DNA of 64,000 nt from Xanthobacteraceae bacterium (GTDB lineage: Bacteria > Pseudomonadota > Alphaproteobacteria > Rhizobiales > Xanthobacteraceae), in NCBI GenBank assembly GCA_029266425.1, contig JAQSWY010000024.1, positions 50,950-114,949 of the forward strand, given 5' to 3'. Shown here piece after piece: positions 1 through 64,000 of this stretch. Under the pieces are notes generated by a model, which worked only from the letters and a program-made list of their open reading frames with translations, had not been told where the DNA came from and made no database searches. Positions within the stretch are counted from its first letter, which is position 1, and each line of letters begins with the position of its first letter. The translations under genes and the position numbers were made by a program.

Positions 1-440
1 GCCCGGGCGCTCTCGATATCGGCGTCGACGCGCGCCCTGGCGCCGGCCGCTTCTGTCGCTGACGATCTAGGATCCCGGGTGGCGAGCCCGAGATCATCCG
101 CCACGGCGATGAGGTCATCCTCCGTCAGGGTCGCGGACCGCGTCATCAGCTTCACATGCGCGTCCCAGAAGCTGTCGGCGTCGGCCGCACGCTCCGCCAG
201 TTCTGCTGCCCTGAGGGCCAGGTCGCTGCTGGCGATCGGGCGGTGACGGAACACATAGCGGACGCGTGCCCCGAAATGATCCCGGACACGACCGATCTCC
301 TCATTGGCCGCACGGCAATAGGGGCAGGCGTAGCTGCCATATTCGACGAGCGTGATTTCGGCCCCTGGCGGTCCGAGAACATGGTCAAAAGCATCGTCGA
401 CCGGTCGATCCAGTCGATTTGCGATTTCCGCCTGTATCAT
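1..440 (-). CDS. DsbA-family thioredoxin-fold protein (partial, runs off left edge)
   Basis: This gene is absent from the ORF track because its stop lies outside the window; I read it by reverse-complementing. It starts MIQAEIANRL and reaches a thioredoxin-fold segment LVEYGSYACPYCRAA with a CPYC redox motif. It then runs through a helical region (FRHRPIASSDLALRAAELAE) typical of DsbA-like proteins that resemble the C-terminal domain fused to some NhaA antiporters. No signal peptide is visible at the chosen ATG, so a cytoplasmic disulfide or peroxide-related role is possible. It is the last visible gene of a minus-strand operon, about 70 bases after the thioredoxin-reductase-like fusion, so the two probably share a thiol-redox job. 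The family call is firm; substrate and partner are unknown. Confidence 0.8.
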   Translation of the reverse strand, partial: MIQAEIANRLDRPVDDAFDHVLGPPGAEITLVEYGSYACPYCRAANEEIGRVRDHFGARVRYVFRHRPIASSDLALRAAELAERAADADSFWDAHVKLMTRSATLTEDDLIAVADDLGLATRDPRSSATEAAGARARVDADIESAR

Positions 441-508
441 CGGGCACTTCGACTTGGCTGTTGCACCGGTCCCGCTCCGCCGATCGATAGCCCGAGATAG
501 CGATGCGC

Positions 509-2200
509 TCAGCCCCGCGACGCCACGCTCGCAAGCCAATTGTGGACCGCATGGACGACCACCGAGCCTTCGCCAACGCTCGAAGCGACGCGCTTCACCG
601 AATCGGCCCGCACGTCGCCGACGGCGAAGATGCCGGGAATGCTCGTCGCATGCTGAGCGATGGCAACCCGACCGTCATGAACGTAGCCGGTTCTCACGAA
701 CCCCTTTGGGTCGAGCGCAACGCAGCCGCTCAGCCAGTCGGAGTTCGGCACGGCACCGATCATCTGGAACAGGTTCGACACGCCCCGCTCCGTCTCGCCA
801 CTCTCCCGCTGATGCCAACGCACCGCCTCCAGACAACTATTGCCGATCAGCGCAGTGATCTCGCATTGGGGATGAAGCGTGATGAGCGGCGATTCCTTGA
901 TCCGCTGCACGAGATAGTCCGACATCGTATCCGTGAGCCCATCGCCGCGCACGACGATATGGACATGACGGGCTTTGCCCGAGAGGAAGACGGCGGCCTG
1001 ACCGGCGGAGTTGCCGCCACCGACGACCACGACCTCGCTGTCCAGGCAAAGCCGCGCTTCCAGCGATGTTGCAGCATAGTGCACGCCCTGGCCCTCAAAC
1101 CTCTCGAGGTTCGGAACGTCGAGGCGCCGGTAGCGAGCGCCGGTCGCAACCACGACCGCTCGTGCCGCGACAGTATCCATGCCTTCAAGGCGGACCTTGT
1201 AGGGAAAGCCGCTGCAATCGAGACCCGTCGCCGCCCTCGCGACGACGATGCGTGCGCCGAACTTCTGGGCCTGCACCTGCGCCCGTCCCGCCAGCGCTTG
1301 GCCTGAAATCCCTGTCGGGAAGCCGAGATAGTTCTCGATGCGGGAACTGGTGCCGGCCTGTCCGCCCGGGCCGACCGCCTCGATGACGATGGTGTCCAAA
1401 CCTTCCGACGCCGCATAGACGGCCGCGGCGAGACCCGCGGGACCCGCGCCGACGATCGCGACATCATAGACATGATCGGGGGCGAGCTCTTCGGTGATGC
1501 CGAGCGCGTCGGCCAGATCACGGTTCGTCGGGTGCGCGAGCACCTGCTCGCCACTCAGGATGACAACAGGCAAGTCATCGGCGCCGAGGTGAAAGGACTC
1601 GAGTGCCTGCTGTGCGCCCGCATCGCGCCCGATGTCGAGCAATCGATGTGGATAGCCGTTGCGCGTGAGGAAGCTCTGGATTCGGAGCGCACTCGCCGAA
1701 TGCGCGCTTCCAACGATAATCGTCCCCCCCTCCGCGTGCTGTATCAATCCAACGCGTCGGAGAATGAAGGCACGCAGGATGATCTCGCCGATATCCGGCT
1801 CGGCGCTGACCATGCGCCGGAACGAGGATCTGCTTACCCGGATGGCCGCCGTCGGCCGTGCCGCGCGCGCGCAGACGAGCACGGCTCGTCCTGTGACATG
1901 GGTGAGCTCGCCTGTGAAACCGCCCGCCTCATGGGTGGTGATCAGGACATGGCCATCCCGGCCATCGCTCTCCAAAACGTCGACGGCACCGTCCAGAACA
2001 AGGAAGAAATCCACGTCGCGGTCGCCGAACTCATAGAGATAGTCGCCGCCGTCAAAACTGCTGCGCTCGCCATACTTCGCGATTCTTTCGACCATTGCGG
2101 GCGGCAATTTCGGGAAGGTCTGTCCCGGCCGATCGTAGGGATCCGTTGCCATCCCGCCGTCGCCCGTGAAGCCGCGCTGAATCGGTCGGGTCGCATTCAT
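509..2200 (-). CDS. Cyclic-nucleotide-binding domain / thioredoxin-reductase-like FAD fusion protein
   Basis: A protein of about 563 aa with three parts. The N-terminus carries a cNMP-binding fold (DGGDYLYEFGDRDVDFFLVLDG, then GELTHVTGR). The middle is a glutaredoxin/thioredoxin-like segment (IIVGSAHSASALRIQSFL). The C-terminal two thirds is a pyridine nucleotide-disulfide oxidoreductase with FAD motif GAGPAGLAAAVYAASEG, NADPH motif VVGGGNSAGQAA and the FAD-closing GIFAVGDVR. Where true thioredoxin reductases have CxxC, this one reads GVHYAATSLEARLC, so the redox-active cysteine pair is absent and classical thioredoxin reduction is unlikely. I chose the ATG of MNATRPIQ; MATDPYDRP further in is also possible, and the track start at 2314 overlaps the MFS gene. 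It sits between an MFS exporter and a DsbA-like gene on the same strand. Confidence 0.85.
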   Translation of the reverse strand: MNATRPIQRGFTGDGGMATDPYDRPGQTFPKLPPAMVERIAKYGERSSFDGGDYLYEFGDRDVDFFLVLDGAVDVLESDGRDGHVLITTHEAGGFTGELTHVTGRAVLVCARAARPTAAIRVSRSSFRRMVSAEPDIGEIILRAFILRRVGLIQHAEGGTIIVGSAHSASALRIQSFLTRNGYPHRLLDIGRDAGAQQALESFHLGADDLPVVILSGEQVLAHPTNRDLADALGITEELAPDHVYDVAIVGAGPAGLAAAVYAASEGLDTIVIEAVGPGGQAGTSSRIENYLGFPTGISGQALAGRAQVQAQKFGARIVVARAATGLDCSGFPYKVRLEGMDTVAARAVVVATGARYRRLDVPNLERFEGQGVHYAATSLEARLCLDSEVVVVGGGNSAGQAAVFLSGKARHVHIVVRGDGLTDTMSDYLVQRIKESPLITLHPQCEITALIGNSCLEAVRWHQRESGETERGVSNLFQMIGAVPNSDWLSGCVALDPKGFVRTGYVHDGRVAIAQHATSIPGIFAVGDVRADSVKRVASSVGEGSVVVHAVHNWLASVASRG

Positions 2201-2300
2201 CGTCGATATCGCTTCATTGTCAGAGGTCGAGACATTGACGCTACCATGCGAAGATCGATTGGAAATGCCAGCTTCGGGGTTTCCTGTGCCGTCATGGCGC

Positions 2301-3530
2301 TCATGCCGTTGCAAGTTGAGACGATCTCGGCAAGGTGAGCACGAAGATGAGGAGGCCGAGAAACGTCAGGGCAAAGCCTGCCCATGCGGCGGAGAGCAAT
2401 CCGTAGCCCGCGGCAATCGTCATCCCACCGGCCCAGGCACCGATCGCATTGGCAACATTGAGCGAGGCAAGATTCATCGCTCCCATGAGCGTGGGTGCCT
2501 CCGGAGCAGAGCGCGTGAGGCGCACCTGGATCGTAGGGATGGCGACCATCATCGTCATGCCGACACAAAACAGCATCGGCATAAGGATCCACACATTGCT
2601 TCCGCCGACGGCGAGGAGCGCCAGCACGACCAAGGCACCGCCGAAGCCGAAAACCAGTCCGCGCGCCGGATACGCGTCCGCTAGTTTCCCGCCGATCAGG
2701 TTGCCTGCCGTCATGCCGAGGCCGAACAGGGCGAGCGCGATCGGTGTCCACGTCTGGCCCAGCATCGCCACGTCGGTGACGAACGGGCCGACAAACGTGT
2801 AAACGGCAAAAATGCTTGCTACACCGAGCGCGGCAACGAGCATCGTGGCCCAGACGGCCGGTTTTCGCAGCGAGCCGAGTTCCTGCACTACCGGCCCGCC
2901 ATGCAGCGATTCCGTGCGAGGCACCCAGTTCCATAAGGCAAGGAAAGCCAGGACCGCGAGAGCGGCCACCGCAAGGTACGTGTTGCGCCAACCCAAATTC
3001 TGGCCAAGAAAGGTCGCCAGCGGCGAACCGAAGATGGTCGCGACGGTCAATCCAGTCATGACGAGCGCGAATGCCTTCCCGCCATGACCGGGACCGACGA
3101 TGTATGAGGCCACCACCGCGCCGGCGCCGAAATAGGCTCCCTGGGGCATGCCGCTGATGAAGCGGGCCAGTGCGAACATGCCGAGATCCGTCGCTATCGC
3201 CGACAGGACGTTGCCGACGATGAAGAGGCCCATCAGGCACAACAACAGCGTTCGGCGATTGAGCTGCGCCGCCACCAGAGTGACGAGAGGAGCGCCGACG
3301 ACGACGCCGATGGCGTAGGCGGTGATCGCGTTCGTGGCCGTCGGGATGTCGATGCCGAGGTTCGCCGAGAAAAGCTGGATGATGCCCATGCTCGCGAACT
3401 CGGACGTCCCGATGCAGAAGCTCCCGAGCGTCAGAGCGAATAGCGTCAAGCCCCGTCTGCTCTGTTCCAAAGCTTTCGTGCAATGCACCTTTACGGCAGC
3501 GCACTGAGCGCTATAGGCGTTTTCCAGCAT
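2301..3530 (-). CDS. MFS transporter, AraJ/DHA1-type
   Basis: A 409-aa protein with about twelve hydrophobic segments and DHA1 drug/sugar-efflux hallmarks: GTSEFASMGIIQLFS in helix 1, the NRRTLLLCLMGLF loop after helix 2, and RFISGMPQGAYFGAG in helix 4. It belongs to the AraJ-like group of inner-membrane exporters, whose substrates are usually unknown. It is first in a minus-strand operon with the CNBD/TrxR-like fusion and the DsbA-like gene, which suggests export linked to thiol or electrophile stress. The start at 3530 has an AAGGA immediately upstream; a slightly later GTG is possible because the first ~25 residues are not typical of the family. Confidence 0.88.
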   Translation of the reverse strand: MLENAYSAQCAAVKVHCTKALEQSRRGLTLFALTLGSFCIGTSEFASMGIIQLFSANLGIDIPTATNAITAYAIGVVVGAPLVTLVAAQLNRRTLLLCLMGLFIVGNVLSAIATDLGMFALARFISGMPQGAYFGAGAVVASYIVGPGHGGKAFALVMTGLTVATIFGSPLATFLGQNLGWRNTYLAVAALAVLAFLALWNWVPRTESLHGGPVVQELGSLRKPAVWATMLVAALGVASIFAVYTFVGPFVTDVAMLGQTWTPIALALFGLGMTAGNLIGGKLADAYPARGLVFGFGGALVVLALLAVGGSNVWILMPMLFCVGMTMMVAIPTIQVRLTRSAPEAPTLMGAMNLASLNVANAIGAWAGGMTIAAGYGLLSAAWAGFALTFLGLLIFVLTLPRSSQLATA

Positions 3531-3646
3531 TCCTTGCGCCTTCTTTTCATGCGGTTCGCCGGCGTAGAAGGTCGTGCTGTCGGGATCGGCACGCAGCGAG
3601 TCGCAGCGTGATTGACCTTAGCGCGCCGAGCGCCGCACACCCGTTA

Positions 3647-3719
3647 AGCTTGGTGAAAAGAGGTAAAGCGCCTCTCTCGTGATCGACCTCTCTGCTGGTC
3701 GAGAACAGCCCACCAAGCT
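3647..3719. promoter_or_regulatory. Divergent intergenic region with nested dyads (candidate operators)
   Basis: The 300-bp gap between the MFS operon (leftward) and the molybdo-oxidoreductase unit (rightward) contains a 9-bp inverted repeat AGCTTGGTG / CACCAAGCT at 3647-3655 and 3711-3719. Nested inside it is a perfect 6-bp dyad TCGACC-8-GGTCGA at 3683-3702. Such symmetry in a divergent promoter region fits a binding site for a dimeric regulator such as a LysR- or TetR-type protein. No candidate regulator gene is adjacent within the window. The assignment as operator is inference. Confidence 0.4.
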
Positions 3720-3833
3720 AACCCGCCCTTTTCAGCATTTGACCAAATTTAACTCGTGGCCATGCGCCCCGAATACTAACGTCCCGCTGCGATCCAGATC
3801 CCGTCAGGCAGCGTTCAGAGAGGCGACCTCCAG

Positions 3834-4313
3834 ATGGCTTATTCGCTCAATGTGAACGGCAGGAGCCATTCGGTCGACGTGGATGGCGATACGCCGCTGT
3901 TGTGGGTGCTGCGCGATGTCCTCGGCCTTACGGGCACCAAGTTCGGCTGCGGCGTCGCGCAATGTGGCGCATGCACGGTCCACCTCGAGGGATTGGCGGT
4001 ACGGTCCTGCGTGACCACTGTCGAAAGTGCCGGTTCCGCGCCGATCATGACGATCGAAGCCGTTGGAGCGACACCGGTCGGAAATCTCGTCCAGCGCGCT
4101 TGGCTGGATCAGGAAGTGGTGCAGTGCGGCTACTGCCAATCCGGGCAGATCATGTCCGCGACGGCGCTGCTGAACGAGCATCCGGCTCCGACCGACGATG
4201 ACATTGACGCGGTCATGTCCGGCAATATCTGCCGATGCGGCACTTATCCGCGTATCCGCGCGGCGATCAAGCAGGTCGCGGCCGGCACCCGGACCTTCGG
4301 TAATGGAGGCTGA
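3834..4313 (+). CDS. (2Fe-2S)-binding small subunit of molybdenum hydroxylase (IorA-like)
   Basis: A protein of 159 aa, the normal length for the iron-sulfur subunit of xanthine-oxidase-family enzymes of the isoquinoline 1-oxidoreductase / aldehyde dehydrogenase type. The plant-type cluster motif is [15 protein letters not shown] and the second cluster is [12 protein letters not shown] followed by [16 protein letters not shown]. It passes electrons from the molybdopterin subunit encoded 1 base downstream. There is no export signal in this subunit, so it would be carried out folded with the Tat-signal-bearing large subunit. Substrate cannot be deduced: aromatic aldehydes or N-heterocycles are family possibilities. 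Confidence 0.93.
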
Positions 4314-4314
4314 A

Positions 4315-6471
4315 ATGGGCATCCTCACCAAGGTCGAGGCCTCGCAGCTCTCCCGCCGCGGCTTCGTGATGTCGGCACTCTTTGCCGGCGGAAGCCTCAT
4401 CATCGCGCCACGGCTGATCGGCTCGGCACGGGCCGCCGGCGCGGCGGCACTCAACCCGTTCATCCGCATCCCTTCGAGCGGGAAGGTCGAACTGATTATC
4501 GCATCGGTGGAGATGGGCCAGGGTGTCTATATGGGCCTCGCGACGCTGCTCGCCGAAGAACTGGAGGTGAGGCTCGATCAGATCGTCGCCGTTCCGGCGC
4601 CTGCCGATCCCGTGCGCTACTCCCACCCGGCGCTCGGCGACCAGATCACTGGCGGCTCGGTGACCATTCGCGGCTTCTGGGAGCCGATGCGGCGTGCTGG
4701 CGCCACGGCGCGTACCATGCTGATCGCTGCCGCCGCCGATGAATGGGGCGTTGCGCCCGCAAGCTGCCGGGCCGAGGCGGGCGATGTCATTCATGAGCCT
4801 AGTGGACGTCGCCTTGCCTATGGCGCGCTGGCCGAGAAAGCGGCCGGCCTTCGCGTGCCGCAAGACGTCCCGTTGAAGCCGGCGAGTGCGTTCAAGCTCA
4901 TCGGCAAGTCGACCCGGCGTATCGACACGCCGGCGAAAGTGGATGGCACCGCCAAGTTCGGTCTCGACGCGCGTCCGCCGGGAGTGAAGTTCGCCGCCAT
5001 CAGCATCTGCCCGACCTTCGGCGGCACGCTCCAGGCCGTAGACGACAGGGAAGCGCTGAAGGTCAAGGGAGTGCGCCAGGTCGTCAGGCTGAGCGACGCG
5101 GTGGCGGTGGTTGCCGACCATACCGGGGCCGCCCGCAAGGGGCTGGCGGCGCTGAACATCTCCTGGGATCGCGGCGCCAATGGCACGCTCAACACCGCGG
5201 AACTGGAACGCCGCGCCGAGGCCGCCATGGCGGGCGACGCAGTCGTGGCGCAAAACGAGGGCGATGTCGCCGCGGCGGAGGCTGTGCAGGGCGCCGGGAT
5301 CGAGGCTGTCTACCGCCTGCCGATCCTCCCGCACACGACGATGGAGCCGATGAATTGCACGGTCCATGTACGCCGCGACGCCTGCGATGTCTGGGTCGGA
5401 ACGCAGGTTGCAGGCCGCGCCCGCCAGACCGCGGCCGAGATGACAGGACTGCCGCTCGAAAAGGTCACCATCCACAATCAGCTACTGGGCGGAGGCTTCG
5501 GCCGCCGGCTCGACCATGATGTCGTGACCATGGCGGTGCGCGTGGCGCAGCAGGTCGAGGGACCGGTTCAAGTCGTATGGAGCCGCGAGGAGGACGTCCG
5601 GCACGATTCCTACCGCTATCTCAATCTCAGCCAGATCCGCATTCGGCTGGGGCCGGACGGCATGCCGGTGTCGTGGCGGCACCGCGTGGTCGGTCCGGCA
5701 ATCATGGCCCGCTTCCTCCCGATCTTTTTCAAGGATGGTATCGACCTCGACATCATCGATGCTGCCGAGAGCCCCTATGCCATCGCCAACAAGCGGGTGG
5801 AGTTCGTGCGTCATGAGGCGCCGGCGGGCATGCTGACCGGCAACTGGCGCGGCGTCGGCCCGACGCGCAATGCGCCGGCCGTCGAGGGTGGGATCGACGA
5901 GGCGGCCCACTTCGCCGGAATCGATCCGGTGGAATATCGCCGCAGGCTCCTCTCTAGCAATCCACGCCTCAGGACCGTGCTCGACCTCGCCGCCCAGCGG
6001 GCCGGGTGGGACAGCGCTCTCGGGCCGGAGCGCGGCCGCGGCGTCGCGCTGTTGTCCGCCTTCGGTAGCTTCGCGGCGATGGTCGTGCAGGTCCATGTCG
6101 ACCCGGGAGGCGCATTGAAGGTGGAGCGCATCGTCTGCGCTGTCGATTGTGGGCAGCTGGTCAATCCTGACGTGCTGCGCCAGCAGGTCGAGAGCGGGAT
6201 TGTCTATGGCCTTAGCGCGGCTCTCTATGGGCGCCTCACCATCGAGAAGGGCGCGATCGTCGAAAGCAATTTCGACGACCAGCCGGTGTTGCGCATGAAC
6301 GAATGCCCGCCGATAGAGGTCCATGTCGTCGAGAGTGCGGAAGCGCCGGGCGGCATCGGCGAACTCGGAACGCCCGGCGTCGCACCGGCGCTGATGAACG
6401 CAATCTTCGCGGCGACCGGCAGGCGCCTGCGCACCCTGCCGATCCGTGATGCTCTGTTGCGCGGGAGCTGA
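4315..6471 (+). CDS. Molybdopterin-binding large subunit of xanthine-dehydrogenase-family oxidoreductase (IorB-like)
   Basis: About 718 aa from the ATG at 4315, which has GGAGG seven bases upstream; the track start at 4198 lies inside the previous gene. The N-terminus carries a twin-arginine-like signal (SRRGFVMSALFAGGSLI), as in isoquinoline 1-oxidoreductase beta and related periplasmic aldehyde oxidoreductases. Molybdopterin-binding stretches include VEMGQGVYMGLATLLAEE, HTTMEPMNCTVHV, LLGGGFGRRLDHDVV and the C-terminal GGIGELGTPGVAPALMNAI with the glutamate typical of the active site. It forms a tight three-gene unit with the 2Fe-2S subunit upstream and a c-type cytochrome 2 bases downstream, so electrons probably leave to the respiratory chain. 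Confidence 0.92.
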   Translation: MGILTKVEASQLSRRGFVMSALFAGGSLIIAPRLIGSARAAGAAALNPFIRIPSSGKVELIIASVEMGQGVYMGLATLLAEELEVRLDQIVAVPAPADPVRYSHPALGDQITGGSVTIRGFWEPMRRAGATARTMLIAAAADEWGVAPASCRAEAGDVIHEPSGRRLAYGALAEKAAGLRVPQDVPLKPASAFKLIGKSTRRIDTPAKVDGTAKFGLDARPPGVKFAAISICPTFGGTLQAVDDREALKVKGVRQVVRLSDAVAVVADHTGAARKGLAALNISWDRGANGTLNTAELERRAEAAMAGDAVVAQNEGDVAAAEAVQGAGIEAVYRLPILPHTTMEPMNCTVHVRRDACDVWVGTQVAGRARQTAAEMTGLPLEKVTIHNQLLGGGFGRRLDHDVVTMAVRVAQQVEGPVQVVWSREEDVRHDSYRYLNLSQIRIRLGPDGMPVSWRHRVVGPAIMARFLPIFFKDGIDLDIIDAAESPYAIANKRVEFVRHEAPAGMLTGNWRGVGPTRNAPAVEGGIDEAAHFAGIDPVEYRRRLLSSNPRLRTVLDLAAQRAGWDSALGPERGRGVALLSAFGSFAAMVVQVHVDPGGALKVERIVCAVDCGQLVNPDVLRQQVESGIVYGLSAALYGRLTIEKGAIVESNFDDQPVLRMNECPPIEVHVVESAEAPGGIGELGTPGVAPALMNAIFAATGRRLRTLPIRDALLRGS

Positions 6472-6473
6472 CG

Positions 6474-7139
6474 ATGATCATGCGACAACTGCGTGAGATC
6501 TGGCCCATGGCCCTCGCAGCAATGGCCGCGGGAACGGCCATCGCCGCCGTGATCGCCATCGAAGCCGGCGTGGCCGACAACCCGAGCGGGCGACCTGTTC
6601 GAGGCGCCACGTTGAAGGGAGTCGCGGAGTTCCAGGCGATCACCGATGCCGGGATGCGTTCGCGCGCTCTCTTCACCGAAGCGGCCAAGGTCATCACCGA
6701 TCCGCGCTGCATCAATTGCCACCCGGCATCGCGCAGCCCGACGCAGGGCGACGCCATGCATCCGCATATGCCGCCGATCCAGGCAGGCAAGAGCGGCACG
6801 GGCATTGCGGGTCTCAATTGTCATTCGTGCCACCGCTTCACCAACACTACCCTCCCGGGTAGCCGCGTTGGCTCGGTTCCGGGTGCCGAACACTGGCTGC
6901 TCGCCCCGGCAAGCATGGCCTGGCAGGGCCTCACCCTTGGCGAGATTTGCAAGCAGCTCAAGGACCCTGCCCGCAATGGCGGACGTTCCCTTGCCGATAT
7001 TCACCGGCACATGAGCACGGATCACCTGGTCAGTTGGGCGTGGCATCCAGGCGAAGGCCGCCGCCCGGCTCCGGGATCCCAGGAGGAGTTCGGTGCGCTG
7101 ATCGAGGCATGGATCACGACCGGCGCCGAATGTCCTTGA
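6474..7139 (+). CDS. Dihaem c-type cytochrome subunit of the IorAB-like oxidoreductase
   Basis: A protein of 221 aa with an N-terminal hydrophobic anchor or signal (MALAAMAAGTAIAAVIAIEAG) and two haem c attachment motifs, CINCH and CHSCH, about 35 residues apart. It begins 2 bases after the stop of the molybdopterin subunit behind GGGAG, so it is co-transcribed and probably accepts electrons from the 2Fe-2S subunit at the periplasmic face. Proteins of this shape are often annotated as an isoquinoline 1-oxidoreductase subunit. The C-terminal part (DHLVSWAWHPGEGRRPAPG) is conserved-looking but carries no further cofactor motif that I can recognise. Confidence 0.85.
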   Translation: MIMRQLREIWPMALAAMAAGTAIAAVIAIEAGVADNPSGRPVRGATLKGVAEFQAITDAGMRSRALFTEAAKVITDPRCINCHPASRSPTQGDAMHPHMPPIQAGKSGTGIAGLNCHSCHRFTNTTLPGSRVGSVPGAEHWLLAPASMAWQGLTLGEICKQLKDPARNGGRSLADIHRHMSTDHLVSWAWHPGEGRRPAPGSQEEFGALIEAWITTGAECP

Positions 7140-7880
7140 TGACACATGTTCGGGCGACGGTCGGCGGAAAACTCGCGGGCACCCAGGGGCCGCTAGTTCC
7201 AAGCCAATGTTGCCGTAAACGTCAGTTGCCGCTCGCGGGGCTTACCTTGGGCCGTCGCTTAGCGTCTTCGATCGAGGACAGGGCTACGAAGCCGACCCGT
7301 CTCCGAGATATGCCTTGACCGAGCGCACAATCGGGTTCGCTCTAGCTCTCCATTTCTGCGATGTCGCCAAAAAAAAGATTACGCCAATTTCGCGCCGACA
7401 AATGCGATGTTGGGGCACCGGTTCGGAGTCAGAGGTGGTGAACTTTGATGCACCCCCTCCCGGGAAAAAAGCATACTGTACTTGGAGGGTGGCTCCCTTA
7501 ACTTATTGATCGGCCGTACGTTTCCACAATCCGGAACGACCTCACTGACGGAAATTCAACCGGCGCAGGAAAAAAACTCGGCACGGCGGAGACGCGGGTC
7601 GGAAGGGGCAAGTTCCTCCAGACTTTTGTACCCCCCGAGCCGCCGCCACCTCCGGTCCAAAAGTGGTCGCCTGACCGGCTCCCAGTCGCGGTAGTCAGCA
7701 TCGACGCGAGACTTTTCCTATCAGCGGGGATCATCTCCCGGGTCGCCACCTTTCCCGATAGCCGCGTAATCTTCTTCCGTACTCGTTTCGTAACGAGCCA
7801 CATCTGATGCCTGAACATCTCGGCTCCAAGCTTTGGCGGCCGGCAAGACCAGACCGGCGCCGACGCCGTGTTGGAAGGTA
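7140..7880. other. Gene-poor stretch
   Basis: About 740 bases with no convincing gene. The longest minus-strand frame (7498-7884, TTG start overlapping the stop of the HTH gene) has a low-complexity glycine run and no recognisable motif. An A-rich tract lies near 7369. It may be decayed element sequence near the end of an integrated island. Confidence 0.4.
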
Positions 7881-8621
7881 TCAATCAACGCCCTGTGACA
7901 CCCCCCGACGCTTCCTCACCTCGTCTCGAAAGATGGGATGAACTGAGTACACCTCTTTTCCGAAGGACTTTCTTTCTTCTCTGCTCTTCGTGGAGCTCAC
8001 CATTTTGAGCGTTTTGGACCCTATTGGCCGATGAGCGGAGGGGCCGCGCTTGAGCCAGGTAAGCCACTCCGAGGACAAGATGCTCACGATGTTCGTCAGG
8101 CTGCGCCGGCCGCGCTGCGGTCGTGACTTGATGGAGATAAGCCCCCGCCGCCGCGCTTCATGCAGCGTGGTTTGCACCGTGGTGCGGCACACACCAGCTA
8201 GCGCGGCAAGTCGATCAAGCGCGAGGTCGCACTGGCCGTGGTGCTTCACCTCGCCCGACAAGATAGCGAGAACCGCCCGTTGCCCTTCGGTGAACAGCAT
8301 GGGCAGTGCAGGAGGCATGTTGCCGCCGCCGCCCAGCATCCTCCGCCGGTCCCGCGACGCCTTGCGATCGGGCCAGCGCGGACGCTGCCGCGGCTTGAAC
8401 ATGCTCAAGATCCGCGGACGCATTCCCTTGGCGGGGCCGAGAATGGGGCGCCGCAGCGCAATCGCCGCGTCCAGTGCCTCGGATTCGGCCTCCGAGATCT
8501 GACCCGCATCGAAGCTCTGCCAGAGGTCCTTGGTGAGGGCAGTGATCTCGTCGGCGGTCATAACCGACATCAGCCTAAAGCGGATCGCTTCGGCCGTGGG
8601 CGACATGGCAAAGGCGCTCAT
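7881..8621 (-). CDS. Helix-turn-helix domain protein, island-type hypothetical
   Basis: About 246 aa from the ATG at 8621, preceded by GGGAGGCG; the track start at 8654 is less likely. Residues around 140-180 (DLALDRLAALAGVCRTTVQTTLHEARRRGLISI) form a winged-helix/HTH reminiscent of phage or plasmid replication and regulatory proteins. The rest is basic and low in recognisable motifs. Its ATG overlaps the TGA of the short upstream frame (ATGA), suggesting translational coupling. It lies within about 300 bases of a tRNA-Arg fragment, so it probably belongs to the integrated element. Role as regulator or replication-associated protein is inference. Confidence 0.7.
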   Translation of the reverse strand: MSAFAMSPTAEAIRFRLMSVMTADEITALTKDLWQSFDAGQISEAESEALDAAIALRRPILGPAKGMRPRILSMFKPRQRPRWPDRKASRDRRRMLGGGGNMPPALPMLFTEGQRAVLAILSGEVKHHGQCDLALDRLAALAGVCRTTVQTTLHEARRRGLISIKSRPQRGRRSLTNIVSILSSEWLTWLKRGPSAHRPIGSKTLKMVSSTKSREERKSFGKEVYSVHPIFRDEVRKRRGVSQGVD

Positions 8622-8953
8622 GACACGCCTCCCGCGATAGCCAGAGAGACGCACGTCGCCGCGGCTTTCGCACTCTTGAAGTGGCCTATCAGCGCTCCCG
8701 CAAGGTCGAACGCATCGTAGCCACCATCCTCACATTTGAAGATCGATCCGAGACGCGTCCGCCCGTCATAGACGGCGCTCCCGTAGCTAAGAAAAACCGT
8801 TCCGACTGGGGAAAATTTGCCAATCTGATCAATATCCGGCCAGTGCCAGCCGTTGTCGGAAAGCTTTTTGGAAGGGCTCGTTTCCTTGGCGCTTCCTAAA
8901 CCGCAGGTCAGGGGTTCGAATCCCTTCCGGGACGCCAGTTCAACACGTTGCAA
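8618..8953 (-). CDS. Short hypothetical ORF reading through the tRNA remnant
   Basis: This frame begins at a TTG and its first third (RKGFEPLTCGLG) is simply a translation of the tRNA-Arg fragment on the opposite strand, a known artefact. The remaining segment (GSIFKCEDGGYDAFDLAGAL, then GHFKSAKAAATC) looks like real coding sequence, and its stop overlaps the start of the HTH gene as ATGA. No other in-frame ATG, GTG or TTG is visible after the tRNA portion. Either translation starts at the TTG created by integration, or the 5' end of the gene was lost when the element integrated. Function unknown. Confidence 0.35.
   Translation of the reverse strand: MQRVELASRKGFEPLTCGLGSAKETSPSKKLSDNGWHWPDIDQIGKFSPVGTVFLSYGSAVYDGRTRLGSIFKCEDGGYDAFDLAGALIGHFKSAKAAATCVSLAIAGGVS
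8893..8937 (+). other. 3' fragment of tRNA-Arg(CCU): putative attachment site (attR) of an integrated element
   Basis: The 45 bases read as the 3' half of a tRNA. They comprise anticodon loop TTCCTAA (anticodon CCT), stem ACCGC, variable AGGTC, T arm AGGGG-TTCGAAT-CCCTT, acceptor CCGGGAC, discriminator G, and encoded CCA. The five bases before the loop (GGCGC) do not pair with ACCGC, so homology to a tRNA starts at the anticodon loop and no complete tRNA is present. Such 3' halves are left by tyrosine recombinases that integrate into tRNA genes. Given the orientation, the element should lie to the left, with the intact tRNA-Arg beyond the window. Confidence 0.8.
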
Positions 8954-9606
8954 ATGCCTGGATTGCTTAACTATGAGCGGCCTGCTTAGCGGCCTCGACT
9001 TCAGACCGGTCCAGGGGATGCCGACTCCGCGTATAGCATTGAAAGGGCATTGGCACGGCAGCGGCTGGTAGCGTCCGACAGACAGCGCCGGCTTCGTGCC
9101 TCACCGCTTCCGCTCCAACTCGCACGAGCACTGGAGCCACAGGTGCGGCGACGAAGAGCAGGAAGAGCAGCATGACGCCCAAGACGATCCGCCAGAGGCG
9201 GGCTTCGGATGCGATGGGTTCGTCGATACTGGCGCTTTCTCGTCTTCCGCGCTCTATTCCTATCGGTGTGGCTAGGCTACGGCCTCACAACCGCGCAAAA
9301 AAGGCATGATCCGTCCTTCCGGTTGAACGGCTGGAATGAACGTTGCCACCGAGATGTTGTTCCGCATTCTGCCGGCCCTTGACGCTCCAAAAAGCAACAC
9401 CCAAATCACCTGTGCCGGTCGTCTGATTGGACCCGGGATGTCATTGAGCGCCGAGAAGGCCGACAGCGAGGACGTCCGCGTCGAAGGCAACGTAGCGGCC
9501 TGACCACACATCGCTGCCTGACCTTTCAATTATTGCGCTAACAGGTGCAGGAAAGCGCTCTTCGAAGAGGAAGGAGAAACAACGAGAAGAAGGAAAGGAA
9601 ACGATC
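8938..9606. other. Gene-poor stretch upstream of the small heat-shock gene
   Basis: About 670 bases without a convincing gene. A possible 70-residue minus-strand frame (8967-9182) starts with a hydrophobic segment (MLLFLLFVAAPVAPVLV) but lacks other support. The last 60 bases before 9607 are purine-rich and end in AAGGAAA, which serves as ribosome binding site for the heat-shock gene. I see no clear CIRCE-type inverted repeat. Confidence 0.4.
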
Positions 9607-10116
9607 ATGACCGTACGTGACCTGATCCCCTGGAGCCGGGGCAGCAATCAGGCTCCGACCGTTTCTCGCGGTGACGAGATGGATCCGTTTCTGTCGTTGC
9701 ACCGCGATGTGAATCGGCTGTTCGACGAGGTCTTTCGCGGCTTCGACACTCCATCGCTCTTCGGCCCGATGCGGATCGCAAACCGCGGCTGGCCCAGCGT
9801 GGAAGTATCGGAAACGGACAAGGAAATCCGCGTGGCAGCTGAGGTGCCTGGCCTCGAGGAGAACGACATAGAAGTGCTGCTGGAGGATGGCGTGCTGACC
9901 CTTCGCGGCGAGAAGAAGTCTGAAACCGAAGACACCGGCCGCCAGTTCAGTGAGCGTTACTATGGTCGCTTCGAGCGGCGCTTCGCGCTCGGCCGCGAGG
10001 TCGAGGAGGACAAAGTGGCCGCGACATTCAAGAACGGTGTTCTGACGGTGACCTTACCAAAGACGGCCAAGGCGCAGGCGAACTCCAAGCGGGTCGCGAT
10101 CAACAGTGGCAACTGA
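9607..10116 (+). CDS. Hsp20 / alpha-crystallin family small heat-shock protein
   Basis: A protein of 169 aa that binds unfolding proteins without ATP. The alpha-crystallin domain runs from about residue 60 (WPSVEVSETDKEIRVAAEVPGLEENDIEV) to residue 160. It includes the GVLTLRGEKK strand, a FERRFALG segment and the conserved A-x-x-x-N-GVLTVTLPK ending (ATFKNGVLTVTLPK). The N-terminal arm (LIPWSRG, FLSLHRDVNRLFDEVF) is typical of the class A type. It stands alone between gene-poor stretches and is followed by a GC-rich hairpin. Heat or stress control is expected from the family, but no specific promoter motif is evident. Confidence 0.95.
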   Translation: MTVRDLIPWSRGSNQAPTVSRGDEMDPFLSLHRDVNRLFDEVFRGFDTPSLFGPMRIANRGWPSVEVSETDKEIRVAAEVPGLEENDIEVLLEDGVLTLRGEKKSETEDTGRQFSERYYGRFERRFALGREVEEDKVAATFKNGVLTVTLPKTAKAQANSKRVAINSGN

Positions 10117-10136
10117 AAGCCGTGGCTGGCAACTCG

Positions 10137-10159
10137 CCGGGCGCGGCGTCAGCGCCCGG
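10137..10159 (+). terminator. GC-rich hairpin after hsp20 gene
   Basis: Perfect 8-bp arms CCGGGCGC and GCGCCCGG flank a 7-base loop about 20 bases past the stop codon. No U-run follows, so it may act as a weak terminator or an mRNA 3'-stabilising structure. Confidence 0.45.
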
Positions 10160-10313
10160 TGATGCTGTCCTCCTGCCCGTTCTGGTCAACTCGGCCCCCT
10201 GACGCGAATCTATCGACCCTGTCGTTCTGCCGGGTTGCCCGCCGAGCTTAGGAACTAACCTTTGAGAGGCGGACGCCGCCAAGGTCCGCTCCAGGCGCCA
10301 GCGCGACGCGCGA

Positions 10314-10604
10314 CTATGACACTCCCTCAACGCTGACCAGACGAGCCGAACTGCAGTCATCTCGGAGTGCCTTCAGGCCCGCATAGACAGGGCCATAGTA
10401 GAAATTTTCGAACGCTGCCACCGACGGAAATTCCATTAGAACAATCCGCCTGGGCGTCCAGTCACCCTCGTAGACCCTATGCGTGCCACCGCGGGCGAGA
10501 TAGCGGCCACCAGCGGCCTCAAGCGCGGGCTTCACCTGGGCCATGAAATCCGCGTACTTCGTGGCGTCATGAATGTCGACATCGAAGATGGCATAGGCCG
10601 ACAT
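10314..10604 (-). CDS. DUF1330 family protein
   Basis: A 96-aa dimeric alpha/beta-barrel type protein of unknown biochemical function. Conserved segments are FDVDIHDATKYADFMAQVKPALEAAGGRYLARGG and RRIVLMEFPSVAAFENFYYGPVYAGLKALR, which match the DUF1330 pattern. I start at the ATG of MSAYAIFD, behind AAGGGA, because the upstream 29 residues in the track frame are not conserved in the family. A second DUF1330 gene lies at 18607. Neighbours give no clear pathway. Confidence 0.88.
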   Translation of the reverse strand: MSAYAIFDVDIHDATKYADFMAQVKPALEAAGGRYLARGGTHRVYEGDWTPRRIVLMEFPSVAAFENFYYGPVYAGLKALRDDCSSARLVSVEGVS

Positions 10605-11188
10605 CGCGTTCGTATCCCTTGTTCCTAAACGGCATGGCGCATCTCTCCGGAATCCGCTCATGAAGCGGCATTCAAATAACGCGCAAGCCACTGCGCAATA
10701 TCATTTTGAATTTCTGGCGGTTCAAGTACGCTTTATCGCTGTCGGCGCCTACCGGCCCCACGGCCGCGCGATATGGCCGGGCAGTGTAACGCTTGGTCGC
10801 TCCAGAGGAACCGCCAGCACCTTCGTTTGCTTGGCGGCGGCGACGAATGCGGCTCTGGCGTCGTGGTCAACAGCCGCCGGACGCCGATTCCTCCCAAACT
10901 GCGACCGGTTCCATCTGCATGGCGAACTCACCCCGAGGCGGGCGGGTCGGTTCAAGGCGCGACAGGCCCGCGCTTGCGATCTTCGGTTTCAATGCGAGGT
11001 GCGACGAAGTGGTGTTCATTGGAGCCCACAAACGCGGCCCACACACAGGCCGACAATCCCCGAGTCCCAAACTGGCAAGCCTCAGGCGCAACTTATCAAG
11101 CACGCCGTCTTGGTGTTCCTAGGGTTACCCCACCAATTGGCCAGCGCAGCCACCGGGCACCGGAGCGCGCCGCACGGGGAGATAGGCC
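10605..11188. other. Divergent intergenic region without recognised gene
   Basis: About 580 bases separate the leftward DUF1330 gene from the guanine deaminase gene. A 206-residue plus-strand frame (10660-11280) overlaps the start of the deaminase gene out of frame and has no family features. I treat it as non-coding. The stretch may carry promoters for both flanking genes. Confidence 0.4.
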
Positions 11189-12547
11189 ATGCCTCAGACA
11201 ATCACCGCGATTCAAGGGCCGGTCCTAACCTTCACTGGCGACCCATTCCAAAAGGGATTGGACCAAACGCTGGTCTATGAACCCGATGCAATCGTCGCCA
11301 TGGAGGACGGGCTAATCACACACTTCGGGCCAGCCGATCAAGTGAAAGGACTGCTCCCGCCAAATTGCGACGTGAAGAGCTATGGCAAGGATGCCTTGAT
11401 TTCTGCGGGCTTTATCGACAGCCACGTCCATTTTCCACAGACTCCCATGATTGCCGCCTACGGCGAGCAGCTTCTGGATTGGCTGAACAAGTACACTTTT
11501 CCTACGGAGCAGAAATTTGCCGATAAGGAGTTTGCTCGCAGCGTAGCCAAAGTCTTTCTACAGGAGAATTTGCGAAATGGCATAACGTGTGGGTGCGTCT
11601 ATTGCACCGTTTACCCGCAATCAGTCGACGCGCTGTTTGAGGAGGCAGAGAAGCTCGGCATGCGGCTGGCGGCGGGCAAGGTCCTGATGAACCGCAATGC
11701 GCCCCAAAGCCTCCTCGACACGACGCAAAGCGGCTACGACGAATCCAAAGCGCTCATAGGCAAATGGCACAACCGGGGCCGGCTGATGTACGCCATCACA
11801 CCACGCTTTGCGCCGACAAGCACGGGTGATCAACTCGAGGCCGCAGGGACGCTCTGGCAGGAGCATCCCGACTGCTTCATGCAGACCCACCTCTCTGAGA
11901 ACAAGGGAGAGGTTGCCTGGGTGAAAGAGCTATTCCCCGATCGAGCGGGCTATCTGGACGTCTACGACCATTACAAGCTCTGCGGACATCGGGCCATCTT
12001 CGGACACGGCATCCATCTCACTGATAGTGAGTTGCAGCGTATGCATGTCACGGGCTCTGCCGTTGCCCACTGTCCGACGTCCAATTTCTTCCTGGGCAGC
12101 GGATTCTTCAACATCGCGCATGCAATGAAGCGTGAACGCCCAGTTCGTGTGGGTCTCGGCACTGACCTAGGAGCCGGAACGTCCTTCTCGATCCTTGCGA
12201 CCCTCAATGAGGCGTACAAGGCGGCACAGCTCAACAGTTACGCGCTGTCCGCCGCGCACGCCTACTACCTCGCCACCCGCGGCACCGCACATGCGATGTA
12301 TCTCGATGACAAGATAGGGAGCATAGCCCCCGGCATGGAAGCCGACCTCGTCGTGCTCGACATGCGCTCTACGCCCATCATCGATTACAGGATGCGCTTC
12401 GCCGAAAGCTTCGAAGAGGCGCTCTTCATCCAGATGACGCTGGGGGATGATCGAGCCGTGCAGGCCACTTATGTGGCTGGCCAGCTCGTCTACACCCGGG
12501 ACCAAACCCGGGAAGTTGCGGATACCGGCCAGATTGCCGCCGAGTGA
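11189..12547 (+). CDS. guaD: Guanine deaminase
   Basis: 452 aa, normal length for amidohydrolase-type guanine deaminases that turn guanine into xanthine and ammonia. Zinc-site and substrate motifs are visible: FIDSHVHFPQ near residue 75, CGCVYCTVYPQSVDALFEEA, MQTHLSEN, FGHGIHLTDSE, SAVAHCPTSNFFLGSG and GLGTDLGAGTSFSIL with the catalytic aspartate. The start has GGGGAGA upstream. It is followed closely by two tandem MFS transporters and an AraC regulator, which points to a purine salvage or catabolic locus with its own uptake. GC content is visibly lower than in the right half of the window, consistent with acquisition. Confidence 0.95.
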   Translation: MPQTITAIQGPVLTFTGDPFQKGLDQTLVYEPDAIVAMEDGLITHFGPADQVKGLLPPNCDVKSYGKDALISAGFIDSHVHFPQTPMIAAYGEQLLDWLNKYTFPTEQKFADKEFARSVAKVFLQENLRNGITCGCVYCTVYPQSVDALFEEAEKLGMRLAAGKVLMNRNAPQSLLDTTQSGYDESKALIGKWHNRGRLMYAITPRFAPTSTGDQLEAAGTLWQEHPDCFMQTHLSENKGEVAWVKELFPDRAGYLDVYDHYKLCGHRAIFGHGIHLTDSELQRMHVTGSAVAHCPTSNFFLGSGFFNIAHAMKRERPVRVGLGTDLGAGTSFSILATLNEAYKAAQLNSYALSAAHAYYLATRGTAHAMYLDDKIGSIAPGMEADLVVLDMRSTPIIDYRMRFAESFEEALFIQMTLGDDRAVQATYVAGQLVYTRDQTREVADTGQIAAE

Positions 12548-12574
12548 GTGCGGTTCGAAGATGGAGTAGCATCA

Positions 12575-13864
12575 ATGGCAGATATCAGTTCGGTTTCACC
12601 GAGCCTGTCTCCGCCGACGCCGGAGGCTCGTCTCGGAAGCGCGTACGCATGGTGGGTATGGATTCTCGCGGTGGCGTTTGTCGTCTATCTGTTCAGCTTC
12701 CAGACTGGGTATTCCATCGTGAACGCAAATGTTCAGCAGGATACCGGTTTGTCAGTTGCTCAGGTAGCCACGATAGCTGCGGTCTATACTTGGGTATTCG
12801 CGATATGCCAGTTTTTCGGGGGTGCACTCCTGGATCGCCTGGGGTCCAAGAAGGTTTTACCTATCTCGATCGCTCTAGTTGTACTCGGAGTATTTGTCTT
12901 CGCGAACGCAACGAGCTACGAAATGCTCCTGCTTTCCCAGATCATCGTTGCCGTCGGTTCGTGTACCGGCTTCGTCGGAGCCGGTTACGTCGGCGGCCAA
13001 TGGTTCGGAATGGCCAAGTTCAGCCTTATGTTCGGCTTGGTGCAGGTGGTCGCGGCCCTGACCTCCGCCTTCTCTCAAAACATAATTGAGCTCACGCTCG
13101 GTCATATGACCTGGCGCACATTGTTCAATGGCTACGGTGTCATGGGCATTGTGCTGCTGGTTGTAGGCGCGATCTATATTCGAAACCCCAAGCCAGTGGC
13201 GGCACATCCCGGCGAGGGCATGGGCGCCTTCTTCTCAGGCGTTTTGCAGAGCATGGCGGAGGTGGCCAAGATTCCGCATGTCTGGCTCGCAGCAATTCTC
13301 GGCGCCGCGCAGTTCGGCGTTATGCTCGCGCTCGGTGTGGTCTGGGCTCCGAAGCTCCTGATGGTGCACGGCTTGAGCCAATCGGCCGCCAGCTTCGGCG
13401 CGTCGCTACTCTGGCTTGGGCTTGCCGCCGGAAGCGCGGCCATTCCCTGGTGGTCGGACCATATCAAGGCCCGCAAACTGCCACTACTGCTCGGCGGTGT
13501 CGTGCAGCTCGCGTGCCTGCTCCCCCTGCTCTATATGACCGGCTTGGGCGCAGGCCTCATAATGGCCCTCTGCTTTATCTTCGGCTTTGCCAATGCTAGC
13601 CATATGCTCGCCTTCAGTACTGCCGCGGACGTCGTGAAGCCGACCCAGATTGGCACGTCGGCAGCGGTCGTGAACGGCATCATGTTCATCCTTGGCGGCA
13701 TAATGATTAGCCGGCCGGGAGCTCGGATAGGTCAAGGCGTCGAATCCGGCATCGAGCCACGCTCGCTTGAACTTGCTCAATATGCCGGTTGGCCTCTGGT
13801 CATCGCCATGGTTCTCGCCGTGGTGCTCGCTCTCGTCATTCGAGAGACATACCCAAGGCACTGA
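12575..13864 (+). CDS. MFS transporter, OxlT-like, copy 1 of tandem pair
   Basis: About 429 aa starting at the ATG of MADISSVS, with GGAG upstream; the track start is a GTG only 27 bases earlier. It has twelve predicted membrane helices, a FQTGYSIVNANVQQD loop after helix 1, YTWVFAICQFFGGALLDRLGSKKVLP as the MFS A-motif region, and GAGYVGGQWFGMAKFSLMFG in helix 5. It begins 27 bases after the guanine deaminase stop and is strongly similar to the next gene, so the pair arose by tandem duplication. I infer transport of a purine, nucleobase or related catabolite; the family itself usually handles carboxylates, so this is uncertain. Confidence 0.9.
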   Translation: MADISSVSPSLSPPTPEARLGSAYAWWVWILAVAFVVYLFSFQTGYSIVNANVQQDTGLSVAQVATIAAVYTWVFAICQFFGGALLDRLGSKKVLPISIALVVLGVFVFANATSYEMLLLSQIIVAVGSCTGFVGAGYVGGQWFGMAKFSLMFGLVQVVAALTSAFSQNIIELTLGHMTWRTLFNGYGVMGIVLLVVGAIYIRNPKPVAAHPGEGMGAFFSGVLQSMAEVAKIPHVWLAAILGAAQFGVMLALGVVWAPKLLMVHGLSQSAASFGASLLWLGLAAGSAAIPWWSDHIKARKLPLLLGGVVQLACLLPLLYMTGLGAGLIMALCFIFGFANASHMLAFSTAADVVKPTQIGTSAAVVNGIMFILGGIMISRPGARIGQGVESGIEPRSLELAQYAGWPLVIAMVLAVVLALVIRETYPRH

Positions 13865-13926
13865 TCCAAACGGCCTGCGCGCCGATCGGATGCGCAGGCC
13901 GTCCTGCAAGCCAGGGACGAGTCAGA

Positions 13927-15195
13927 ATGACTGTTGCCGCCCCCACGATTCCGAGTGCAAACGTGACCAAGGCGCATGCCTGGTTCGTTTGGGCTTTGTC
14001 GGTCACTTTCGTCATCTATTATTTTAGCTTCCAGACTGGATACGCCATCGTAAACGTCAGCGTTCAGAGGGATCTAGCTCTAACCGTGGCGCAGATTGCA
14101 ACGGTGGCGGCGGTCTACACGTGGGTGTTCGCGTTCTGCCAGTTCCTCAGCGGCGCGCTTCTGGACCGTCTCGGTGCCAATCGCGTCATTCCACCGGCGA
14201 TTGCCCTCGTTACCGTCGGCGTTTTCCTATTCGCCAACGCCGAGAGCTACGGAATGCTGCTGCTGTCGCAGCTAACCATCGCGATAGGTGCATGCACGGG
14301 CTTCGTAGGTGCTGGCTATATTGGCGGCCAGTGGTTCGGTTTCGCCCGATTCAGCTTCATGTTCGGGCTCGTGCAATTTGCTGCCGCGTTCTTTTCCGCG
14401 TTCAATCAGAATCTCCTAAGCCTCACGCTAGAGTGGTTATCCTGGCGTGAGCTGTTCAACTATGTGGGCCTTTTCGGCATTGCCCTGGCCATCATTGGAG
14501 CCATCTACATACGAAACCCGAAGCCGGTCCCCGCGATGAGGAAAGGCGGCGGGGCGTTCTTCGCGGACCTTCTCTCCGCCATCTTCGCGGTAGCCAAAAT
14601 CCCGCACGTATGGATCGCTGCGGCCTATGGAGCCCTGTGCTTCGGGACCATGCTAGCACTTGGAGTCGTCTGGGCACCCAAACTGCTCGCAGCGCGGGGA
14701 CTGGACCCCGCCACGGCGAACTGGTCGGCATCATTCCTTTGGTTTGGCCTCGCTGCGGGCTGCTTCGTTGTACCGGCCTGGTCGGATGCATTGAAACGGC
14801 GGAAGCTGCCCATCATCGTCTGCACCGCAATTCAGGTTCTAGCCCTATTGGCCCTCCTCCATGCGCCCGAAGTGGGGGTGACTGGGGCCATGCTGCTGTG
14901 CGCGATTTTTGGTGCGGCGAACGCATCGCATATGCTCGCCTTCAGCACTGCGGCCGATGTAGTGGAGCCATCTCGGATCGGCACTTCAGCAGCCATCGTG
15001 AATGGCATCATGTTTTTGTTCGGCGGCCTGATGATTCAGAGGCCAGGAGTCCGTATCGGGCAAGGCCTTGAAGCGGGCCTCCAGGCAGGTAGCCTGGATC
15101 TCGCGCAGTACGCTGCGTGGCCAATGACACTCGCACTGCTTCTGGCGCTGGCGGTGGCAGCGTTCATGCGTGAGACCTACCGCCGAGACGACTGA
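13927..15195 (+). CDS. MFS transporter, OxlT-like, copy 2 of tandem pair
   Basis: About 422 aa; the ATG at 13927 gives the same N-terminal layout as copy 1, while the track start at 13789 lies inside the previous gene. Near-identical blocks shared with copy 1 include FSFQTGYAIVNV, AAVYTWVFAFCQFLSGALLDRLG, GAGYIGGQWFGFARFSFMFG, NASHMLAFSTAADVV and GTSAAIVNGIMFLFGG. The 62-base gap suggests co-transcription with guaD and copy 1. Two paralogues may differ in affinity or substrate, for example guanine against xanthine or urate; that is inference. Confidence 0.9.
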   Translation: MTVAAPTIPSANVTKAHAWFVWALSVTFVIYYFSFQTGYAIVNVSVQRDLALTVAQIATVAAVYTWVFAFCQFLSGALLDRLGANRVIPPAIALVTVGVFLFANAESYGMLLLSQLTIAIGACTGFVGAGYIGGQWFGFARFSFMFGLVQFAAAFFSAFNQNLLSLTLEWLSWRELFNYVGLFGIALAIIGAIYIRNPKPVPAMRKGGGAFFADLLSAIFAVAKIPHVWIAAAYGALCFGTMLALGVVWAPKLLAARGLDPATANWSASFLWFGLAAGCFVVPAWSDALKRRKLPIIVCTAIQVLALLALLHAPEVGVTGAMLLCAIFGAANASHMLAFSTAADVVEPSRIGTSAAIVNGIMFLFGGLMIQRPGVRIGQGLEAGLQAGSLDLAQYAAWPMTLALLLALAVAAFMRETYRRDD

Positions 15196-15353
15196 TAAGG
15201 CGTACCGTTCTACCTATAAAGCCGTTGCTGTGTCCCAAACTGTCAAGTCCTTGTCACGTTGCGTCAAGCAGCGCAAGTTCACCGGGTCACTATCCCAAAA
15301 GCTGACATCCGGCACGGCACGACCATCATCGGACGGTATAGTGCGGGGGAGTT

Positions 15354-16442
15354 ATGTCGGGCAACGATGAGTACGATCCGACGGTTTCGAACTCGTCGCG
15401 GCAGGTGGCGCCCGCACGTCGTACTCTTGGCCCCGGATACATTCGCGTCGGAGCAGCAATCCACATCCCGGCCACACTCCGGCAATTCGGCATTGATCCG
15501 GATCAGCTAATCCATGAGGCGGGCCTCGATCCGCAGTCGTTTCAGGACATTGACGGCATTATATCGCATGCAGGTCTGGGAAAGCTGCTGACGCTTTGCG
15601 TTGCACGCACCAGGTGCGCACATTTCGGGCTTCTGGTCGGCAGGCAGGCCACGATACTGTCGTATGGCCTAATTGGCCGATTGATGCAGCATTCAGCTAC
15701 ACTCGGCGACGCTCTGAGAAGTCTCGCCGCAAACCTGCATATTCAGAATCGAGGGGCAGTTCCGTACCTTCATGTGGCCGGGGACACCGCCATTTTCAGC
15801 TATGCGGTGAATCAGCCCCAGAGCAAAGGGTCGGACCAAATCTCTGATGCCGCACTCGCCTGCGCGGTTGTCGCCATTCGGGCGCTTCGCGGTTCGAGTT
15901 GGTCACCGACGGAAACGCTCCTCGCGCGGTCTGTCCCGGCTGATCAGGAGCCTTATCGGCGGCACTTTCGGGCACCTATCAGCTTCAATCGAGAGACTGG
16001 TGCCCTTGTATTCCCGGTCTCAGACTTGGGCGCGCCCGTACCGGGCGCTGATCCATTCTTGAAGGCGCTTCTAGAGGAGCGCCTCACAAGGATGAAGACG
16101 TCCGCCCACGCGGACTTCAGCGACGACGTTCGCCGCATTGTCCGGGTTCAGCTTTCATCAAGCCACTGCACTGCGGGAGGCATCGCACAAACGTTCGACA
16201 TGAACAGGCGCACGCTCCTTCGCCATCTGAACCATGAAGGCGTGTCCTTCAGAGTGCTCAACAATGAGATAAGGTTCGAGGTCGCTTGTCAGCTTCTGGC
16301 TGATACCGACATGTCGCTGATCGAGATTGCAACGACCTTGGGATACTCGGAGGCGAGCGCATTCACGCGCGCATTCCGACGCTGGGCGGATCGGACTCCA
16401 AGTTCCTGGCGAGCTACGCACCAGCAAAGCGGCGCGCTGTAA
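15354..16442 (+). CDS. AraC-family transcriptional regulator
   Basis: 362 aa. The N-terminal half (YIRVGAAIHIPATLRQFGIDPDQLIHEAGL through HFGLLVGRQA) matches the arabinose-binding-like domain of the OruR/ArgR-type AraC subgroup. The C-terminal 90 residues carry the double HTH with FDMNRRTLLRHLNHEGVSFRVLNNEIRFEVACQLL, then IATTLGYSEASAFTRAFRRW. It lies 158 bases after the second MFS gene in the same direction, so it probably controls the guaD-MFS-MFS genes in response to a purine or its breakdown product. No repeat pairs typical of an AraC site were obvious. Confidence 0.9.
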   Translation: MSGNDEYDPTVSNSSRQVAPARRTLGPGYIRVGAAIHIPATLRQFGIDPDQLIHEAGLDPQSFQDIDGIISHAGLGKLLTLCVARTRCAHFGLLVGRQATILSYGLIGRLMQHSATLGDALRSLAANLHIQNRGAVPYLHVAGDTAIFSYAVNQPQSKGSDQISDAALACAVVAIRALRGSSWSPTETLLARSVPADQEPYRRHFRAPISFNRETGALVFPVSDLGAPVPGADPFLKALLEERLTRMKTSAHADFSDDVRRIVRVQLSSSHCTAGGIAQTFDMNRRTLLRHLNHEGVSFRVLNNEIRFEVACQLLADTDMSLIEIATTLGYSEASAFTRAFRRWADRTPSSWRATHQQSGAL

Positions 16443-16497
16443 GCCAGATTTCACTCCTCCACATAGCGCCGTCCGGCGTTCCTCTGGAGATGGCGAG

Positions 16498-17859
16498 ATG
16501 TCCATTCGAAGCCACATGCAGATCATGGCTCTGCTGGCCTTGCTCGGGTTGGGCAGCAGTGCTGCTGCCGTCGCCGAACCTGTAGTGACGCGCGCTTTCA
16601 TCGAATCTCAGTTCCTTCAGTACGACAAGGATAGGGCTAACAAAAAGGCCCAGAGAGTGGAGCGCCTCTCCGCGTTGCAAACGCGCTTATTCGATTTGCA
16701 ATCTCGCGGATACTCCATGCAATGTTCAGCGCAGATGTTGAATGAAACCGATTGGCTACTTGATTCCACTTCCAATTTTGCACGCGCGGATAAGAATTTG
16801 TGGTTACTCGAACTGACGCTCGGTAATAGGGAACAAGATTTCGCGCTCGGACAATTGGAGGTCGACGGGTCGTGGGGGGTTTGTTACGATGAGTGGTTCA
16901 AGAAACTAGACCCAATGATAAATGCAATTAATCAGTTCTCGGAGATTGGAACCCCGCTAAGGTACAGCATAGTGTCGTTTCTAAAGCCAATTTCAACTCC
17001 GGAATTGCTGCGCGTTTATCTAAGCAATATTCTTGTTTCTGACATCTCTAAAACAGGCATTAGCTCGCGCGACGAATTGAACGCGACGACCTCTCTTATT
17101 GCGGAGGTACTGTACAAGGAGCGGATTAGAGATTATTTTGTCCGCAATATAACAGGACGCCCGATAGCCTCTTCTTATATGGAAGCCTTCGATGCGTTCA
17201 TCGAAAACTGGCAGGACCAAGAAACAGGCTACTGGGGTGCCTGGTATCGGTCCGGTGACCAAGTGCTCAAGTCGCGTGACCTGAGTATGACGTACCATAT
17301 AATTGCCTATCGTAGCGGTGACGTGAAGTTGTGGGATAAAATATTCGACACGACCCTCCAGATCTCCGATGATGAGTATCCGTACGGGTGGCTTCAGAAT
17401 GGAACCTTGACTAATCACCACGCTTACGACGTGGCGCGGATACTGAAGTTGGGTTGGAACAAGGTGTCAGGCGAGCGCCGAGAAAAAGCGGTGCCGGCAC
17501 TGGAGAGGCTGCTCGCCTATGGCTTGTCCCAAGGCATCAATGCCGACAATAGCGTGACGCCTCAAGCGCGGTTTTCACATGGGATAGACGACGCTTATTA
17601 TTACGCAGTCTCTCTTCTCACGACGATCGGCTATTGCTCCACTGAACGCCCTTTCTGGACGGACGCGACGTGGCCGGAGGCGACGACAAGATGCTGTGCA
17701 CTTGCCGGCCATATCGAGGCACAGAATGCACGAACGCCGACGGTTGAGGCGGCACTGCAGAGACTGCGCGGCGCGGTTTCCAACTGTGTCTCGGCTGAGG
17801 TGCAGTCCGCGGATGATTCCACCGATAGCCTCAAGCTCGATGATCAAGGAGGGCGATGA
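16498..17859 (+). CDS. Secreted protein of unknown function, possibly alpha/alpha-toroid fold
   Basis: About 453 aa from the ATG at 16498, preceded by GGAG. A signal peptide is clear (MALLALLGLGSSAAAVAE). The mature protein is mostly helical and rich in aromatic residues. The stretch ETGYWGAWYRSGDQ followed by LSMTYHIIAYRSG and YPYGWLQNGTLTNHHAYDVARIL recalls proteins made of paired helices around a toroid, such as some polysaccharide-active or cyclase-like enzymes. That comparison is by eye only. Four conserved-looking cysteines (CSAQM, GVCYDEW, YCSTE, RCCALA) fit an exported protein. Codon use is visibly AT-richer than its neighbours, suggesting horizontal transfer. I do not recognise the family. 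Confidence 0.75.
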   Translation: MSIRSHMQIMALLALLGLGSSAAAVAEPVVTRAFIESQFLQYDKDRANKKAQRVERLSALQTRLFDLQSRGYSMQCSAQMLNETDWLLDSTSNFARADKNLWLLELTLGNREQDFALGQLEVDGSWGVCYDEWFKKLDPMINAINQFSEIGTPLRYSIVSFLKPISTPELLRVYLSNILVSDISKTGISSRDELNATTSLIAEVLYKERIRDYFVRNITGRPIASSYMEAFDAFIENWQDQETGYWGAWYRSGDQVLKSRDLSMTYHIIAYRSGDVKLWDKIFDTTLQISDDEYPYGWLQNGTLTNHHAYDVARILKLGWNKVSGERREKAVPALERLLAYGLSQGINADNSVTPQARFSHGIDDAYYYAVSLLTTIGYCSTERPFWTDATWPEATTRCCALAGHIEAQNARTPTVEAALQRLRGAVSNCVSAEVQSADDSTDSLKLDDQGGR

Positions 17860-17936
17860 CGCGTGTGGCGCCGTCGACAACAGCATCTCACCTTGCATCG
17901 TACTGCGATGTGCTGAAGTCAGCCCGTTGATCGAAC

Positions 17937-17961
17937 CGTAGCAGCTGTAGCAAGTGTAGCA
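17937..17961. repeat. Three direct heptamers with 9-bp period (GTAGCA type)
   Basis: Copies of (c/t)GTAGCA start at 17937, 17946 and 17955, exactly 9 bases apart. They lie 100-odd bases beyond the stop of the small minus-strand gene at 18079-18315. They match in period and form, with one base changed, the TGTCGCA array on its other side. Possibly an array of protein-binding sites. Confidence 0.6.
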
Positions 17962-18078
17962 GGGTTGCTCGTGGAAATTCGCGCGTGGGGTCACCCTGGA
18001 TCGCTCGCGCTGCATCCTCAAACGATGAAGATGACCGCACGCTTTACCACGAGGCAGCGTCGTTTCGTGATGCGGCGG

Positions 18079-18315
18079 CTATTTCGCGGCAAACTCCGCG
18101 CTACGGATCAAGGCCAATCCCTTTTCCGTCACCCGAACTTGCGCTGCATTGCCCGGTAGCGCGGCCACGCGCTCAACTAGCCCTTCGCTCAGCGCGTCTT
18201 CCCAAATGGTCAGACGAGGGCACGACGTTCGCCAAGCCTCAGCCGTCTCCGCATAACCGCGCGGCTGTTCGCCGATCCACTCCAAAAGCTGAACGATCAA
18301 TGCTTCGTTCGGCAT
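18079..18315 (-). CDS. Small hypothetical protein, conserved-looking
   Basis: 78 aa from the ATG of MPNEALIVQLLEWIGEQ, with GAGGTG upstream. The longer track frame reaching 18630 includes a translated direct-repeat array (CDSCDICDSATC) and so is unlikely as coding. The body (YAETAEAWRTSCPRLTIWEDAL, then VRVTEKGLALI) resembles short proteins of Rhizobiales with a winged-helix-like outline, ending in a wing-like VRVTEKG segment. A DNA-binding role is conceivable. It is flanked on both sides by arrays of heptamers with 9-bp period, which may be its own regulatory sites. Confidence 0.6.
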   Translation of the reverse strand: MPNEALIVQLLEWIGEQPRGYAETAEAWRTSCPRLTIWEDALSEGLVERVAALPGNAAQVRVTEKGLALIRSAEFAAK

Positions 18316-18365
18316 GTGGGCGCACCTCATGTTGAAGCGACGCGCACCCAGCGCGTCAATCAGAC

Positions 18366-18399
18366 ATGTCGCACTGTCGCAGATGTCGCAACTGTCGCA
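18366..18399. repeat. Four direct heptamers with 9-bp period (TGTCGCA)
   Basis: TGTCGCA occurs at 18366, 18375, 18384 and 18393, each start 9 bases from the last. The array lies 50 bases upstream of the start of the small gene at 18315 on the minus strand, in its presumed promoter. The phasing of just under one helical turn suggests an oligomeric or repeated-domain DNA-binding protein, or an iteron-like site. Confidence 0.65.
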
Positions 18400-18606
18400 A
18401 GGGGGGCTCAGGCATGCAGGGGCACCAACTTGTTGTCGGCCGTCCCGGTCACGCACTCCTCCCAGGCGAGGAAGCAACTCGCCGCTCTCTATCCGTTCAT
18501 TTAAGATAACGTGCAATGTTTGGCGAAAGATTGCCTGGCGGAATGGCGTCACAGTCACCTCAATGAAGCGCCCTTTCGAGAGGGAGTGCCGAAGGAGAGT
18601 TCCGAC

Positions 18607-18957
18607 ATGGCAACCTATCTGATCAATCACCTACGCATTCCCGGTGACATTCCGAATGAGGCTGGCCTCTCATATCTCGAGCAAGTTGAGGCGACAGTCG
18701 CCCCCTATGGAGGCAGGTGGCTCGCTCAAGGAGTAGGCGACGTCGTTGAAGGGGCGTGGCCCGGCGCCGTTGTGCTGATGGAGTTCCCGGACAACGCAGC
18801 GGCGAAAGCCTGGTATGGCTCCGCCGCGTATCAGCAGATCCTGCCACTACGCGTTCACAACGCCATATCGGATCTTATACTGATCGACTCCTTGGCCGAT
18901 GGCTTCACGGTCAAAGCCTTCGCCGAAGACGTGCGTCGGAAATTAGCGGACGTCTGA
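18607..18957 (+). CDS. DUF1330 family protein, second copy
   Basis: 116 aa from the ATG of MATYLINHLRIPG behind AAGGAGAG; upstream residues in the track frame are not family-like. Conserved segments are EATVAPYGGRWLAQG and GAVVLMEFPDNAAAKAWYGSAAYQQILPLR. It is only distantly similar to the copy at 10314 and carries a C-terminal extension (LADGFTVKAFAEDVRRKL). Enzymatic role unknown. It sits between the repeat-flanked small gene and integrase remnants, in an unstable stretch of the chromosome. Confidence 0.85.
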   Translation: MATYLINHLRIPGDIPNEAGLSYLEQVEATVAPYGGRWLAQGVGDVVEGAWPGAVVLMEFPDNAAAKAWYGSAAYQQILPLRVHNAISDLILIDSLADGFTVKAFAEDVRRKLADV

Positions 18958-18984
18958 GCATAGGGTCCCGGGAAAGCAGCGGAC

Positions 18985-19290
18985 GCTGTCCCGGGGTTGA
19001 TGAAACGACGTTGTCGACCTTGGCGCCGCAGACGAACTGCTCCCAGGCGAGCATGAGCTTGCGGCGCTGCGTCGCCGCGGCGAGAGGGGTTAGCGCCGCC
19101 GCATCGGCACCACTTCGCCGTCGCCCCTCGACTTGTCACCCATGGCCGCCGATCGCTCGCGATGCGCTCTGATGCCTTGCCCAGCGGATCGTTCGTGAGG
19201 TGCGCATAGCGCGCGGTCCTGGTCGCCTGGGTATGCCCGACCAGCTTACCAATTCGCGGTTGATTGTTGAGCAGCGAGCCGCCAGAGTGA
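18985..19290 (-). pseudogene. Tyrosine recombinase (integrase) C-terminal remnant with companion fragment
   Basis: Reading the minus strand from 19285 gives QPRIGKLVGHTQATRTARYAHL, the C-terminal box of a tyrosine recombinase including the catalytic tyrosine context TARYAHL. A frame change then occurs and the typical tail GEVVPMRRR ends at a TAA at 19090. Just downstream, another fragment encodes RRKLMLAWEQFVCG. No N-terminal or arginine-box part is present here. It is the relic of an integrase gene and marks an old insertion boundary. Confidence 0.7.
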
Positions 19291-19345
19291 GCGTCGTCTG
19301 ACGATGGGCAACGTGGCGCATCGCTTTGGTTGGGGGGTATCGTCG

Positions 19346-19780
19346 ATGAAAGTTTGGTCGGGACTAAGGATCGGACTCCTCGCATTGGCAACGCTGTTCG
19401 GCGCGGTATCAATGGCGAGCGCCGCTGATGGCTCTATCCGCATCCGTATCTATAAGGCCGGGTTCGTGATAGGCGGATCAGCCGGAGAGGGCGTGCTGAC
19501 GTTTCAGGGCCGCAAATATCCGCTGTCGGTCGGGGGGCTGAGTTATGGCTTCACCTTCGGCGCTTCGGAGACCCGATTTCATGGAACGGTCAGGAATATA
19601 CGACGTCCGTCCGACGTTTCTGGGGTCTATGCCCAAGGCGGTGCCGGCGCCGCCCTTGGAAGGGGCGCGCAAGTCATCGTCCTAACTAACCAGAACGGCG
19701 CCATTTTGGAGCTAAGTGGCGAGCAAAAGGGCGTAATCGTCAGTCTTGATTTGAGCGGACTGGCTTTGTCGCTGAAGTGA
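19346..19780 (+). CDS. Small secreted protein, glycine-rich beta-type, function unknown
   Basis: About 144 aa from the ATG of MKVWSGLR; the track start 14 codons earlier is less likely. A signal peptide (IGLLALATLFGAVSMASA) is followed by a glycine-rich region (KAGFVIGGSAGEGVLTFQGRKYPLSVGGLSYGF, then YAQGGAGAALGRGAQVIVL). The layout recalls envelope proteins of alphaproteobacteria with SYLF/DUF1134-like glycine-rich sheets, but I cannot assign a family firmly. It lies between two integrase remnants, which suggests it arrived as cargo of a small element. Confidence 0.7.
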   Translation: MKVWSGLRIGLLALATLFGAVSMASAADGSIRIRIYKAGFVIGGSAGEGVLTFQGRKYPLSVGGLSYGFTFGASETRFHGTVRNIRRPSDVSGVYAQGGAGAALGRGAQVIVLTNQNGAILELSGEQKGVIVSLDLSGLALSLK

Positions 19781-19786
19781 AAATTG

Positions 19787-19850
19787 TCATGGAGTTTCGG
19801 CGCCCTCAATGAACTCCGCCCACGCTGCCATCAGCCTCCGGCGCTTGTCC
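19787..19850 (-). pseudogene. Fragment paralogous to the RRKLM companion of the integrase remnants
   Basis: The minus strand encodes LDKRRRLMAAWAEFIEGAE ending at a TGA, closely resembling the RRKLMLAWEQF fragment at 18985. No start or upstream coding part is visible. The shared peptide implies that the same two-gene integrase module was present twice. Confidence 0.5.
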
Positions 19851-20298
19851 AGTGCGTCGCCCCCAGCGATGGGCGCGCTCCACCTCGTCACCACCCTGCG
19901 CAAAATTGCGCAGGCCTCCGCTGACAATTAGGCACGGGGTCTGCCGGCATTTCCGCGGACCCCGGCGCTGATGCCGGATGCCTGCGGAATCGCTCCCACC
20001 AAGCCGTTGCGGCTGCTGGATTTGGCTACTGCAGAAGCCTCAGATTTCCCGAGTGGAATCGCTCGCACTGCCCGTCTATGTGCGCTTGAACCCAGCAAGT
20101 ATCCAGGCGAGCAACGCTCCGAGTGCCAGAACTCCCAAAGGTGGGCCAATCCCAATCGCCAACCAAGTCCAAGCGGCGATAGCCGCCGCTCGCCGGCTGC
20201 TTGCCGAGAACGCTCATAAGTTTGACGGCACCTTCACTGTCGACGCCCAAATTAGATGCGAGTTGGAGTGGGAACCGAGTTCGATCGACCACTGATAC

Positions 20299-20680
20299 TT
20301 AACGCCGCCGCATCGGCAGCACCTCGCCGCCCTCTGGCGCCTTGTCGCCCATGGCCGCGGCGATGTCGCCGCCAATCCTTTTCGACGCCTTCCGCACCGG
20401 GTCATTGGCGAGATGCGCATGGCGTGCGGTTGTGGTCGCCTGGGTGCACCGCCACAGCCGGCGCGTTCAATACGATGGTCTTCTCTCCGGTCTTGGAATC
20501 CGGCAGCAACAGCAAGCCGCGGCCTACATCGTAATGCGCCCATTCGAGGTTGAGGATTTCGCTCAGCCGGGCGCCCGTGAACAGCAGAAGGCGCAGTGCA
20601 GCGGCGGCAAACTGGTCGATCGTCGTCCGCCGGACCCACGCCGACAGGTCCAGGGCAAGTATCGTTGGCTGAGCGGCGCT
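20299..20680 (-). pseudogene. Tyrosine recombinase remnant with internal deletion
   Basis: The minus strand first encodes the arginine box region RLLLFTGARLSEILNLEW and LPDSKTGEKTIVLNAPA. The next bases change frame into TQATTTARHAHLANDPVRKA and then GGEVLPMRRR with a TAA at 20299. The part that normally contains the HxLR box is missing, so a deletion with frameshift joined the two ends. Position TARHAHL also replaces the catalytic tyrosine by histidine. The tail is nearly identical to that of the remnant at 19090, so they are duplicates of one integrase type. Confidence 0.75.
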
Positions 20681-20785
20681 CGATATCCTTACTTCGGCAG
20701 AAATATTCGCACGGGACTGTCGGGGTGGCTCGGCCTGCTGCGTCCTAGAGCGGAGATGATCAAGCTGCTCTGTTGGAGACAAGCG

Positions 20786-21178
20786 ATGAACACGCCGGCG
20801 ATGCTCTGGACGGGTCGGGTACTCAGCGGCCTTTTTGCCTTGTTCATGCTCGGGGCCTCGATCGCGCCCAAGCTGCTCGGCCTGCCTGTGGCTGAGGAAA
20901 CCATGGCTCAGCTCGGCTGGCCGCCGGGCTATGCCTTGTTGATCGGCGTCATCGAGTTGGTCTGCGTCGTGCTCTACCTCATCCCGCGGACAAGCGTGCT
21001 CGGCGCGGTGCTCATGATGGGCCTGCTGGGCGGAGCTATGGCGACGCAGATCCGGGTGGACAATCCGCTCTTCAGCCACATCCTGTTCAGCCTCTATCTC
21101 GGGCTGTTCATGTGGGGCGGCCTATGGCTTCGCAGCCAGCGCGTCAGAGCCCTCTTTCCCATCCAGCAGGAAGCCTAG
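20786..21178 (+). CDS. DoxX-like four-helix membrane protein
   Basis: 130 aa from the ATG of MNTPAMLW, preceded by GGAGAC; the longer track frame runs through the integrase remnant. Four hydrophobic helices are visible, with the pattern GRVLSGLFALFMLGASIAPKLLG, GYALLIGVIELVCVVLYLIPRT, LGAVLMMGLLGGAMATQIRV and FSLYLGLFMWGGLWLR, as in the DoxX_2 family. Members often accompany oxidative-stress genes, and their biochemical role is unsettled. It is a monocistronic gene here. Confidence 0.88.
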   Translation: MNTPAMLWTGRVLSGLFALFMLGASIAPKLLGLPVAEETMAQLGWPPGYALLIGVIELVCVVLYLIPRTSVLGAVLMMGLLGGAMATQIRVDNPLFSHILFSLYLGLFMWGGLWLRSQRVRALFPIQQEA

Positions 21179-21229
21179 GACCGGCTCCGCGGGTCTGGGT
21201 CCGTGGCATTCGTCGCGGCACCTGCCGTT

Positions 21230-21799
21230 TCACTGGATCCTGGCCGACCACAGCTCCAGTCGCCGGACCGTATCCTCGTACTCGGACGCGAGCGCATTGA
21301 GAGAGTTCGAGGTGCCCTCGTCGACATAGTCAGCGAGCCTGCGGTAGCGACGTACCTGGTCCTGCAGGAAGTTCGCCGACGCCTCGCCTTCAACGCCAAC
21401 CAGGACGTTGATGGCGCCGACCATTTCATAATCACGGAAGAGCGGGGTCGGGAATGGCAGAAACGCCGTCTTCGTTCCGTCCGGCTTTTCGGCGATGGCG
21501 GCAGCCCCGCGCACCATCCGCTTCTGCCGTATCGCAATCGCCATCGGGCATTCGTCGTGCGGAAGATGCGCACCATCGAGGGTCAGCAAGCGCCACGTGA
21601 CGCACCAGAGATCATGCGTCAGCGCCGGCGTGCGGCCGGCGAAGGCGATGCAGGCGGGGTTGTAATAGGTCAACGCGCCATGCGGGTCGGTCGTGTAGAT
21701 CGGGACCGACGCATCGTCGAACTCGGCAAACCCCTCCCCACGAGAGACAAGCTCGGCCGCTCTCCGCGCAATCTCGTCAGTAAGCTGAACGATCTGCAT
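21230..21799 (-). CDS. PAS-domain protein without output domain
   Basis: About 189 aa from the ATG of MQIVQLTDEIARRA. Residues 30-125 form a PAS fold (VPIYTTDPHGALTYYNPACIAFAGR, then WRLLTLDGAHLPHDECPMA and KPDGTKTAFLPFPTPLF), ending in GAINVLVGV. A C-terminal helix pair (DQVRRYRRLADYVDEGTS) follows, and no kinase or regulator domain. It may sense a small ligand and act by protein contact, or be a truncated histidine kinase sensor. It overlaps nothing and stands alone. Confidence 0.8.
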   Translation of the reverse strand: MQIVQLTDEIARRAAELVSRGEGFAEFDDASVPIYTTDPHGALTYYNPACIAFAGRTPALTHDLWCVTWRLLTLDGAHLPHDECPMAIAIRQKRMVRGAAAIAEKPDGTKTAFLPFPTPLFRDYEMVGAINVLVGVEGEASANFLQDQVRRYRRLADYVDEGTSNSLNALASEYEDTVRRLELWSARIQ

Positions 21800-21984
21800 C
21801 CAGGTTCCCAAGCGAGCTGACTCGCACCTCGCACCTTGGTCTATCGATGCTCCCAGAGGGAAGATGTCGGTGGACCACGCGCAGCCGAACCAGCTGCAGG
21901 ATAGCAGCAGGGGCTATCGACTGCCACCACGCAGACGCTCGATGGCGGCCGACCTCCCGCTTTGGATGGCCGGAGCTGACGCCG

Positions 21985-22248
21985 TCAGGTCTGCGGTGGC
22001 CTCTCGCGCGCGGCTGCCTCTTCCACCGGCCGGTAATATGCGGGCGTGAAGTTCAATGAGCGTCCATCGGTGTCGTACCACCCCGAGGTAGGCCGCAGAT
22101 CGTCGTCACCGTTCTCAGATCGAGCGCTGAGGTCGCAATAAAAGCCCATGGCTTCCTCATCGCCGTTCCTCAGCCAGAGCGTCTCGCTCAGCCCTTCGAC
22201 GTCGAGGTCCAGCTTCAGGTGAGATATCGATCGCCAACCGTGGTTCAT
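21985..22248 (-). CDS. Small hypothetical protein
   Basis: About 87 aa if started at the ATG of MNHGWRSISHLKLDL. The sequence is acidic and beta-like (LDVEGLSETLWLRNGDEEAMGFYCDLS, DLRPTSGWYDTDGRSLNFTPAYYRP) with no repeats or low complexity, which favours a real product over a chance frame. No family recognised. The upstream part of the track frame looks non-coding. Confidence 0.4.
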   Translation of the reverse strand: MNHGWRSISHLKLDLDVEGLSETLWLRNGDEEAMGFYCDLSARSENGDDDLRPTSGWYDTDGRSLNFTPAYYRPVEEAAARERPPQT

Positions 22249-22887
22249 TGTGACCCGTATCCTGACTTCCGGACGCACCAGGGCGCGCCCTGCTCGGGCT
22301 CCGGAGCGATCAGATCCATGCGCCTCAGGCGGCGGCGCATCAAGCGCCGTGAATATCCGCGCCAACCACAAGTGCGGCCGCGTGGCTGACACTTGCAGTC
22401 GCCGACGCAGCAGCGACCATTGCAGACAGGTCGCGTCAGATAACCGACGATCGACATGGGGAAAGTGGCGCACGAGCGAGCGTCGCAGGGAACGACATCT
22501 TCCTCTCCATCGTTGCGGCCCACCGGCCGCGGAAGGAGACATGCCGCGACGCGTATAAAGCGGCGATTGGATTCGTGGTGGGATGCGTAAGGGCGCCGTA
22601 AAATCGGGCGGAACCCCCGAGCCGGTGCCTTGCGCCAGCGCCCCTGTTTTGCTGCGTTGCAACGGTCTTCGGTGGCCTTGCCACCGGAGGTCCGATGCCG
22701 CTTCCCCTCCCAGCCCCCGGGGAGGCGGCACTGGCGCCGTGACGCCGGCGCTAGTCTTCGCGCCCGATCCTCGGACCTGCAGCTTGATCCCGAAACGGGT
22801 CACCGGCGATGAAAGGTCCGCGCGTCCATGCCTGGGCCGATCGACACCGCGCGCCTTGCCGCTGTAAGGGTGCGTGACGAAGACCCC
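22249..22887. other. Gene-poor stretch
   Basis: About 640 bases in which all open frames look like shadows: basic, arginine- and proline-rich, without motifs. I see no convincing gene, RNA or repeat. Confidence 0.35.
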
Positions 22888-23640
22888 TCAGACTAGGACG
22901 AATCCGCCATCCACCCCGAGCACCTGTCCGGTGATCCAGCCGGCGCTGGGCATGGCGAGGGCGACGATCCACGATGCAACGTCATCGGGCTCGCCGCGCC
23001 GTCCCAACGGGATGGTGGAGCGCTCCTCGGCCTTGACGGCTTCTGCTGCCTCCTCCGACAACCCCATCCGTTCGCGAAGGAAAGCCGTTTCGACAGGACC
23101 GGACGCAACCGCGTTGACGCGGATGCCCTTTGGGGCCAGCTCGAGCGCCCAACAGCGGGTCAACTGCTCAAGGGCGGCCTTGCTCGCCGCGTAATCGGCG
23201 AACCCGGGCGTCGGCCTCTGGGCAAGCGTGCTCGACACGTTGACGATGGAGCCGCGAGCAGCCGCGAGGTGCTGAAGCGCCGCGGCCGCGAGCAAGGTTG
23301 GGCCGACGACGTTCACCGAATAGATCGCATTGATCCGATCGGCCGTCGCGTCTGCGAGCCCCATCGGCACCCCGGCGCCTGCATTGTTCACCAGCACGTC
23401 GAGCCGCCCCCATAATGTCAGCGCCTTCTCAACGGTCCGGTGGACGTCCTTCGGGTCGCTCGCGTCGGCAACCAGGCCCTCGATGCCTGCGGCATCGGCC
23501 GTGACCTCGTCGAGCGCGCCCTGCCGGCGACCGGTGATGAGCACCTTGGCGCCAGCAGCAGAAAAGCGACGCGCCGCGGCGAGACCGATCCCTCCGCCGC
23601 CGCCCGTGACGATGACAACCCGGTCCTTCAAGGTTTCCAT
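22888..23640 (-). CDS. SDR-family NAD(P)-dependent oxidoreductase
   Basis: About 250 aa, classical short-chain dehydrogenase length. The Rossmann motif is VIVTGGGGGIGLAAARRF, the NNAG motif reads LVNNAGAGVP, and the catalytic set is N-S-Y-K with IVNVSSTLAQRPTPGFADYAASKAALEQLTR. It ends in the usual GQVLGVDGGFVLV. I use the ATG of METLKDRVV; METLK is preceded by another ATG 15 bases upstream. Substrate cannot be told. It follows the alpha/beta hydrolase and cupin genes on the same strand, in what looks like an oxidative or xenobiotic stress group. Confidence 0.92.
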   Translation of the reverse strand: METLKDRVVIVTGGGGGIGLAAARRFSAAGAKVLITGRRQGALDEVTADAAGIEGLVADASDPKDVHRTVEKALTLWGRLDVLVNNAGAGVPMGLADATADRINAIYSVNVVGPTLLAAAALQHLAAARGSIVNVSSTLAQRPTPGFADYAASKAALEQLTRCWALELAPKGIRVNAVASGPVETAFLRERMGLSEEAAEAVKAEERSTIPLGRRGEPDDVASWIVALAMPSAGWITGQVLGVDGGFVLV

Positions 23641-23816
23641 GCTCTTCAGTTCCATGAGGCGGCTGCATAAGGCGGCGCAGATACGGCCGCATGATGGGAC
23701 TTGGCCCAACCGTTCGTGTGTCGTGAACCGGATGCGGGCAGCTGAGATCCGCCCGCCCGCAATCTTTGCGAAACGTGCCCGATCCCGAGTCGAGCTCAGG
23801 ATCGGAAACCACCGCT

Positions 23817-24806
23817 TCAGCCCTTGATGAATGCCAGAAGGTCCGGGTTCACCACCTCGGCGTAAGTGGTGCACATCCCGTGCGGGAACGTCTCATAGAC
23901 CTTGAGTGTCCCCTTCTTCAGCAGCTTCACCGACAGCAGCGCGGAATCCGCGATCGGCACGATCTGATCATCGTCGCCGTGCATGACGAGCGTCGGGACG
24001 TCGATGGCCCTCAGATCTTCGGTGAAGTCGGTTTCCGAGAAGGCTTTGATGCCGTCATAGTGGGCCTTGGCACCACCCATCATGCCCTGCCGCCACCAGT
24101 TCTGGATGACGCCCGGGATCGGCTTCGCGCCCGGCCGATTGAAGCCGTAGAACGGACCTGAGGGGAAATCCAGATAGAATTGCGCCCGGTTGTCGGCGAG
24201 CGCCTTGCGCAGGCCGTCGAACACCTCGACCGGAAGGCCGCCGGGGTTCGCCTCCGTCTTCACCATGATCGGCGGCACGGCGCCGATAATGATGAGCTTG
24301 GCGACGCGGCCTTGGGGCTGGCCGTAGCGAGCCACATAGCGCGTTGCCTCGCCGCCTCCGGTCGAATGGCCGATATGGATGGCGTTCCCGAGGGCGAGAT
24401 GCTCGACGACGGCCGCGACATCCGCGGCATAGTGGTCCATGTCATGACCTTCACCGGCCTGCTCCGAGCGGCCGTGGCCCCGTCGATCGTGCGCCACCAC
24501 ACGATATCCCTTGCCGACGAAGAAGAGCATCTGAGCATCCCAATCGTCGGAGCTCAACGGCCAGCCGTGATGAAAGACGATCGGCTGAGCGCTCTTGGGG
24601 CCCCAGTCCTTGTAGAAGATCTCGACGCCGTCCTTCGTGGTGATCGTGTCCACGTTCCTGTCTCCGCTTTTCGGATTGATTGGCTGGTTTGCCTGAGCGA
24701 GCGCTGGAAGCACCGGTAAGCCGGCGAGTATTCCCGAGCTCAGGGCGAACGCGAGGATATCGCGGCGAGCCGGGCCCGACGGACCAGGCAATTCTGGTTC
24801 GGCCAT
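23817..24806 (-). CDS. Exported alpha/beta hydrolase, non-haem chloroperoxidase type
   Basis: 329 aa from the ATG of MAEPELPG with CGGAGCGG upstream. A twin-arginine-like N-terminus ([27 protein letters not shown]) precedes the hydrolase fold. The catalytic triad context is [15 protein letters not shown] (nucleophile Ser, GHSTGG), [12 protein letters not shown] (Asp) and [14 protein letters not shown] (His). The [13 protein letters not shown] and [11 protein letters not shown] blocks are typical of the cofactor-free haloperoxidase/esterase group. In such proteins peracid formation is a side activity; the natural substrate is unknown. It is followed on the same strand by an SDR. Confidence 0.92.
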
Positions 24807-24973
24807 TTGCCGCTCCGTTGTTGGTTGATGTCTTCTCGTGGCGTGGGGCGGTAACGTGACGTGGGCGCTAATCGGTGAGCACAGGCTCGCAAACCGCCCA
24901 CGGCCGCCGGCATCCGCTGCCCCCGGCGTTGGCAGGACGCCGCTCCAGCGCACGCCGGCTACTGTGGGACGTC

Positions 24974-25426
24974 TCACTTGATGGGAAACGCCAGTTCCTT
25001 CTCTTTCGTGTCGACGACGAAGACCGCAAGCAACCGTGCGGGCTCGGTTTTGCTGGCGTTCTCGCTCACGCCATGCCGGTCGCCGGGGTATTCGGAGAAG
25101 CTCTCGCCCGCGCGATAGGTCTTGACGGGACCTTCATTGACCTGACTGCGGATCGCCCCTTCGAGGACGGTCGCGTAGATGAAGGCCGAATCAGGGTGGG
25201 TATGGGCCGCGTCGACCCCGCCGCCCACGTACTCGACAAGAACACCCTTGATGCTCTTGCCGGGCACGTTGGGAAGCTCGTGCTCATAGACGAGGGTGAC
25301 CTTGGACGGGGGTCCACTGGCGCTCGTGTCGTGAGCACTTGCGACGCCAACCGTTACCAGGAGCGCGATAAGCGCGCTGACTGTCACGACAAGCACGCCT
25401 GCAGCATTTCGTGGTTCACTGGCCAT
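24974..25426 (-). CDS. Secreted cupin-domain protein, copy 1
   Basis: 150 aa with a strong signal peptide ([18 protein letters not shown]). The cupin barrel is seen in [22 protein letters not shown], then [23 protein letters not shown] and [12 protein letters not shown], whose histidines would bind a metal. It is closely related to the cupin at 34414 (shared [15 protein letters not shown] and [16 protein letters not shown]). A quercetinase- or decarboxylase-like activity is possible, but metal-only or binding roles are common too. The neighbouring NmrA-like gene lies 53 bases upstream on the same strand. Confidence 0.88.
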
Positions 25427-25479
25427 TGTGACCGCCTTTTCCTGTCAAAACTGACGTCGAACGATCCCGCGCGTGCAGC

Positions 25480-26235
25480 TCAAGCTGCCACGGCGCGAGA
25501 GGCGAACCATTGCTCGAAACTGATCTTTCCGAGGTGCGGATCGTTGTCCGAAACGAGGCTCGACTCGCCAAGCTTCACCCCGAAATAGCGAGCCTCGGGC
25601 GATGCTTCGACCGGCCGCTTGTCGCCGGTCGCCGTCAGGTACTTGGCGAGCAGATCACTCATCCGGAAGCGTTCGGGGCCGGAGATCTCGATCATCGCGT
25701 TTCGCGGCGGCGCCAGCGCCACATCGGCCATGATGTCCGCGACGTCGTCGGAGGCGATGGGCTGAATCAGGGTTGCGGGCACAACCACCTTGTCGTCTGC
25801 CGATGCGGACTTGGCGATCGCGCCAAGGAACTCGAGGAACTGCGTGGAATGGATGATCGTATAGGGGATATCTGACTCCCTGATCATCGTTTCCTGCACG
25901 AGCTTTGCCCGGAAATAGCCGCTGTCCTGGAGCCGCTCGGTGCCGACCACCGAGAGCGCGACGTAGTGCCCGATACCGTGCGCCTTTGCCGACGCAATCA
26001 GGTTTCCGGTCGACGTGCGGAAGAACTCGAGGGCGGGCTCGTCTTCGAACGAGGGAGAGTTCGAAAGATCAATGAGGATCTGGGCCCCACTGAGCGCTTT
26101 ATCGAGTCCTTCGCCGGTCAGCGAATTGAGCCCGGTCTGCGGCGAGCCGGCGACCACCTCGTGCCCGGCGCGGCGCAAACGCTCGACGGTCTTCGATCCG
26201 ATAAGGCCGGTGCCACCATTCACAACGATCTTCAT
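25480..26235 (-). CDS. NmrA-like NAD(P)H-binding SDR (atypical)
   Basis: 251 aa with the atypical-SDR start MKIVVNGGTGLIGSKTVERLRRAGHEVV, preceded by AAGGAGG. The body contains HYVALSVVGTERLQDSGYFRAKLVQE and a YTIIHSTQFLEFLGAI block. It lacks the YxxxK active site of classical SDRs, as is usual for NmrA-like redox sensors and some NADPH:quinone enzymes. A broken relative lies at 29169 and shares the VALSVVGT motif. It probably forms an operon with the cupin gene downstream. Confidence 0.9.
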   Translation of the reverse strand: MKIVVNGGTGLIGSKTVERLRRAGHEVVAGSPQTGLNSLTGEGLDKALSGAQILIDLSNSPSFEDEPALEFFRTSTGNLIASAKAHGIGHYVALSVVGTERLQDSGYFRAKLVQETMIRESDIPYTIIHSTQFLEFLGAIAKSASADDKVVVPATLIQPIASDDVADIMADVALAPPRNAMIEISGPERFRMSDLLAKYLTATGDKRPVEASPEARYFGVKLGESSLVSDNDPHLGKISFEQWFASRAVAA

Positions 26236-26614
26236 GAAGTGCCTCCTTCAATTCTTCTGGGTAGTAGCCGTCGGTGGAAAGGGCGGAAACGAGGGCGCCC
26301 AGTCGAAATGCCCCCCCGCCGGGAAGTCGACGCCGACGTCCGCACTCGTCTTCGCCAATATTCTCGCGTTCGACGTGTACTATTGAAATCTCTACTCGCT
26401 GCTTGCGGCCGGTCTCATCGCGGGGCAACCGCGCAACAAGACTGGATGCTGCTGCGAGCAACGAGCCGAAGTATCTCATCGAAGACAGCAGGCGGGCTAT
26501 TACGCCAACGAACGGCGTGCCTAGTGTCGGAGTCTAGGAAAACACGACCTGGGTCTAGGTTCGAGACCTGACGACGTTCGAGCGGGCACGTGGCTCGATC
26601 CGAACGGAACGGCA
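26236..26614. other. Intergenic stretch
   Basis: About 380 bases between the NmrA-like gene and the mechanosensitive channel gene, both leftward. The small open frames here are arginine-rich shadows. It presumably holds the promoter of the NmrA-cupin pair and the terminator of the channel gene; no clear hairpin found. Confidence 0.35.
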
Positions 26615-28090
26615 CTAGGCGCGGAGAATCGTCTGGATCGCGTTCAGGAAGACGCGTGCACCGCGTTGCTGCTTATGATCCGGAGAATCGGCGGGGGTGC
26701 CTGCCTGGCTCCGCTGAGCCAAGATCTCGGCGAGCTTCTCGGCGATGATCGGGCGCCGGGCGAGGATCGCCGCACACACCTTTTCGTCGATCTCGTAAAG
26801 GGCAACGTCGGTCAAAGCTTTCAGAGTTCCGGGCTCGGCATCGGCCCAGAGGCCGGTCTGCCCGAGGTAGTCACCGGGCGCGAGCCGTCCGCCATCGCGA
26901 TCGCCAATCGATATCGCCACGACACCGCGCTGAACGATCATCAGGCTCGCCACCTTGTCCCCCTGGTGGGCGATCGCTTCACCCTTGCGGAACTCCCGCG
27001 AAACAGCAGCGTCCGCGAATTCCCTTTGCTCGTCCGCCGTCAGCGGCTCAAATGCGGGGATCGCCCTTATCAGCTCGAGCGGCGTCGCCGGGGACGGAGC
27101 AGTCTCGTCCGTTGGAATGTGCGCCAGGTAGGACACCGAGGAGAGCGGCGCGGCAAACAGCAGGCCCATCGACTTCGCGTGCCGATAGGCGAGATCGAAC
27201 ACCTCGTTCTTTGCCAGTACCCCCTGCGAGGGAGCTGCGACCCAGAACTGCAGCTCGACCTCGATAGCCACGGCATCCAGCGCCTTTAGAGCGACCACGG
27301 GTTGGGGTTCGGTCAGGATCGTGCCGGAATTCAGCAGCGCGTCACGCATGATAGCAATCACGCTCGATGGCAGGCGCGTGGGCGCAATTCGAACCGATAG
27401 ACTTACGCGGTGATGTTCATCCGGGCGACTGACATTGGTCAATTCCAGCTTGGCGAGGGAACTGTTCGGCACAACGACCACGTTGCTTTCCGGCGTCAAA
27501 ATGTTGGTCGAACGCCAGGTGCTTTCTACTACTCGACCCTGGACGCCATTGTTGAGAAGTATCCAGTCGCCCAAGGCGTAAGGTCGGCCCAGAGTGAGGG
27601 CTATACCCGAGAAGACGTCACTCAGCGTATTTTGAAGTGCCAGGCCGACAATGATCGCGACGGCGCCGGATGTCGCGATCAATGTCCCGATCGGCGCCCC
27701 GAACACGAAGGCGAGCACCGAGAGGGCCATGCCGAGATAGACGATCCCGACGACGAGATCCTGAAGTAGTCTCGCCTCGCGCGGCTTGCCTTCCAGCACA
27801 AGATAGATCCGCACCACGCCGATGATCGCCCAGGCGAGATGGAGCCACCAAAGGAATTTGGCCGCAGCGATGAGCAGCAGCGCGCCGGTATCCGTGGTGC
27901 CGCTGTCCTCATAGCGGAACGGGACCAGGTCCGCGGAGACCAGGATCGCCGTCATCACACCGAAGAATGCAAGCTGTGCCAGCATCCTGGTGTTCGCCCG
28001 ATACTGCGGCACCAGATGCCAGACAACGATTCCGGCGACGCCGACAACGATCAATTGCCAGATCGGCGACCAGTAGAGTGAGCTCGGCAT
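26615..28090 (-). CDS. MscS-type mechanosensitive channel with C-terminal cyclic-nucleotide-binding domain
   Basis: 491 aa. About four to five membrane helices in the first 180 residues end in the MscS pore/beta region GLALQNTLSDVFSGIALTLGRPYALGDWILL with VVVVPNSSLAKLELTN. From about residue 345 comes a cNMP-binding domain (FEPLTADEQREFADAAVSREFRKGEAIAHQGD, then LAPGDYLGQTGLW). Such channels, sometimes called bCNG, gate on a nucleotide signal more than on tension in described examples. The presence of another cNMP-domain fusion at 509-2200 suggests that this strain uses cAMP/cGMP-type signals in stress control. Confidence 0.93.
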   Translation of the reverse strand: MPSSLYWSPIWQLIVVGVAGIVVWHLVPQYRANTRMLAQLAFFGVMTAILVSADLVPFRYEDSGTTDTGALLLIAAAKFLWWLHLAWAIIGVVRIYLVLEGKPREARLLQDLVVGIVYLGMALSVLAFVFGAPIGTLIATSGAVAIIVGLALQNTLSDVFSGIALTLGRPYALGDWILLNNGVQGRVVESTWRSTNILTPESNVVVVPNSSLAKLELTNVSRPDEHHRVSLSVRIAPTRLPSSVIAIMRDALLNSGTILTEPQPVVALKALDAVAIEVELQFWVAAPSQGVLAKNEVFDLAYRHAKSMGLLFAAPLSSVSYLAHIPTDETAPSPATPLELIRAIPAFEPLTADEQREFADAAVSREFRKGEAIAHQGDKVASLMIVQRGVVAISIGDRDGGRLAPGDYLGQTGLWADAEPGTLKALTDVALYEIDEKVCAAILARRPIIAEKLAEILAQRSQAGTPADSPDHKQQRGARVFLNAIQTILRA

Positions 28091-28509
28091 GGAGGACTCT
28101 GATCATCTTGATGGGGCGAGAGGCAATTGCCACGATTTCGCGGGGAGGAATCCTCCCTCTCTGGCCTCGACAAGCAATCTATCCGTCGGTCTTGGGAGAG
28201 AGCTCGGGCTCCTATCCGAAGGTGTAGATGACGCATTATTCCACAGTCTTTGGTAACGGCCGGCCATGACAGGTATTTGGAACCGGCTATCGAGGCGAGA
28301 AAACTTCAGCTCCAAGGTTTCCTCCGGGAGACAGCAATCACGACTGCCGGGGGGCAAGGACACCTACACGTTGGTATGGGCTCGGCTGGACTCCGAGGCC
28401 GTAGCCGCGCGGCCCGCCGCGATCGTAAAGCTACGGCAACAAACACAGGCACGCTTGAGCAAATCTCGGACGGCGACTGCGCCGGCGCCCGTGCAAGGGA
28501 ACAATTGTC
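28091..28509. other. Divergent promoter region
   Basis: About 420 bases between the leftward channel gene and the rightward GST gene. Overlapping frames on both strands lack family features. The only supported signal is AAGGGA before the GST start. Confidence 0.35.
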
Positions 28510-29121
28510 ATGTTGCTTTACTACGCCATCGGCACCTCCAGTCTTGCGAGCCACGTTGCCATGGAAGAGGCGAAGCTCGAATTTCGTCTCTCGAAGGTGG
28601 ACCTGAAGACGAGACGTGACGAAGGCGGGGACGACTTCACTCAGATAAATCCGAAGGGATATGTGCCGGCACTTGAGTTCCCCAATGGCGAGCTCTTGAC
28701 CGAGAACATCGCAATTCTCTCATGGGTCGCCGAGAAAGCGCCGCAGCTGGCTCCATCCGGAACATTGGCACGAATCCGGCTCATTGAGACGCTCGCCTAT
28801 ATCTCCACGGAAATACACAACAACTTCAAGCCGTTTGACCGGCCCGATGCTGGCTCGAACGAACGAAATGGGGCTCGGGCCATCATCGCAGAGCGGCTCA
28901 GACTCATCGCGGCAACGATCGGGGAAGAGGGGTACGTGCTGGGAAGTCACTTCACCGTGGCTGACGTCTATCTGTTCGTCACCCTGCAATGGGTCGTGAA
29001 ATTCGACGTGCCGCTTAGCGTGAAGCTCAAGAACTACATGAGCCGGATCAATCGCCGACCCGCGGTGTCACAAGCGCTCGCAAGAGAAGACGCCCGGGAA
29101 ATGGCCCCCATTGCGTCGTGA
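28510..29121 (+). CDS. Glutathione S-transferase family protein
   Basis: 203 aa. The N-terminal thioredoxin-like domain includes YYAIGTSSLASHVAMEEAKLEF and the glutathione-contact region NPKGYVPALEFPNGELLTENIAILSWVAE (cis-proline and Glu-Asn). The C-terminal helical domain ends with GSHFTVADVYLFVTLQWVV, the family N-capping box. The first residues lack the usual Cys but have SSLASH, so catalysis may use Ser. It is a beta-class-like detoxification enzyme. A broken NmrA-like gene follows 47 bases downstream, perhaps a former operon partner. Confidence 0.92.
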   Translation: MLLYYAIGTSSLASHVAMEEAKLEFRLSKVDLKTRRDEGGDDFTQINPKGYVPALEFPNGELLTENIAILSWVAEKAPQLAPSGTLARIRLIETLAYISTEIHNNFKPFDRPDAGSNERNGARAIIAERLRLIAATIGEEGYVLGSHFTVADVYLFVTLQWVVKFDVPLSVKLKNYMSRINRRPAVSQALAREDAREMAPIAS

Positions 29122-29168
29122 GGACTGCGCATCGAGCTATCCATACTCGCTACGAGGAGTGATATCGA

Positions 29169-29800
29169 TGAGAATAGTGGTGGTTGGGGGAACGGGCCTG
29201 ATCGGCTCCAGGCTCATCACGCTACTGGGCAAGGGCAATCACTAAGTGAGGTCCGCCTCCCGGTCGTCTGGCGTGGATACGATCACCGGCGAAGGTCTGG
29301 CAGATGCACTGGCCGGAATGGATGTCGTGGTCGGCGGAGCCGGAGGCGGCCCTGCGGTTCTTCCAGGCATCGACAGGCAATCTCCTCGCTGCGGAGCGCA
29401 TCGCCGGCGTAGGGCACCATGTCGCTCTGTCGGTTGTCGGAACCGACAGGCAGCCCGACAGCGGATTTTTCCGGGCGAAGACGGCGCAGGAAGATCTGAT
29501 CCGCGCCTCGAACCGGCCCTACACGATCCTGAAGTCGACCCCGTTCTTCGAATATATTCCCGGGATCGTCGAGGCCGCGTCGGACGGTGATGTGCTTCGG
29601 GTGTCCACTGCGTCCATCCAGCCGATTGCGGCCGACGATGTGGTGATCGCCCTGCGCGATGTTGCGCTGGGCGGTCCGCAGAACCGCGAAATCGAGGTGG
29701 TCGGCCCCGATCGATTCCATCTGAACGAGCTCGCCGAGCAAATCCTTGCGGCCAATTCCGATCCACGCGCCGTGATCGCCGGCGGCCGGATCGGCCTCGG
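29169..29800 (+). pseudogene. Broken NmrA-like SDR gene (two frame changes)
   Basis: It starts well with MRIVVVGGTGLIGSRLITLL behind GAGGAG, stops at a TAA after 26 codons, and continues in another frame (VDTITGEGLADALAGMDVVV). It then returns to the first frame at PEAALRFFQASTGNLLAAERIAG. Compared with the intact paralogue at 25480, about ten codons (the LSNSPSFED region) are missing at the second change. The body retains VALSVVGTDRQPDSGFFRAK. Disruption in two places argues against a single sequencing slip. Confidence 0.8.
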
Positions 29801-30020
29801 CTACCTCGGCAGCCAGCCGGCGCAGGGCGGCTATGTGATCGCCTCGCAGGTGCTCACCGCGCTGTATTTCGGGTACCTTATCGTGCTGTTTTTCGTCGGA
29901 TACTTCGAGCGAGCGAAGCCACGCCCGAATTCCATCGCCGAGGCCATATTGTCCGACGGCAAGCGTCACGCGCCCCGTCGCATCTCCGGTCGAGAGCGGC
30001 AAGTGAGCAAGCGCGCCTAG
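29801..30020 (+). pseudogene. Cytochrome b (bc1 complex) C-terminal fragment fused in frame to the SDR remnant
   Basis: In the same frame as the end of the SDR remnant, the sequence becomes GYLGSQPAQGGYVIASQVLTALYFGYLIVLF and FERAKPRPNSIAEAIL. This matches the last transmembrane helix and tail of the cytochrome b subunit of the bc1 complex (pattern LGTQPAEG...ILTAYYF...PRPLPNSI). Nothing of the rest of cytochrome b is present. It looks like a recombination scar joining two unrelated genes. Confidence 0.6.
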
Positions 30021-30099
30021 CCACGCCTTAAGCCCGCGTCTCGCTGGCCGGCAGCCAGGCTTTTGCGACGAAATCCCCGACGACTGGCCATCAGAAACA

Positions 30100-30162
30100 C
30101 GGACTATTTCAGTCCGCGTTTTGCTTGCCTGCCATAACGCGGACTGTTATTGTCCGCGTTAT
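30100..30162. promoter_or_regulatory. Two palindromic operators for the Rrf2 regulator
   Basis: Site 1 at 30100-30116 is CGGACT-5-AGTCCG. Site 2 at 30134-30162 has perfect 11-bp arms ATAACGCGGAC and GTCCGCGTTAT around a 7-base centre. The second arm includes the first two bases of the Rrf2 start codon at 30161. Shared GGAC...GTCCGCGTT halves indicate two sites for the same protein, and binding at site 2 would block translation initiation or transcription, i.e. autorepression. Confidence 0.7.
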
Positions 30163-30682
30163 GGCGCACATCACGGCGAGCGTTGAGTACGGGATCCACA
30201 GCCTCCTATGGCTGGCCGCATCCGATGCGGCCCCTTTGAGCAGCCGTGACCTGGCGGAGTTTCAGGGACTCTCCCCGAGCTTCGTCGCCAAGATATTTCC
30301 CAAGCTTGAGAAGGCCGGGATCTTGAAGGCAACGGAGGGGGTGCGCGGAGGGTATGTCCTCGCCAAGGCTCCCGAAGAGATCAGCGTACTCGAGATCGTT
30401 GATGCGATAGAGGGCCGTAAACCTCTGTTCGACTGCCTTGATATCCGTGGGCGTTGCGTGGTCTTCGGAGAGGATCCTCCGGCTTGGGCGACGGCGGGCG
30501 TCTGTTCGATACATGCGGTGATGTTGAGAGCTGAGAAGGCGATGCGCGAGTCCCTCGCGAGCCAATCCTTGGCCAATGTCGCGCGGGCCGTGGGTCGCAA
30601 GGCCCCTGCTGGTTTCTCCGATGAGGTGCGCAATTGCCTGCAAGCCAGGGTCGTTGCGCGTGCCGGGAGATCGAAAGCCTGA
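30161..30682 (+). CDS. Rrf2-family transcriptional regulator with three cysteines
   Basis: 173 aa from the ATG at 30161. The winged helix is clear: YGIHSLLWLAASDAAPLSSRDLAEFQGLSPSFVAKIFPKLEKAGILKATEGVRGGYVLAK. Cysteines lie at about 92, 99 and 115 (DCLDIRGRC, then GVCSIH), a wider spacing than the IscR or NsrR iron-sulfur site, so cluster binding is possible but not certain; thiol-based sensing is the alternative. Palindromes overlap the start. The broken SDR/cytochrome b remnant lies upstream and the response regulators downstream. Confidence 0.9.
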   Translation: MAHITASVEYGIHSLLWLAASDAAPLSSRDLAEFQGLSPSFVAKIFPKLEKAGILKATEGVRGGYVLAKAPEEISVLEIVDAIEGRKPLFDCLDIRGRCVVFGEDPPAWATAGVCSIHAVMLRAEKAMRESLASQSLANVARAVGRKAPAGFSDEVRNCLQARVVARAGRSKA

Positions 30683-30915
30683 GTTTCTTCCTGAATGGCG
30701 GGAGGATCTTTGCGTATTGCAACGTCTGTGTCCGGCTGCGGCAGGTGTCGCATCCGGGGGCGGACAACGGATGCAGCGCCCCGTGACTCGTCATCGGCAT
30801 GCCCGGTGAGAGTTGGCATGGCGCGCGGATCAGTGGAGCTGACGACATGGATGTACTGGAACGGCAACAGGCGGTCCGATCGCCTTCACGGCTGGCCACG
30901 CTCGGAGATGGATTC

Positions 30916-31566
30916 ATGCCTGCGACGCGTGCGGAGGCAACTGAGCCGGTCGTGTTCATCGTCGACGACGACGAGGATGTCCGGACTTCGCTTCAGGAGT
31001 TGATGTTGTCGGTCGACATCGAGACGAGTTGTTTCGCCTCATCCCGGGAGTTCCTGGAAGCGACGCTCCCGGAGCGGCCGGGCTGTCTGTTGCTCGATGT
31101 ACGTATGCCCGGAACCAGCGGGCTCGATGTCCAGCAACAGCTCGCCTTGAGAGGGAATACGAAGCCGGTCATATTCATCACCGGCTATGGCGATATTCCC
31201 ATGACCGTCCAGGCCATGAAGGCTGGGGCGGTCGACTTCCTGACCAAACCGTTCCGGGATCAGACCGTCCTCGACGCTGTTGTGGCGGCGATCGAACTTG
31301 ATGTCGCGCAGCAAGCAGGAACCCGGACCACCCGGCACAATCTTGCAAAGTTTGCGACCCTCACGCGGCGCGAGCAACAAGTCATGCGCGCGGTTTCGCT
31401 TGGTCGATTGAACAAACAGATCGCCCACGACCTCGGCATCACCGAGGTCACGGTCAAGCTCCACCGCGGCAATGTAATGCGCAAGATGCACGCTGCTTCG
31501 ATTGGAGAGCTTATCCGGGCGTGGGAATCACTGCCGTGCGACGTTCGCGGGAAAGAACAATCCTAG
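30916..31566 (+). CDS. FixJ-type response regulator (receiver plus LuxR HTH)
   Basis: About 216 aa from the ATG of MPATRAEATEPV; an upstream ATG at 30847 with its own GGAG is possible. The receiver domain has the acidic pair in VFIVDDDEDV, phosphoacceptor Asp at about residue 61 in LLLDVRMPGTSGLD, and switch residues in FITGYGDIPM and FLTKPF. The C-terminal LuxR-type HTH is TLTRREQQVMRAVSLGRLNKQIAHDLGITEVTVKLHRGNVMRKM. It heads a three-gene two-component group with a receiver-only protein and a PAS histidine kinase. Confidence 0.92.
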   Translation: MPATRAEATEPVVFIVDDDEDVRTSLQELMLSVDIETSCFASSREFLEATLPERPGCLLLDVRMPGTSGLDVQQQLALRGNTKPVIFITGYGDIPMTVQAMKAGAVDFLTKPFRDQTVLDAVVAAIELDVAQQAGTRTTRHNLAKFATLTRREQQVMRAVSLGRLNKQIAHDLGITEVTVKLHRGNVMRKMHAASIGELIRAWESLPCDVRGKEQS

Positions 31567-31650
31567 ACGTTGGTATGGTTCAAAGGCGGGGGCATTTAAG
31601 CCAGACCTTGGTGCGACGGGCCGATCGGCCGCAATAGCAAAGGCTGCCCC

Positions 31651-32058
31651 TTGTTCGATCCGCATACCATCGCGATCGTCGATGATGACGACGCCATGCG
31701 CGAGGCCCTATCGGAGCTCCTTCAGGTCTTCGGTCTCAAATGCCGCGTCTTCGATAGAGCCGAAGCTTTTCTCCTCGCTCACGGTTCGGGGAGTTTCGAT
31801 TGCCTCATCACCGATATCCGGATGCCCGGTATCGGTGGATTGGAGCTCCTCCGACGCCTCAGAACGACGGGTTCGACCATGCCGGTGATCGTCGTCACAT
31901 CCTACGCCGATCCAGCGGTGCGCGAGCGTGCCATGGACTATGGCGCGTGCGCATATCTGACGAAACCACTGGCAGACGAGACCCTTCTCCAGAGCCTCAG
32001 ATCCGCGCTGTGCGAGAGGGAAGGCCGGGTTGACGGAGGCGCGCAATCCGATGGTTGA
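31651..32058 (+). CDS. Single-domain response regulator (receiver only)
   Basis: 135 aa, starting at a TTG (MFDPHTIAIVDDDDAM) with AAGG upstream. The phosphoacceptor is Asp 55 in LITDIRMPGIGGLE, with VVTSYADPAVRERAMDYGACAYLTKPLADE completing the receiver. There is no output domain, so it likely acts as a phosphate sink or intermediate for the kinase whose start overlaps its stop by 8 bases. Confidence 0.88.
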   Translation: MFDPHTIAIVDDDDAMREALSELLQVFGLKCRVFDRAEAFLLAHGSGSFDCLITDIRMPGIGGLELLRRLRTTGSTMPVIVVTSYADPAVRERAMDYGACAYLTKPLADETLLQSLRSALCEREGRVDGGAQSDG

Positions 32059-34108
32059 AAGCGCTGCGAGGCAGCTTCGTGCTCGGAGCGAGCCTGACCC
32101 TGGCGCGTCTGATCCGGCGCTGGCGGACCACGCATCCGAGAGCATCGTCGTCTTCGATCTCGCGGGAAAGATCCGGTACTGGAATCCTGCCTCGGAGCGG
32201 CTCTATGGTTGGCCTGCCATTGGCGCGGTCGGTCGCAACATCGCGGATCTCCATTCGGACGAGGCGTTTCACAGCAAGGATTGGCACTCGCTGCTTCAGG
32301 AAGGTCGATGGCAGGGGGTGATCCGCCGGCGCACCTCGTGGGGCAGCCACGTCACCGCGGCGGTCAGGCAGATCGTAAGGTGCGATCCGGAAGGTCATCC
32401 GCGGGACGTCGTCGAATATGGAGCCATCGACAGCACAGGCGCCGACCAGTCCTTGCGCGATCCCGACCCGCATCGCCTTGCCGCCGCCAGCTGGGAACTC
32501 GACACGTCGGGTGCGCGCGCTCTGCTGGATGCAATCTCGCAGAGAACATTTGACCGGCTGGAGCAGGCGGACTGGACCGACGAACTCCTGGCCCACACCC
32601 GCATTGTCGACGTCAATGAACGCGCCGCGCACCTCGTCGGTGCCTATGCCGGCCGGGCGAGGATGATCGGCAAGGCGATTCACACATTCTGGCCGCCGGA
32701 AAGCCGCGGCGTCCTCGCCGAGCTGATCGCCGAAGTGGCGGCAGATCGCCTGGGCGACATGCCCCGCACCCGCAGGCTTGCTTCGGATGGCATATTGCGC
32801 GACCCCATCGTCACCGTATGGCGCTGCAAGGCATGGGAGCGTTCTGACACGGTCTTTGTTGCCGTTAATGGCGAGGCCGATGATGATCGCTCGTTCTGGT
32901 ATCTCCGGGCCAGCGAACAGCGCTATCGCAACCTCATACATCACTTGCCGACTGCCTTGCTGCAAGTCGATGCAAGTCGAATGGCACTCGTGTATGCCGG
33001 ATTGAAGGCTAACGGGGTTCGTGATCTCGGCGCATATATCGATACGCACCCCGAGTTGCTCGATTTTGCAGAAGACGCGGTCCGGATTACCGAAGTAAAT
33101 CAAAGAGCGGTGACACTCCTCGGCGGAGCTGCGCCGGCGGACGTCATAAGGCCGATCAGCTTCCTGTTCGCCGCCTCTCCGGACACACCCCAACGGTTGA
33201 TGGCCGCCCGCTTCGAGGGAAGGCGGAACTTCGAAGAGATCATGAAGGTCAGGACGTTGAACGGCGATACGCTCGACGTTCAACTGTCAGCCACGTTCCC
33301 GGCGCCACCAGAGATGCTCGATGTAACGCTGATTGCATTGGAGGACGTCACAGAGAAGTTGCGCACCGAGAGGCGCCTTCGCCAGCTGGAGGCAGACTTT
33401 GCCCATGCTGCGCGGATATCGACACTCGGGGAGCTCGCGACCTCGATCGCCCACGAGGTCAATCAGCCGCTTTCCGCCATAGTGACCAATGGTGAGACGA
33501 GTCTTCGGTGGCTGATACGGGAGATTCCGAATCTGGCAAAGGTCGAACAGCTCACGGCACGGATCGTGGCGAGCGCACGTCGTGCAAGCGAGATCATTCA
33601 ACGCCTGCGAGCCATGGCGGTACGAGACGCACCGGAACGGACGATGCTCGACCTCAACGAAGTCGTGGAGGAGGCGCTATTGTTCGTTCGCCATGACCTC
33701 GAGGCGAGGTCGATCGAACTCTCGCTCAAGCTCGGCACGGAGCTTTCCCCGATCATCGCGGATCGCGTCCAACTGCAGCAGGTAATCGTAAATCTGCTCG
33801 TGAACAGTATTCATGCGATCTCACTCGGCAATCGCGCTATCCGAAAGATAGACATTGCCACCGACGACGACGGCGCCGGTTCGATAATTTTCTCCATTCG
33901 GGATAGTGGGCCAGGGATTGTCGAAGACGATCTGGATCGCATCTTCGATAGTTTTTTCAGCACGAAGAGCGACGGAATGGGGATCGGCCTGGCGATCTGC
34001 AAATCGATCGTCACGTCGCATGGCGGCAGCATCATAGCCTCGAACCATGCTGATGGCGGAGCGCTGTTCGAGTTCAGCCTTCCCGTCGCACTGGCAGGAG
34101 CGGCGTAA
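32051..34108 (+). CDS. PAS-containing sensor histidine kinase
   Basis: About 685 aa from the ATG of MVESAARQL, with GGAGG upstream and overlapping the receiver gene by 8 bases. No membrane helices are seen, so it is cytosolic. There is an N-terminal PAS (SIVVFDLAGKIRYWNPASERLYGW), further PAS-like segments around residues 180-280 and 290-430 (YRNLIHHLPTALLQVD), then HisKA with the phosphorylated His at about 468 in LGELATSIAHEVNQPLSAI. The ATPase has N box NLLVNSIHAI, G1 IRDSGPGI and MGIGLAICKSIVTSHGGSI. It probably phosphorylates both adjacent regulators. Signal unknown. Confidence 0.93.
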   Translation: MVESAARQLRARSEPDPGASDPALADHASESIVVFDLAGKIRYWNPASERLYGWPAIGAVGRNIADLHSDEAFHSKDWHSLLQEGRWQGVIRRRTSWGSHVTAAVRQIVRCDPEGHPRDVVEYGAIDSTGADQSLRDPDPHRLAAASWELDTSGARALLDAISQRTFDRLEQADWTDELLAHTRIVDVNERAAHLVGAYAGRARMIGKAIHTFWPPESRGVLAELIAEVAADRLGDMPRTRRLASDGILRDPIVTVWRCKAWERSDTVFVAVNGEADDDRSFWYLRASEQRYRNLIHHLPTALLQVDASRMALVYAGLKANGVRDLGAYIDTHPELLDFAEDAVRITEVNQRAVTLLGGAAPADVIRPISFLFAASPDTPQRLMAARFEGRRNFEEIMKVRTLNGDTLDVQLSATFPAPPEMLDVTLIALEDVTEKLRTERRLRQLEADFAHAARISTLGELATSIAHEVNQPLSAIVTNGETSLRWLIREIPNLAKVEQLTARIVASARRASEIIQRLRAMAVRDAPERTMLDLNEVVEEALLFVRHDLEARSIELSLKLGTELSPIIADRVQLQQVIVNLLVNSIHAISLGNRAIRKIDIATDDDGAGSIIFSIRDSGPGIVEDDLDRIFDSFFSTKSDGMGIGLAICKSIVTSHGGSIIASNHADGGALFEFSLPVALAGAA

Positions 34109-34413
34109 CGATCCTCTCCCCCACTAGGCCGTGTCGCAGCATCAGTTGGGACCAGACCGACGGGGAGGTTTTGTCGCCGCATCCTAGACCTCAGGCTTGG
34201 AAGTCTACACCAACTCGGTAAGCGCCTGAGTCACCCGCACGATAGCGCCGTCTCCGCGGGCCATGCGATGCTTCATCTGCAATGAGCGTGCAATACCAAA
34301 CACGGCGGCCGATGGGAGGCTCCGTCTCGACGGGCCGCACTCAGCTGAACCGTGACCTCCCTTCGATCCGCACTCGTCGCTTGGGAAGCGCGAACCCAAC
34401 CAGGAGATAGCCA
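34109..34413. other. Intergenic stretch
   Basis: About 305 bases between the histidine kinase and the cupin gene, both rightward. No gene seen; it ends in GGAGATAGCCA, the ribosome site of the cupin. It should contain the cupin promoter, which I cannot pinpoint. Confidence 0.35.
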
Positions 34414-34821
34414 ATGAGATCCCTACTTTGTGCGCTGGCGCTCGCCGGCCTCGGCGCGGCCGCTGCCCACGCTGACGACAAGAGCGCCAAGGTGACGCCT
34501 GTCTACGAACACGCGCTCCCGAATGTTCCCGGCAAGAGCATCAGGGGCGTGCTGGTGGAGTATGGACCGGGAGGCTCGTCGCCCGCCCACAGGCATCCGA
34601 ACTCGGCCTTCATCTATGCGACCGTGCTCGAGGGGGCGATCCGGAGCCAGGTGAATGACGGGCCGGTCAAGACCTATCGGGCGGGCGAGAACTGGTCGGA
34701 GTCTCCCGGTGACGTGCACAAGGTGAGCGCCAATGCGAGCACCACCGAACCGGCCAAGCTTCTCGCCGTGTTCGTCGTGGACAGCGGCGAGCGGGATATT
34801 GTCCTGCCGTACGGCAAGTGA
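34414..34821 (+). CDS. Secreted cupin-domain protein, copy 2
   Basis: 135 aa with a short signal peptide (MRSLLCALALAGLGAAAAHA). The cupin core has [22 protein letters not shown], then [23 protein letters not shown] and PGDVHKVSANAS, supplying the metal-binding histidines. It is a close paralogue of the copy at 24974. Downstream, 20 bases on, comes an AhpD-like protein; cupin and carboxymuconolactone-decarboxylase-like proteins are often linked in bacteria in peroxide or quinone defence. Catalytic activity is not assured. Confidence 0.9.
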   Translation: MRSLLCALALAGLGAAAAHADDKSAKVTPVYEHALPNVPGKSIRGVLVEYGPGGSSPAHRHPNSAFIYATVLEGAIRSQVNDGPVKTYRAGENWSESPGDVHKVSANASTTEPAKLLAVFVVDSGERDIVLPYGK

Positions 34822-34841
34822 CGCTGGTAACGGAGAAGATC

Positions 34842-35303
34842 ATGACCCCGCGCCTGAAAGAGCCCTTCAAAGCCGCGCCTGCCGCCATCAAGGCATTGAT
34901 GTCGCTGGAAGCCGCGCTCAGTGCCAGCGGCCTCGATCAACGCCTGATTGAACTGGTGAAGATGCGGGCCTCGCAGATCAATGGCTGTGCCTTCTGCATT
35001 CATCTGCACGCCACCGACATGCGCAAGCTGGGCGAAAGCGAAATGCGCATCTACATGCTCGATGCCTGGCGCGAATCCTCGCTCTACACCCCACGCGAGC
35101 GGGCGGCGCTCGCCTGGACCGAGGCACTCACCCGGCTTGCCGACACCCACGCTCCCGATGCCGACTATGAGCTGGTGAAGGCCGAATTCACCGAAGAGGA
35201 ACAGGTGAACCTGACGCTCGCGATCGGTGCCATCAATGTCTGGAACCGGCTCCAGGTCGGCTTCAGGGTGGCCCCGCCGGAACGAGTAGCGAGTGCGGCT
35301 TGA
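34842..35303 (+). CDS. AhpD-like carboxymuconolactone-decarboxylase-family protein
   Basis: About 153 aa from the ATG of MTPRLKEPF, with GGAG upstream; the track GTG start overlaps the cupin stop. The active motif is EIVK-like LVKMRASQINGCAFCIHLHATDMRKLG, with CxxC (CAFC) and the following His, as in AhpD-type peroxidases. The rest matches ERAALAWTEALTRLAD and VNLTLAIGAINVWNRL. It probably reduces peroxides or disulfides in concert with other thiol proteins. Operon with the cupin gene. Confidence 0.93.
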   Translation: MTPRLKEPFKAAPAAIKALMSLEAALSASGLDQRLIELVKMRASQINGCAFCIHLHATDMRKLGESEMRIYMLDAWRESSLYTPRERAALAWTEALTRLADTHAPDADYELVKAEFTEEEQVNLTLAIGAINVWNRLQVGFRVAPPERVASAA

Positions 35304-35396
35304 TCTTCCAGCATCATGGATCACGCGGTGGCAACGACGCCCGTCTTGCTCTACGTCATCAGCTTGCCGGCATTAATCCGACGCCCGCCCTGCACT

Positions 35397-35486
35397 CGTC
35401 ATGGGCGGGCTTGTCCCGGCCATCTCGATTCTCGATGCACAGTCAGCAATCGAGATCCCCGGCACCAGGCCGGGGATGACGAGTTC
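35397..35486. repeat. Dispersed palindromic repeat, family B
   Basis: Contains GGGCGGGCTTGTCCCGGCC and, inverted further on, CCCCGGCACCAGGCCGGGGA, with GTCAT at both outer edges. Members of the same family occur at 38501, 43673, 49141, 59201 and, as a variant, 60917. It sits between the AhpD-like and glpV genes. Confidence 0.75.
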
Positions 35487-35571
35487 GGATATGCCAAACG
35501 CAGGATGAAGCGCGATCCCGGATCGCGCTTGCGCGCGTCCGGGATGACGTTGTCGTTCGAGCGCGGACAGC

Positions 35572-37330
<1,759 letters not shown>

Positions 37331-37402
37331 GGTCTTCCTCCCGTTTCTGATGACTTGTCGTCACTGCTATTTGCCCCGACGCGCCGAGACGCGGCGGGGT
37401 AT

Positions 37403-37696
37403 TCACACCAGGCGGAACACCGCCAGCGCGTAGGCGAGGCACACCGCGAGCGCCCAGGTCAGGTCGGGACCGGCAAGGCCGATCCAGGCCAGGCAGATGA
37501 AGGCGCTGCCGAGCAGGCAGATGAACAGGCGGTCGCCGCGCGTGGTCGGGATGCGCAGCACCCCGACCCGCTCGCGCTCCGGGAACCAGACGGCGAGCAG
37601 GGTGAAGACGATGAGCAGACCGACGATGGCGGCGAAGAACAGCCCGGTCTGCCAGGTCCAGGCCATCCAGGCGAAGCTCTCGGAGAGGTGTTCCAT
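37403..37696 (-). CDS. glpU: DUF2160 small membrane protein of glycerol ABC transporter (GlpU)
   Basis: 97 aa with three hydrophobic segments (LFFAAIVGLLIVFTLLAVWF, LFICLLGSAFICLAWIGLAG, WALAVCLAYALAVFRLV). It matches the DUF2160 family, whose genes lie between the permease and binding-protein genes in rhizobial glycerol operons. It starts 13 bases after the natural end of glpQ behind GGAGG. An accessory membrane role in glycerol import is inferred from context; the molecular function is not known. Confidence 0.9.
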   Translation of the reverse strand: MEHLSESFAWMAWTWQTGLFFAAIVGLLIVFTLLAVWFPERERVGVLRIPTTRGDRLFICLLGSAFICLAWIGLAGPDLTWALAVCLAYALAVFRLV

Positions 37697-37709
37697 GGTC
37701 CCCGCCTCC

Positions 37710-38481
37710 TCACACCCGCCCGAGGGCGAAGCCCTTGGCGATGTAGTTGCGCACGAACCAGATCACCAGCGCCCCGGGGATGATGGTCAGCACCGGCAGA
37801 CACCGTGCGGGTCATGGTGACGGCGATCGGCTTGGCATTGGCGGCGGTCAGCGTGCGCGCCAGCAGGAGTTCCACCCAGGAGAACATGAAGCAGAAGAAG
37901 GCGGCGACGCCGACGCCGGAGGCGATCAGCGGCATGAATATCCGCACGAAGAAGCGCGGGAACGAGTAGCCGTCGATCGCCGCGGTCTCGTCGATCTCGC
38001 GCGGCACGCCAGACATGAAGCCTTCCAGGATCCACACCGCCAGCGGCACATTGAACAGGCAGTGTGCCAAAGCCACCGCCCACGGCGTGTCGAACAGGCC
38101 AATGGCGGAATAGAGATTGAAGAAGGGCAGCGCGAACACCGCCGGCGGCGCCATGCGGTTCGACAGCAGCCAGAAGAACAGGTGCTTGTCGCCGACGAAG
38201 CGATAGCGCGAGAAGGCATAGGCCGCGGGCAGTGCCAGCGTGACCGAGATGATGGTGTTGAGCACCACATAGGTCAGCGAGTTGATATAGCCCGAATACC
38301 AGCTCCGATCGGTGAAGATCTTCACATAATGCTCGAAGGTCACCTCGCGCGGCCACAGCGTCAGCGTGGTGTTGATCTCGAAATTGGTCTTCAGGCTCAT
38401 ATTCACGAGCCAGTAGATCGGCAGCATCAGGAAGACGAGATACAGCACCATGACAAAGGCGCCGGAGCGGGACTGGGTCAT
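37710..38481 (-). pseudogene. glpQ: Glycerol ABC transporter permease GlpQ, broken near the 3' end
   Basis: The frame opens at the ATG of MTQSRSGAF and encodes five to six membrane helices plus the permease EAA-type loop (DETAAIDGYSFPRFFVRIFMPL). After MTRTVSAG the frame shifts and about a dozen codons that family members have before the last helix are missing. The remainder VLTIIPGALVIWFVRNYIAKGFALGRV with a TGA at 37710 is intact but in another frame. Read directly, the shifted frame runs far into glpU. The lost piece falls in front of the final helix, so the permease is probably non-functional unless this is an assembly artefact. Confidence 0.85.
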
Positions 38482-38500
38482 GACCGCTCTCCCAAGTTCG

Positions 38501-38576
38501 ACGTCATGGCCGGACTTGTTCCGGCCATCCACGAACGGGTCGGGCGCGCGAGCAAGAAGGTCGTGGATCCCCGGGG
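38501..38576. repeat. Dispersed palindromic repeat, family B
   Basis: GTCATGGCCGGACTTGTTCC with GGCCATCCA and a GTGGATCCCCGGGG half, within the gap between glpP and glpQ. It is transcribed within the operon and may form an mRNA hairpin that tunes expression of glpQ. Confidence 0.7.
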
Positions 38577-38671
38577 AACGCTGAGGCTGCCGCCTCGGCG
38601 TCTCCCGATAAGACGGCGACCCAATAGGTCGCCTTTGCCCCGGAATGACAGATTGGAGCCGTTGAGCGGGT

Positions 38672-39565
38672 TCATGCCTCGCTCCTGCGTTCCATGCCGG
38701 CATTGGTCATCACGGTGTAGAACACCCAGCAGACCGCCAGCACGATGAGATTGTAGACCAGCGACATCGCCGCCGCCTTGCCGAGATCGAACTGGCCGAG
38801 CGCGAGCTTGACGAGGTCGATCGACAGGAAGGTCGTCGCGTTGCCCGGGCCGCCGCCGGTGAGCACGAAGGGCTCGGTGTAGATCATGAATGAGTCCATG
38901 AAGCGCAGCAGTACGGCGATCAGCAGGACGCGGCGCATCTTCGGCAGCTGGATGGTGCGGAACACCGCCCAGCGCGAGGCGCCGTCGATGCGCGCCGCCT
39001 GGTAATAGGCGTCGGGGATCGACTTCAGGCCGGCATAGCAGAGCAGCGCGACGAGGCTGGTCCAGTGCCAGACATCCATCACGATGATGGTGATCCAGGC
39101 CGAGACCGTGTCGGCCGTGTAATTGTACGGAAGGCCGAGCCAGTTCACCGCATAGCCGAGGAGGCCGATGTCGGAACGGGCGAACACCTGCCAGATGGTG
39201 CCGACGACGTTCCATGGAATGAGCAGCGGCAGCGCCATCAGCACCAGCGTCGCCGCGACCTTCCAGCCGTGGCGCGGCATGGAGAGCGCGACCAGGATGC
39301 CGAGCGGCACCTCGATGGCGAGGATGATGGCGGAGAAGAGAAGGTTGCGCCACAGTGCCTCGAAGAAGCGCCCGCCCAGCTCGGTCGAGGGATCGAGCAG
39401 TTCGGAGAACCAGCCCAGCCCGTTCCAGAAGAACTGATTGTTGCCGAAGGTATCCTGCACCGAATAGTTCACCACCGTCATGATCGGCAGGATCGCCGAG
39501 AAAGCGACGATGCCGAACACCGGCATGACCAGCAGCCAGGCCTTGTTGTTGAGGGTCTTTTCCAT
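38672..39565 (-). CDS. glpP: Glycerol ABC transporter permease GlpP
   Basis: 297 aa with six membrane helices and the permease cytoplasmic loop ARIDGASRWAVFRTIQLPKMRRVLLIA (EAA motif analogue). Blocks FMIYTEPFVLTGGGPGNATTFLSIDLVKLALGQFDLG fit the MalF-type permease of the rhizobial glycerol importer. It is intact. With GlpQ it would form the membrane channel, with GlpS/GlpT as the ATPase pair and GlpV as the binding protein. Confidence 0.93.
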   Translation of the reverse strand: MEKTLNNKAWLLVMPVFGIVAFSAILPIMTVVNYSVQDTFGNNQFFWNGLGWFSELLDPSTELGGRFFEALWRNLLFSAIILAIEVPLGILVALSMPRHGWKVAATLVLMALPLLIPWNVVGTIWQVFARSDIGLLGYAVNWLGLPYNYTADTVSAWITIIVMDVWHWTSLVALLCYAGLKSIPDAYYQAARIDGASRWAVFRTIQLPKMRRVLLIAVLLRFMDSFMIYTEPFVLTGGGPGNATTFLSIDLVKLALGQFDLGKAAAMSLVYNLIVLAVCWVFYTVMTNAGMERRSEA

Positions 39566-39590
39566 GGATCAGGCCCTCTTTTCTTTCTTC

Positions 39591-39709
39591 ACCCTCTCCC
39601 CGACGGGGAGAGGGGTGGGGTGAGGGGTCTGCGCGGAAACTGCCGGCCTACCGGCCCCCTCACCCGGATTGCTCTGCAATCCGACCTCTCCCCCACGGGG
39701 AGAGGTGAA
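39591..39709. repeat. Dispersed palindromic repeat, family C (CTCTCCCC/GGGGAGAG)
   Basis: Contains CCCCGACGGGGAGAGG and later CTCTCCCCCACGGGGAGAG, each a near-perfect hairpin, separated by about 70 bases. Located between glpT and glpP inside the operon. A shortened relative lies inside the thiolase gene at 45244. Confidence 0.75.
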
Positions 39710-39723
39710 AGGAAGGAGTGCGC

Positions 39724-40815
39724 TCATCCCACCCCTCCCTCGCCGACCACCAGCTTGCCGGCGGCATAGATGTGGAGCTGGCGCTGCTCGAAGCCGAGGC
39801 CGGCGACGTCGCCGCTGATGCTCAAGCCCTCTGGCACCGTCGCCGCCATCGCGTGCCCGTCGAGCTCGACCCGCGCGATGCGGGCGCGGCCGATATCGTC
39901 GATGCGCTTCACCTTCACCGGCACGCCCTGCCCCGCAGGCATGAGGCGGGCGAATTCGGGGCGGACGCCGAGCTCGACGCGTTCCTCCTCCGGCAGCTTC
40001 GGATAGGTGCGGGGCAGCGTGATCCTCTGCTGGCCGACATAGGCGGTGTGACCCTCGACCTTCGCCGGCAAAACATTCATCCCCGGCGAGCCGATGAAGT
40101 GGCCGACGAAGGTGTGCTCCGGCCGCTCGAACAGCTCTTCTGGTGTGCCGGTCTGCACTACCGCGCCGTCGTGCATCACCACGACGGTGTCGGCGAAGGT
40201 CATCGCCTCGGTCTGGTCGTGGGTGACATAGATCATGGTGAGGTCGAGCGAGCGATGCAGTTCCTTCAGCGTCGAGCGCAGCTGCCATTTCAGATGCGGG
40301 TCGATGACGGTCAGCGGCTCGTCGAACAGGATCGCGGCGACATCGGAGCGCACCAGGCCGCGGCCGAGCGAGATCTTCTGCTTGGCGTCCGCAGTGAGGT
40401 TCGCCGCCTTGCGATCGAGCGACTTGGACAGGCCCAGCCGGTCGGCAATCTCCTCGCACCGGCGCGTGACCGCGTCCCTGGCGACCCCGCGGTTCTTCAG
40501 CGGGAAGGCGAGATTCTCGCGCACCGTCATGGTGTCGTAGACCACCGGGAACTGGAACACCTGCGCGATGTTGCGGTCTTCCGTCGGCAGATGCGTCACG
40601 TCGCGGCCGTCGAACAATATGCGCCCGCGGGTCGGCACCACGAGGCCGGAAATGATGTTGAGCAGGGTGGTCTTGCCGCAACCCGAGGGGCCGAGCAGCG
40701 CATAGGCGCCGCCCTGCTGCCAGACATGGTCGATGCGCTTCAGCGCATAGTCCTGCGGGCCCTTCGGATCGGGCCGGTAGGCATGGGCGAGACCGTCGAG
40801 GGTGATGCTGGCCAT
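39724..40815 (-). CDS. glpT: Glycerol ABC transporter ATP-binding protein GlpT (degenerate signature motif)
   Basis: 363 aa, MalK/UgpC type with a C-terminal regulatory OB domain. Walker A is canonical (GPSGCGKTTLLNII) and the H-loop is canonical (YVTHDQTEAM), but the ABC signature reads LTADAKQKISLGR instead of LSGGQ and the D-loop is TVID. This pattern is known for the GlpT-type subunit and implies that it contributes Walker A to one competent site while its own signature is degenerate. It lies 10 bases after glpS. Confidence 0.93.
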   Translation of the reverse strand: MASITLDGLAHAYRPDPKGPQDYALKRIDHVWQQGGAYALLGPSGCGKTTLLNIISGLVVPTRGRILFDGRDVTHLPTEDRNIAQVFQFPVVYDTMTVRENLAFPLKNRGVARDAVTRRCEEIADRLGLSKSLDRKAANLTADAKQKISLGRGLVRSDVAAILFDEPLTVIDPHLKWQLRSTLKELHRSLDLTMIYVTHDQTEAMTFADTVVVMHDGAVVQTGTPEELFERPEHTFVGHFIGSPGMNVLPAKVEGHTAYVGQQRITLPRTYPKLPEEERVELGVRPEFARLMPAGQGVPVKVKRIDDIGRARIARVELDGHAMAATVPEGLSISGDVAGLGFEQRQLHIYAAGKLVVGEGGVG

Positions 40816-40825
40816 GTCGCCTTCC

Positions 40826-41956
40826 TCAAGCCGCCGCGTCGAGCACGCGGCCGGCGCTGCGGCCTTCGCTATCGAACAGCAACAAGTGCCGGGGATCGAT
40901 CAGCACATCGACATAGGCGCCGGGCTCCAGACGCCTGACGCCGGGCACCAGCGCGATGAGGCGTTCATTGCCGACATCCATATGGACGAAGCTCTCCGAT
41001 CCGGTGATCTCGGATACCGACACGGTGGCGTTGAGCCGGATGAAACCGTTATCCCCCTCGCCGGACGCGGCGGATCCATGCCCGTTGCTGTCGAAGACGG
41101 TGTCGTCGACGCCCAGATGGTGGGCGCGCACGCCCATGGTGTAGCTGCCGTCCGGCACGGTGGCGAAGACGCCGGTCGCCGGCGCGGTGATGCCGCTCTC
41201 CAGCCGGATGCGCGGCCCGATCCGGGTGACGCGCAGCGTGTTGAGCGGCGGATCGGAGAAGACGCCGGCGGTCGCGAGATCCTGCGGGCGGCGATAGACC
41301 AGCGGCGTCGGGCCGAACTGCGTCACCGCGCCCTCCAGCAGGGTCGCTGTATTGCCGCCGAGCAGCAGTGCCTCGGTCGGCTCGGTGGTGGCATAGACGA
41401 AGATCGCGCCGCTCTCGGCGAAGATGCGCGGCAGCTCTTCGCGCAGTTCCTCGCGCAGCTTGTAGTCGAGATTGGCCAGCGGCTCGTCGAGCAGCACCAG
41501 ATCCGCTCCCTTCACCAGGGCGCGGGCGATGGCGGTGCGCTGCTGCTGGCCGCCGGAAAGCTCCAGCGGGCGGCGCTGCAAATAGGGCTCGAGCTTGAGC
41601 AGCTTCGCCGCCTCCTTGACGCGCCTGTCGATCTCGGCCCGTTTGAGGCCGGCGACGCGCAGCGGGGAAGCGATGTTCTCATAGACGCTGAGCGCCGGGT
41701 AATTGATGAATTGCTGGTAGACCATGGCGACGCTGCGCCGCTTCACCGGCACCCCGGTGACGTCGCGCCCCTCCACCAGCACCCGGCCCGACGTCGGTAC
41801 GTCGAGCCCGGCCATCAGCCGCATCAGGGTGGTCTTGCCGGCAAGCGTGGCGCCGAGCAGCACATTGAGCGAGCCGCGGGCCAATTCCAGCGACACGTCG
41901 CGGATGTGGACCTGGCCGGCGACTTCGCGGCGCACGTTTTCGAGGACGAGGCTCAT
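40826..41956 (-). CDS. glpS: Glycerol ABC transporter ATP-binding protein GlpS (degenerate Walker A and H-loop)
   Basis: 376 aa, also MalK-like. The signature is canonical ([15 protein letters not shown]) with Walker [14 protein letters not shown]. However Walker A reads [14 protein letters not shown], lacking the usual GPSGSGK spacing residues, and the H-loop reads [11 protein letters not shown] without its histidine. These faults are complementary to those of GlpT. Its ATG overlaps the stop of glpD by 4 bases, so the subunits are translated in coupling. It powers glycerol import together with GlpT. Confidence 0.92.
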
Positions 41957-43515
41957 CGTGCCGCGCTCCTCAGCATCGCCGCCGCGCTCCGGCCGTTGCC
42001 GGCGGCGTGCATATAGGCGTCGAGCGCCTGGATCTCATCGCCGCTGAAGCGCAGGCCGAGCTTGGAGCGGCGCCAGAGCACGTCCGCAGCGGTGCGCGCC
42101 CACTCCTCGCGCATGAGATAGAGCACCTCCGCCTCCGTGAGGTCGGCGCCAAAGACGCGGCCGAGATCGTCCGCGCTGCGTGCGCCGCCGAGCAGGCGCA
42201 ACGCTCGCGTACCGTAAGCCACCACGAGGCGGCGGGCGAGGCCTGCCTCGAGGAAGGGATAGGCGCGCAGCACCTGCGCCACCACGCGGGACTGGTCGGT
42301 CACCGCGAAATCGCCGCCGGGCAGCGGGGTCTCGCCGGTCCAGGACGGCTTCTCGGCACCGGGCAGATGATCCTTCAGCTTCTGGATGGCGTGCTCGGCG
42401 AGGCGGCGATAGGTGGTGATCTTGCCACCGAACACCGAAAGGATCGCCGGCTTGCCATCGGCGGCGTCGAGCTCCAGCACATAGTCGCGGGTGGCTTCCT
42501 GCGCCTTGGAGGCGCCGTCATCATAGAGCGGGCGCACGCCGGAATAGGTCCACACCACATCGGCGGGGGCGACCGGCTTCTTCAGATATTCGCTCGCCGC
42601 GGCGCAGAGATAGGCGATCTCGTCAGTGCTCGCCGCAACCTTGTCGGGGGCGCCCTGGTAGTCGCGATCGGTGGTGCCGATCAAGGTGAAGTCGTGCTCA
42701 TAGGGAATGGCGAAGATGATCCGGCCGTCGGCGTTCTGGAAGATGTAGGCGCGGTCGTGCTCGAACAGCCGGCGCACCACGATGTGGCTGCCCTGGACCA
42801 GGCGGACGCCGGCCGGCTCGTCGGTGCGCGCGATCTTGGCCAGCACCTGGTGCACCCAGGGCCCCGCCGCATTGACCAGCACCCGGGCCCGCACCGTCTC
42901 GCGCGCGCCGTCCTCGGTGCGCTCGACATCGACGGTCCAGTACTCGGACCCGCGGTCGGCGGAGATGACGCGAAAGCCGGGGCGAATATCGGCGCCGCGC
43001 TCGGCGGCATCGAGCGCGTTCAGCACCACCAGCCGGCTGTCCTCGACCCAGCAGTCGGAATATTCGAAGGCGCGGGTGAAATCGGACCTGAGCGCGATGC
43101 CAGCGGGATCGCTGGCGAGGTCCAGGGTGCGGGTGGGTGGAAGCAGCTTGCGCCCGCCGAGATGGTCGTAGAGGAACAGGCCGAGGCGCAACAGCCAGGC
43201 CGGGCGCAGGCCCGCATGATGCGGCAGCACGAAGCGCAGCGGGCGGATGATGTGGGGGGCGATGCTCCACAGCACCTCGCGCTCCATCAGCGCTTCGCGC
43301 ACCAGCCGGAACTCGTAATGCTCCAGATAGCGCAGGCCGCCATGGATCAGCTTGGTGGAGGCGGAGGACGTGGCGCCCGCGAGATCGCCCTGCTCGAACA
43401 GCACGACGGAGGCGCCGCGGCCGGCGGCATCGCGGGCAATACCGCACCCATTCACCCCGCCGCCGATGACGGCGAGATCATAGACGGCATCCAGGCTGCG
43501 CGCGGCCAAACTCAT
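41953..43515 (-). CDS. glpD: Glycerol-3-phosphate dehydrogenase (FAD-dependent)
   Basis: 520 aa. The FAD motif is DLAVIGGGVNGCGIARDAAGRG and the family signature TSSASTKLIHGGLRYLEHYEFRLVREALMERE follows. Later blocks YTYSGVRPLYDD-like (VVWTYSGVRPLYDD) and SVFGGKITTYRRLAEHA are typical. It oxidises glycerol-3-phosphate to dihydroxyacetone phosphate at the membrane, feeding quinones. It is first of the structural genes of the operon and lies directly behind GlpR-type sites. Glycerol kinase is not in the window. Confidence 0.95.
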   Translation of the reverse strand: MSLAARSLDAVYDLAVIGGGVNGCGIARDAAGRGASVVLFEQGDLAGATSSASTKLIHGGLRYLEHYEFRLVREALMEREVLWSIAPHIIRPLRFVLPHHAGLRPAWLLRLGLFLYDHLGGRKLLPPTRTLDLASDPAGIALRSDFTRAFEYSDCWVEDSRLVVLNALDAAERGADIRPGFRVISADRGSEYWTVDVERTEDGARETVRARVLVNAAGPWVHQVLAKIARTDEPAGVRLVQGSHIVVRRLFEHDRAYIFQNADGRIIFAIPYEHDFTLIGTTDRDYQGAPDKVAASTDEIAYLCAAASEYLKKPVAPADVVWTYSGVRPLYDDGASKAQEATRDYVLELDAADGKPAILSVFGGKITTYRRLAEHAIQKLKDHLPGAEKPSWTGETPLPGGDFAVTDQSRVVAQVLRAYPFLEAGLARRLVVAYGTRALRLLGGARSADDLGRVFGADLTEAEVLYLMREEWARTAADVLWRRSKLGLRFSGDEIQALDAYMHAAGNGRSAAAMLRSAAR

Positions 43516-43548
43516 CTCCCACGGCGCATTCCCTTAAGTCAGGAATGC

Positions 43549-43631
43549 TTTCGTTTTTATCTTCACATGGAACCTAAGCGAACCATTACGAACCTGCAAT
43601 AGGGGGAAACGAAAGCCTGGAGGTTTCGTTT
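43549..43631. promoter_or_regulatory. Candidate GlpR (DeoR-type) operator array upstream of glpD
   Basis: AAACGAAA at 43607-43614 and TTTCGTTT at 43624-43631 form a perfect 8-bp inverted repeat with a 9-base spacer. Another TTTCGTTT lies at 43549. TTTCG-containing repeats are the expected kind of element for alphaproteobacterial DeoR-family GlpR. Location just ahead of glpD (leftward) fits repression in the absence of glycerol-3-phosphate. Confidence 0.6.
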
Positions 43632-43672
43632 GGATGCAATGCAGCAATTCAGCACCATTATCCCAACGCGCT

Positions 43673-43756
43673 GTCATCCCCGGTCTGTGCCGGGGGTCTC
43701 GATTCCGGCAGCGGATCAGAGGCCGAGATGGCCGGCACAAGGCCGGCCATGACGAC
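43673..43756. repeat. Dispersed palindromic repeat, family B
   Basis: GTCATCCCCGGTCTGTGCCG at the left and GGCCGGCACAAGGCCGGCCA at the right, in the glpR-glpD gap. It may separate the glpR transcript from the glpD promoter. Confidence 0.7.
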
Positions 43757-43779
43757 CTGATGTGCGTCGGGGATTAAGC

Positions 43780-44565
43780 TCAGAAGACCTCTTCCTCGGC
43801 ACCGCCGACCTCGATCAGTTCGACCGCGTGGCGCGCGCAGACCTCGCGCAGGCCGGCGGATGGCACCATGTCGGTGACGAAGGTGTCGATCTCGCTCATA
43901 TCGCCGATGCGCACCGGCGCGGTGCGCTCCAGTTTGGAGCGGTCGGCGACGAGGATCACCTGGCGGGCATTGTCGATGATGGCGCGCGCCACCTGCACCT
44001 CGCGGTAGTCGAAATCGAGCAGCGTGCCGTCCTCCTCGATCGCGGAGGCGCCGATCACCGCATAGTCGACGCGGAACTGGCGGACGAAATCCACCGCCGC
44101 CGAGCCAATGACCGCGCCGTCGGCGTGGCGCACCGGACCGCCGGCCATGATCAGCTCGATCCTCGGATGCCGGTAGAGCAGCGTCGCAACATTGAGGTTG
44201 TTGGTGATGACCAGCAGATCCTCATGGTCGCCGAGCGCGCGCGCCACCTCCTCGGTGGTGGTGCCGATATTGATGAAGAGCGAAGCGCGGTTCGGCACCA
44301 TACGCGCCGCGGCATCGCCAATGGCGCGCTTGGCGTCCTGGGCCATGATGCGACGCGCCTCATAGGCGACGTTCTCGACGCCGGAGGCCACTACGGCGCC
44401 GCCATGGACGCGCGACATCAGCCGGCGCACGCACAGATCGTTCAGGTCCTTGCGGATGGTCTGCGGCGAGACCTCGAAGCGCGTCGCGAGATCATCGACA
44501 CTGACCCGCCCCTGGGCGCGCGCCAGCACCAATATGTCCTGCTGGCGGGAAGAGATGGCGTTCAT
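43780..44565 (-). CDS. glpR: DeoR-family glycerol regulon repressor
   Basis: About 261 aa from the ATG of MNAISSRQQDIL; an ATG 45 bases upstream is also possible. The DeoR HTH is LARAQGRVSVDDLATRFEVSPQTIRKDLNDLCVRRLMSRVHGGAVV, and the C-terminal sugar-phosphate sensor contains SLFINIGTTTEEVARALGDHEDLLVITNNLNVATLL and ADRSKL. It lies upstream of glpD with TTTCGTTT repeats between, so it most likely represses the glp genes until glycerol-3-phosphate appears. It follows the thiolase gene at about 75 bases. Confidence 0.92.
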   Translation of the reverse strand: MNAISSRQQDILVLARAQGRVSVDDLATRFEVSPQTIRKDLNDLCVRRLMSRVHGGAVVASGVENVAYEARRIMAQDAKRAIGDAAARMVPNRASLFINIGTTTEEVARALGDHEDLLVITNNLNVATLLYRHPRIELIMAGGPVRHADGAVIGSAAVDFVRQFRVDYAVIGASAIEEDGTLLDFDYREVQVARAIIDNARQVILVADRSKLERTAPVRIGDMSEIDTFVTDMVPSAGLREVCARHAVELIEVGGAEEEVF

Positions 44566-44639
44566 GAGGATCGGCCGACGAAACGCGAACTGGAAAGATT
44601 CGCGATTCATTCCTGCACAATCGCGCCCTGCGGGCAAAC

Positions 44640-45824
44640 TTACTCGTTGCTGCGCAGCAACATGGCGGTGGCGAGCCCGCCTGCCGCGGCAATCGCGGCG
44701 AGGCCGGTATTGCCGCCGGGCGCAGCGCGCATCTCATGGAACAGCCGTACCGCGAGAATGGCGCCGGAAGCGCCGACCGGATGGCCACGGGCAAGCGCGC
44801 CGCCACCGATATTGAGGCGCGCGCGATTGAGGCCCAGATGCGCGCTGTTCGCCAGCGCCTGCACGGCGAATGCCTCCATCAGCTCGACGATATCGAGGTC
44901 GGTCGCGGCCAGGCCATTGCGGTCGAGAAGCCGGCGAACGACCGGGACAAGCGCCATCGCCGGCTGCTCCGGCGCGGCGCCGAGGGCAAGGGCGTCGAGA
45001 ATCTCAAGCCGGTGAGGATGGTCGCGCGCGATGTCCTCTGACACGACGAGGACGGCGGCGGCCGCATCGGCCTCGACCGCGACGCCCGCCGCATCGACGG
45101 CATGCTCGCCCTCGCCGGCGAGCACCGGCGCACGGGCGCAGAGCCGCGGTGTGAGGTTGCGGGTGAAGGCATCGTGTGCGAGTGGCGCTTCGGGGATGAG
45201 GACGATTTCGTCGTGAAGCGCGCCCTCAGTGCCAGAGCGGGAAGCCCTCCCCCCTTCGGGGAGAGGGAGCTTTTGGTGTGCTAGAGCTTTCCGGTGGCTT
45301 TCAACCGCGAATTCGTCCTGCGCCGCGCGCGTAATCCCCTCGATCCGTGCCAGCTCGGCCGCCGCCTCGACCATATCCCGATCGCGCTCCGGCCAGGGCG
45401 TGAAGGGCGGCGTGTCGTAGAAGTCGGGCGCCTCGCCTTCCTTGCGCGGGCGATGGGCGCGGATGGCGGAGCGGCTCCAGCTCTCGGTGCCGCCGGCGAG
45501 CACGGCCCGCGCTGCGCCGGCCTCAACCAGCCGCGCCGCGAGCATGATCGCGTCGAGCCCCGAGCAGCATTGCCGGTCGATGGTCAGTGCCGGCACGCGC
45601 TCCGGCAGCCCCGCCGCCAGCGCCGCCAGCCGGGCGACATTGCCGCCACCGGACAGGGCATTGCCGAGGATCACCTCGTCGACCACGTCCACGCCAACAC
45701 GGGCGTCGGTGAGGCAGGCCTGCAGGACGGGAGCAGCGAGCTGCCAGGCCTCAAGCTTTCCGAACGCGCCCCGCCGCGGCCCGACCGCGCTACGACGGGC
45801 GGCGATGATGAAGGCGCGGCTCAT
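44640..45824 (-). CDS. Thiolase-family protein lacking the second active-site cysteine
   Basis: About 394 aa from the ATG of MSRAFIIAAR, whose ATGA overlaps the ligase stop. The nucleophile Cys is present at about residue 86 (DRQCCSGLDAI) and the His in GALARGHPVGASGA. The usual C-terminal CxG motif is replaced by GLAAIAAAGGLA, so the base cysteine is gone; classical Claisen condensation or thiolysis may be impaired or altered. A stretch KLPLPEGGRASRSG near residue 190 comes from an intergenic palindrome inserted in frame. It is last in the bioMNY-ligase-thiolase operon. Confidence 0.88.
   Translation of the reverse strand: MSRAFIIAARRSAVGPRRGAFGKLEAWQLAAPVLQACLTDARVGVDVVDEVILGNALSGGGNVARLAALAAGLPERVPALTIDRQCCSGLDAIMLAARLVEAGAARAVLAGGTESWSRSAIRAHRPRKEGEAPDFYDTPPFTPWPERDRDMVEAAAELARIEGITRAAQDEFAVESHRKALAHQKLPLPEGGRASRSGTEGALHDEIVLIPEAPLAHDAFTRNLTPRLCARAPVLAGEGEHAVDAAGVAVEADAAAAVLVVSEDIARDHPHRLEILDALALGAAPEQPAMALVPVVRRLLDRNGLAATDLDIVELMEAFAVQALANSAHLGLNRARLNIGGGALARGHPVGASGAILAVRLFHEMRAAPGGNTGLAAIAAAGGLATAMLLRSNE
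45244..45270. repeat. Palindromic repeat (family C core) inside the thiolase coding sequence
   Basis: CTCCCCCCTTCGGGGAGAGG is a hairpin-forming core of the same type as the intergenic element at 39591. It is read in frame as LPLPEGG within the thiolase and adds about 15 residues relative to ordinary thiolases, in a surface loop region before the DEIV strand. Confidence 0.65.
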
Positions 45825-47236
45825 GATGGCCCACACCTCCCCTCGATGTGGCGGCGCAGCGCGGCGAGGTCCGCCTTGCCGCCTGCGGTGCGCGGCCAGT
45901 CATCGAGGATGAGGAATCGACGCGGCACCTTCGCCGCCGGCAGATAGTCCCGGCAAAACGCCCGAAGCGTGGCTTCGCCCGGCTCGCCCTCGGCCCGCAG
46001 CACCGCGACGAGCTCGGTGCCGCGCAGCGGGTCGGGAATCCCGAACACCGCGGCCTCGTGAACGCCGGGCATCGTCACCAGAACCCGCTCCACCTCCTCC
46101 GGATAGACATTGAGGCCGGCGGTGACGAGCATGCGCTTCTCGCGGCCGTGCAGAGTGAGGAAACCCGCCTCGTCCAGCGCGCCATGGTCGCCGACCGTCA
46201 TCCACGCACCCTCGCGGCGGATCTCCTCGCCGCCGCCGCAGGCATAATCGTCGAAGATCATGCCGCTCTTCACCCAGATGGCGCCGATCTCGCCCGTCGG
46301 CAGGTCGTGCCCCTCGGCATTGCGGATGCGCAGTGAGACGCCGTGCGCGGCGCGCCCGACCGAGCCCGGCGGCACATGCTCGCGCGCATGACCGATGGTG
46401 ACGAAGCTGAGCTCCGAGGCGCCGTAGAATTCAGCGATCTCCGCATTGGGGAAGAGCCGAGCGGTGGCGGCGCGGGTCGCCGCCTGCCATTTGGCGCCGC
46501 TGACCATGAGCACGCGCAGCGACGGGCAGATGCCGTCATCCGCCGCGTCGAGCAGCAATTGCAATTGGGTCGGCGTCACATAGAGCGCGGTCACGCGGCG
46601 CTCCGCGATCAGCGCCAGCGCCCGGCGCGGATGGAAGCGGCGCATCATCACCGCCTCCGCGCCGATGTGCAGGGCATGGACGATGCCATAAAGATGCAGC
46701 GAGGCGGCGAGCCCGCCGGGCGCCATGATCACGTCGGCTTCGCTCAAGCCGAACTCGACCCGGCTGACCTCGAAGCTCTCGATCCAGGAGCGGTGCGAGC
46801 GCCGATACCCCTTGGGAAGTCCGGTCGAGCCCGAGGTGAAGCCGACATAGAAGGGCGTGTCCGGCGATGGGGACGGCGGGGCAGCGGCGGCGCCCTGGAA
46901 CGCCCCGCGCAGCCACGGCTCGCTGCCGTCCACCGTCAGCGGCGGCGCCAGCGCGGCATCGATGGCGGCGCGATAGGGCGCCGGCCAGCCGGGATCATAA
47001 ACGAGGGCCTGCCGCCCGCTCATCGCCGCTGCAAAGAACAGCGCGACCAGATCCGCGCTGTTCGGCATTGCCAGAGCAATGCTTGAGCCCGGCTCAAGCC
47101 GAGCTTCAAGTTCCGCGGTCAGCGCCAGCGCCGCGCGGGTGAAGGTCCGGCGGTCCAGCACCTCGTGATCGCAGACCAGCGCCGGCTTTGCCGGGTCATC
47201 GGCGGCGAGCCCCGGCAGTGCAGCGCCGATGGTCAT
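45821..47236 (-). CDS. AMP-forming acyl-CoA synthetase family protein in the biotin operon
   Basis: 471 aa, ANL superfamily. The phosphate loop is VGFTSGSTGLPKGYRRSH, the A5 motif is AEFYGASELSF, A7 is MTVGDHGALDEAGFLTLHGREKRMLVTAGLNVYPEEVE and the C-terminal lysine motif is RTAGGKADLAAL. It is a little shorter than typical ligases. Its start is 10 bases after the bioY stop and its stop overlaps the thiolase start. Neighbourhood suggests a carboxylate of biotin metabolism as substrate, for example a pimelate-like dicarboxylate, or activation of imported vitamin; this is inference only. Confidence 0.88.
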   Translation of the reverse strand: MTIGAALPGLAADDPAKPALVCDHEVLDRRTFTRAALALTAELEARLEPGSSIALAMPNSADLVALFFAAAMSGRQALVYDPGWPAPYRAAIDAALAPPLTVDGSEPWLRGAFQGAAAAPPSPSPDTPFYVGFTSGSTGLPKGYRRSHRSWIESFEVSRVEFGLSEADVIMAPGGLAASLHLYGIVHALHIGAEAVMMRRFHPRRALALIAERRVTALYVTPTQLQLLLDAADDGICPSLRVLMVSGAKWQAATRAATARLFPNAEIAEFYGASELSFVTIGHAREHVPPGSVGRAAHGVSLRIRNAEGHDLPTGEIGAIWVKSGMIFDDYACGGGEEIRREGAWMTVGDHGALDEAGFLTLHGREKRMLVTAGLNVYPEEVERVLVTMPGVHEAAVFGIPDPLRGTELVAVLRAEGEPGEATLRAFCRDYLPAAKVPRRFLILDDWPRTAGGKADLAALRRHIEGRCGPS

Positions 47237-47246
47237 GAGACACGCA

Positions 47247-47807
47247 TCAGGGAGCGCGGGAGACCAGCGCCTCGGGCAGGCCGCGCGCCACGGTCTGGGC
47301 GACGAGGGCGACCAGCACAGCCTTGATGGTGTCGCCGGGAATGAAGATCAGGGAGGCCTTCGCGGCGTCGAGCGGGGAAAGGCTGCCGAGGCTCGACATG
47401 CCCAGGATGCCGAGCGGATAGAGCACGAGGATGCCGCCGACCACCGCAGCCACCAGCGCCACCGGCAGCACCGGCTGGTTGCGGAGCTTCTGCATGATGA
47501 AGCCGGCGACGAAAGCTGCCACCGGATAGCCTATGATGAAGCCCGCCGAGGGGCCGAAGAACACGCCGAGCCCGCCGCGCCCGCCGGCCAGCAGGGGCGC
47601 GCCGAGCGCCACCACCAGAATGAACAGCGTCACCGCCAGCGCGCCGCGCCAGGCGCCGAGCATCACCCCGGCCAGCATGATGCCCATGCTCTGCGCGGTG
47701 ATCGGCACGCCGCCGGCGAGCGGAATGTCGAATTTCGGCATGAGCCCCAACACCGCGATGATTGCCGCATAGAGGGCGATCTGGACGAGCGTGCGTTCCC
47801 TGGTCAT
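47247..47807 (-). CDS. bioY: Biotin ECF transporter substrate-binding protein BioY
   Basis: 186 aa with six membrane helices and BioY family blocks: LPLAGGVPITAQSMGIML-like (FDIPLAGGVPITAQSMGIMLAG), GVFFGPSAGFIIGYPVAAFV and GDTIKAVLVALVAQTVA. The gene overlaps bioN by 4 bases. BioY binds biotin in the membrane and works alone or with the BioM ATPase and BioN T component, all present here. Confidence 0.95.
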   Translation of the reverse strand: MTRERTLVQIALYAAIIAVLGLMPKFDIPLAGGVPITAQSMGIMLAGVMLGAWRGALAVTLFILVVALGAPLLAGGRGGLGVFFGPSAGFIIGYPVAAFVAGFIMQKLRNQPVLPVALVAAVVGGILVLYPLGILGMSSLGSLSPLDAAKASLIFIPGDTIKAVLVALVAQTVARGLPEALVSRAP

Positions 47808-48415
47808 CGGCTACTTCCTCGCGGCGCGCCGCCGCGCGCGGCAAGCGCCTCGGCGGTGTGGTGGGACAGTCTCAATGTCTGGATACAGAAGGGCGCGAGC
47901 AAGCGCCAGCCGCCCCGCCGCCCCGTCCGCGCGCGAAAACTCTCGTTCAGCGCCTCCCAGAGAGCGAACAAGAGCGGCACGAAACGGATCATCATGGCCA
48001 CGGCCAGCGCCACGGTGCGCGGCGGAACACCAAACCAGGCCAGCGGCTTCAGCACGGGCTCGATGACGTCCATCATCTCGTCCATGCGCGTCGTCATGGT
48101 CACCGCATTGGCGAGCAGCATCATGCCGACGAGCCGCAATACCGCGACGAGGCCGAGGCGGGGATCGCCGTTCCACCAATGGATGGCGAAGAGGATGGCG
48201 AGCAGCGGCAGGATCGGCCGCAGCAGCGCGATCTGCCGGATCGCCTCGCGGCCGAGCGCGGCATAGATCGCCAGCACGGCTGCGACCAGCCCGACCATCA
48301 AGGGCAGGCTGTCGAACGGGGTGACCAGCAGGCTGACGAGCGCCAGCGCCGCCAGCTTCCAGCCGGCCGGGACCTCATGCGCCCAGGTGCGCTGGGCGAG
48401 ATAGAGCGAGATCAT
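47804..48415 (-). CDS. bioN: Biotin ECF transporter T component BioN
   Basis: 203 aa with about five membrane helices. ECF T-unit features include RLVGMMLLANAVTMTTRMDEMMDVIEPVLKPLAWFGVPPRTVALAVAMMIRFVPLLF and the terminal Ala-Arg-Gly motif EALAARGGA that contacts the ATPase. It overlaps bioM and bioY by 4 bases at each end, so all three are translationally coupled. Confidence 0.94.
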   Translation of the reverse strand: MISLYLAQRTWAHEVPAGWKLAALALVSLLVTPFDSLPLMVGLVAAVLAIYAALGREAIRQIALLRPILPLLAILFAIHWWNGDPRLGLVAVLRLVGMMLLANAVTMTTRMDEMMDVIEPVLKPLAWFGVPPRTVALAVAMMIRFVPLLFALWEALNESFRARTGRRGGWRLLAPFCIQTLRLSHHTAEALAARGGAPRGSSR

Positions 48416-49110
48416 CCGCCCTCCTCCACTGCGCGACGATAGGCGGCGATAACCTCGCCCGGGGCGCCGTCCATGCGCACGCGGCCCGCTTCCAGCCAGA
48501 GCACGCGGTCATAGCCACCGAACGCATCGAGCTCGTGCGCGATCAGGATCACCTGCTGGTCGAGCGTCGCGATCAGCGCCTCTAAGCGTCGCCGGGTCGG
48601 CAGATCGAGCGCGGAGAAGGGCTCATCGAGTACAAGAACGGCAGGCTGCATCACCAGCACGGCGATGATGCAGAGCAGTTGCTTCTCGCCTTCGGAGAGC
48701 GCGTGCACCGGGCGGTCGGCCCAATGCGCGCGCTCGAAGCGGGCGAGCGCGAGCTTGGCCTCGCTCGCCGCCTCGCGGCGGGAGAGCCCGGTCTGCTCCA
48801 GGCTGAAGGCGACTTCCTCGATCACCGTCGGGAAGATGATCTGGTGATCCGGGTTCTGGAAGATGAAGCCGACCTTGCGCGGCAGTTCGGATGAGTCCTT
48901 GGCGGCATCGAGGCCGTGGACGGTGACACTGCCGACATCTGCGCTCAGCAGGCCGTTCATCAGGCGCACCAGCGAACTCTTGCCCGAGCCATTATCGCCG
49001 ATCAGGCCGATCCGGCGCTCGGTAAGGGTGAGGGAGAGAGCGGACAGCACCTCCCGCCCGCCGCGGCGCAGCGTGACATTGTCGAGGCGGATGGTGGGGT
49101 TGGTGTCCAT
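48412..49110 (-). CDS. bioM: Biotin ECF transporter ATPase BioM
   Basis: About 232 aa from the ATG of MDTNPTIRLDNVTLRRGG. The longer track frame starts inside a family B palindrome and its first 45 residues (GLVPGIHVRDESA) are a translated repeat, so I reject that start. Walker A is GDNGSGKSSLVRLMNGL, the signature LSEGEKQLLCIIAVL and Walker B LVLDEPFSALDLPTRR; a Q-loop VGFIFQNPDHQIIF is typical of ECF A-subunits. First gene of the five-gene operon. No BioR-type operator was seen upstream. Confidence 0.94.
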   Translation of the reverse strand: MDTNPTIRLDNVTLRRGGREVLSALSLTLTERRIGLIGDNGSGKSSLVRLMNGLLSADVGSVTVHGLDAAKDSSELPRKVGFIFQNPDHQIIFPTVIEEVAFSLEQTGLSRREAASEAKLALARFERAHWADRPVHALSEGEKQLLCIIAVLVMQPAVLVLDEPFSALDLPTRRRLEALIATLDQQVILIAHELDAFGGYDRVLWLEAGRVRMDGAPGEVIAAYRRAVEEGG

Positions 49111-49140
49111 CGCGGCAGCCTTGGCGCCGTCCCTACCGCT

Positions 49141-49222
49141 GTCATGGCCGGGCTTGTCCCGGCCATCCACGGCTGCGCTTTCGTCACGGACGTGGATCCC
49201 CGGGACAAGCCCGGAGATGACG
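49141..49222. repeat. Dispersed palindromic repeat, family B
   Basis: GTCATGGCCGGGCTTGTCCC and an inverted CCCGGGACAAGCCCGGAGAT with GTGGATC between; the best copy of this family in the window. It lies just upstream of bioM, between it and the aldo/keto reductase gene stop. Confidence 0.8.
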
Positions 49223-49241
49223 TGGTTCGGAGGGCTACCCC

Positions 49242-50084
49242 TCACAGCATCTCCAGCGAGCGCTTTCGGCTCGGCGGGGCGAAGGCGAGGTCGAGGCTGG
49301 CGAGATCCTCGCTATCAAGCACGATGTCCGCCGCGCCGCGATTGTCGCGCATATGGGCGACCCGCGACGCCTTCGGGATGACGATGTTGTTCAAGTTGCG
49401 CATCACCCAGGCAAGCGCCACCTGGAACGGCGTCGCCTTGTGCTTGCCCGCGATCTCGGCAAGCGCGCCGTCCGTCGGGATGCGCCCCTGCTCGATCGGG
49501 CTATAGGCCATCAGCGGCATATCGTGCTCTTCGAGCCACGGCAGCAGGTCCCATTCCGGGCCGCGCCGGGCGAGATTGTAGAGCACCTGGTTGACCGCGC
49601 AGCCCTCGCCGCCCGGCGTCTCCCAGAGCTCCTCCATGTCGTCGGTGTCGAAATTGCTGACGCCCCAGTGCCGGATCTTGCCCTGCGACTTGAGATGCTC
49701 GAAGCCGAGGATCGTCTCTTCCAGCGGCACGCCGCCGCGCCAGTGCAGCAGATAGAGGTCGAGCCGGTCGGTCTTGAGCCGGCTGAGGCTCCGTTCGCAG
49801 GCGCTGACGACGCCGGCGCGGCTGGCATTGTGCGGATAGACCTTGGAGACCAGGAACACCTCGTCGCGCAGCCCGGCGAGCGCCTCGCCGAGGAAGCTCT
49901 CGCACTTGCCGTCGCCATACATTTCGGCGGTGTCGACGAGGCGCATGCCGAGCTCGATGCCTGTGCGCACCGATTCCGCCTCTTCCTTGAGGCTGCCGGC
50001 ACGCTCGCCCATCATCCAGGTGCCGATGCCGAGCTGCGGCACTTCTTCGCCGCCGGGCAGCACCACGCGGTCGGTGATCGCCAT
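49242..50084 (-). CDS. Aldo/keto reductase
   Basis: 280 aa from the ATG of MAITDRVVLPGGEEVPQLGIGTWMMG, with GGGAGA upstream. The catalytic tetrad is visible: Asp and Tyr in RLVDTAEMYGDG, Lys in LVSKVYPHN, His in LYLLHWRGGVP. The NADPH-binding tail is present in AWVMRNLNNIVIPKASRVAHMRDN. It reduces carbonyls, possibly of the 2,5-diketogluconate reductase-like group. It is divergent from the NrtR gene, with 130 bases between; functional linkage to NAD metabolism is not shown. Confidence 0.92.
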   Translation of the reverse strand: MAITDRVVLPGGEEVPQLGIGTWMMGERAGSLKEEAESVRTGIELGMRLVDTAEMYGDGKCESFLGEALAGLRDEVFLVSKVYPHNASRAGVVSACERSLSRLKTDRLDLYLLHWRGGVPLEETILGFEHLKSQGKIRHWGVSNFDTDDMEELWETPGGEGCAVNQVLYNLARRGPEWDLLPWLEEHDMPLMAYSPIEQGRIPTDGALAEIAGKHKATPFQVALAWVMRNLNNIVIPKASRVAHMRDNRGAADIVLDSEDLASLDLAFAPPSRKRSLEML

Positions 50085-50214
50085 ACTGGTCTCCCTTCCA
50101 AGCCGTCCTGACGCGCATGCCATCCCGGCGCGGATCGCGCAAGCGCGGCGCGGTTTCGCCAACCATGCTAGATTGACGCGTCCCCATTGCGCCCGCGAAT
50201 CCCTTTCACCGACG

Positions 50215-51234
50215 ATGGCCGCTTCCGCACAGCCCGATCGCCTGCAATCTCCCGGCGCCTCCGACGCCGAGAGCCGGCTTTCGATCGGCCTCAGCGCGGT
50301 GATCGTCGCCGTGACCGGCGATGATCCCAAGGTGCTCGCCGTTCGTCATGCGGGGCGCGAGGGTGCGGGCGGGCGCGAAGCGCTGCCGTCCGGCCCGCTG
50401 GAGCGCGGCCACCGCACGCTGGAAGCGGGACTGCGCAACTGGGTGGAGCGGCAGACCCATCAGGTGCTCGGCCATGTCGAGCAGCTCTATACCTTCGGCG
50501 ACCGCGACCGCCGGGAGACCGACGGCGAGGACGCCGACCACGCACTCTCGGTCGCCTATCTCGCGCTGGTGCGCGAGGCGCGCCCGGCCGGCGACGCCGA
50601 TGCGGCGTGGGAGAGCTGGTACCGCTATTTCCCCTGGGAGGATTGGCGCGATGGCCGTCCGGCGGTGCTCGACGCGCTGGAGCCGGGGCTGCGCGCCTGG
50701 GCAGCCTCCGCACCGAGCGCCGCGCTGGGCACCATCCGGGCCGAGCGGCTCTCGCTCGCCTTCGGCTCGGCCCAGGGCCGCGACGAGGAGCGGGTGCTGG
50801 AGCGCTACGAGCTGCTCTACGAGGCCGGCATGGTGGCGGAAGCGCTGCGCGAGCGCGGCCTGCCGGAGGGCGCCTCGCGCCCGGCTACCTTCCTGCCCGG
50901 CGTCGAGATGGCGGGCGACCATCGCCGCATGCTGGCGCTCGCCATCGCCCGGCTGCGCGGCAAGATCAAATACCGCCCAGTGGTGTTCGAACTGATGCCC
51001 CCCACCTTCACGCTCGGCCAGTTGCAGCGCACCGTGGAGGCGCTCTCCGGAGTGCGGCTGCACAAGCAGAATTTCCGCCGCCTGATCGAGCAGCAGCGCC
51101 TGGTCGAGGAGACCGGCGAAGCCACCAGCGAGACCGGCGGGCGCCCCGCCCGCCTGGTGCGCTTCCGCCGCGAAGTGCTGCTGGAACGCCCCGCGCCGGG
51201 GGTGAGGCTACCGAGCGGCGGGATACGGCGGTGA
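50215..51234 (+). CDS. nrtR: NrtR-type regulator of NAD biosynthesis (Nudix-like plus winged helix)
   Basis: 339 aa from the ATG of MAASAQPDRLQ; earlier track starts fall inside the opposite gene. The N-terminal half is a Nudix-like domain (LSAVIVAVTGDDPKVLAVRH, then LRNWVERQTHQVLGHVEQLYTFGDRDR) without an intact Nudix box, so it should bind an NAD-related ligand and not hydrolyse it. The C-terminus has a winged helix (LMPPTFTLGQLQRTVEALSGVRLHKQNFRRLIEQQRLVEETGE). This matches the alphaproteobacterial NAD regulator group. It lies upstream of nadABC, before which two matching palindromes occur. A GTGA overlap links it to the next gene. Confidence 0.93.
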   Translation: MAASAQPDRLQSPGASDAESRLSIGLSAVIVAVTGDDPKVLAVRHAGREGAGGREALPSGPLERGHRTLEAGLRNWVERQTHQVLGHVEQLYTFGDRDRRETDGEDADHALSVAYLALVREARPAGDADAAWESWYRYFPWEDWRDGRPAVLDALEPGLRAWAASAPSAALGTIRAERLSLAFGSAQGRDEERVLERYELLYEAGMVAEALRERGLPEGASRPATFLPGVEMAGDHRRMLALAIARLRGKIKYRPVVFELMPPTFTLGQLQRTVEALSGVRLHKQNFRRLIEQQRLVEETGEATSETGGRPARLVRFRREVLLERPAPGVRLPSGGIRR

Positions 51235-52046
51235 GAACGCCGATCGCGGCGGAACCGCTCGCCGCGGCGCTGGACCGCGCCTATCAGGCGTTCGAGGATG
51301 TTTGGAGGCCTCGTCGGATTGAGGCTTCACCCTATAGCGCCCCGGCCGACGTAGCCGCCTTGATCGCAGTACCATTGCGCGATCTTACCGACGAACAAAT
51401 TGGCGCCTATGCCGGGTCGGCGATGCTAACCATTGGATCAGGAGAGGATTACAACTATTTCGTTCCTCGAATACTCGAATTGGCGGTCTCCGCTCCATTC
51501 TGGATCGGCACAGAACCCGAGCGGATTGCCGAAAGACTTGATATGGCCGGGTGGAGGGCTTGGCCGGCAGAGCAGATAGCGGCGATCATCGAAGTATTCG
51601 AACTCGCGCATGCCTTGTCGGAACGTGAAGACAATGAAGCGTGGGGAAATGCGCTTATCACGCTCAAAGAAACGCGCCCGCCTGGATCGATTTGCTATGG
51701 CCCTCCGAAGCGGATCCTGTTCGTAGGCAGCCAAGACCCGATCCGCAGCGAGGCGGTGAAGCGGGTGTTCGCCCAGCGCAGTGATCTCGCAGTAAAATTC
51801 GCCGACACTGACGTGAGCGGGCCGCTGACATCCGAAATGGTCGCGTGGGCAGATATCATTTTCGCTTCAGAGAAGTATCACCGCGTCAGGATCAAGCAAC
51901 GCTTCCGCACCGCCCTAAACACAAAGCGCGTGGTCTGCCTTGACGTGCCGAAGAAACATACGTCTGACGAGACTGCGCTTGTACAGCTGCTGCAGCAGAA
52001 GATCGGGCGGTTCCTGCCTCAACTGGGCGGCCCCGCGATCAAGTGA
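51231..52046 (+). CDS. Two-domain protein: unknown alpha-helical domain plus degenerate low-molecular-weight tyrosine-phosphatase-like domain
   Basis: 271 aa, starting at a GTG whose bases overlap the TGA of nrtR. Residues 1-150 form an alpha-helical domain of unknown family (DEQIGAYAGSAMLTIGSGEDYNYFVPRILELA, WPAEQIAAIIEVFELAHALSERE). Residues 160-268 resemble small phosphatase-like proteins (KRILFVGSQDPIRSEAVKRVF, VAWADIIFASEKYHRVRIKQRF, TKRVVCLDVPKKH). The P-loop, normally CxxxxxR, here begins with Gly in GSQDPIRS, so the catalytic Cys is missing and the domain is probably a binding module. GC is lower than that of neighbours. Function unknown; coupling to nrtR suggests a link with NAD control. 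Confidence 0.8.
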   Translation: MRTPIAAEPLAAALDRAYQAFEDVWRPRRIEASPYSAPADVAALIAVPLRDLTDEQIGAYAGSAMLTIGSGEDYNYFVPRILELAVSAPFWIGTEPERIAERLDMAGWRAWPAEQIAAIIEVFELAHALSEREDNEAWGNALITLKETRPPGSICYGPPKRILFVGSQDPIRSEAVKRVFAQRSDLAVKFADTDVSGPLTSEMVAWADIIFASEKYHRVRIKQRFRTALNTKRVVCLDVPKKHTSDETALVQLLQQKIGRFLPQLGGPAIK

Positions 52047-52080
52047 GCGGTGGCGTGGAGGACGGCAGGTTGCATTGCTT

Positions 52081-52182
52081 CAGCATCTTCGAGGCCCGGC
52101 TCTGCCGGGCACCTCAGGATGAGGTCGCTCTTTGGTACAACCTCATCCTGAGGTGCGAGGGCAGCGAGCCTCGAAGGATGCC
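52081..52182. repeat. Dispersed palindromic repeat, family A (CTCGAAGGATG/CATCCTGAGG)
   Basis: Two inverted units: TCTTCGAGGCCCGGC...GCCGGGCACCTCAGGATGAGGT, then ACCTCATCCTGAGGTGCGAG...CTCGAAGGATG. Copies of this family also occur at 54931, 55928, 57769, 59307 and, cut off, at 63882. Here it separates the nrtR unit from the nadA promoter. Confidence 0.8.
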
Positions 52183-52215
52183 CACCCGAGCGCCATCACT
52201 CTTTGTGACGTCCCG

Positions 52216-52247
52216 TTGACAAGGCCTTATACTCAGTCCTAGCATAA
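52216..52247 (+). promoter_or_regulatory. nadA promoter with NrtR-like operator 1
   Basis: TTGACA at 52216 and TAGCAT at 52240 are spaced 18 bases, a good sigma-70-type promoter. Overlapping it, 52227-52247 is a 21-bp imperfect palindrome TTATACTC-5-TAGCATAA. The spacing and halves match the second site at 52289. Blocking by NrtR would repress nadABC. Confidence 0.65.
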
Positions 52248-52288
52248 CTCCGACGCCGGGTCTTGAACCCGGATTTTTCGGACCCTAT

Positions 52289-52309
52289 TTATGCTCAGAT
52301 AGAGCATAA
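52289..52309 (+). promoter_or_regulatory. NrtR-like operator 2 upstream of nadA
   Basis: A perfect 8-5-8 palindrome with arms TTATGCTC and GAGCATAA, 12 bases before the nadA start and just ahead of the GGGAGG ribosome site. The form agrees with site 1, which supports a shared regulator; the flanking NrtR gene is the obvious candidate. Confidence 0.7.
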
Positions 52310-52320
52310 GGGAGGATTGA

Positions 52321-53373
52321 ATGTTCGACGCCAATCTCGCCGCCCGCGAGGACATCCGCCCCAACGTCATGCCAGCGACCGCCCGCACGGAATCCCTGCC
52401 GCTGCCGCATCTCTATGCCCGCGTCGCCAAGCAGATCACGCCGGCGGAATGGCCGCTGATCGCCCGTGAGGTCGAGGCGATCGAGCGGCTGAAGCGCGAG
52501 CGCAATGCCGTGATCCTCGGTCATAATTATCAGGCGGCGGAGATCTTCAACACGGTGGCGGATATTGTCGGTGACAGCCTGGCGCTCGCCCGCGAAGCCG
52601 AGACCGTCGATGCCGACGTCATCGTCATGGCCGGCGTGCACTTCATGGCCGAGACAGCGAAGCTCCTGAACCCCGCCAAGACCGTGCTGATCCCCGACCC
52701 GAAGGCCGGCTGCTCGCTCGCCGAATCCATCACCGCGGCCGATATCCGCCTGCTGCGCCAGCATTATCCGGGTGTGCCGGTGGTCTCCTACGTCAACACC
52801 TCAGCCGAGGTGAAGGCGGAGAGTGATTATTGCTGCACCTCCGGCAACGCCGTGAAGGTGGTGCGCCACGTCGCCAGGGAATGGGGTGTCAACCGCATCC
52901 TCATGCTGCCGGACGAATATCTCGCGCAGAACGTCCAGAAGGAGGTTCCGGAGATCGAGCTGATCGCCTGGAAGGGCCATTGCGAGGTGCATGAGCGCTT
53001 CTCGCCGCAGGACATCCGCGACCTGCGCGAGGCGCATCCCGGCGTCGTGGTGCTGGCGCATCCGGAATGCGCGCCGGACGTGGTGGCGGAAGCCGACTTC
53101 GCCGGCTCCACCGCGGCGATGGCGGATTATGTCGGTGACCACAAGCCGGGCCGCGTCGTGCTCATCACCGAATGCTCGATGGCCGACAATGTCTCGGTGC
53201 ACCATCCGGATATCGAGTTCGTCCGGCCGTGCAATCTCTGCCCGCATATGCGGCGCATCACGCTGCCGAAGATCCGGCACGCGCTGGAGACCATGACCGT
53301 CGCGGTCGAGATCGACCCGGCAATCGCCGAGCGCGCCCGCGCGCCGATCACCCGCATGCTCACCATTCGCTGA
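52321..53373 (+). CDS. nadA: Quinolinate synthase
   Basis: 350 aa. NadA condenses iminoaspartate with dihydroxyacetone phosphate to quinolinate and carries a 4Fe-4S cluster. The three ligating cysteines are seen in PDPKAGCSLAES, AHPECAPDVV and RPCNLCPHMRRITL. Also typical are ILGHNYQAAEI, GVHFMAETAKLLNP and YVNTSAEVKAESDYCCTSGNAVKVV. It starts 12 bases after an NrtR-like site with GGGAGG, and nadB follows 11 bases downstream. Confidence 0.97.
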   Translation: MFDANLAAREDIRPNVMPATARTESLPLPHLYARVAKQITPAEWPLIAREVEAIERLKRERNAVILGHNYQAAEIFNTVADIVGDSLALAREAETVDADVIVMAGVHFMAETAKLLNPAKTVLIPDPKAGCSLAESITAADIRLLRQHYPGVPVVSYVNTSAEVKAESDYCCTSGNAVKVVRHVAREWGVNRILMLPDEYLAQNVQKEVPEIELIAWKGHCEVHERFSPQDIRDLREAHPGVVVLAHPECAPDVVAEADFAGSTAAMADYVGDHKPGRVVLITECSMADNVSVHHPDIEFVRPCNLCPHMRRITLPKIRHALETMTVAVEIDPAIAERARAPITRMLTIR

Positions 53374-53384
53374 AAGCTCATCTG

Positions 53385-54917
53385 ATGGAACGCCTCATCG
53401 GCCATCGGCCGGAGCACGTAGTGGTAATCGGCGGAGGTGTCGCCGGGCTTGCAACCGCCTTGCGCCTCGCGCCGCTGCCGGTCACGCTGCTTGCCAAGGC
53501 CGATCTCGGCCTGGAAGCCGCCACCGCCTGGGCGCAGGGCGGCATCGCCGCGGCGATCGGCGAAGACGACCGACCGGAACTACACGCCGTCGATACCCTC
53601 AAGGCGGGCGCGGGACTGTGCGACGCCGCCGTGGCTCACCGGGTGACGGCGGCGGCGCCGGCGGCGATCGATTGGCTCGCCGGCCTCGATGCCCCGTTCG
53701 ACCACGACACGGAAGGCCGCATCGCGCTCGGGCTGGAGGCCGCGCATTCGCGCCGGCGCATCGTCCATGCCAATGGCGATTCCACCGGTCGCGCCGTGCT
53801 GGAGACGCTGGCTCGCGCGGTGCGAGCCTGCCCCTCCATCCATCTGATGGAAGGCGTGCGCGCCACCGCGCTGCTGCGCGATGCTCATGGCACTGTGACC
53901 GGCATTGCCGGGGTGAGCGCGTCCGGCCCGGCCATTCTGCCCGCGCGCGCGGTGGTGCTTGCGACCGGCGGGCTCGGCGGGCTCTATGCCTCCACCACCA
54001 ATCCGCTCGGCGCGGTGGGCTCCGGGCTCGCTCTGGCCGCACGCGCGGGCGCGGTGCTGCGCGACATGGAGTTCGTGCAGTTCCACCCGACCGCCATCGC
54101 CGCCGGCGCCGACCCGATGCCGCTGGCCACCGAAGCCTTGCGGGGCGAAGGCGCCATCCTGCTCAATGATCGCGGCGAGCGCTTCATGGCGGACGTCCCC
54201 GCCCGCGAGCTGGCGCCGCGCGATATCGTGGCACGCGCCATCTTCGCCGAGATCGCGGCGGGGCGCAGTGTCGTGCTCGATGCGCGGCTGGAGCACCTCG
54301 AGCATCGTTTCCCCGGCGTCGTCGCGCTGTGCCGGGCCAACGGCATCGATCCGGTGCGCCAGCCAATCCCGGTGCGCCCGGCGGCGCACTATCATATGGG
54401 CGGCATCGCGGTGGACGACGCCGGGCGCTCTTCGCTGGAGGGCCTCTGGGCCTGCGGCGAGGTCGCGTCCACCGGGCTGCACGGTGCCAACCGGCTCGCC
54501 AGCAATTCGCTGCTGGAGGCGCTGGCCTATGCCGAATGGATCGCTGCGGACATTGCCGGGTGCGAGGCCGTCGCCCGCGACGGCACCACTCACGCCCTGC
54601 CGCGTCCTTCGGCGTCCCGCGCCGAGATCCGCAGCCTGATGGACCGCAGCGTCGGCGTGGTGCGCGACGCCGCGGGGCTCGATGCCGCTGTGCGCCGGCT
54701 CGACGCGATGGCGAGCAGTGGTGCCGACGACATGGCGCTGGTCGCGCTGATGGTGGCCAGCGAGGCGCTCAAACGCGAGGAAAGCCGCGGCGGGCATTTC
54801 CGCTCCGACTTTCCGCTCGTGGCGAACACCGTCGAGCATTCGCGTACGACACTCGACGAGACGCTCGCCTTCGCCGAAAGCCTGCGCGAGGCGCCGATCG
54901 TGCGGCGGGTGGCTTAG
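53385..54917 (+). CDS. nadB: L-aspartate oxidase
   Basis: 510 aa from the ATG of MERLIGHRPEHVVVIGGGVAGLATAL; the longer track frame overlaps nadA and is rejected. FAD and active-site features are AATAWAQGGIAAAIGEDD, EAAHSRRRIVHANGDSTGRAV, MEFVQFHPTA, ARELAPRDIVARAIF and STGLHGANRLASNSLLEAL. It oxidises L-aspartate to iminoaspartate for NadA. A palindromic repeat lies between its stop and nadC. Confidence 0.96.
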   Translation: MERLIGHRPEHVVVIGGGVAGLATALRLAPLPVTLLAKADLGLEAATAWAQGGIAAAIGEDDRPELHAVDTLKAGAGLCDAAVAHRVTAAAPAAIDWLAGLDAPFDHDTEGRIALGLEAAHSRRRIVHANGDSTGRAVLETLARAVRACPSIHLMEGVRATALLRDAHGTVTGIAGVSASGPAILPARAVVLATGGLGGLYASTTNPLGAVGSGLALAARAGAVLRDMEFVQFHPTAIAAGADPMPLATEALRGEGAILLNDRGERFMADVPARELAPRDIVARAIFAEIAAGRSVVLDARLEHLEHRFPGVVALCRANGIDPVRQPIPVRPAAHYHMGGIAVDDAGRSSLEGLWACGEVASTGLHGANRLASNSLLEALAYAEWIAADIAGCEAVARDGTTHALPRPSASRAEIRSLMDRSVGVVRDAAGLDAAVRRLDAMASSGADDMALVALMVASEALKREESRGGHFRSDFPLVANTVEHSRTTLDETLAFAESLREAPIVRRVA

Positions 54918-54930
54918 CCTGCCTAAAGCG

Positions 54931-55031
54931 ACCTCATCCTGAGGTGCCCCGCGTCAGCCGGGCCTCGAAGGATGTTCATCTGGGGCGGGCATCCTTCGAG
55001 GCTCGCTCCGCTCGCACCTCAGGATGAGGTG
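54931..55031. repeat. Dispersed palindromic repeat, family A, inside the nad operon
   Basis: CCTCATCCTGAGGTGCC...GGCCTCGAAGGATG followed by the inverse GCATCCTTCGAGGCTCG...CACCTCAGGATGAGGT. It occupies almost the whole nadB-nadC gap and will be transcribed, where it may fold into a stable hairpin and affect processing of the operon mRNA. Confidence 0.78.
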
Positions 55032-55052
55032 GCTCTTGAGAGAACAATCGAA

Positions 55053-55913
55053 ATGACGCTCTCCCCCCTGCCCCGCCTGCTGATCGAGCCGATCGTCCGC
55101 GACGCGCTACTGGAGGACCTCGGCCGTGCCGGCGATGTCACCACCGATGCCGTGGTGCCGGCCGATGCCCGCTTTTCCGCGGTGATCGCCAGCCGGCAAC
55201 GTGGGGTGATCGCCGGGGTCGACGCTGCCGAGATCGCCTTCCATCTCATCGACCCCACGCTCGACGTCACGCTGGAGCGGCTCGACGGGACCGAGGTCAA
55301 TGCCGGCGACGTGGTGCTGCGGCTGGAAGGCTCGGCGCGGGCCATCCTCACCGCCGAGCGGGTGGCGCTGAACCTCGCCTGCCGGCTTTCCGGCATTGCC
55401 ACCGCGACCAACGCACTGGTCGAGGTCGCACGCGCCCATGGTCACGCGCAGGTGGTGTGCACCCGCAAGACGACGCCCGGCTTGCGCGCACTGGAAAAGC
55501 ACGCGGTGAAGGCGGGCGGCGGCTCCAACCACCGCTTCGGGCTCGATGACGCGGTGCTGATCAAGGACAACCATATCGCCGTCGCCGGCGGTGTTGCGAC
55601 CGCCATTGCCCGCGCCAAGGCGGGCGCGGGGCACATGGTGAAGATCGAGGTCGAGGTCGACACGCTGGAGCAACTCGAAGAGGCGATGGTCGCAGGCGTC
55701 GATGCCGTGCTGCTCGACAATATGGACCTGGAGACGCTGCGCCGCGCGGTCGAGATGGTCGGCGGGCGGGCCATCACCGAGGCCTCGGGCCGCATCAATC
55801 GCGAGACCATCGGCGCGGTGGCGGCGAGCGGGGTCGACCTGATCTCGGTCGGCTGGATCACCCATTCGGCGCCGATCCTGGATCTGGGGCTTGATGCGGT
55901 GACGTCGATTTGA
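55053..55913 (+). CDS. nadC: Nicotinate-nucleotide diphosphorylase (carboxylating)
   Basis: 286 aa from the ATG of [10 protein letters not shown]; the longer track frame starts in the repeat. It is a quinolinate phosphoribosyltransferase, with [78 protein letters not shown] and [17 protein letters not shown]. It completes the aspartate route to nicotinate mononucleotide begun by NadB and NadA, and it is presumably co-regulated by NrtR. Confidence 0.97.
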
Positions 55914-55927
55914 GGGCGCGCTGCTTC

Positions 55928-56030
55928 AGCATCCTTCGAGGCCGGCCGTTGGCCGGCACCTCAGGGATGAGGTGGCACTAATAGAACAACCACATCCTGA
56001 GGTGCGAGCGCCAGCGAGCCTCGAAGGATG
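55928..56030. repeat. Dispersed palindromic repeat, family A
   Basis: GCATCCTTCGAGGCCGGCCG...CACCTCAGGGATGAGGT and the inverse ACATCCTGAGGTGCGAG...CCTCGAAGGATG, after nadC. It may act as operon terminator ahead of the glycine riboswitch. Confidence 0.78.
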
Positions 56031-56154
56031 CCCACGCAGACCGCCTCTTCCCCGCCGCAGACGCATCCCCCATTTACCTCCCATGCGCCACCTGCATGCC
56101 GGATGCCCTTGAATTCGGCATGCCTTTGTGCGATGCATCAAGGGTCCACTATCG

Positions 56155-56362
56155 AGTGTGCGGGAGAGACCGACAGCCTCTTCCGGGACGTGTCGGCGCC
56201 GACGGAGCAACCCCCCAGGAAACTCTCAGGCACCAGGGACCGCACATTTCAGGACGATCTGGAGAGAGGTGTCCGTGAGGCCGTAGGCCAGACGAGGCAT
56301 CCACCGAAGGGGAAGCCCGAGGCAAACGTCTCGGGGCGAGCTCTCAGGTACCGCGACAGATT
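56155..56362 (+). ncRNA. Glycine riboswitch, tandem aptamers
   Basis: Aptamer 1 shows CGGGAGAGACCGAC, then GCCGACGGAGCAA and AAACTCTCAGGCACCAGGGA. Aptamer 2, a few bases on, shows CTGGAGAGAGGTG, then CCACCGAAGGGGAAGCC and CTCTCAGGTACCGCGACAGA. These are the conserved cores (GGAGAG, CCGAAGGAGCAA-like, CTCTCAGG) of cooperative glycine riboswitches. A strong hairpin follows before the D-amino-acid dehydrogenase gene, so the RNA should control that gene, with glycine probably turning expression on as in known examples. Confidence 0.9.
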
Positions 56363-56376
56363 GGGGACAGCCGGTT

Positions 56377-56394
56377 CGGACCTCTCGGGGTCCG
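56377..56394 (+). promoter_or_regulatory. Expression-platform hairpin of the glycine riboswitch
   Basis: CGGACC and GGTCCG pair around a 6-base loop about 30 bases before the start codon. No U-run follows, so control of translation initiation or Rho-type termination is more likely than intrinsic termination. Confidence 0.5.
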
Positions 56395-56425
56395 GCCACG
56401 TCCCTCGATCCTGCGGGAGAGCGCC

Positions 56426-57745
56426 ATGCTCCAGTCCGTTTCCAGCTTCAAGATCGCCGCCCCCCATATCGCCGTAATCGGCGCCGGCATCACCGGCATC
56501 ACCACCGCCTATGCCCTGTCCGACAAGGGCCATGCGGTCACCGTCATCGATCGCCAGCGCTATGCGGCGATGGAGACGTCGTTCGCCAATGGCGGCCAGC
56601 TCTCCGCCAGCAATGCCGAGGTGTGGAATTCGTGGGCGACCGTGCTGAAGGGCATCAAATGGATGCTCAAGGCGGATGCGCCGTTGCTGATGAACCCGAT
56701 GCCGTCCTGGCACAAATATTCGTGGATGGCCGAGTTCCTCGGCAATATCGCGAACTACCGCGCCAACACCATCGAGACCACCCGGCTCGCCATCAAGGCA
56801 CGCAAGTACATGTTCGACGTCGCGGCCCGCGAGGGCATCGACTTCAACCATGAGCAGCGTGGCATCCTGCACATCTACCGCGACAAGGCCTCGTTCGACG
56901 GCGCCGCGCGTACCAACGAACTCTATGCCGCGGGCGGCCTCGAGCGCCGCGCGGTGACGCCGGACGAGATGCGCGCCATCGAGCCGACGCTGCACGGCGA
57001 CTATTATGGCGGCTTCTACACCCCGTCGGATTCCACCGGCGATATCCACAAATTCACCCGCGGCCTTGCCGAGGCCAGCGCACGGCGCGGCGTGCGCTTC
57101 ATTCACGAGGCGAGCGTCGAAAGCGTCAAGCACACCGGAGGCGGCGTCGATATCACCTATTCCCTGCCCGCCGATGACGAGAACGGCGCGCCATCGCACC
57201 AGGTGTTGCATGCCGACGGCGTGGTGGTGTGCGCCGGCGTCGGCTCACGCGATATCGCGGCGGGGCTCGGCGACCGGGTGAACATCTATCCGGTGAAGGG
57301 CTATTCCATCACCGTGATGCTCGACGACGAAGCGAGCCAGAAGGCGGCGCCCTGGGTCAGCCTGCTCGACGACAAGACCAAGATCGTCACCAGCCGGCTC
57401 GGCGCGGACCGCTTCCGCGTCGCCGGCACCGCCGAGTTCAATGGCGAGAACCGCGACATCCGCGCCGACCGAATCCGCCCGCTGGTGGACTGGACGCGGC
57501 ATCTGTTCCCGGGTGTCGCGACCAGCCGCGTCGTGCCGTGGGCCGGCCTGCGCCCGATGCTGCCCTCGATGATGCCGCGGGTCGGCGCCGGCAAGTTGCC
57601 GGGCGTGTTCTACAATACCGGCCACGGCCATCTCGGCTGGACGCTCTCCTGCGCCACCGCGCAGATGATCGCCGAGACGGTGGGCACGGCGATGCCGGTG
57701 GAACGGGCCCCGAGCCTGCAGAAGGTCAGCCTCAGTGCCGCGTGA
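56426..57745 (+). CDS. FAD-dependent D-amino-acid dehydrogenase (DadA family)
   Basis: 439 aa. The FAD motif is HIAVIGAGITGITTAYALSDKGHAVTVIDRQ with METSFANGGQLSASNAEVWNS following, the DadA signature. Later blocks are GIDFNHEQRGILHIYRD, GGFYTPSDSTGDIHKFTRGLAEA and the C-terminal GVFYNTGHGHLGWTLSCATAQMIAE. It oxidises D-amino acids, possibly glycine, passing electrons to quinone. The upstream tandem glycine riboswitch supports glycine or a glycine-related amino acid as inducer. GGGAG lies in front of the start. Confidence 0.94.
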   Translation: MLQSVSSFKIAAPHIAVIGAGITGITTAYALSDKGHAVTVIDRQRYAAMETSFANGGQLSASNAEVWNSWATVLKGIKWMLKADAPLLMNPMPSWHKYSWMAEFLGNIANYRANTIETTRLAIKARKYMFDVAAREGIDFNHEQRGILHIYRDKASFDGAARTNELYAAGGLERRAVTPDEMRAIEPTLHGDYYGGFYTPSDSTGDIHKFTRGLAEASARRGVRFIHEASVESVKHTGGGVDITYSLPADDENGAPSHQVLHADGVVVCAGVGSRDIAAGLGDRVNIYPVKGYSITVMLDDEASQKAAPWVSLLDDKTKIVTSRLGADRFRVAGTAEFNGENRDIRADRIRPLVDWTRHLFPGVATSRVVPWAGLRPMLPSMMPRVGAGKLPGVFYNTGHGHLGWTLSCATAQMIAETVGTAMPVERAPSLQKVSLSAA

Positions 57746-57768
57746 GCCCTTCGCGCGAGACTGACCAC

Positions 57769-57880
57769 GTCATCCGGAAGTGCGAGCAAAGCGAGCCTCG
57801 AAGGACGCTGAAGCAGAGCGACGTCCATCGGCAATGAACATCCTTCGAGGCTCGGGCGTTGCCCGAGCACCTCAGGATGA
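57769..57880. repeat. Dispersed palindromic repeat, family A
   Basis: CGTCATCCGGAAGTGCGAG...GCCTCGAAGGACG and the inverse ACATCCTTCGAGGCTCGG...ACCTCAGGATGACG. It fills the gap between the dehydrogenase and the GH5 gene. Confidence 0.75.
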
Positions 57881-57897
57881 CGTCGCGTGGATAGAAC

Positions 57898-59148
57898 ATG
57901 ATGACGGCGCGCGCGCTTGCCGCTAGCTTGCCGCGCGCCATGTTCCGCTTAGCTGCCCCCGCCCTTCTCGCCCTCGCCTTGATGCTTCCTGCTCATGCGC
58001 AGGACGCACCGCCCGTTGACGGCTTTGTCCGCGCGGCGGGCACGCGCTTCGTCAATCCGAACGGTTCGACCTTCAAGATCAAGGGCATGAGCTTTGGCAA
58101 CTGGCTGCTGCCGGAAGGCTATATGTTCAAGTTCACGGTCCAGCGCTCGCCGCGCGAGATCGAGAGCGTGATCGAATATCTCGCAGGCCCCGAGGAAGCC
58201 GCGCGCTTCTGGAAGGATTTCCGCGACGTCTATATCCGCGAGCAGGACATCGCCTTCCTCAAGGCCGCCGGCTTCACCACGGTGCGCATCCCGCTGCACT
58301 TCAAGTTCTTCACCACGCCGGACGCCGAAGGCTGGGCGCTGATCGACCGCGTCATCGGCTGGTGCAAGGCGCACGGCATCAAGGCGATCCTCGACATCCA
58401 TGCCGCGCCCGGCGGGCAGACCGGGGTGAACCATGATGACGGCGTCGGCTATCCGCTGGTGTTCTATGTGCCCGAGTACCGCCGGCAGACGGTCGATCTC
58501 TGGCGCCGTATCGCCGAGCGCTACAAGGATGAGACGGCGGTTCTCGGCTATGACCTCTTGAACGAGCCGATCTCGCCGTATCACGATGCGGATTATCTCA
58601 ATCCGCGGCTCGAACCGCTCTACACCGAGATCACGCAGGCGATCCGCAGCGTCGACCAGAACCATCCGGTGATATTGGCCGCGGCGCAGTGGAGCACGAA
58701 TTTCGGTGTTTTCGGCCCGCCCTTCGATGCCAATGCCGCCTACACCTACCACAAGTTCTGGGCGAGCCCGGAGCGGCGCGAGGTGCAGGATTATGTGAAC
58801 TTCGCCAATCGCTGGGGCGCGCCGCTGTTCCTCGGCGAGACCGGCGAGCTCACCGACGAGTGGAACGCGAAATATCGCGCGCTGAACGAGAAATTCGGCA
58901 TCGGCTGGAGCTTCTGGACTTACAAGAACCTCGATTCCCGCTCGACGGTCGTCTCGATCGCGCGGCCCGAGGGCTGGGACGCGATCACCGCGTTCGGCGG
59001 CGTGCCGCGCGCGCAATGGCCGAACATGCGCAAGCCGCCGCGCGAACAAGTGGTGAAGACGCTGCGCGCCTATATCGAGAATGCGAAATTCGCCAATGCT
59101 ACGGTCAATCGCGGCTATGTCGCCTCGCTGGGGCTGAGCGCACCGTGA
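57898..59148 (+). CDS. Secreted glycoside hydrolase family 5 (cellulase-like)
   Basis: 416 aa with a signal peptide (FRLAAPALLALALMLPAHA); a later start at the ATG of MFRLAAP is possible. The TIM barrel of clan GH-A shows GMSFGNWLLPEGYMF, FTTVRIPLHFKFF, ILDIHAAPGGQTGVNHDDG, the acid/base Glu in YDLLNEPISP, HKFWASPER and the nucleophile Glu in LFLGETGELTD. It should cleave beta-glucan-type linkages in the periplasm or outside. It stands alone between repeats. Confidence 0.93.
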   Translation: MMTARALAASLPRAMFRLAAPALLALALMLPAHAQDAPPVDGFVRAAGTRFVNPNGSTFKIKGMSFGNWLLPEGYMFKFTVQRSPREIESVIEYLAGPEEAARFWKDFRDVYIREQDIAFLKAAGFTTVRIPLHFKFFTTPDAEGWALIDRVIGWCKAHGIKAILDIHAAPGGQTGVNHDDGVGYPLVFYVPEYRRQTVDLWRRIAERYKDETAVLGYDLLNEPISPYHDADYLNPRLEPLYTEITQAIRSVDQNHPVILAAAQWSTNFGVFGPPFDANAAYTYHKFWASPERREVQDYVNFANRWGAPLFLGETGELTDEWNAKYRALNEKFGIGWSFWTYKNLDSRSTVVSIARPEGWDAITAFGGVPRAQWPNMRKPPREQVVKTLRAYIENAKFANATVNRGYVASLGLSAP

Positions 59149-59200
59149 CCGGGATCCGGACATGTTCTGCCGATCCACTTCCCCCAGCAATTGGGCCGTC

Positions 59201-59268
59201 GTCTCGGGGATCCACGCCCGAGACATGGGAGCAGCCGTGGATGGCCGGGACAAGCCCGGCCATGACGG
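59201..59268. repeat. Dispersed palindromic repeat, family B
   Basis: GGGGATCCACGCCCGAGACA then GTGGATGGCCGGGACAAGCC and GGCCATGAC, following the GH5 gene. Confidence 0.7.
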
Positions 59269-59306
59269 CGGAAATGGGTGCGAGCTTCGATGTAATTCCT
59301 AATAGT

Positions 59307-59346
59307 CATCCTGAGGCGTCCGGCGCCAGCCTGGCCTCGACGGATC
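59307..59346. repeat. Partial dispersed repeat, family A
   Basis: TCATCCTGAGGCGTCC...GCCTCGACGGAT, a degenerate half element a short way before the malonyl-CoA synthetase gene. Confidence 0.6.
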
Positions 59347-59374
59347 GGCAGACGCGTGACGGAAGCAATTGCTG

Positions 59375-60889
59375 ATGCCCAATCATTTCCTCGACCTCGT
59401 GCGCGCCCATGCGCCGGATGCCTCCCGGACCTTCATCCAGACGCCGGAGGGGCGGACGATCTCCTATGGAGAGCTGGAGCGCCGCTCGGCGCAATATGCC
59501 AGCGCCCTTGCCGCGCTCGGCGTCAGGCCGGGCGACCGGGTGGCACTGCAAGTGGAAAAGAGCGTCGAGGCGGTGTTCGCCTTTCTCGGCACGCTGCGCG
59601 CGGGCGCCGCGTTCCTGCCGCTGAACACCGCTTACACCGGGCCCGAGATCGACTATTTCCTGGGTGATGCCGAGCCGACAGTGTTCGTCTGCGATCCAGC
59701 GCGGCTCGCCGAGCTGGCACCGATAGCGGCGGCGCGCGGAGTGAAGCACGTGCTTACACTCGATGCCAATGGACGCGGCATCGCCAGCGAGGCCGCGGAC
59801 GCGGCGGAAGCGAGCTTCGCCGATGCCGCGCGGGGCGAGGACGATCTCGCCGCGCTGCTCTACACCTCCGGCACCACCGGGCGCTCCAAGGGCGCCATGC
59901 TGACCCACGGCAATCTCGCCTCGAACGCGCTCGCACTGGTCGAGACCTGGCGCTTCACGCCGGACGACAAGCTGATCCACGCATTGCCGATCTTCCACAC
60001 CCACGGCCTCTTCGTGGCCATCAACGTCACGCTGCTGGCCGGCTCGTCGATGATATTCCTGCCGAAGTTCGACCCGGACCTGATCGTCGGGCTGATGGGC
60101 CGCGCCAGCGTGATGATGGGGGTGCCAACCTTCTATACGCGGCTCCTCAAGCATCCCGGCCTCACCCCCGAGGCGACGGCCGGGATGCGGCTCTTCATCT
60201 CCGGCTCGGCGCCGCTGCTCGCCGAAACCCATCGCGAATGGCGGGCGAAGACCGGCCACGCCATTCTCGAGCGCTACGGCATGACCGAGACGGGCATGAA
60301 CACCTCGAACCCCTATGAGGGCGAGCGCATCGCCGGCACGGTGGGCATGCCGCTGCCGGGGGTGAGCGTGCGGGTGGTCGATCCGGAGAGCGGCGCTGAG
60401 CTTTCGACCGGCGAGATCGGCATGATCGAGGTGAAGGGGCCGAACGTGTTCTCCGGCTATTGGCGGATGCCGGACAAGACCGCCTCAGAATTCCGCGACG
60501 GCTGGTTCATCACCGGCGATCTCGGCCTGATCGACGCGAAGGGCTATGTGCAGATCGTCGGCCGCGGCAAGGATCTCGTGATCACCGGCGGCTACAATGT
60601 GTACCCAAAGGAGATCGAGACCGAGATCGACGCCCTGCCCGGGGTGATCGAGAGCGCGGTGATCGGCCTGCCCCACGCCGATTTCGGCGAAGGCGTCACC
60701 GCCGTGGTGGTGGCGCGCGAGGGCTCCGGCCTCGACGAGAAGACGGTGCTCGGCGCGCTCGACGGCCGGCTGGCGAAGTACAAGCTGCCGAAACGGGTGC
60801 TGTTCCTCGACGACCTGCCGCGCAACACCATGGGCAAGGTGCAGAAGAACCTGCTGAGGGAGCAGTTTGAAGGGCTGTACGCGGGATGA
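59375..60889 (+). CDS. matB: Malonyl-CoA synthetase (malonate-CoA ligase)
   Basis: 504 aa from the ATG of MPNHFLDLVRAH, with GGAAG upstream; the TTG two codons earlier is the track start. ANL motifs are LLYTSGTTGRSKGAMLTH, ALPIFHTHGLFVAINV, ERYGMTETGMNTSNPYEGERIAGTVG, FITGDLGLIDAKGYVQIVGRGKDLVITGGYNVYPKE and PRNTMGKVQKNLL. The YGMTETGM and HTHGLF blocks are those of MatB-type enzymes. It activates malonate to malonyl-CoA. No malonyl-CoA decarboxylase (matA) or transporter is next to it. Confidence 0.92.
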   Translation: MPNHFLDLVRAHAPDASRTFIQTPEGRTISYGELERRSAQYASALAALGVRPGDRVALQVEKSVEAVFAFLGTLRAGAAFLPLNTAYTGPEIDYFLGDAEPTVFVCDPARLAELAPIAAARGVKHVLTLDANGRGIASEAADAAEASFADAARGEDDLAALLYTSGTTGRSKGAMLTHGNLASNALALVETWRFTPDDKLIHALPIFHTHGLFVAINVTLLAGSSMIFLPKFDPDLIVGLMGRASVMMGVPTFYTRLLKHPGLTPEATAGMRLFISGSAPLLAETHREWRAKTGHAILERYGMTETGMNTSNPYEGERIAGTVGMPLPGVSVRVVDPESGAELSTGEIGMIEVKGPNVFSGYWRMPDKTASEFRDGWFITGDLGLIDAKGYVQIVGRGKDLVITGGYNVYPKEIETEIDALPGVIESAVIGLPHADFGEGVTAVVVAREGSGLDEKTVLGALDGRLAKYKLPKRVLFLDDLPRNTMGKVQKNLLREQFEGLYAG

Positions 60890-60916
60890 ATGGGCCGCCT
60901 TCGCCATCCCATTAAT

Positions 60917-61018
60917 CGTCATCCCGGCCGTAGCGAAGCGGAGTGCCGGGATCGCGTGAAGTCCTGCGCAATACCTTCCTGCGATCCCGGATCGGCCTTC
61001 GGCCATCCGGGATGACAG
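60917..61018. repeat. Dispersed palindromic repeat, family B variant
   Basis: GTCATCCCGGCCGTAGCGAA...GTGCCGGGATCGCG, and the inverse GCGATCCCGGATCGGCCTTC...CCATCCGGGATGACAG. It separates the convergent matB and csoR genes and may end both transcripts. Confidence 0.75.
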
Positions 61019-61044
61019 CGAATGAGTAGCGGCAACAGTAGACG

Positions 61045-61320
61045 CTACCCCTTCACCCGCCCCAGCACGTCGATCAGCTCCGCCACCTTCTTCCTCTGCT
61101 CGCCGGCGTCGCCGGACGCTATGGCGTGCTCGACGCAGTGCGCGACATGGTCGCGCAGCACTTCTTCCTCCACCCGCTTCAACGCCGCCCGGACCGCCGC
61201 CACCTGGGTGACGATGTCGATGCAATAGCGGTCGTCCTCGACCATGCGGGCGAGGCCGCGCACCTGGCCCTCGATGCGGTTCAGGCGTTTCAGGCAGCTA
61301 TGTCGGGTGTCGTTCTGCAT
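61045..61320 (-). CDS. csoR: CsoR-family copper-sensing repressor
   Basis: 91 aa from the ATG of MQNDTRHSCLKRLNRIEGQVRGL. The Cu(I) site residues Cys-His-Cys appear in RYCIDIVTQ and LRDHVAHCVEHAI, and a helical DNA-binding face is given by RLNRIEGQVRGLARMVEDDR. It is divergent from copA, with two CsoR-type palindromes in the 89-base gap. It represses in the absence of copper and releases on Cu(I). Confidence 0.93.
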   Translation of the reverse strand: MQNDTRHSCLKRLNRIEGQVRGLARMVEDDRYCIDIVTQVAAVRAALKRVEEEVLRDHVAHCVEHAIASGDAGEQRKKVAELIDVLGRVKG

Positions 61321-61327
61321 GCTTGTC

Positions 61328-61382
61328 GTATACCCTATGGGGGTATATATAGCAAGCGAACGGATACCCTCCACGGGTATAC
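61328..61382. promoter_or_regulatory. Two CsoR operator palindromes between csoR and copA
   Basis: Site A at 61328-61347 reads GTATACCC-4-GGGGTATA-like, and site B at 61362-61382 reads GGATACCC with GGGTATAC. Both have the TATACCC/GGGTATA form common for CsoR targets. The pair occupies the divergent promoter region and should repress both csoR and copA. Confidence 0.75.
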
Positions 61383-61409
61383 GAGAAGGTACAGGCGCAG
61401 GGGACCAGC

Positions 61410-63866
<2,457 letters not shown>

Positions 63867-63881
63867 GAGCCCCTCTGCGTG

Positions 63882-63902
63882 AGCATCCTTCGAGGCCCGG
63901 CC
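63882..63902. repeat. Truncated family A repeat
   Basis: AGCATCCTTCGAGGCCCGG is the first half of a family A element such as the one at 52081. It stops abruptly at GGCCTAGGG, where the IS-like sequence begins. Confidence 0.6.
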
Positions 63903-64000
63903 TAGGGTCGAAACCCAATTGCGATTGCTGTTGGCATGAGTGTCTGATTCCTTTGCGATCCGGAGGTGCTTCGGATGGCGAGGAAGTGGGAGGTTTATTG
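63903..64000 (+). mobile_element. Possible left end of an insertion sequence (partial, runs off window)
   Basis: From CTAGGGTCGAAACCC the sequence no longer resembles the repeat it interrupts. An ATG at 63975 behind GGAGG opens a frame MARKWEVY that continues past the edge, as expected for a small transposase. The layout, with about 70 bases from the element edge to the ORF, fits IS5-group elements. Only the start is visible, so the identification is tentative. Confidence 0.35.

Follow-up and report, generated by a model that had tools for sequence, protein, structure and literature searches.

The window analysed here, a stretch of 64,000 nucleotides, carries on its forward strand a resident nrtR gene (50278–51234), an open reading frame for a 271-residue chimeric protein (51231–52046) and a resident nadA gene (52321–53373). 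The product of nrtR combines a Nudix-like domain with an NrtR winged helix (NrtR_WHD, E 1.5e-20, together with NUDIX), and the downstream genes give strong matches to NadA and NadC; for NadB the match is, as one would expect, to a model of FAD-binding oxidoreductases. The chimeric gene starts on a GTG that sits inside the nrtR stop, the two genes sharing the motif GTGA, and its 816-bp frame is open end to end with zero internal stops. Its GC content is 0.58–0.59 compared with 0.66–0.73 for the neighbouring genes, and its GC3 is 0.61–0.73 compared with 0.84–0.89. Two 21-bp operator-like sites (52227–52247 and 52289–52309) lie downstream of the insert and upstream of nadA and are conserved in congeners; the operator pattern gave four matches, these two sites on both strands, where 0.31 were expected. 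A preliminary description made from the letters of this DNA had recorded the overlapping GTG start, the lower GC and the position ahead of operator-like sites of nadABC, and all three hold. A promoter-like site overlaps the first operator-like site, and between the two, in the nadA leader, there is a terminator-like hairpin (52256–52272; CCGGGTCTTGAACCCGG followed by a T-rich stretch); congeners have similar hairpins with different loops at the same spot. A palindromic repeat (52081–52180) lies downstream of the chimeric gene and was considered as the mark of a mobile element, an idea we rejected as its half-site is found across the genome 197 times in forward and 198 times in reverse orientation.

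The protein consists of an unnamed N-terminal domain of about 150 residues and a small domain resembling the LMW protein tyrosine phosphatases (LMW-PTPs). Taken whole, it matched nothing meaningful in Pfam or NCBIfam (zero Pfam matches up to E 10) or, when searched by single sequence, in the PDB, and it was unmatched by the PADLOC anti-phage defence models up to E 1. Searching plasmids by nucleotide similarity gave no result for the chimeric gene, and in viral contigs neither the fusion nor the one N-domain relative tested gave a result. A structure of the whole fusion predicted from its one sequence had a pLDDT of 37 and was unusable.

Taken separately, the halves are more informative. The C-terminal ~107 residues align to short standalone proteins, some of them annotated as LMW protein tyrosine phosphatases, and four congeners carry such standalone relatives. 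The domain (about residues 159–265; 51705–52025, forward strand) is on its own unmatched in Pfam up to E 1, and PF01451 is matched by all nine of its aligned relatives. Modelled from an alignment, it has a predicted LMW-PTP-like fold with a pLDDT of 84, a confidence that the Cys-bearing active relatives in that alignment help to drive, and Foldseek pairs the model with LMW-PTPs at a probability of 1.00 (best E 7.7e-5), the best structural matches being LMW-PTPs, YwlE and Wzb. The P-loop of the relatives reads LF(V/I/L)C(S/G/T)xNxxRSxT, whereas that of the chimera is ILFVGSQDPIRSEAVKR; in this degenerate loop (FVGSQDPIRSEA; 51717–51752, forward strand) Cys has become Gly and Asn has become Asp, and the Arg and Ser are kept. 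The Cys is present in 52 of 52 intact relatives, of which 26 were added by sampling the whole phylum (29 hits, less three already seen), so that the chimera alone has Gly. The preliminary description had proposed both the phosphatase relationship and the Cys-to-Gly change, and alignment, model and Foldseek bear it out. Further motifs are altered as well, TAE to AVK, SAG to FAD and IPD to VPK, the last of these putting Lys in place of a near-invariant Asp, and of the 28 near-invariant columns, those with at least 90% conservation in the 20 closer relatives, the chimera retains only 15, as against losses of 0–5 in held-out relatives. Kept are the core fold positions, as judged from the alignment, along with the loop residues R20 and S21 and with W54, E62 and H65. 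Read from its sequence, the phosphatase half is predicted to have a dead active site, one that cannot support normal Cys-dependent phosphatase activity.

The N-terminal domain (about residues 1–150; 51231–51680, forward strand) had been described as an unassigned helical domain. It is still unassigned, having no library match, and its helices are visible only in a low-confidence model. Alignments identify its relatives as standalone proteins of roughly 135–260 residues scattered over alphaproteobacteria and Deinococcus plasmids, with one more distant member elsewhere in the phylum and two weak relatives (L004 and L005). The case thus points to an unnamed domain family that spans several alphaproteobacterial families and Deinococcus plasmids.

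The chimeric gene is a recent and local insertion in one lineage. In a blastn comparison with L013, homology ends at ~51236, a few bases past the GTG, and restarts at ~52067, about 20 bp past the stop codon, so that the inserted segment of ~830 bp (approximately 51236–52066) is essentially the chimeric ORF alone; no transposon-type terminal repeat was seen at its ends. The segment is absent from the closest congener, G165, whose nrtR is 96% identical and in which nrtR and nadA are separated by 289 bp rather than the 1089 bp found here, in line with the suggestion of the preliminary description that the gene had been inserted beside nrtR. The gap is likewise empty in G154 and G150. Among 30 congeners, this one included, it is empty in three and holds other ORFs in 20, and for six the stretch examined yielded no nadA. 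Labelled by eye, the other occupants are GNAT-like acetyltransferases, toxin-antitoxin-like pairs, and SDR-like and glycosyltransferase-like proteins. In G104 and G158 (L036 and L128) a different small protein (MGYYLMVFEPSAAPP...) occupies the slot behind nrtR and points the same way. The full-length fusion occurs in one of the 30 congeners and is absent from every other genome in samples of the family, order and class (150, 398 and 385 genomes; the samples overlap in part, and the source genome is in each). The GTGA at the end of nrtR is also found in several congeners without the chimeric gene, and the start/stop overlap therefore follows from the landing place and is not evidence of co-evolution. 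Since a cargo gene can come to overlap a regulator gene simply by landing behind a pre-existing GTGA, such an overlap in a single genome is weak evidence of partnership.

We think it probable that the ORF is chimeric cargo, acquired recently and lodged in the nrtR–nadA gap, that its phosphatase half is dead, and that it is not a conserved partner of NrtR. The reading is based on the empty sites in the three congeners, the separate existence of the halves elsewhere, the foreign composition and the retained fold. The chimera would unite the N-terminal ~150 residues of a patchily distributed family with an LMW-PTP-type domain devoid of the nucleophile Cys, and the ~830-bp piece encoding it would have entered the variable gap in one lineage. 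Translation, if any, would most likely occur by termination-reinitiation at the GTGA on the nrtR transcript. Any activity would most likely come from the N-terminal domain, and the phosphatase-like half may be a structural remnant or a phosphate-binding pseudo-domain. On balance we take the gene for cargo specific to this lineage, with a function that may be fading.

A more pessimistic view of the same gene, which concerns function and is compatible with an origin as cargo, is that the insert has little or no function, the loss of the active site representing decay after fusion with stops not yet accumulated; we give this a little under an even chance. Many conserved positions have been lost at once, and no second genome keeps the ORF. 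In addition, pairwise dN/dS between the phosphatase half and three congener relatives is 0.34–0.47, compared with 0.06–0.10 among those relatives, and this would suggest relaxed constraint, although high dS and unequal divergences make the comparison only indicative. Such decay sits less easily with a frame that is open at full length, with core fold positions that are kept, and with the confident predicted fold, even if that confidence derives in part from active relatives. In simulated neutral drift, which ignores indels and gives no date for the loss of the Cys, the ORF stayed stop-free in 7% of cases at 0.1 substitutions per site and in 1% at 0.2. As the frame is intact despite large divergence, and as this outcome is rare in simulated drift, selection has probably acted on the frame over much of its history.

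Preservation of the frame would fit a working pseudoenzyme, in which the Arg and Ser retained in the loop would hold a ligand or protein that carries phosphate, with the N-terminal domain as the output module and no involvement in NAD regulation. We regard this as unlikely, even with the retention of R20, S21, W54, E62 and H65 and the occurrence of N-domain and phosphatase genes close to each other in one other alphaproteobacterial genus. In G1172, of that genus, a stretch belonging to this phosphatase family comes immediately after an N-domain gene, and in G1236, of the same genus, the two genes lie within ~1.5 kb of each other. The G1172 arrangement, with a change of frame, would give the architecture of the chimera, and the pairing in the two genomes may be more than pure accident. 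However, in G622, G835 and G1182 the phosphatase lies near pccB and no N-domain gene was detected; in four of five genomes the phosphatase gene behind pccB seems to be truncated or disrupted; and in none of 20 further N-domain loci is a phosphatase of this family nearby. In G1375 the N-domain is found behind pccB and the phosphatase is absent. The stretch behind pccB (L095, L096, L097, L165, L166 and L167) is another variable slot. We considered and rejected the proximity in G1172 and G1236 as proof of a conserved operon, given that gene order differs between the two genomes and that three others have the phosphatase with no N-domain gene detected. The pairing is equally well explained if the two genes reached one cargo slot independently. 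It is improbable, in our estimate, that the N-domain and the small phosphatase form a rare but real functional pair, near neighbours in one Caulobacteraceae-like genus, whose fused form would have turned into a pseudophosphatase and would use its dead pocket to sense a phosphorylated partner. A functional chimera would represent an LMW-PTP-type pseudoenzyme in a bacterium; a literature search on pseudophosphatases returned mainly eukaryotic examples.

The preliminary description went further and suggested that a dead phosphotyrosine-type pocket might bind a phosphorylated nucleotide or protein and thereby modulate NrtR, a proposal to which we now assign next to no probability. In the source genome the two genes are adjacent and overlap in start and stop, but nrtR is present without the fusion in 29 of 29 other congeners, the gap hosts diverse other genes, and the overlap motif was in place in congeners beforehand. 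The order nrtR–fusion recurs in no other genome examined, and the relatives of both halves are dispersed and unconnected with nrtR or nad genes: neither nrtR nor nadABC turned up in 26 loci with N-domain relatives (mostly ~6 kb each side) or, for 29 phosphatase relatives, at a distance of up to 1.5 kb. The chimera is therefore not supported as a conserved partner of NrtR. Nor does it appear as a member of an NrtR regulon, as the only operator-like sites in the window are both downstream of it, with none upstream of nrtR or of the chimeric gene itself. Those two sites are candidate NrtR operators on the strength of their position and conservation. In M. smegmatis, ADP-ribose frees the nadABC repressor NrtR from DNA, as described in a paper that does not mention a phosphatase (PMC6800001); among the papers searched, the terms 'NrtR' and 'tyrosine phosphatase' occur together only in PMC9503650, which surveys viral NAD systems. 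Finally, an assembly artefact in which a contaminant piece was joined into the contig is hardly credible: the assembly comprises 222 contigs with an estimated 7.5% contamination, but the insert is one precise ORF, more or less, inside a 115-kb contig and both of its flanks are collinear with a congener.

How the chimera compares with systems already known differs for its two halves and for its location. Relative to the small phosphatase family, it shares ~46–50% identity with the congener and Parasulfuritortus members, the conserved blocks in the same order and, in the C-domain model, an LMW-PTP-type fold, but it is without the P-loop Cys, the loop Asn, SAG and IPD, has no Pfam match of its own and is fused to an N-terminal domain. 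With LMW-PTPs of known structure, such as the arginine phosphatase YwlE, Wzb and Thermus TT1001, it has in common the predicted fold and a P-loop after the first strand, with TM-scores by query length of ~0.57–0.66 for the best matches; these proteins are 142–157 residues long, compared with ~107 here, and their catalytic Cys is absent from the chimera. With the N-domain family (for example L043, L045 and L074, and hypothetical proteins from Asticcacaulis and Deinococcus plasmids) it shares up to 48% identity, a motif around TxG..DY..FLPRxLEL and a W further on, whereas most members have ~100 residues of their own where the chimera has its phosphatase half. As for NrtR-nadABC regulatory loci, the chimeric gene resembles a component of one in being located between nrtR and nadA, but it is conserved in none of those examined and has no operator-like site 5' of it.
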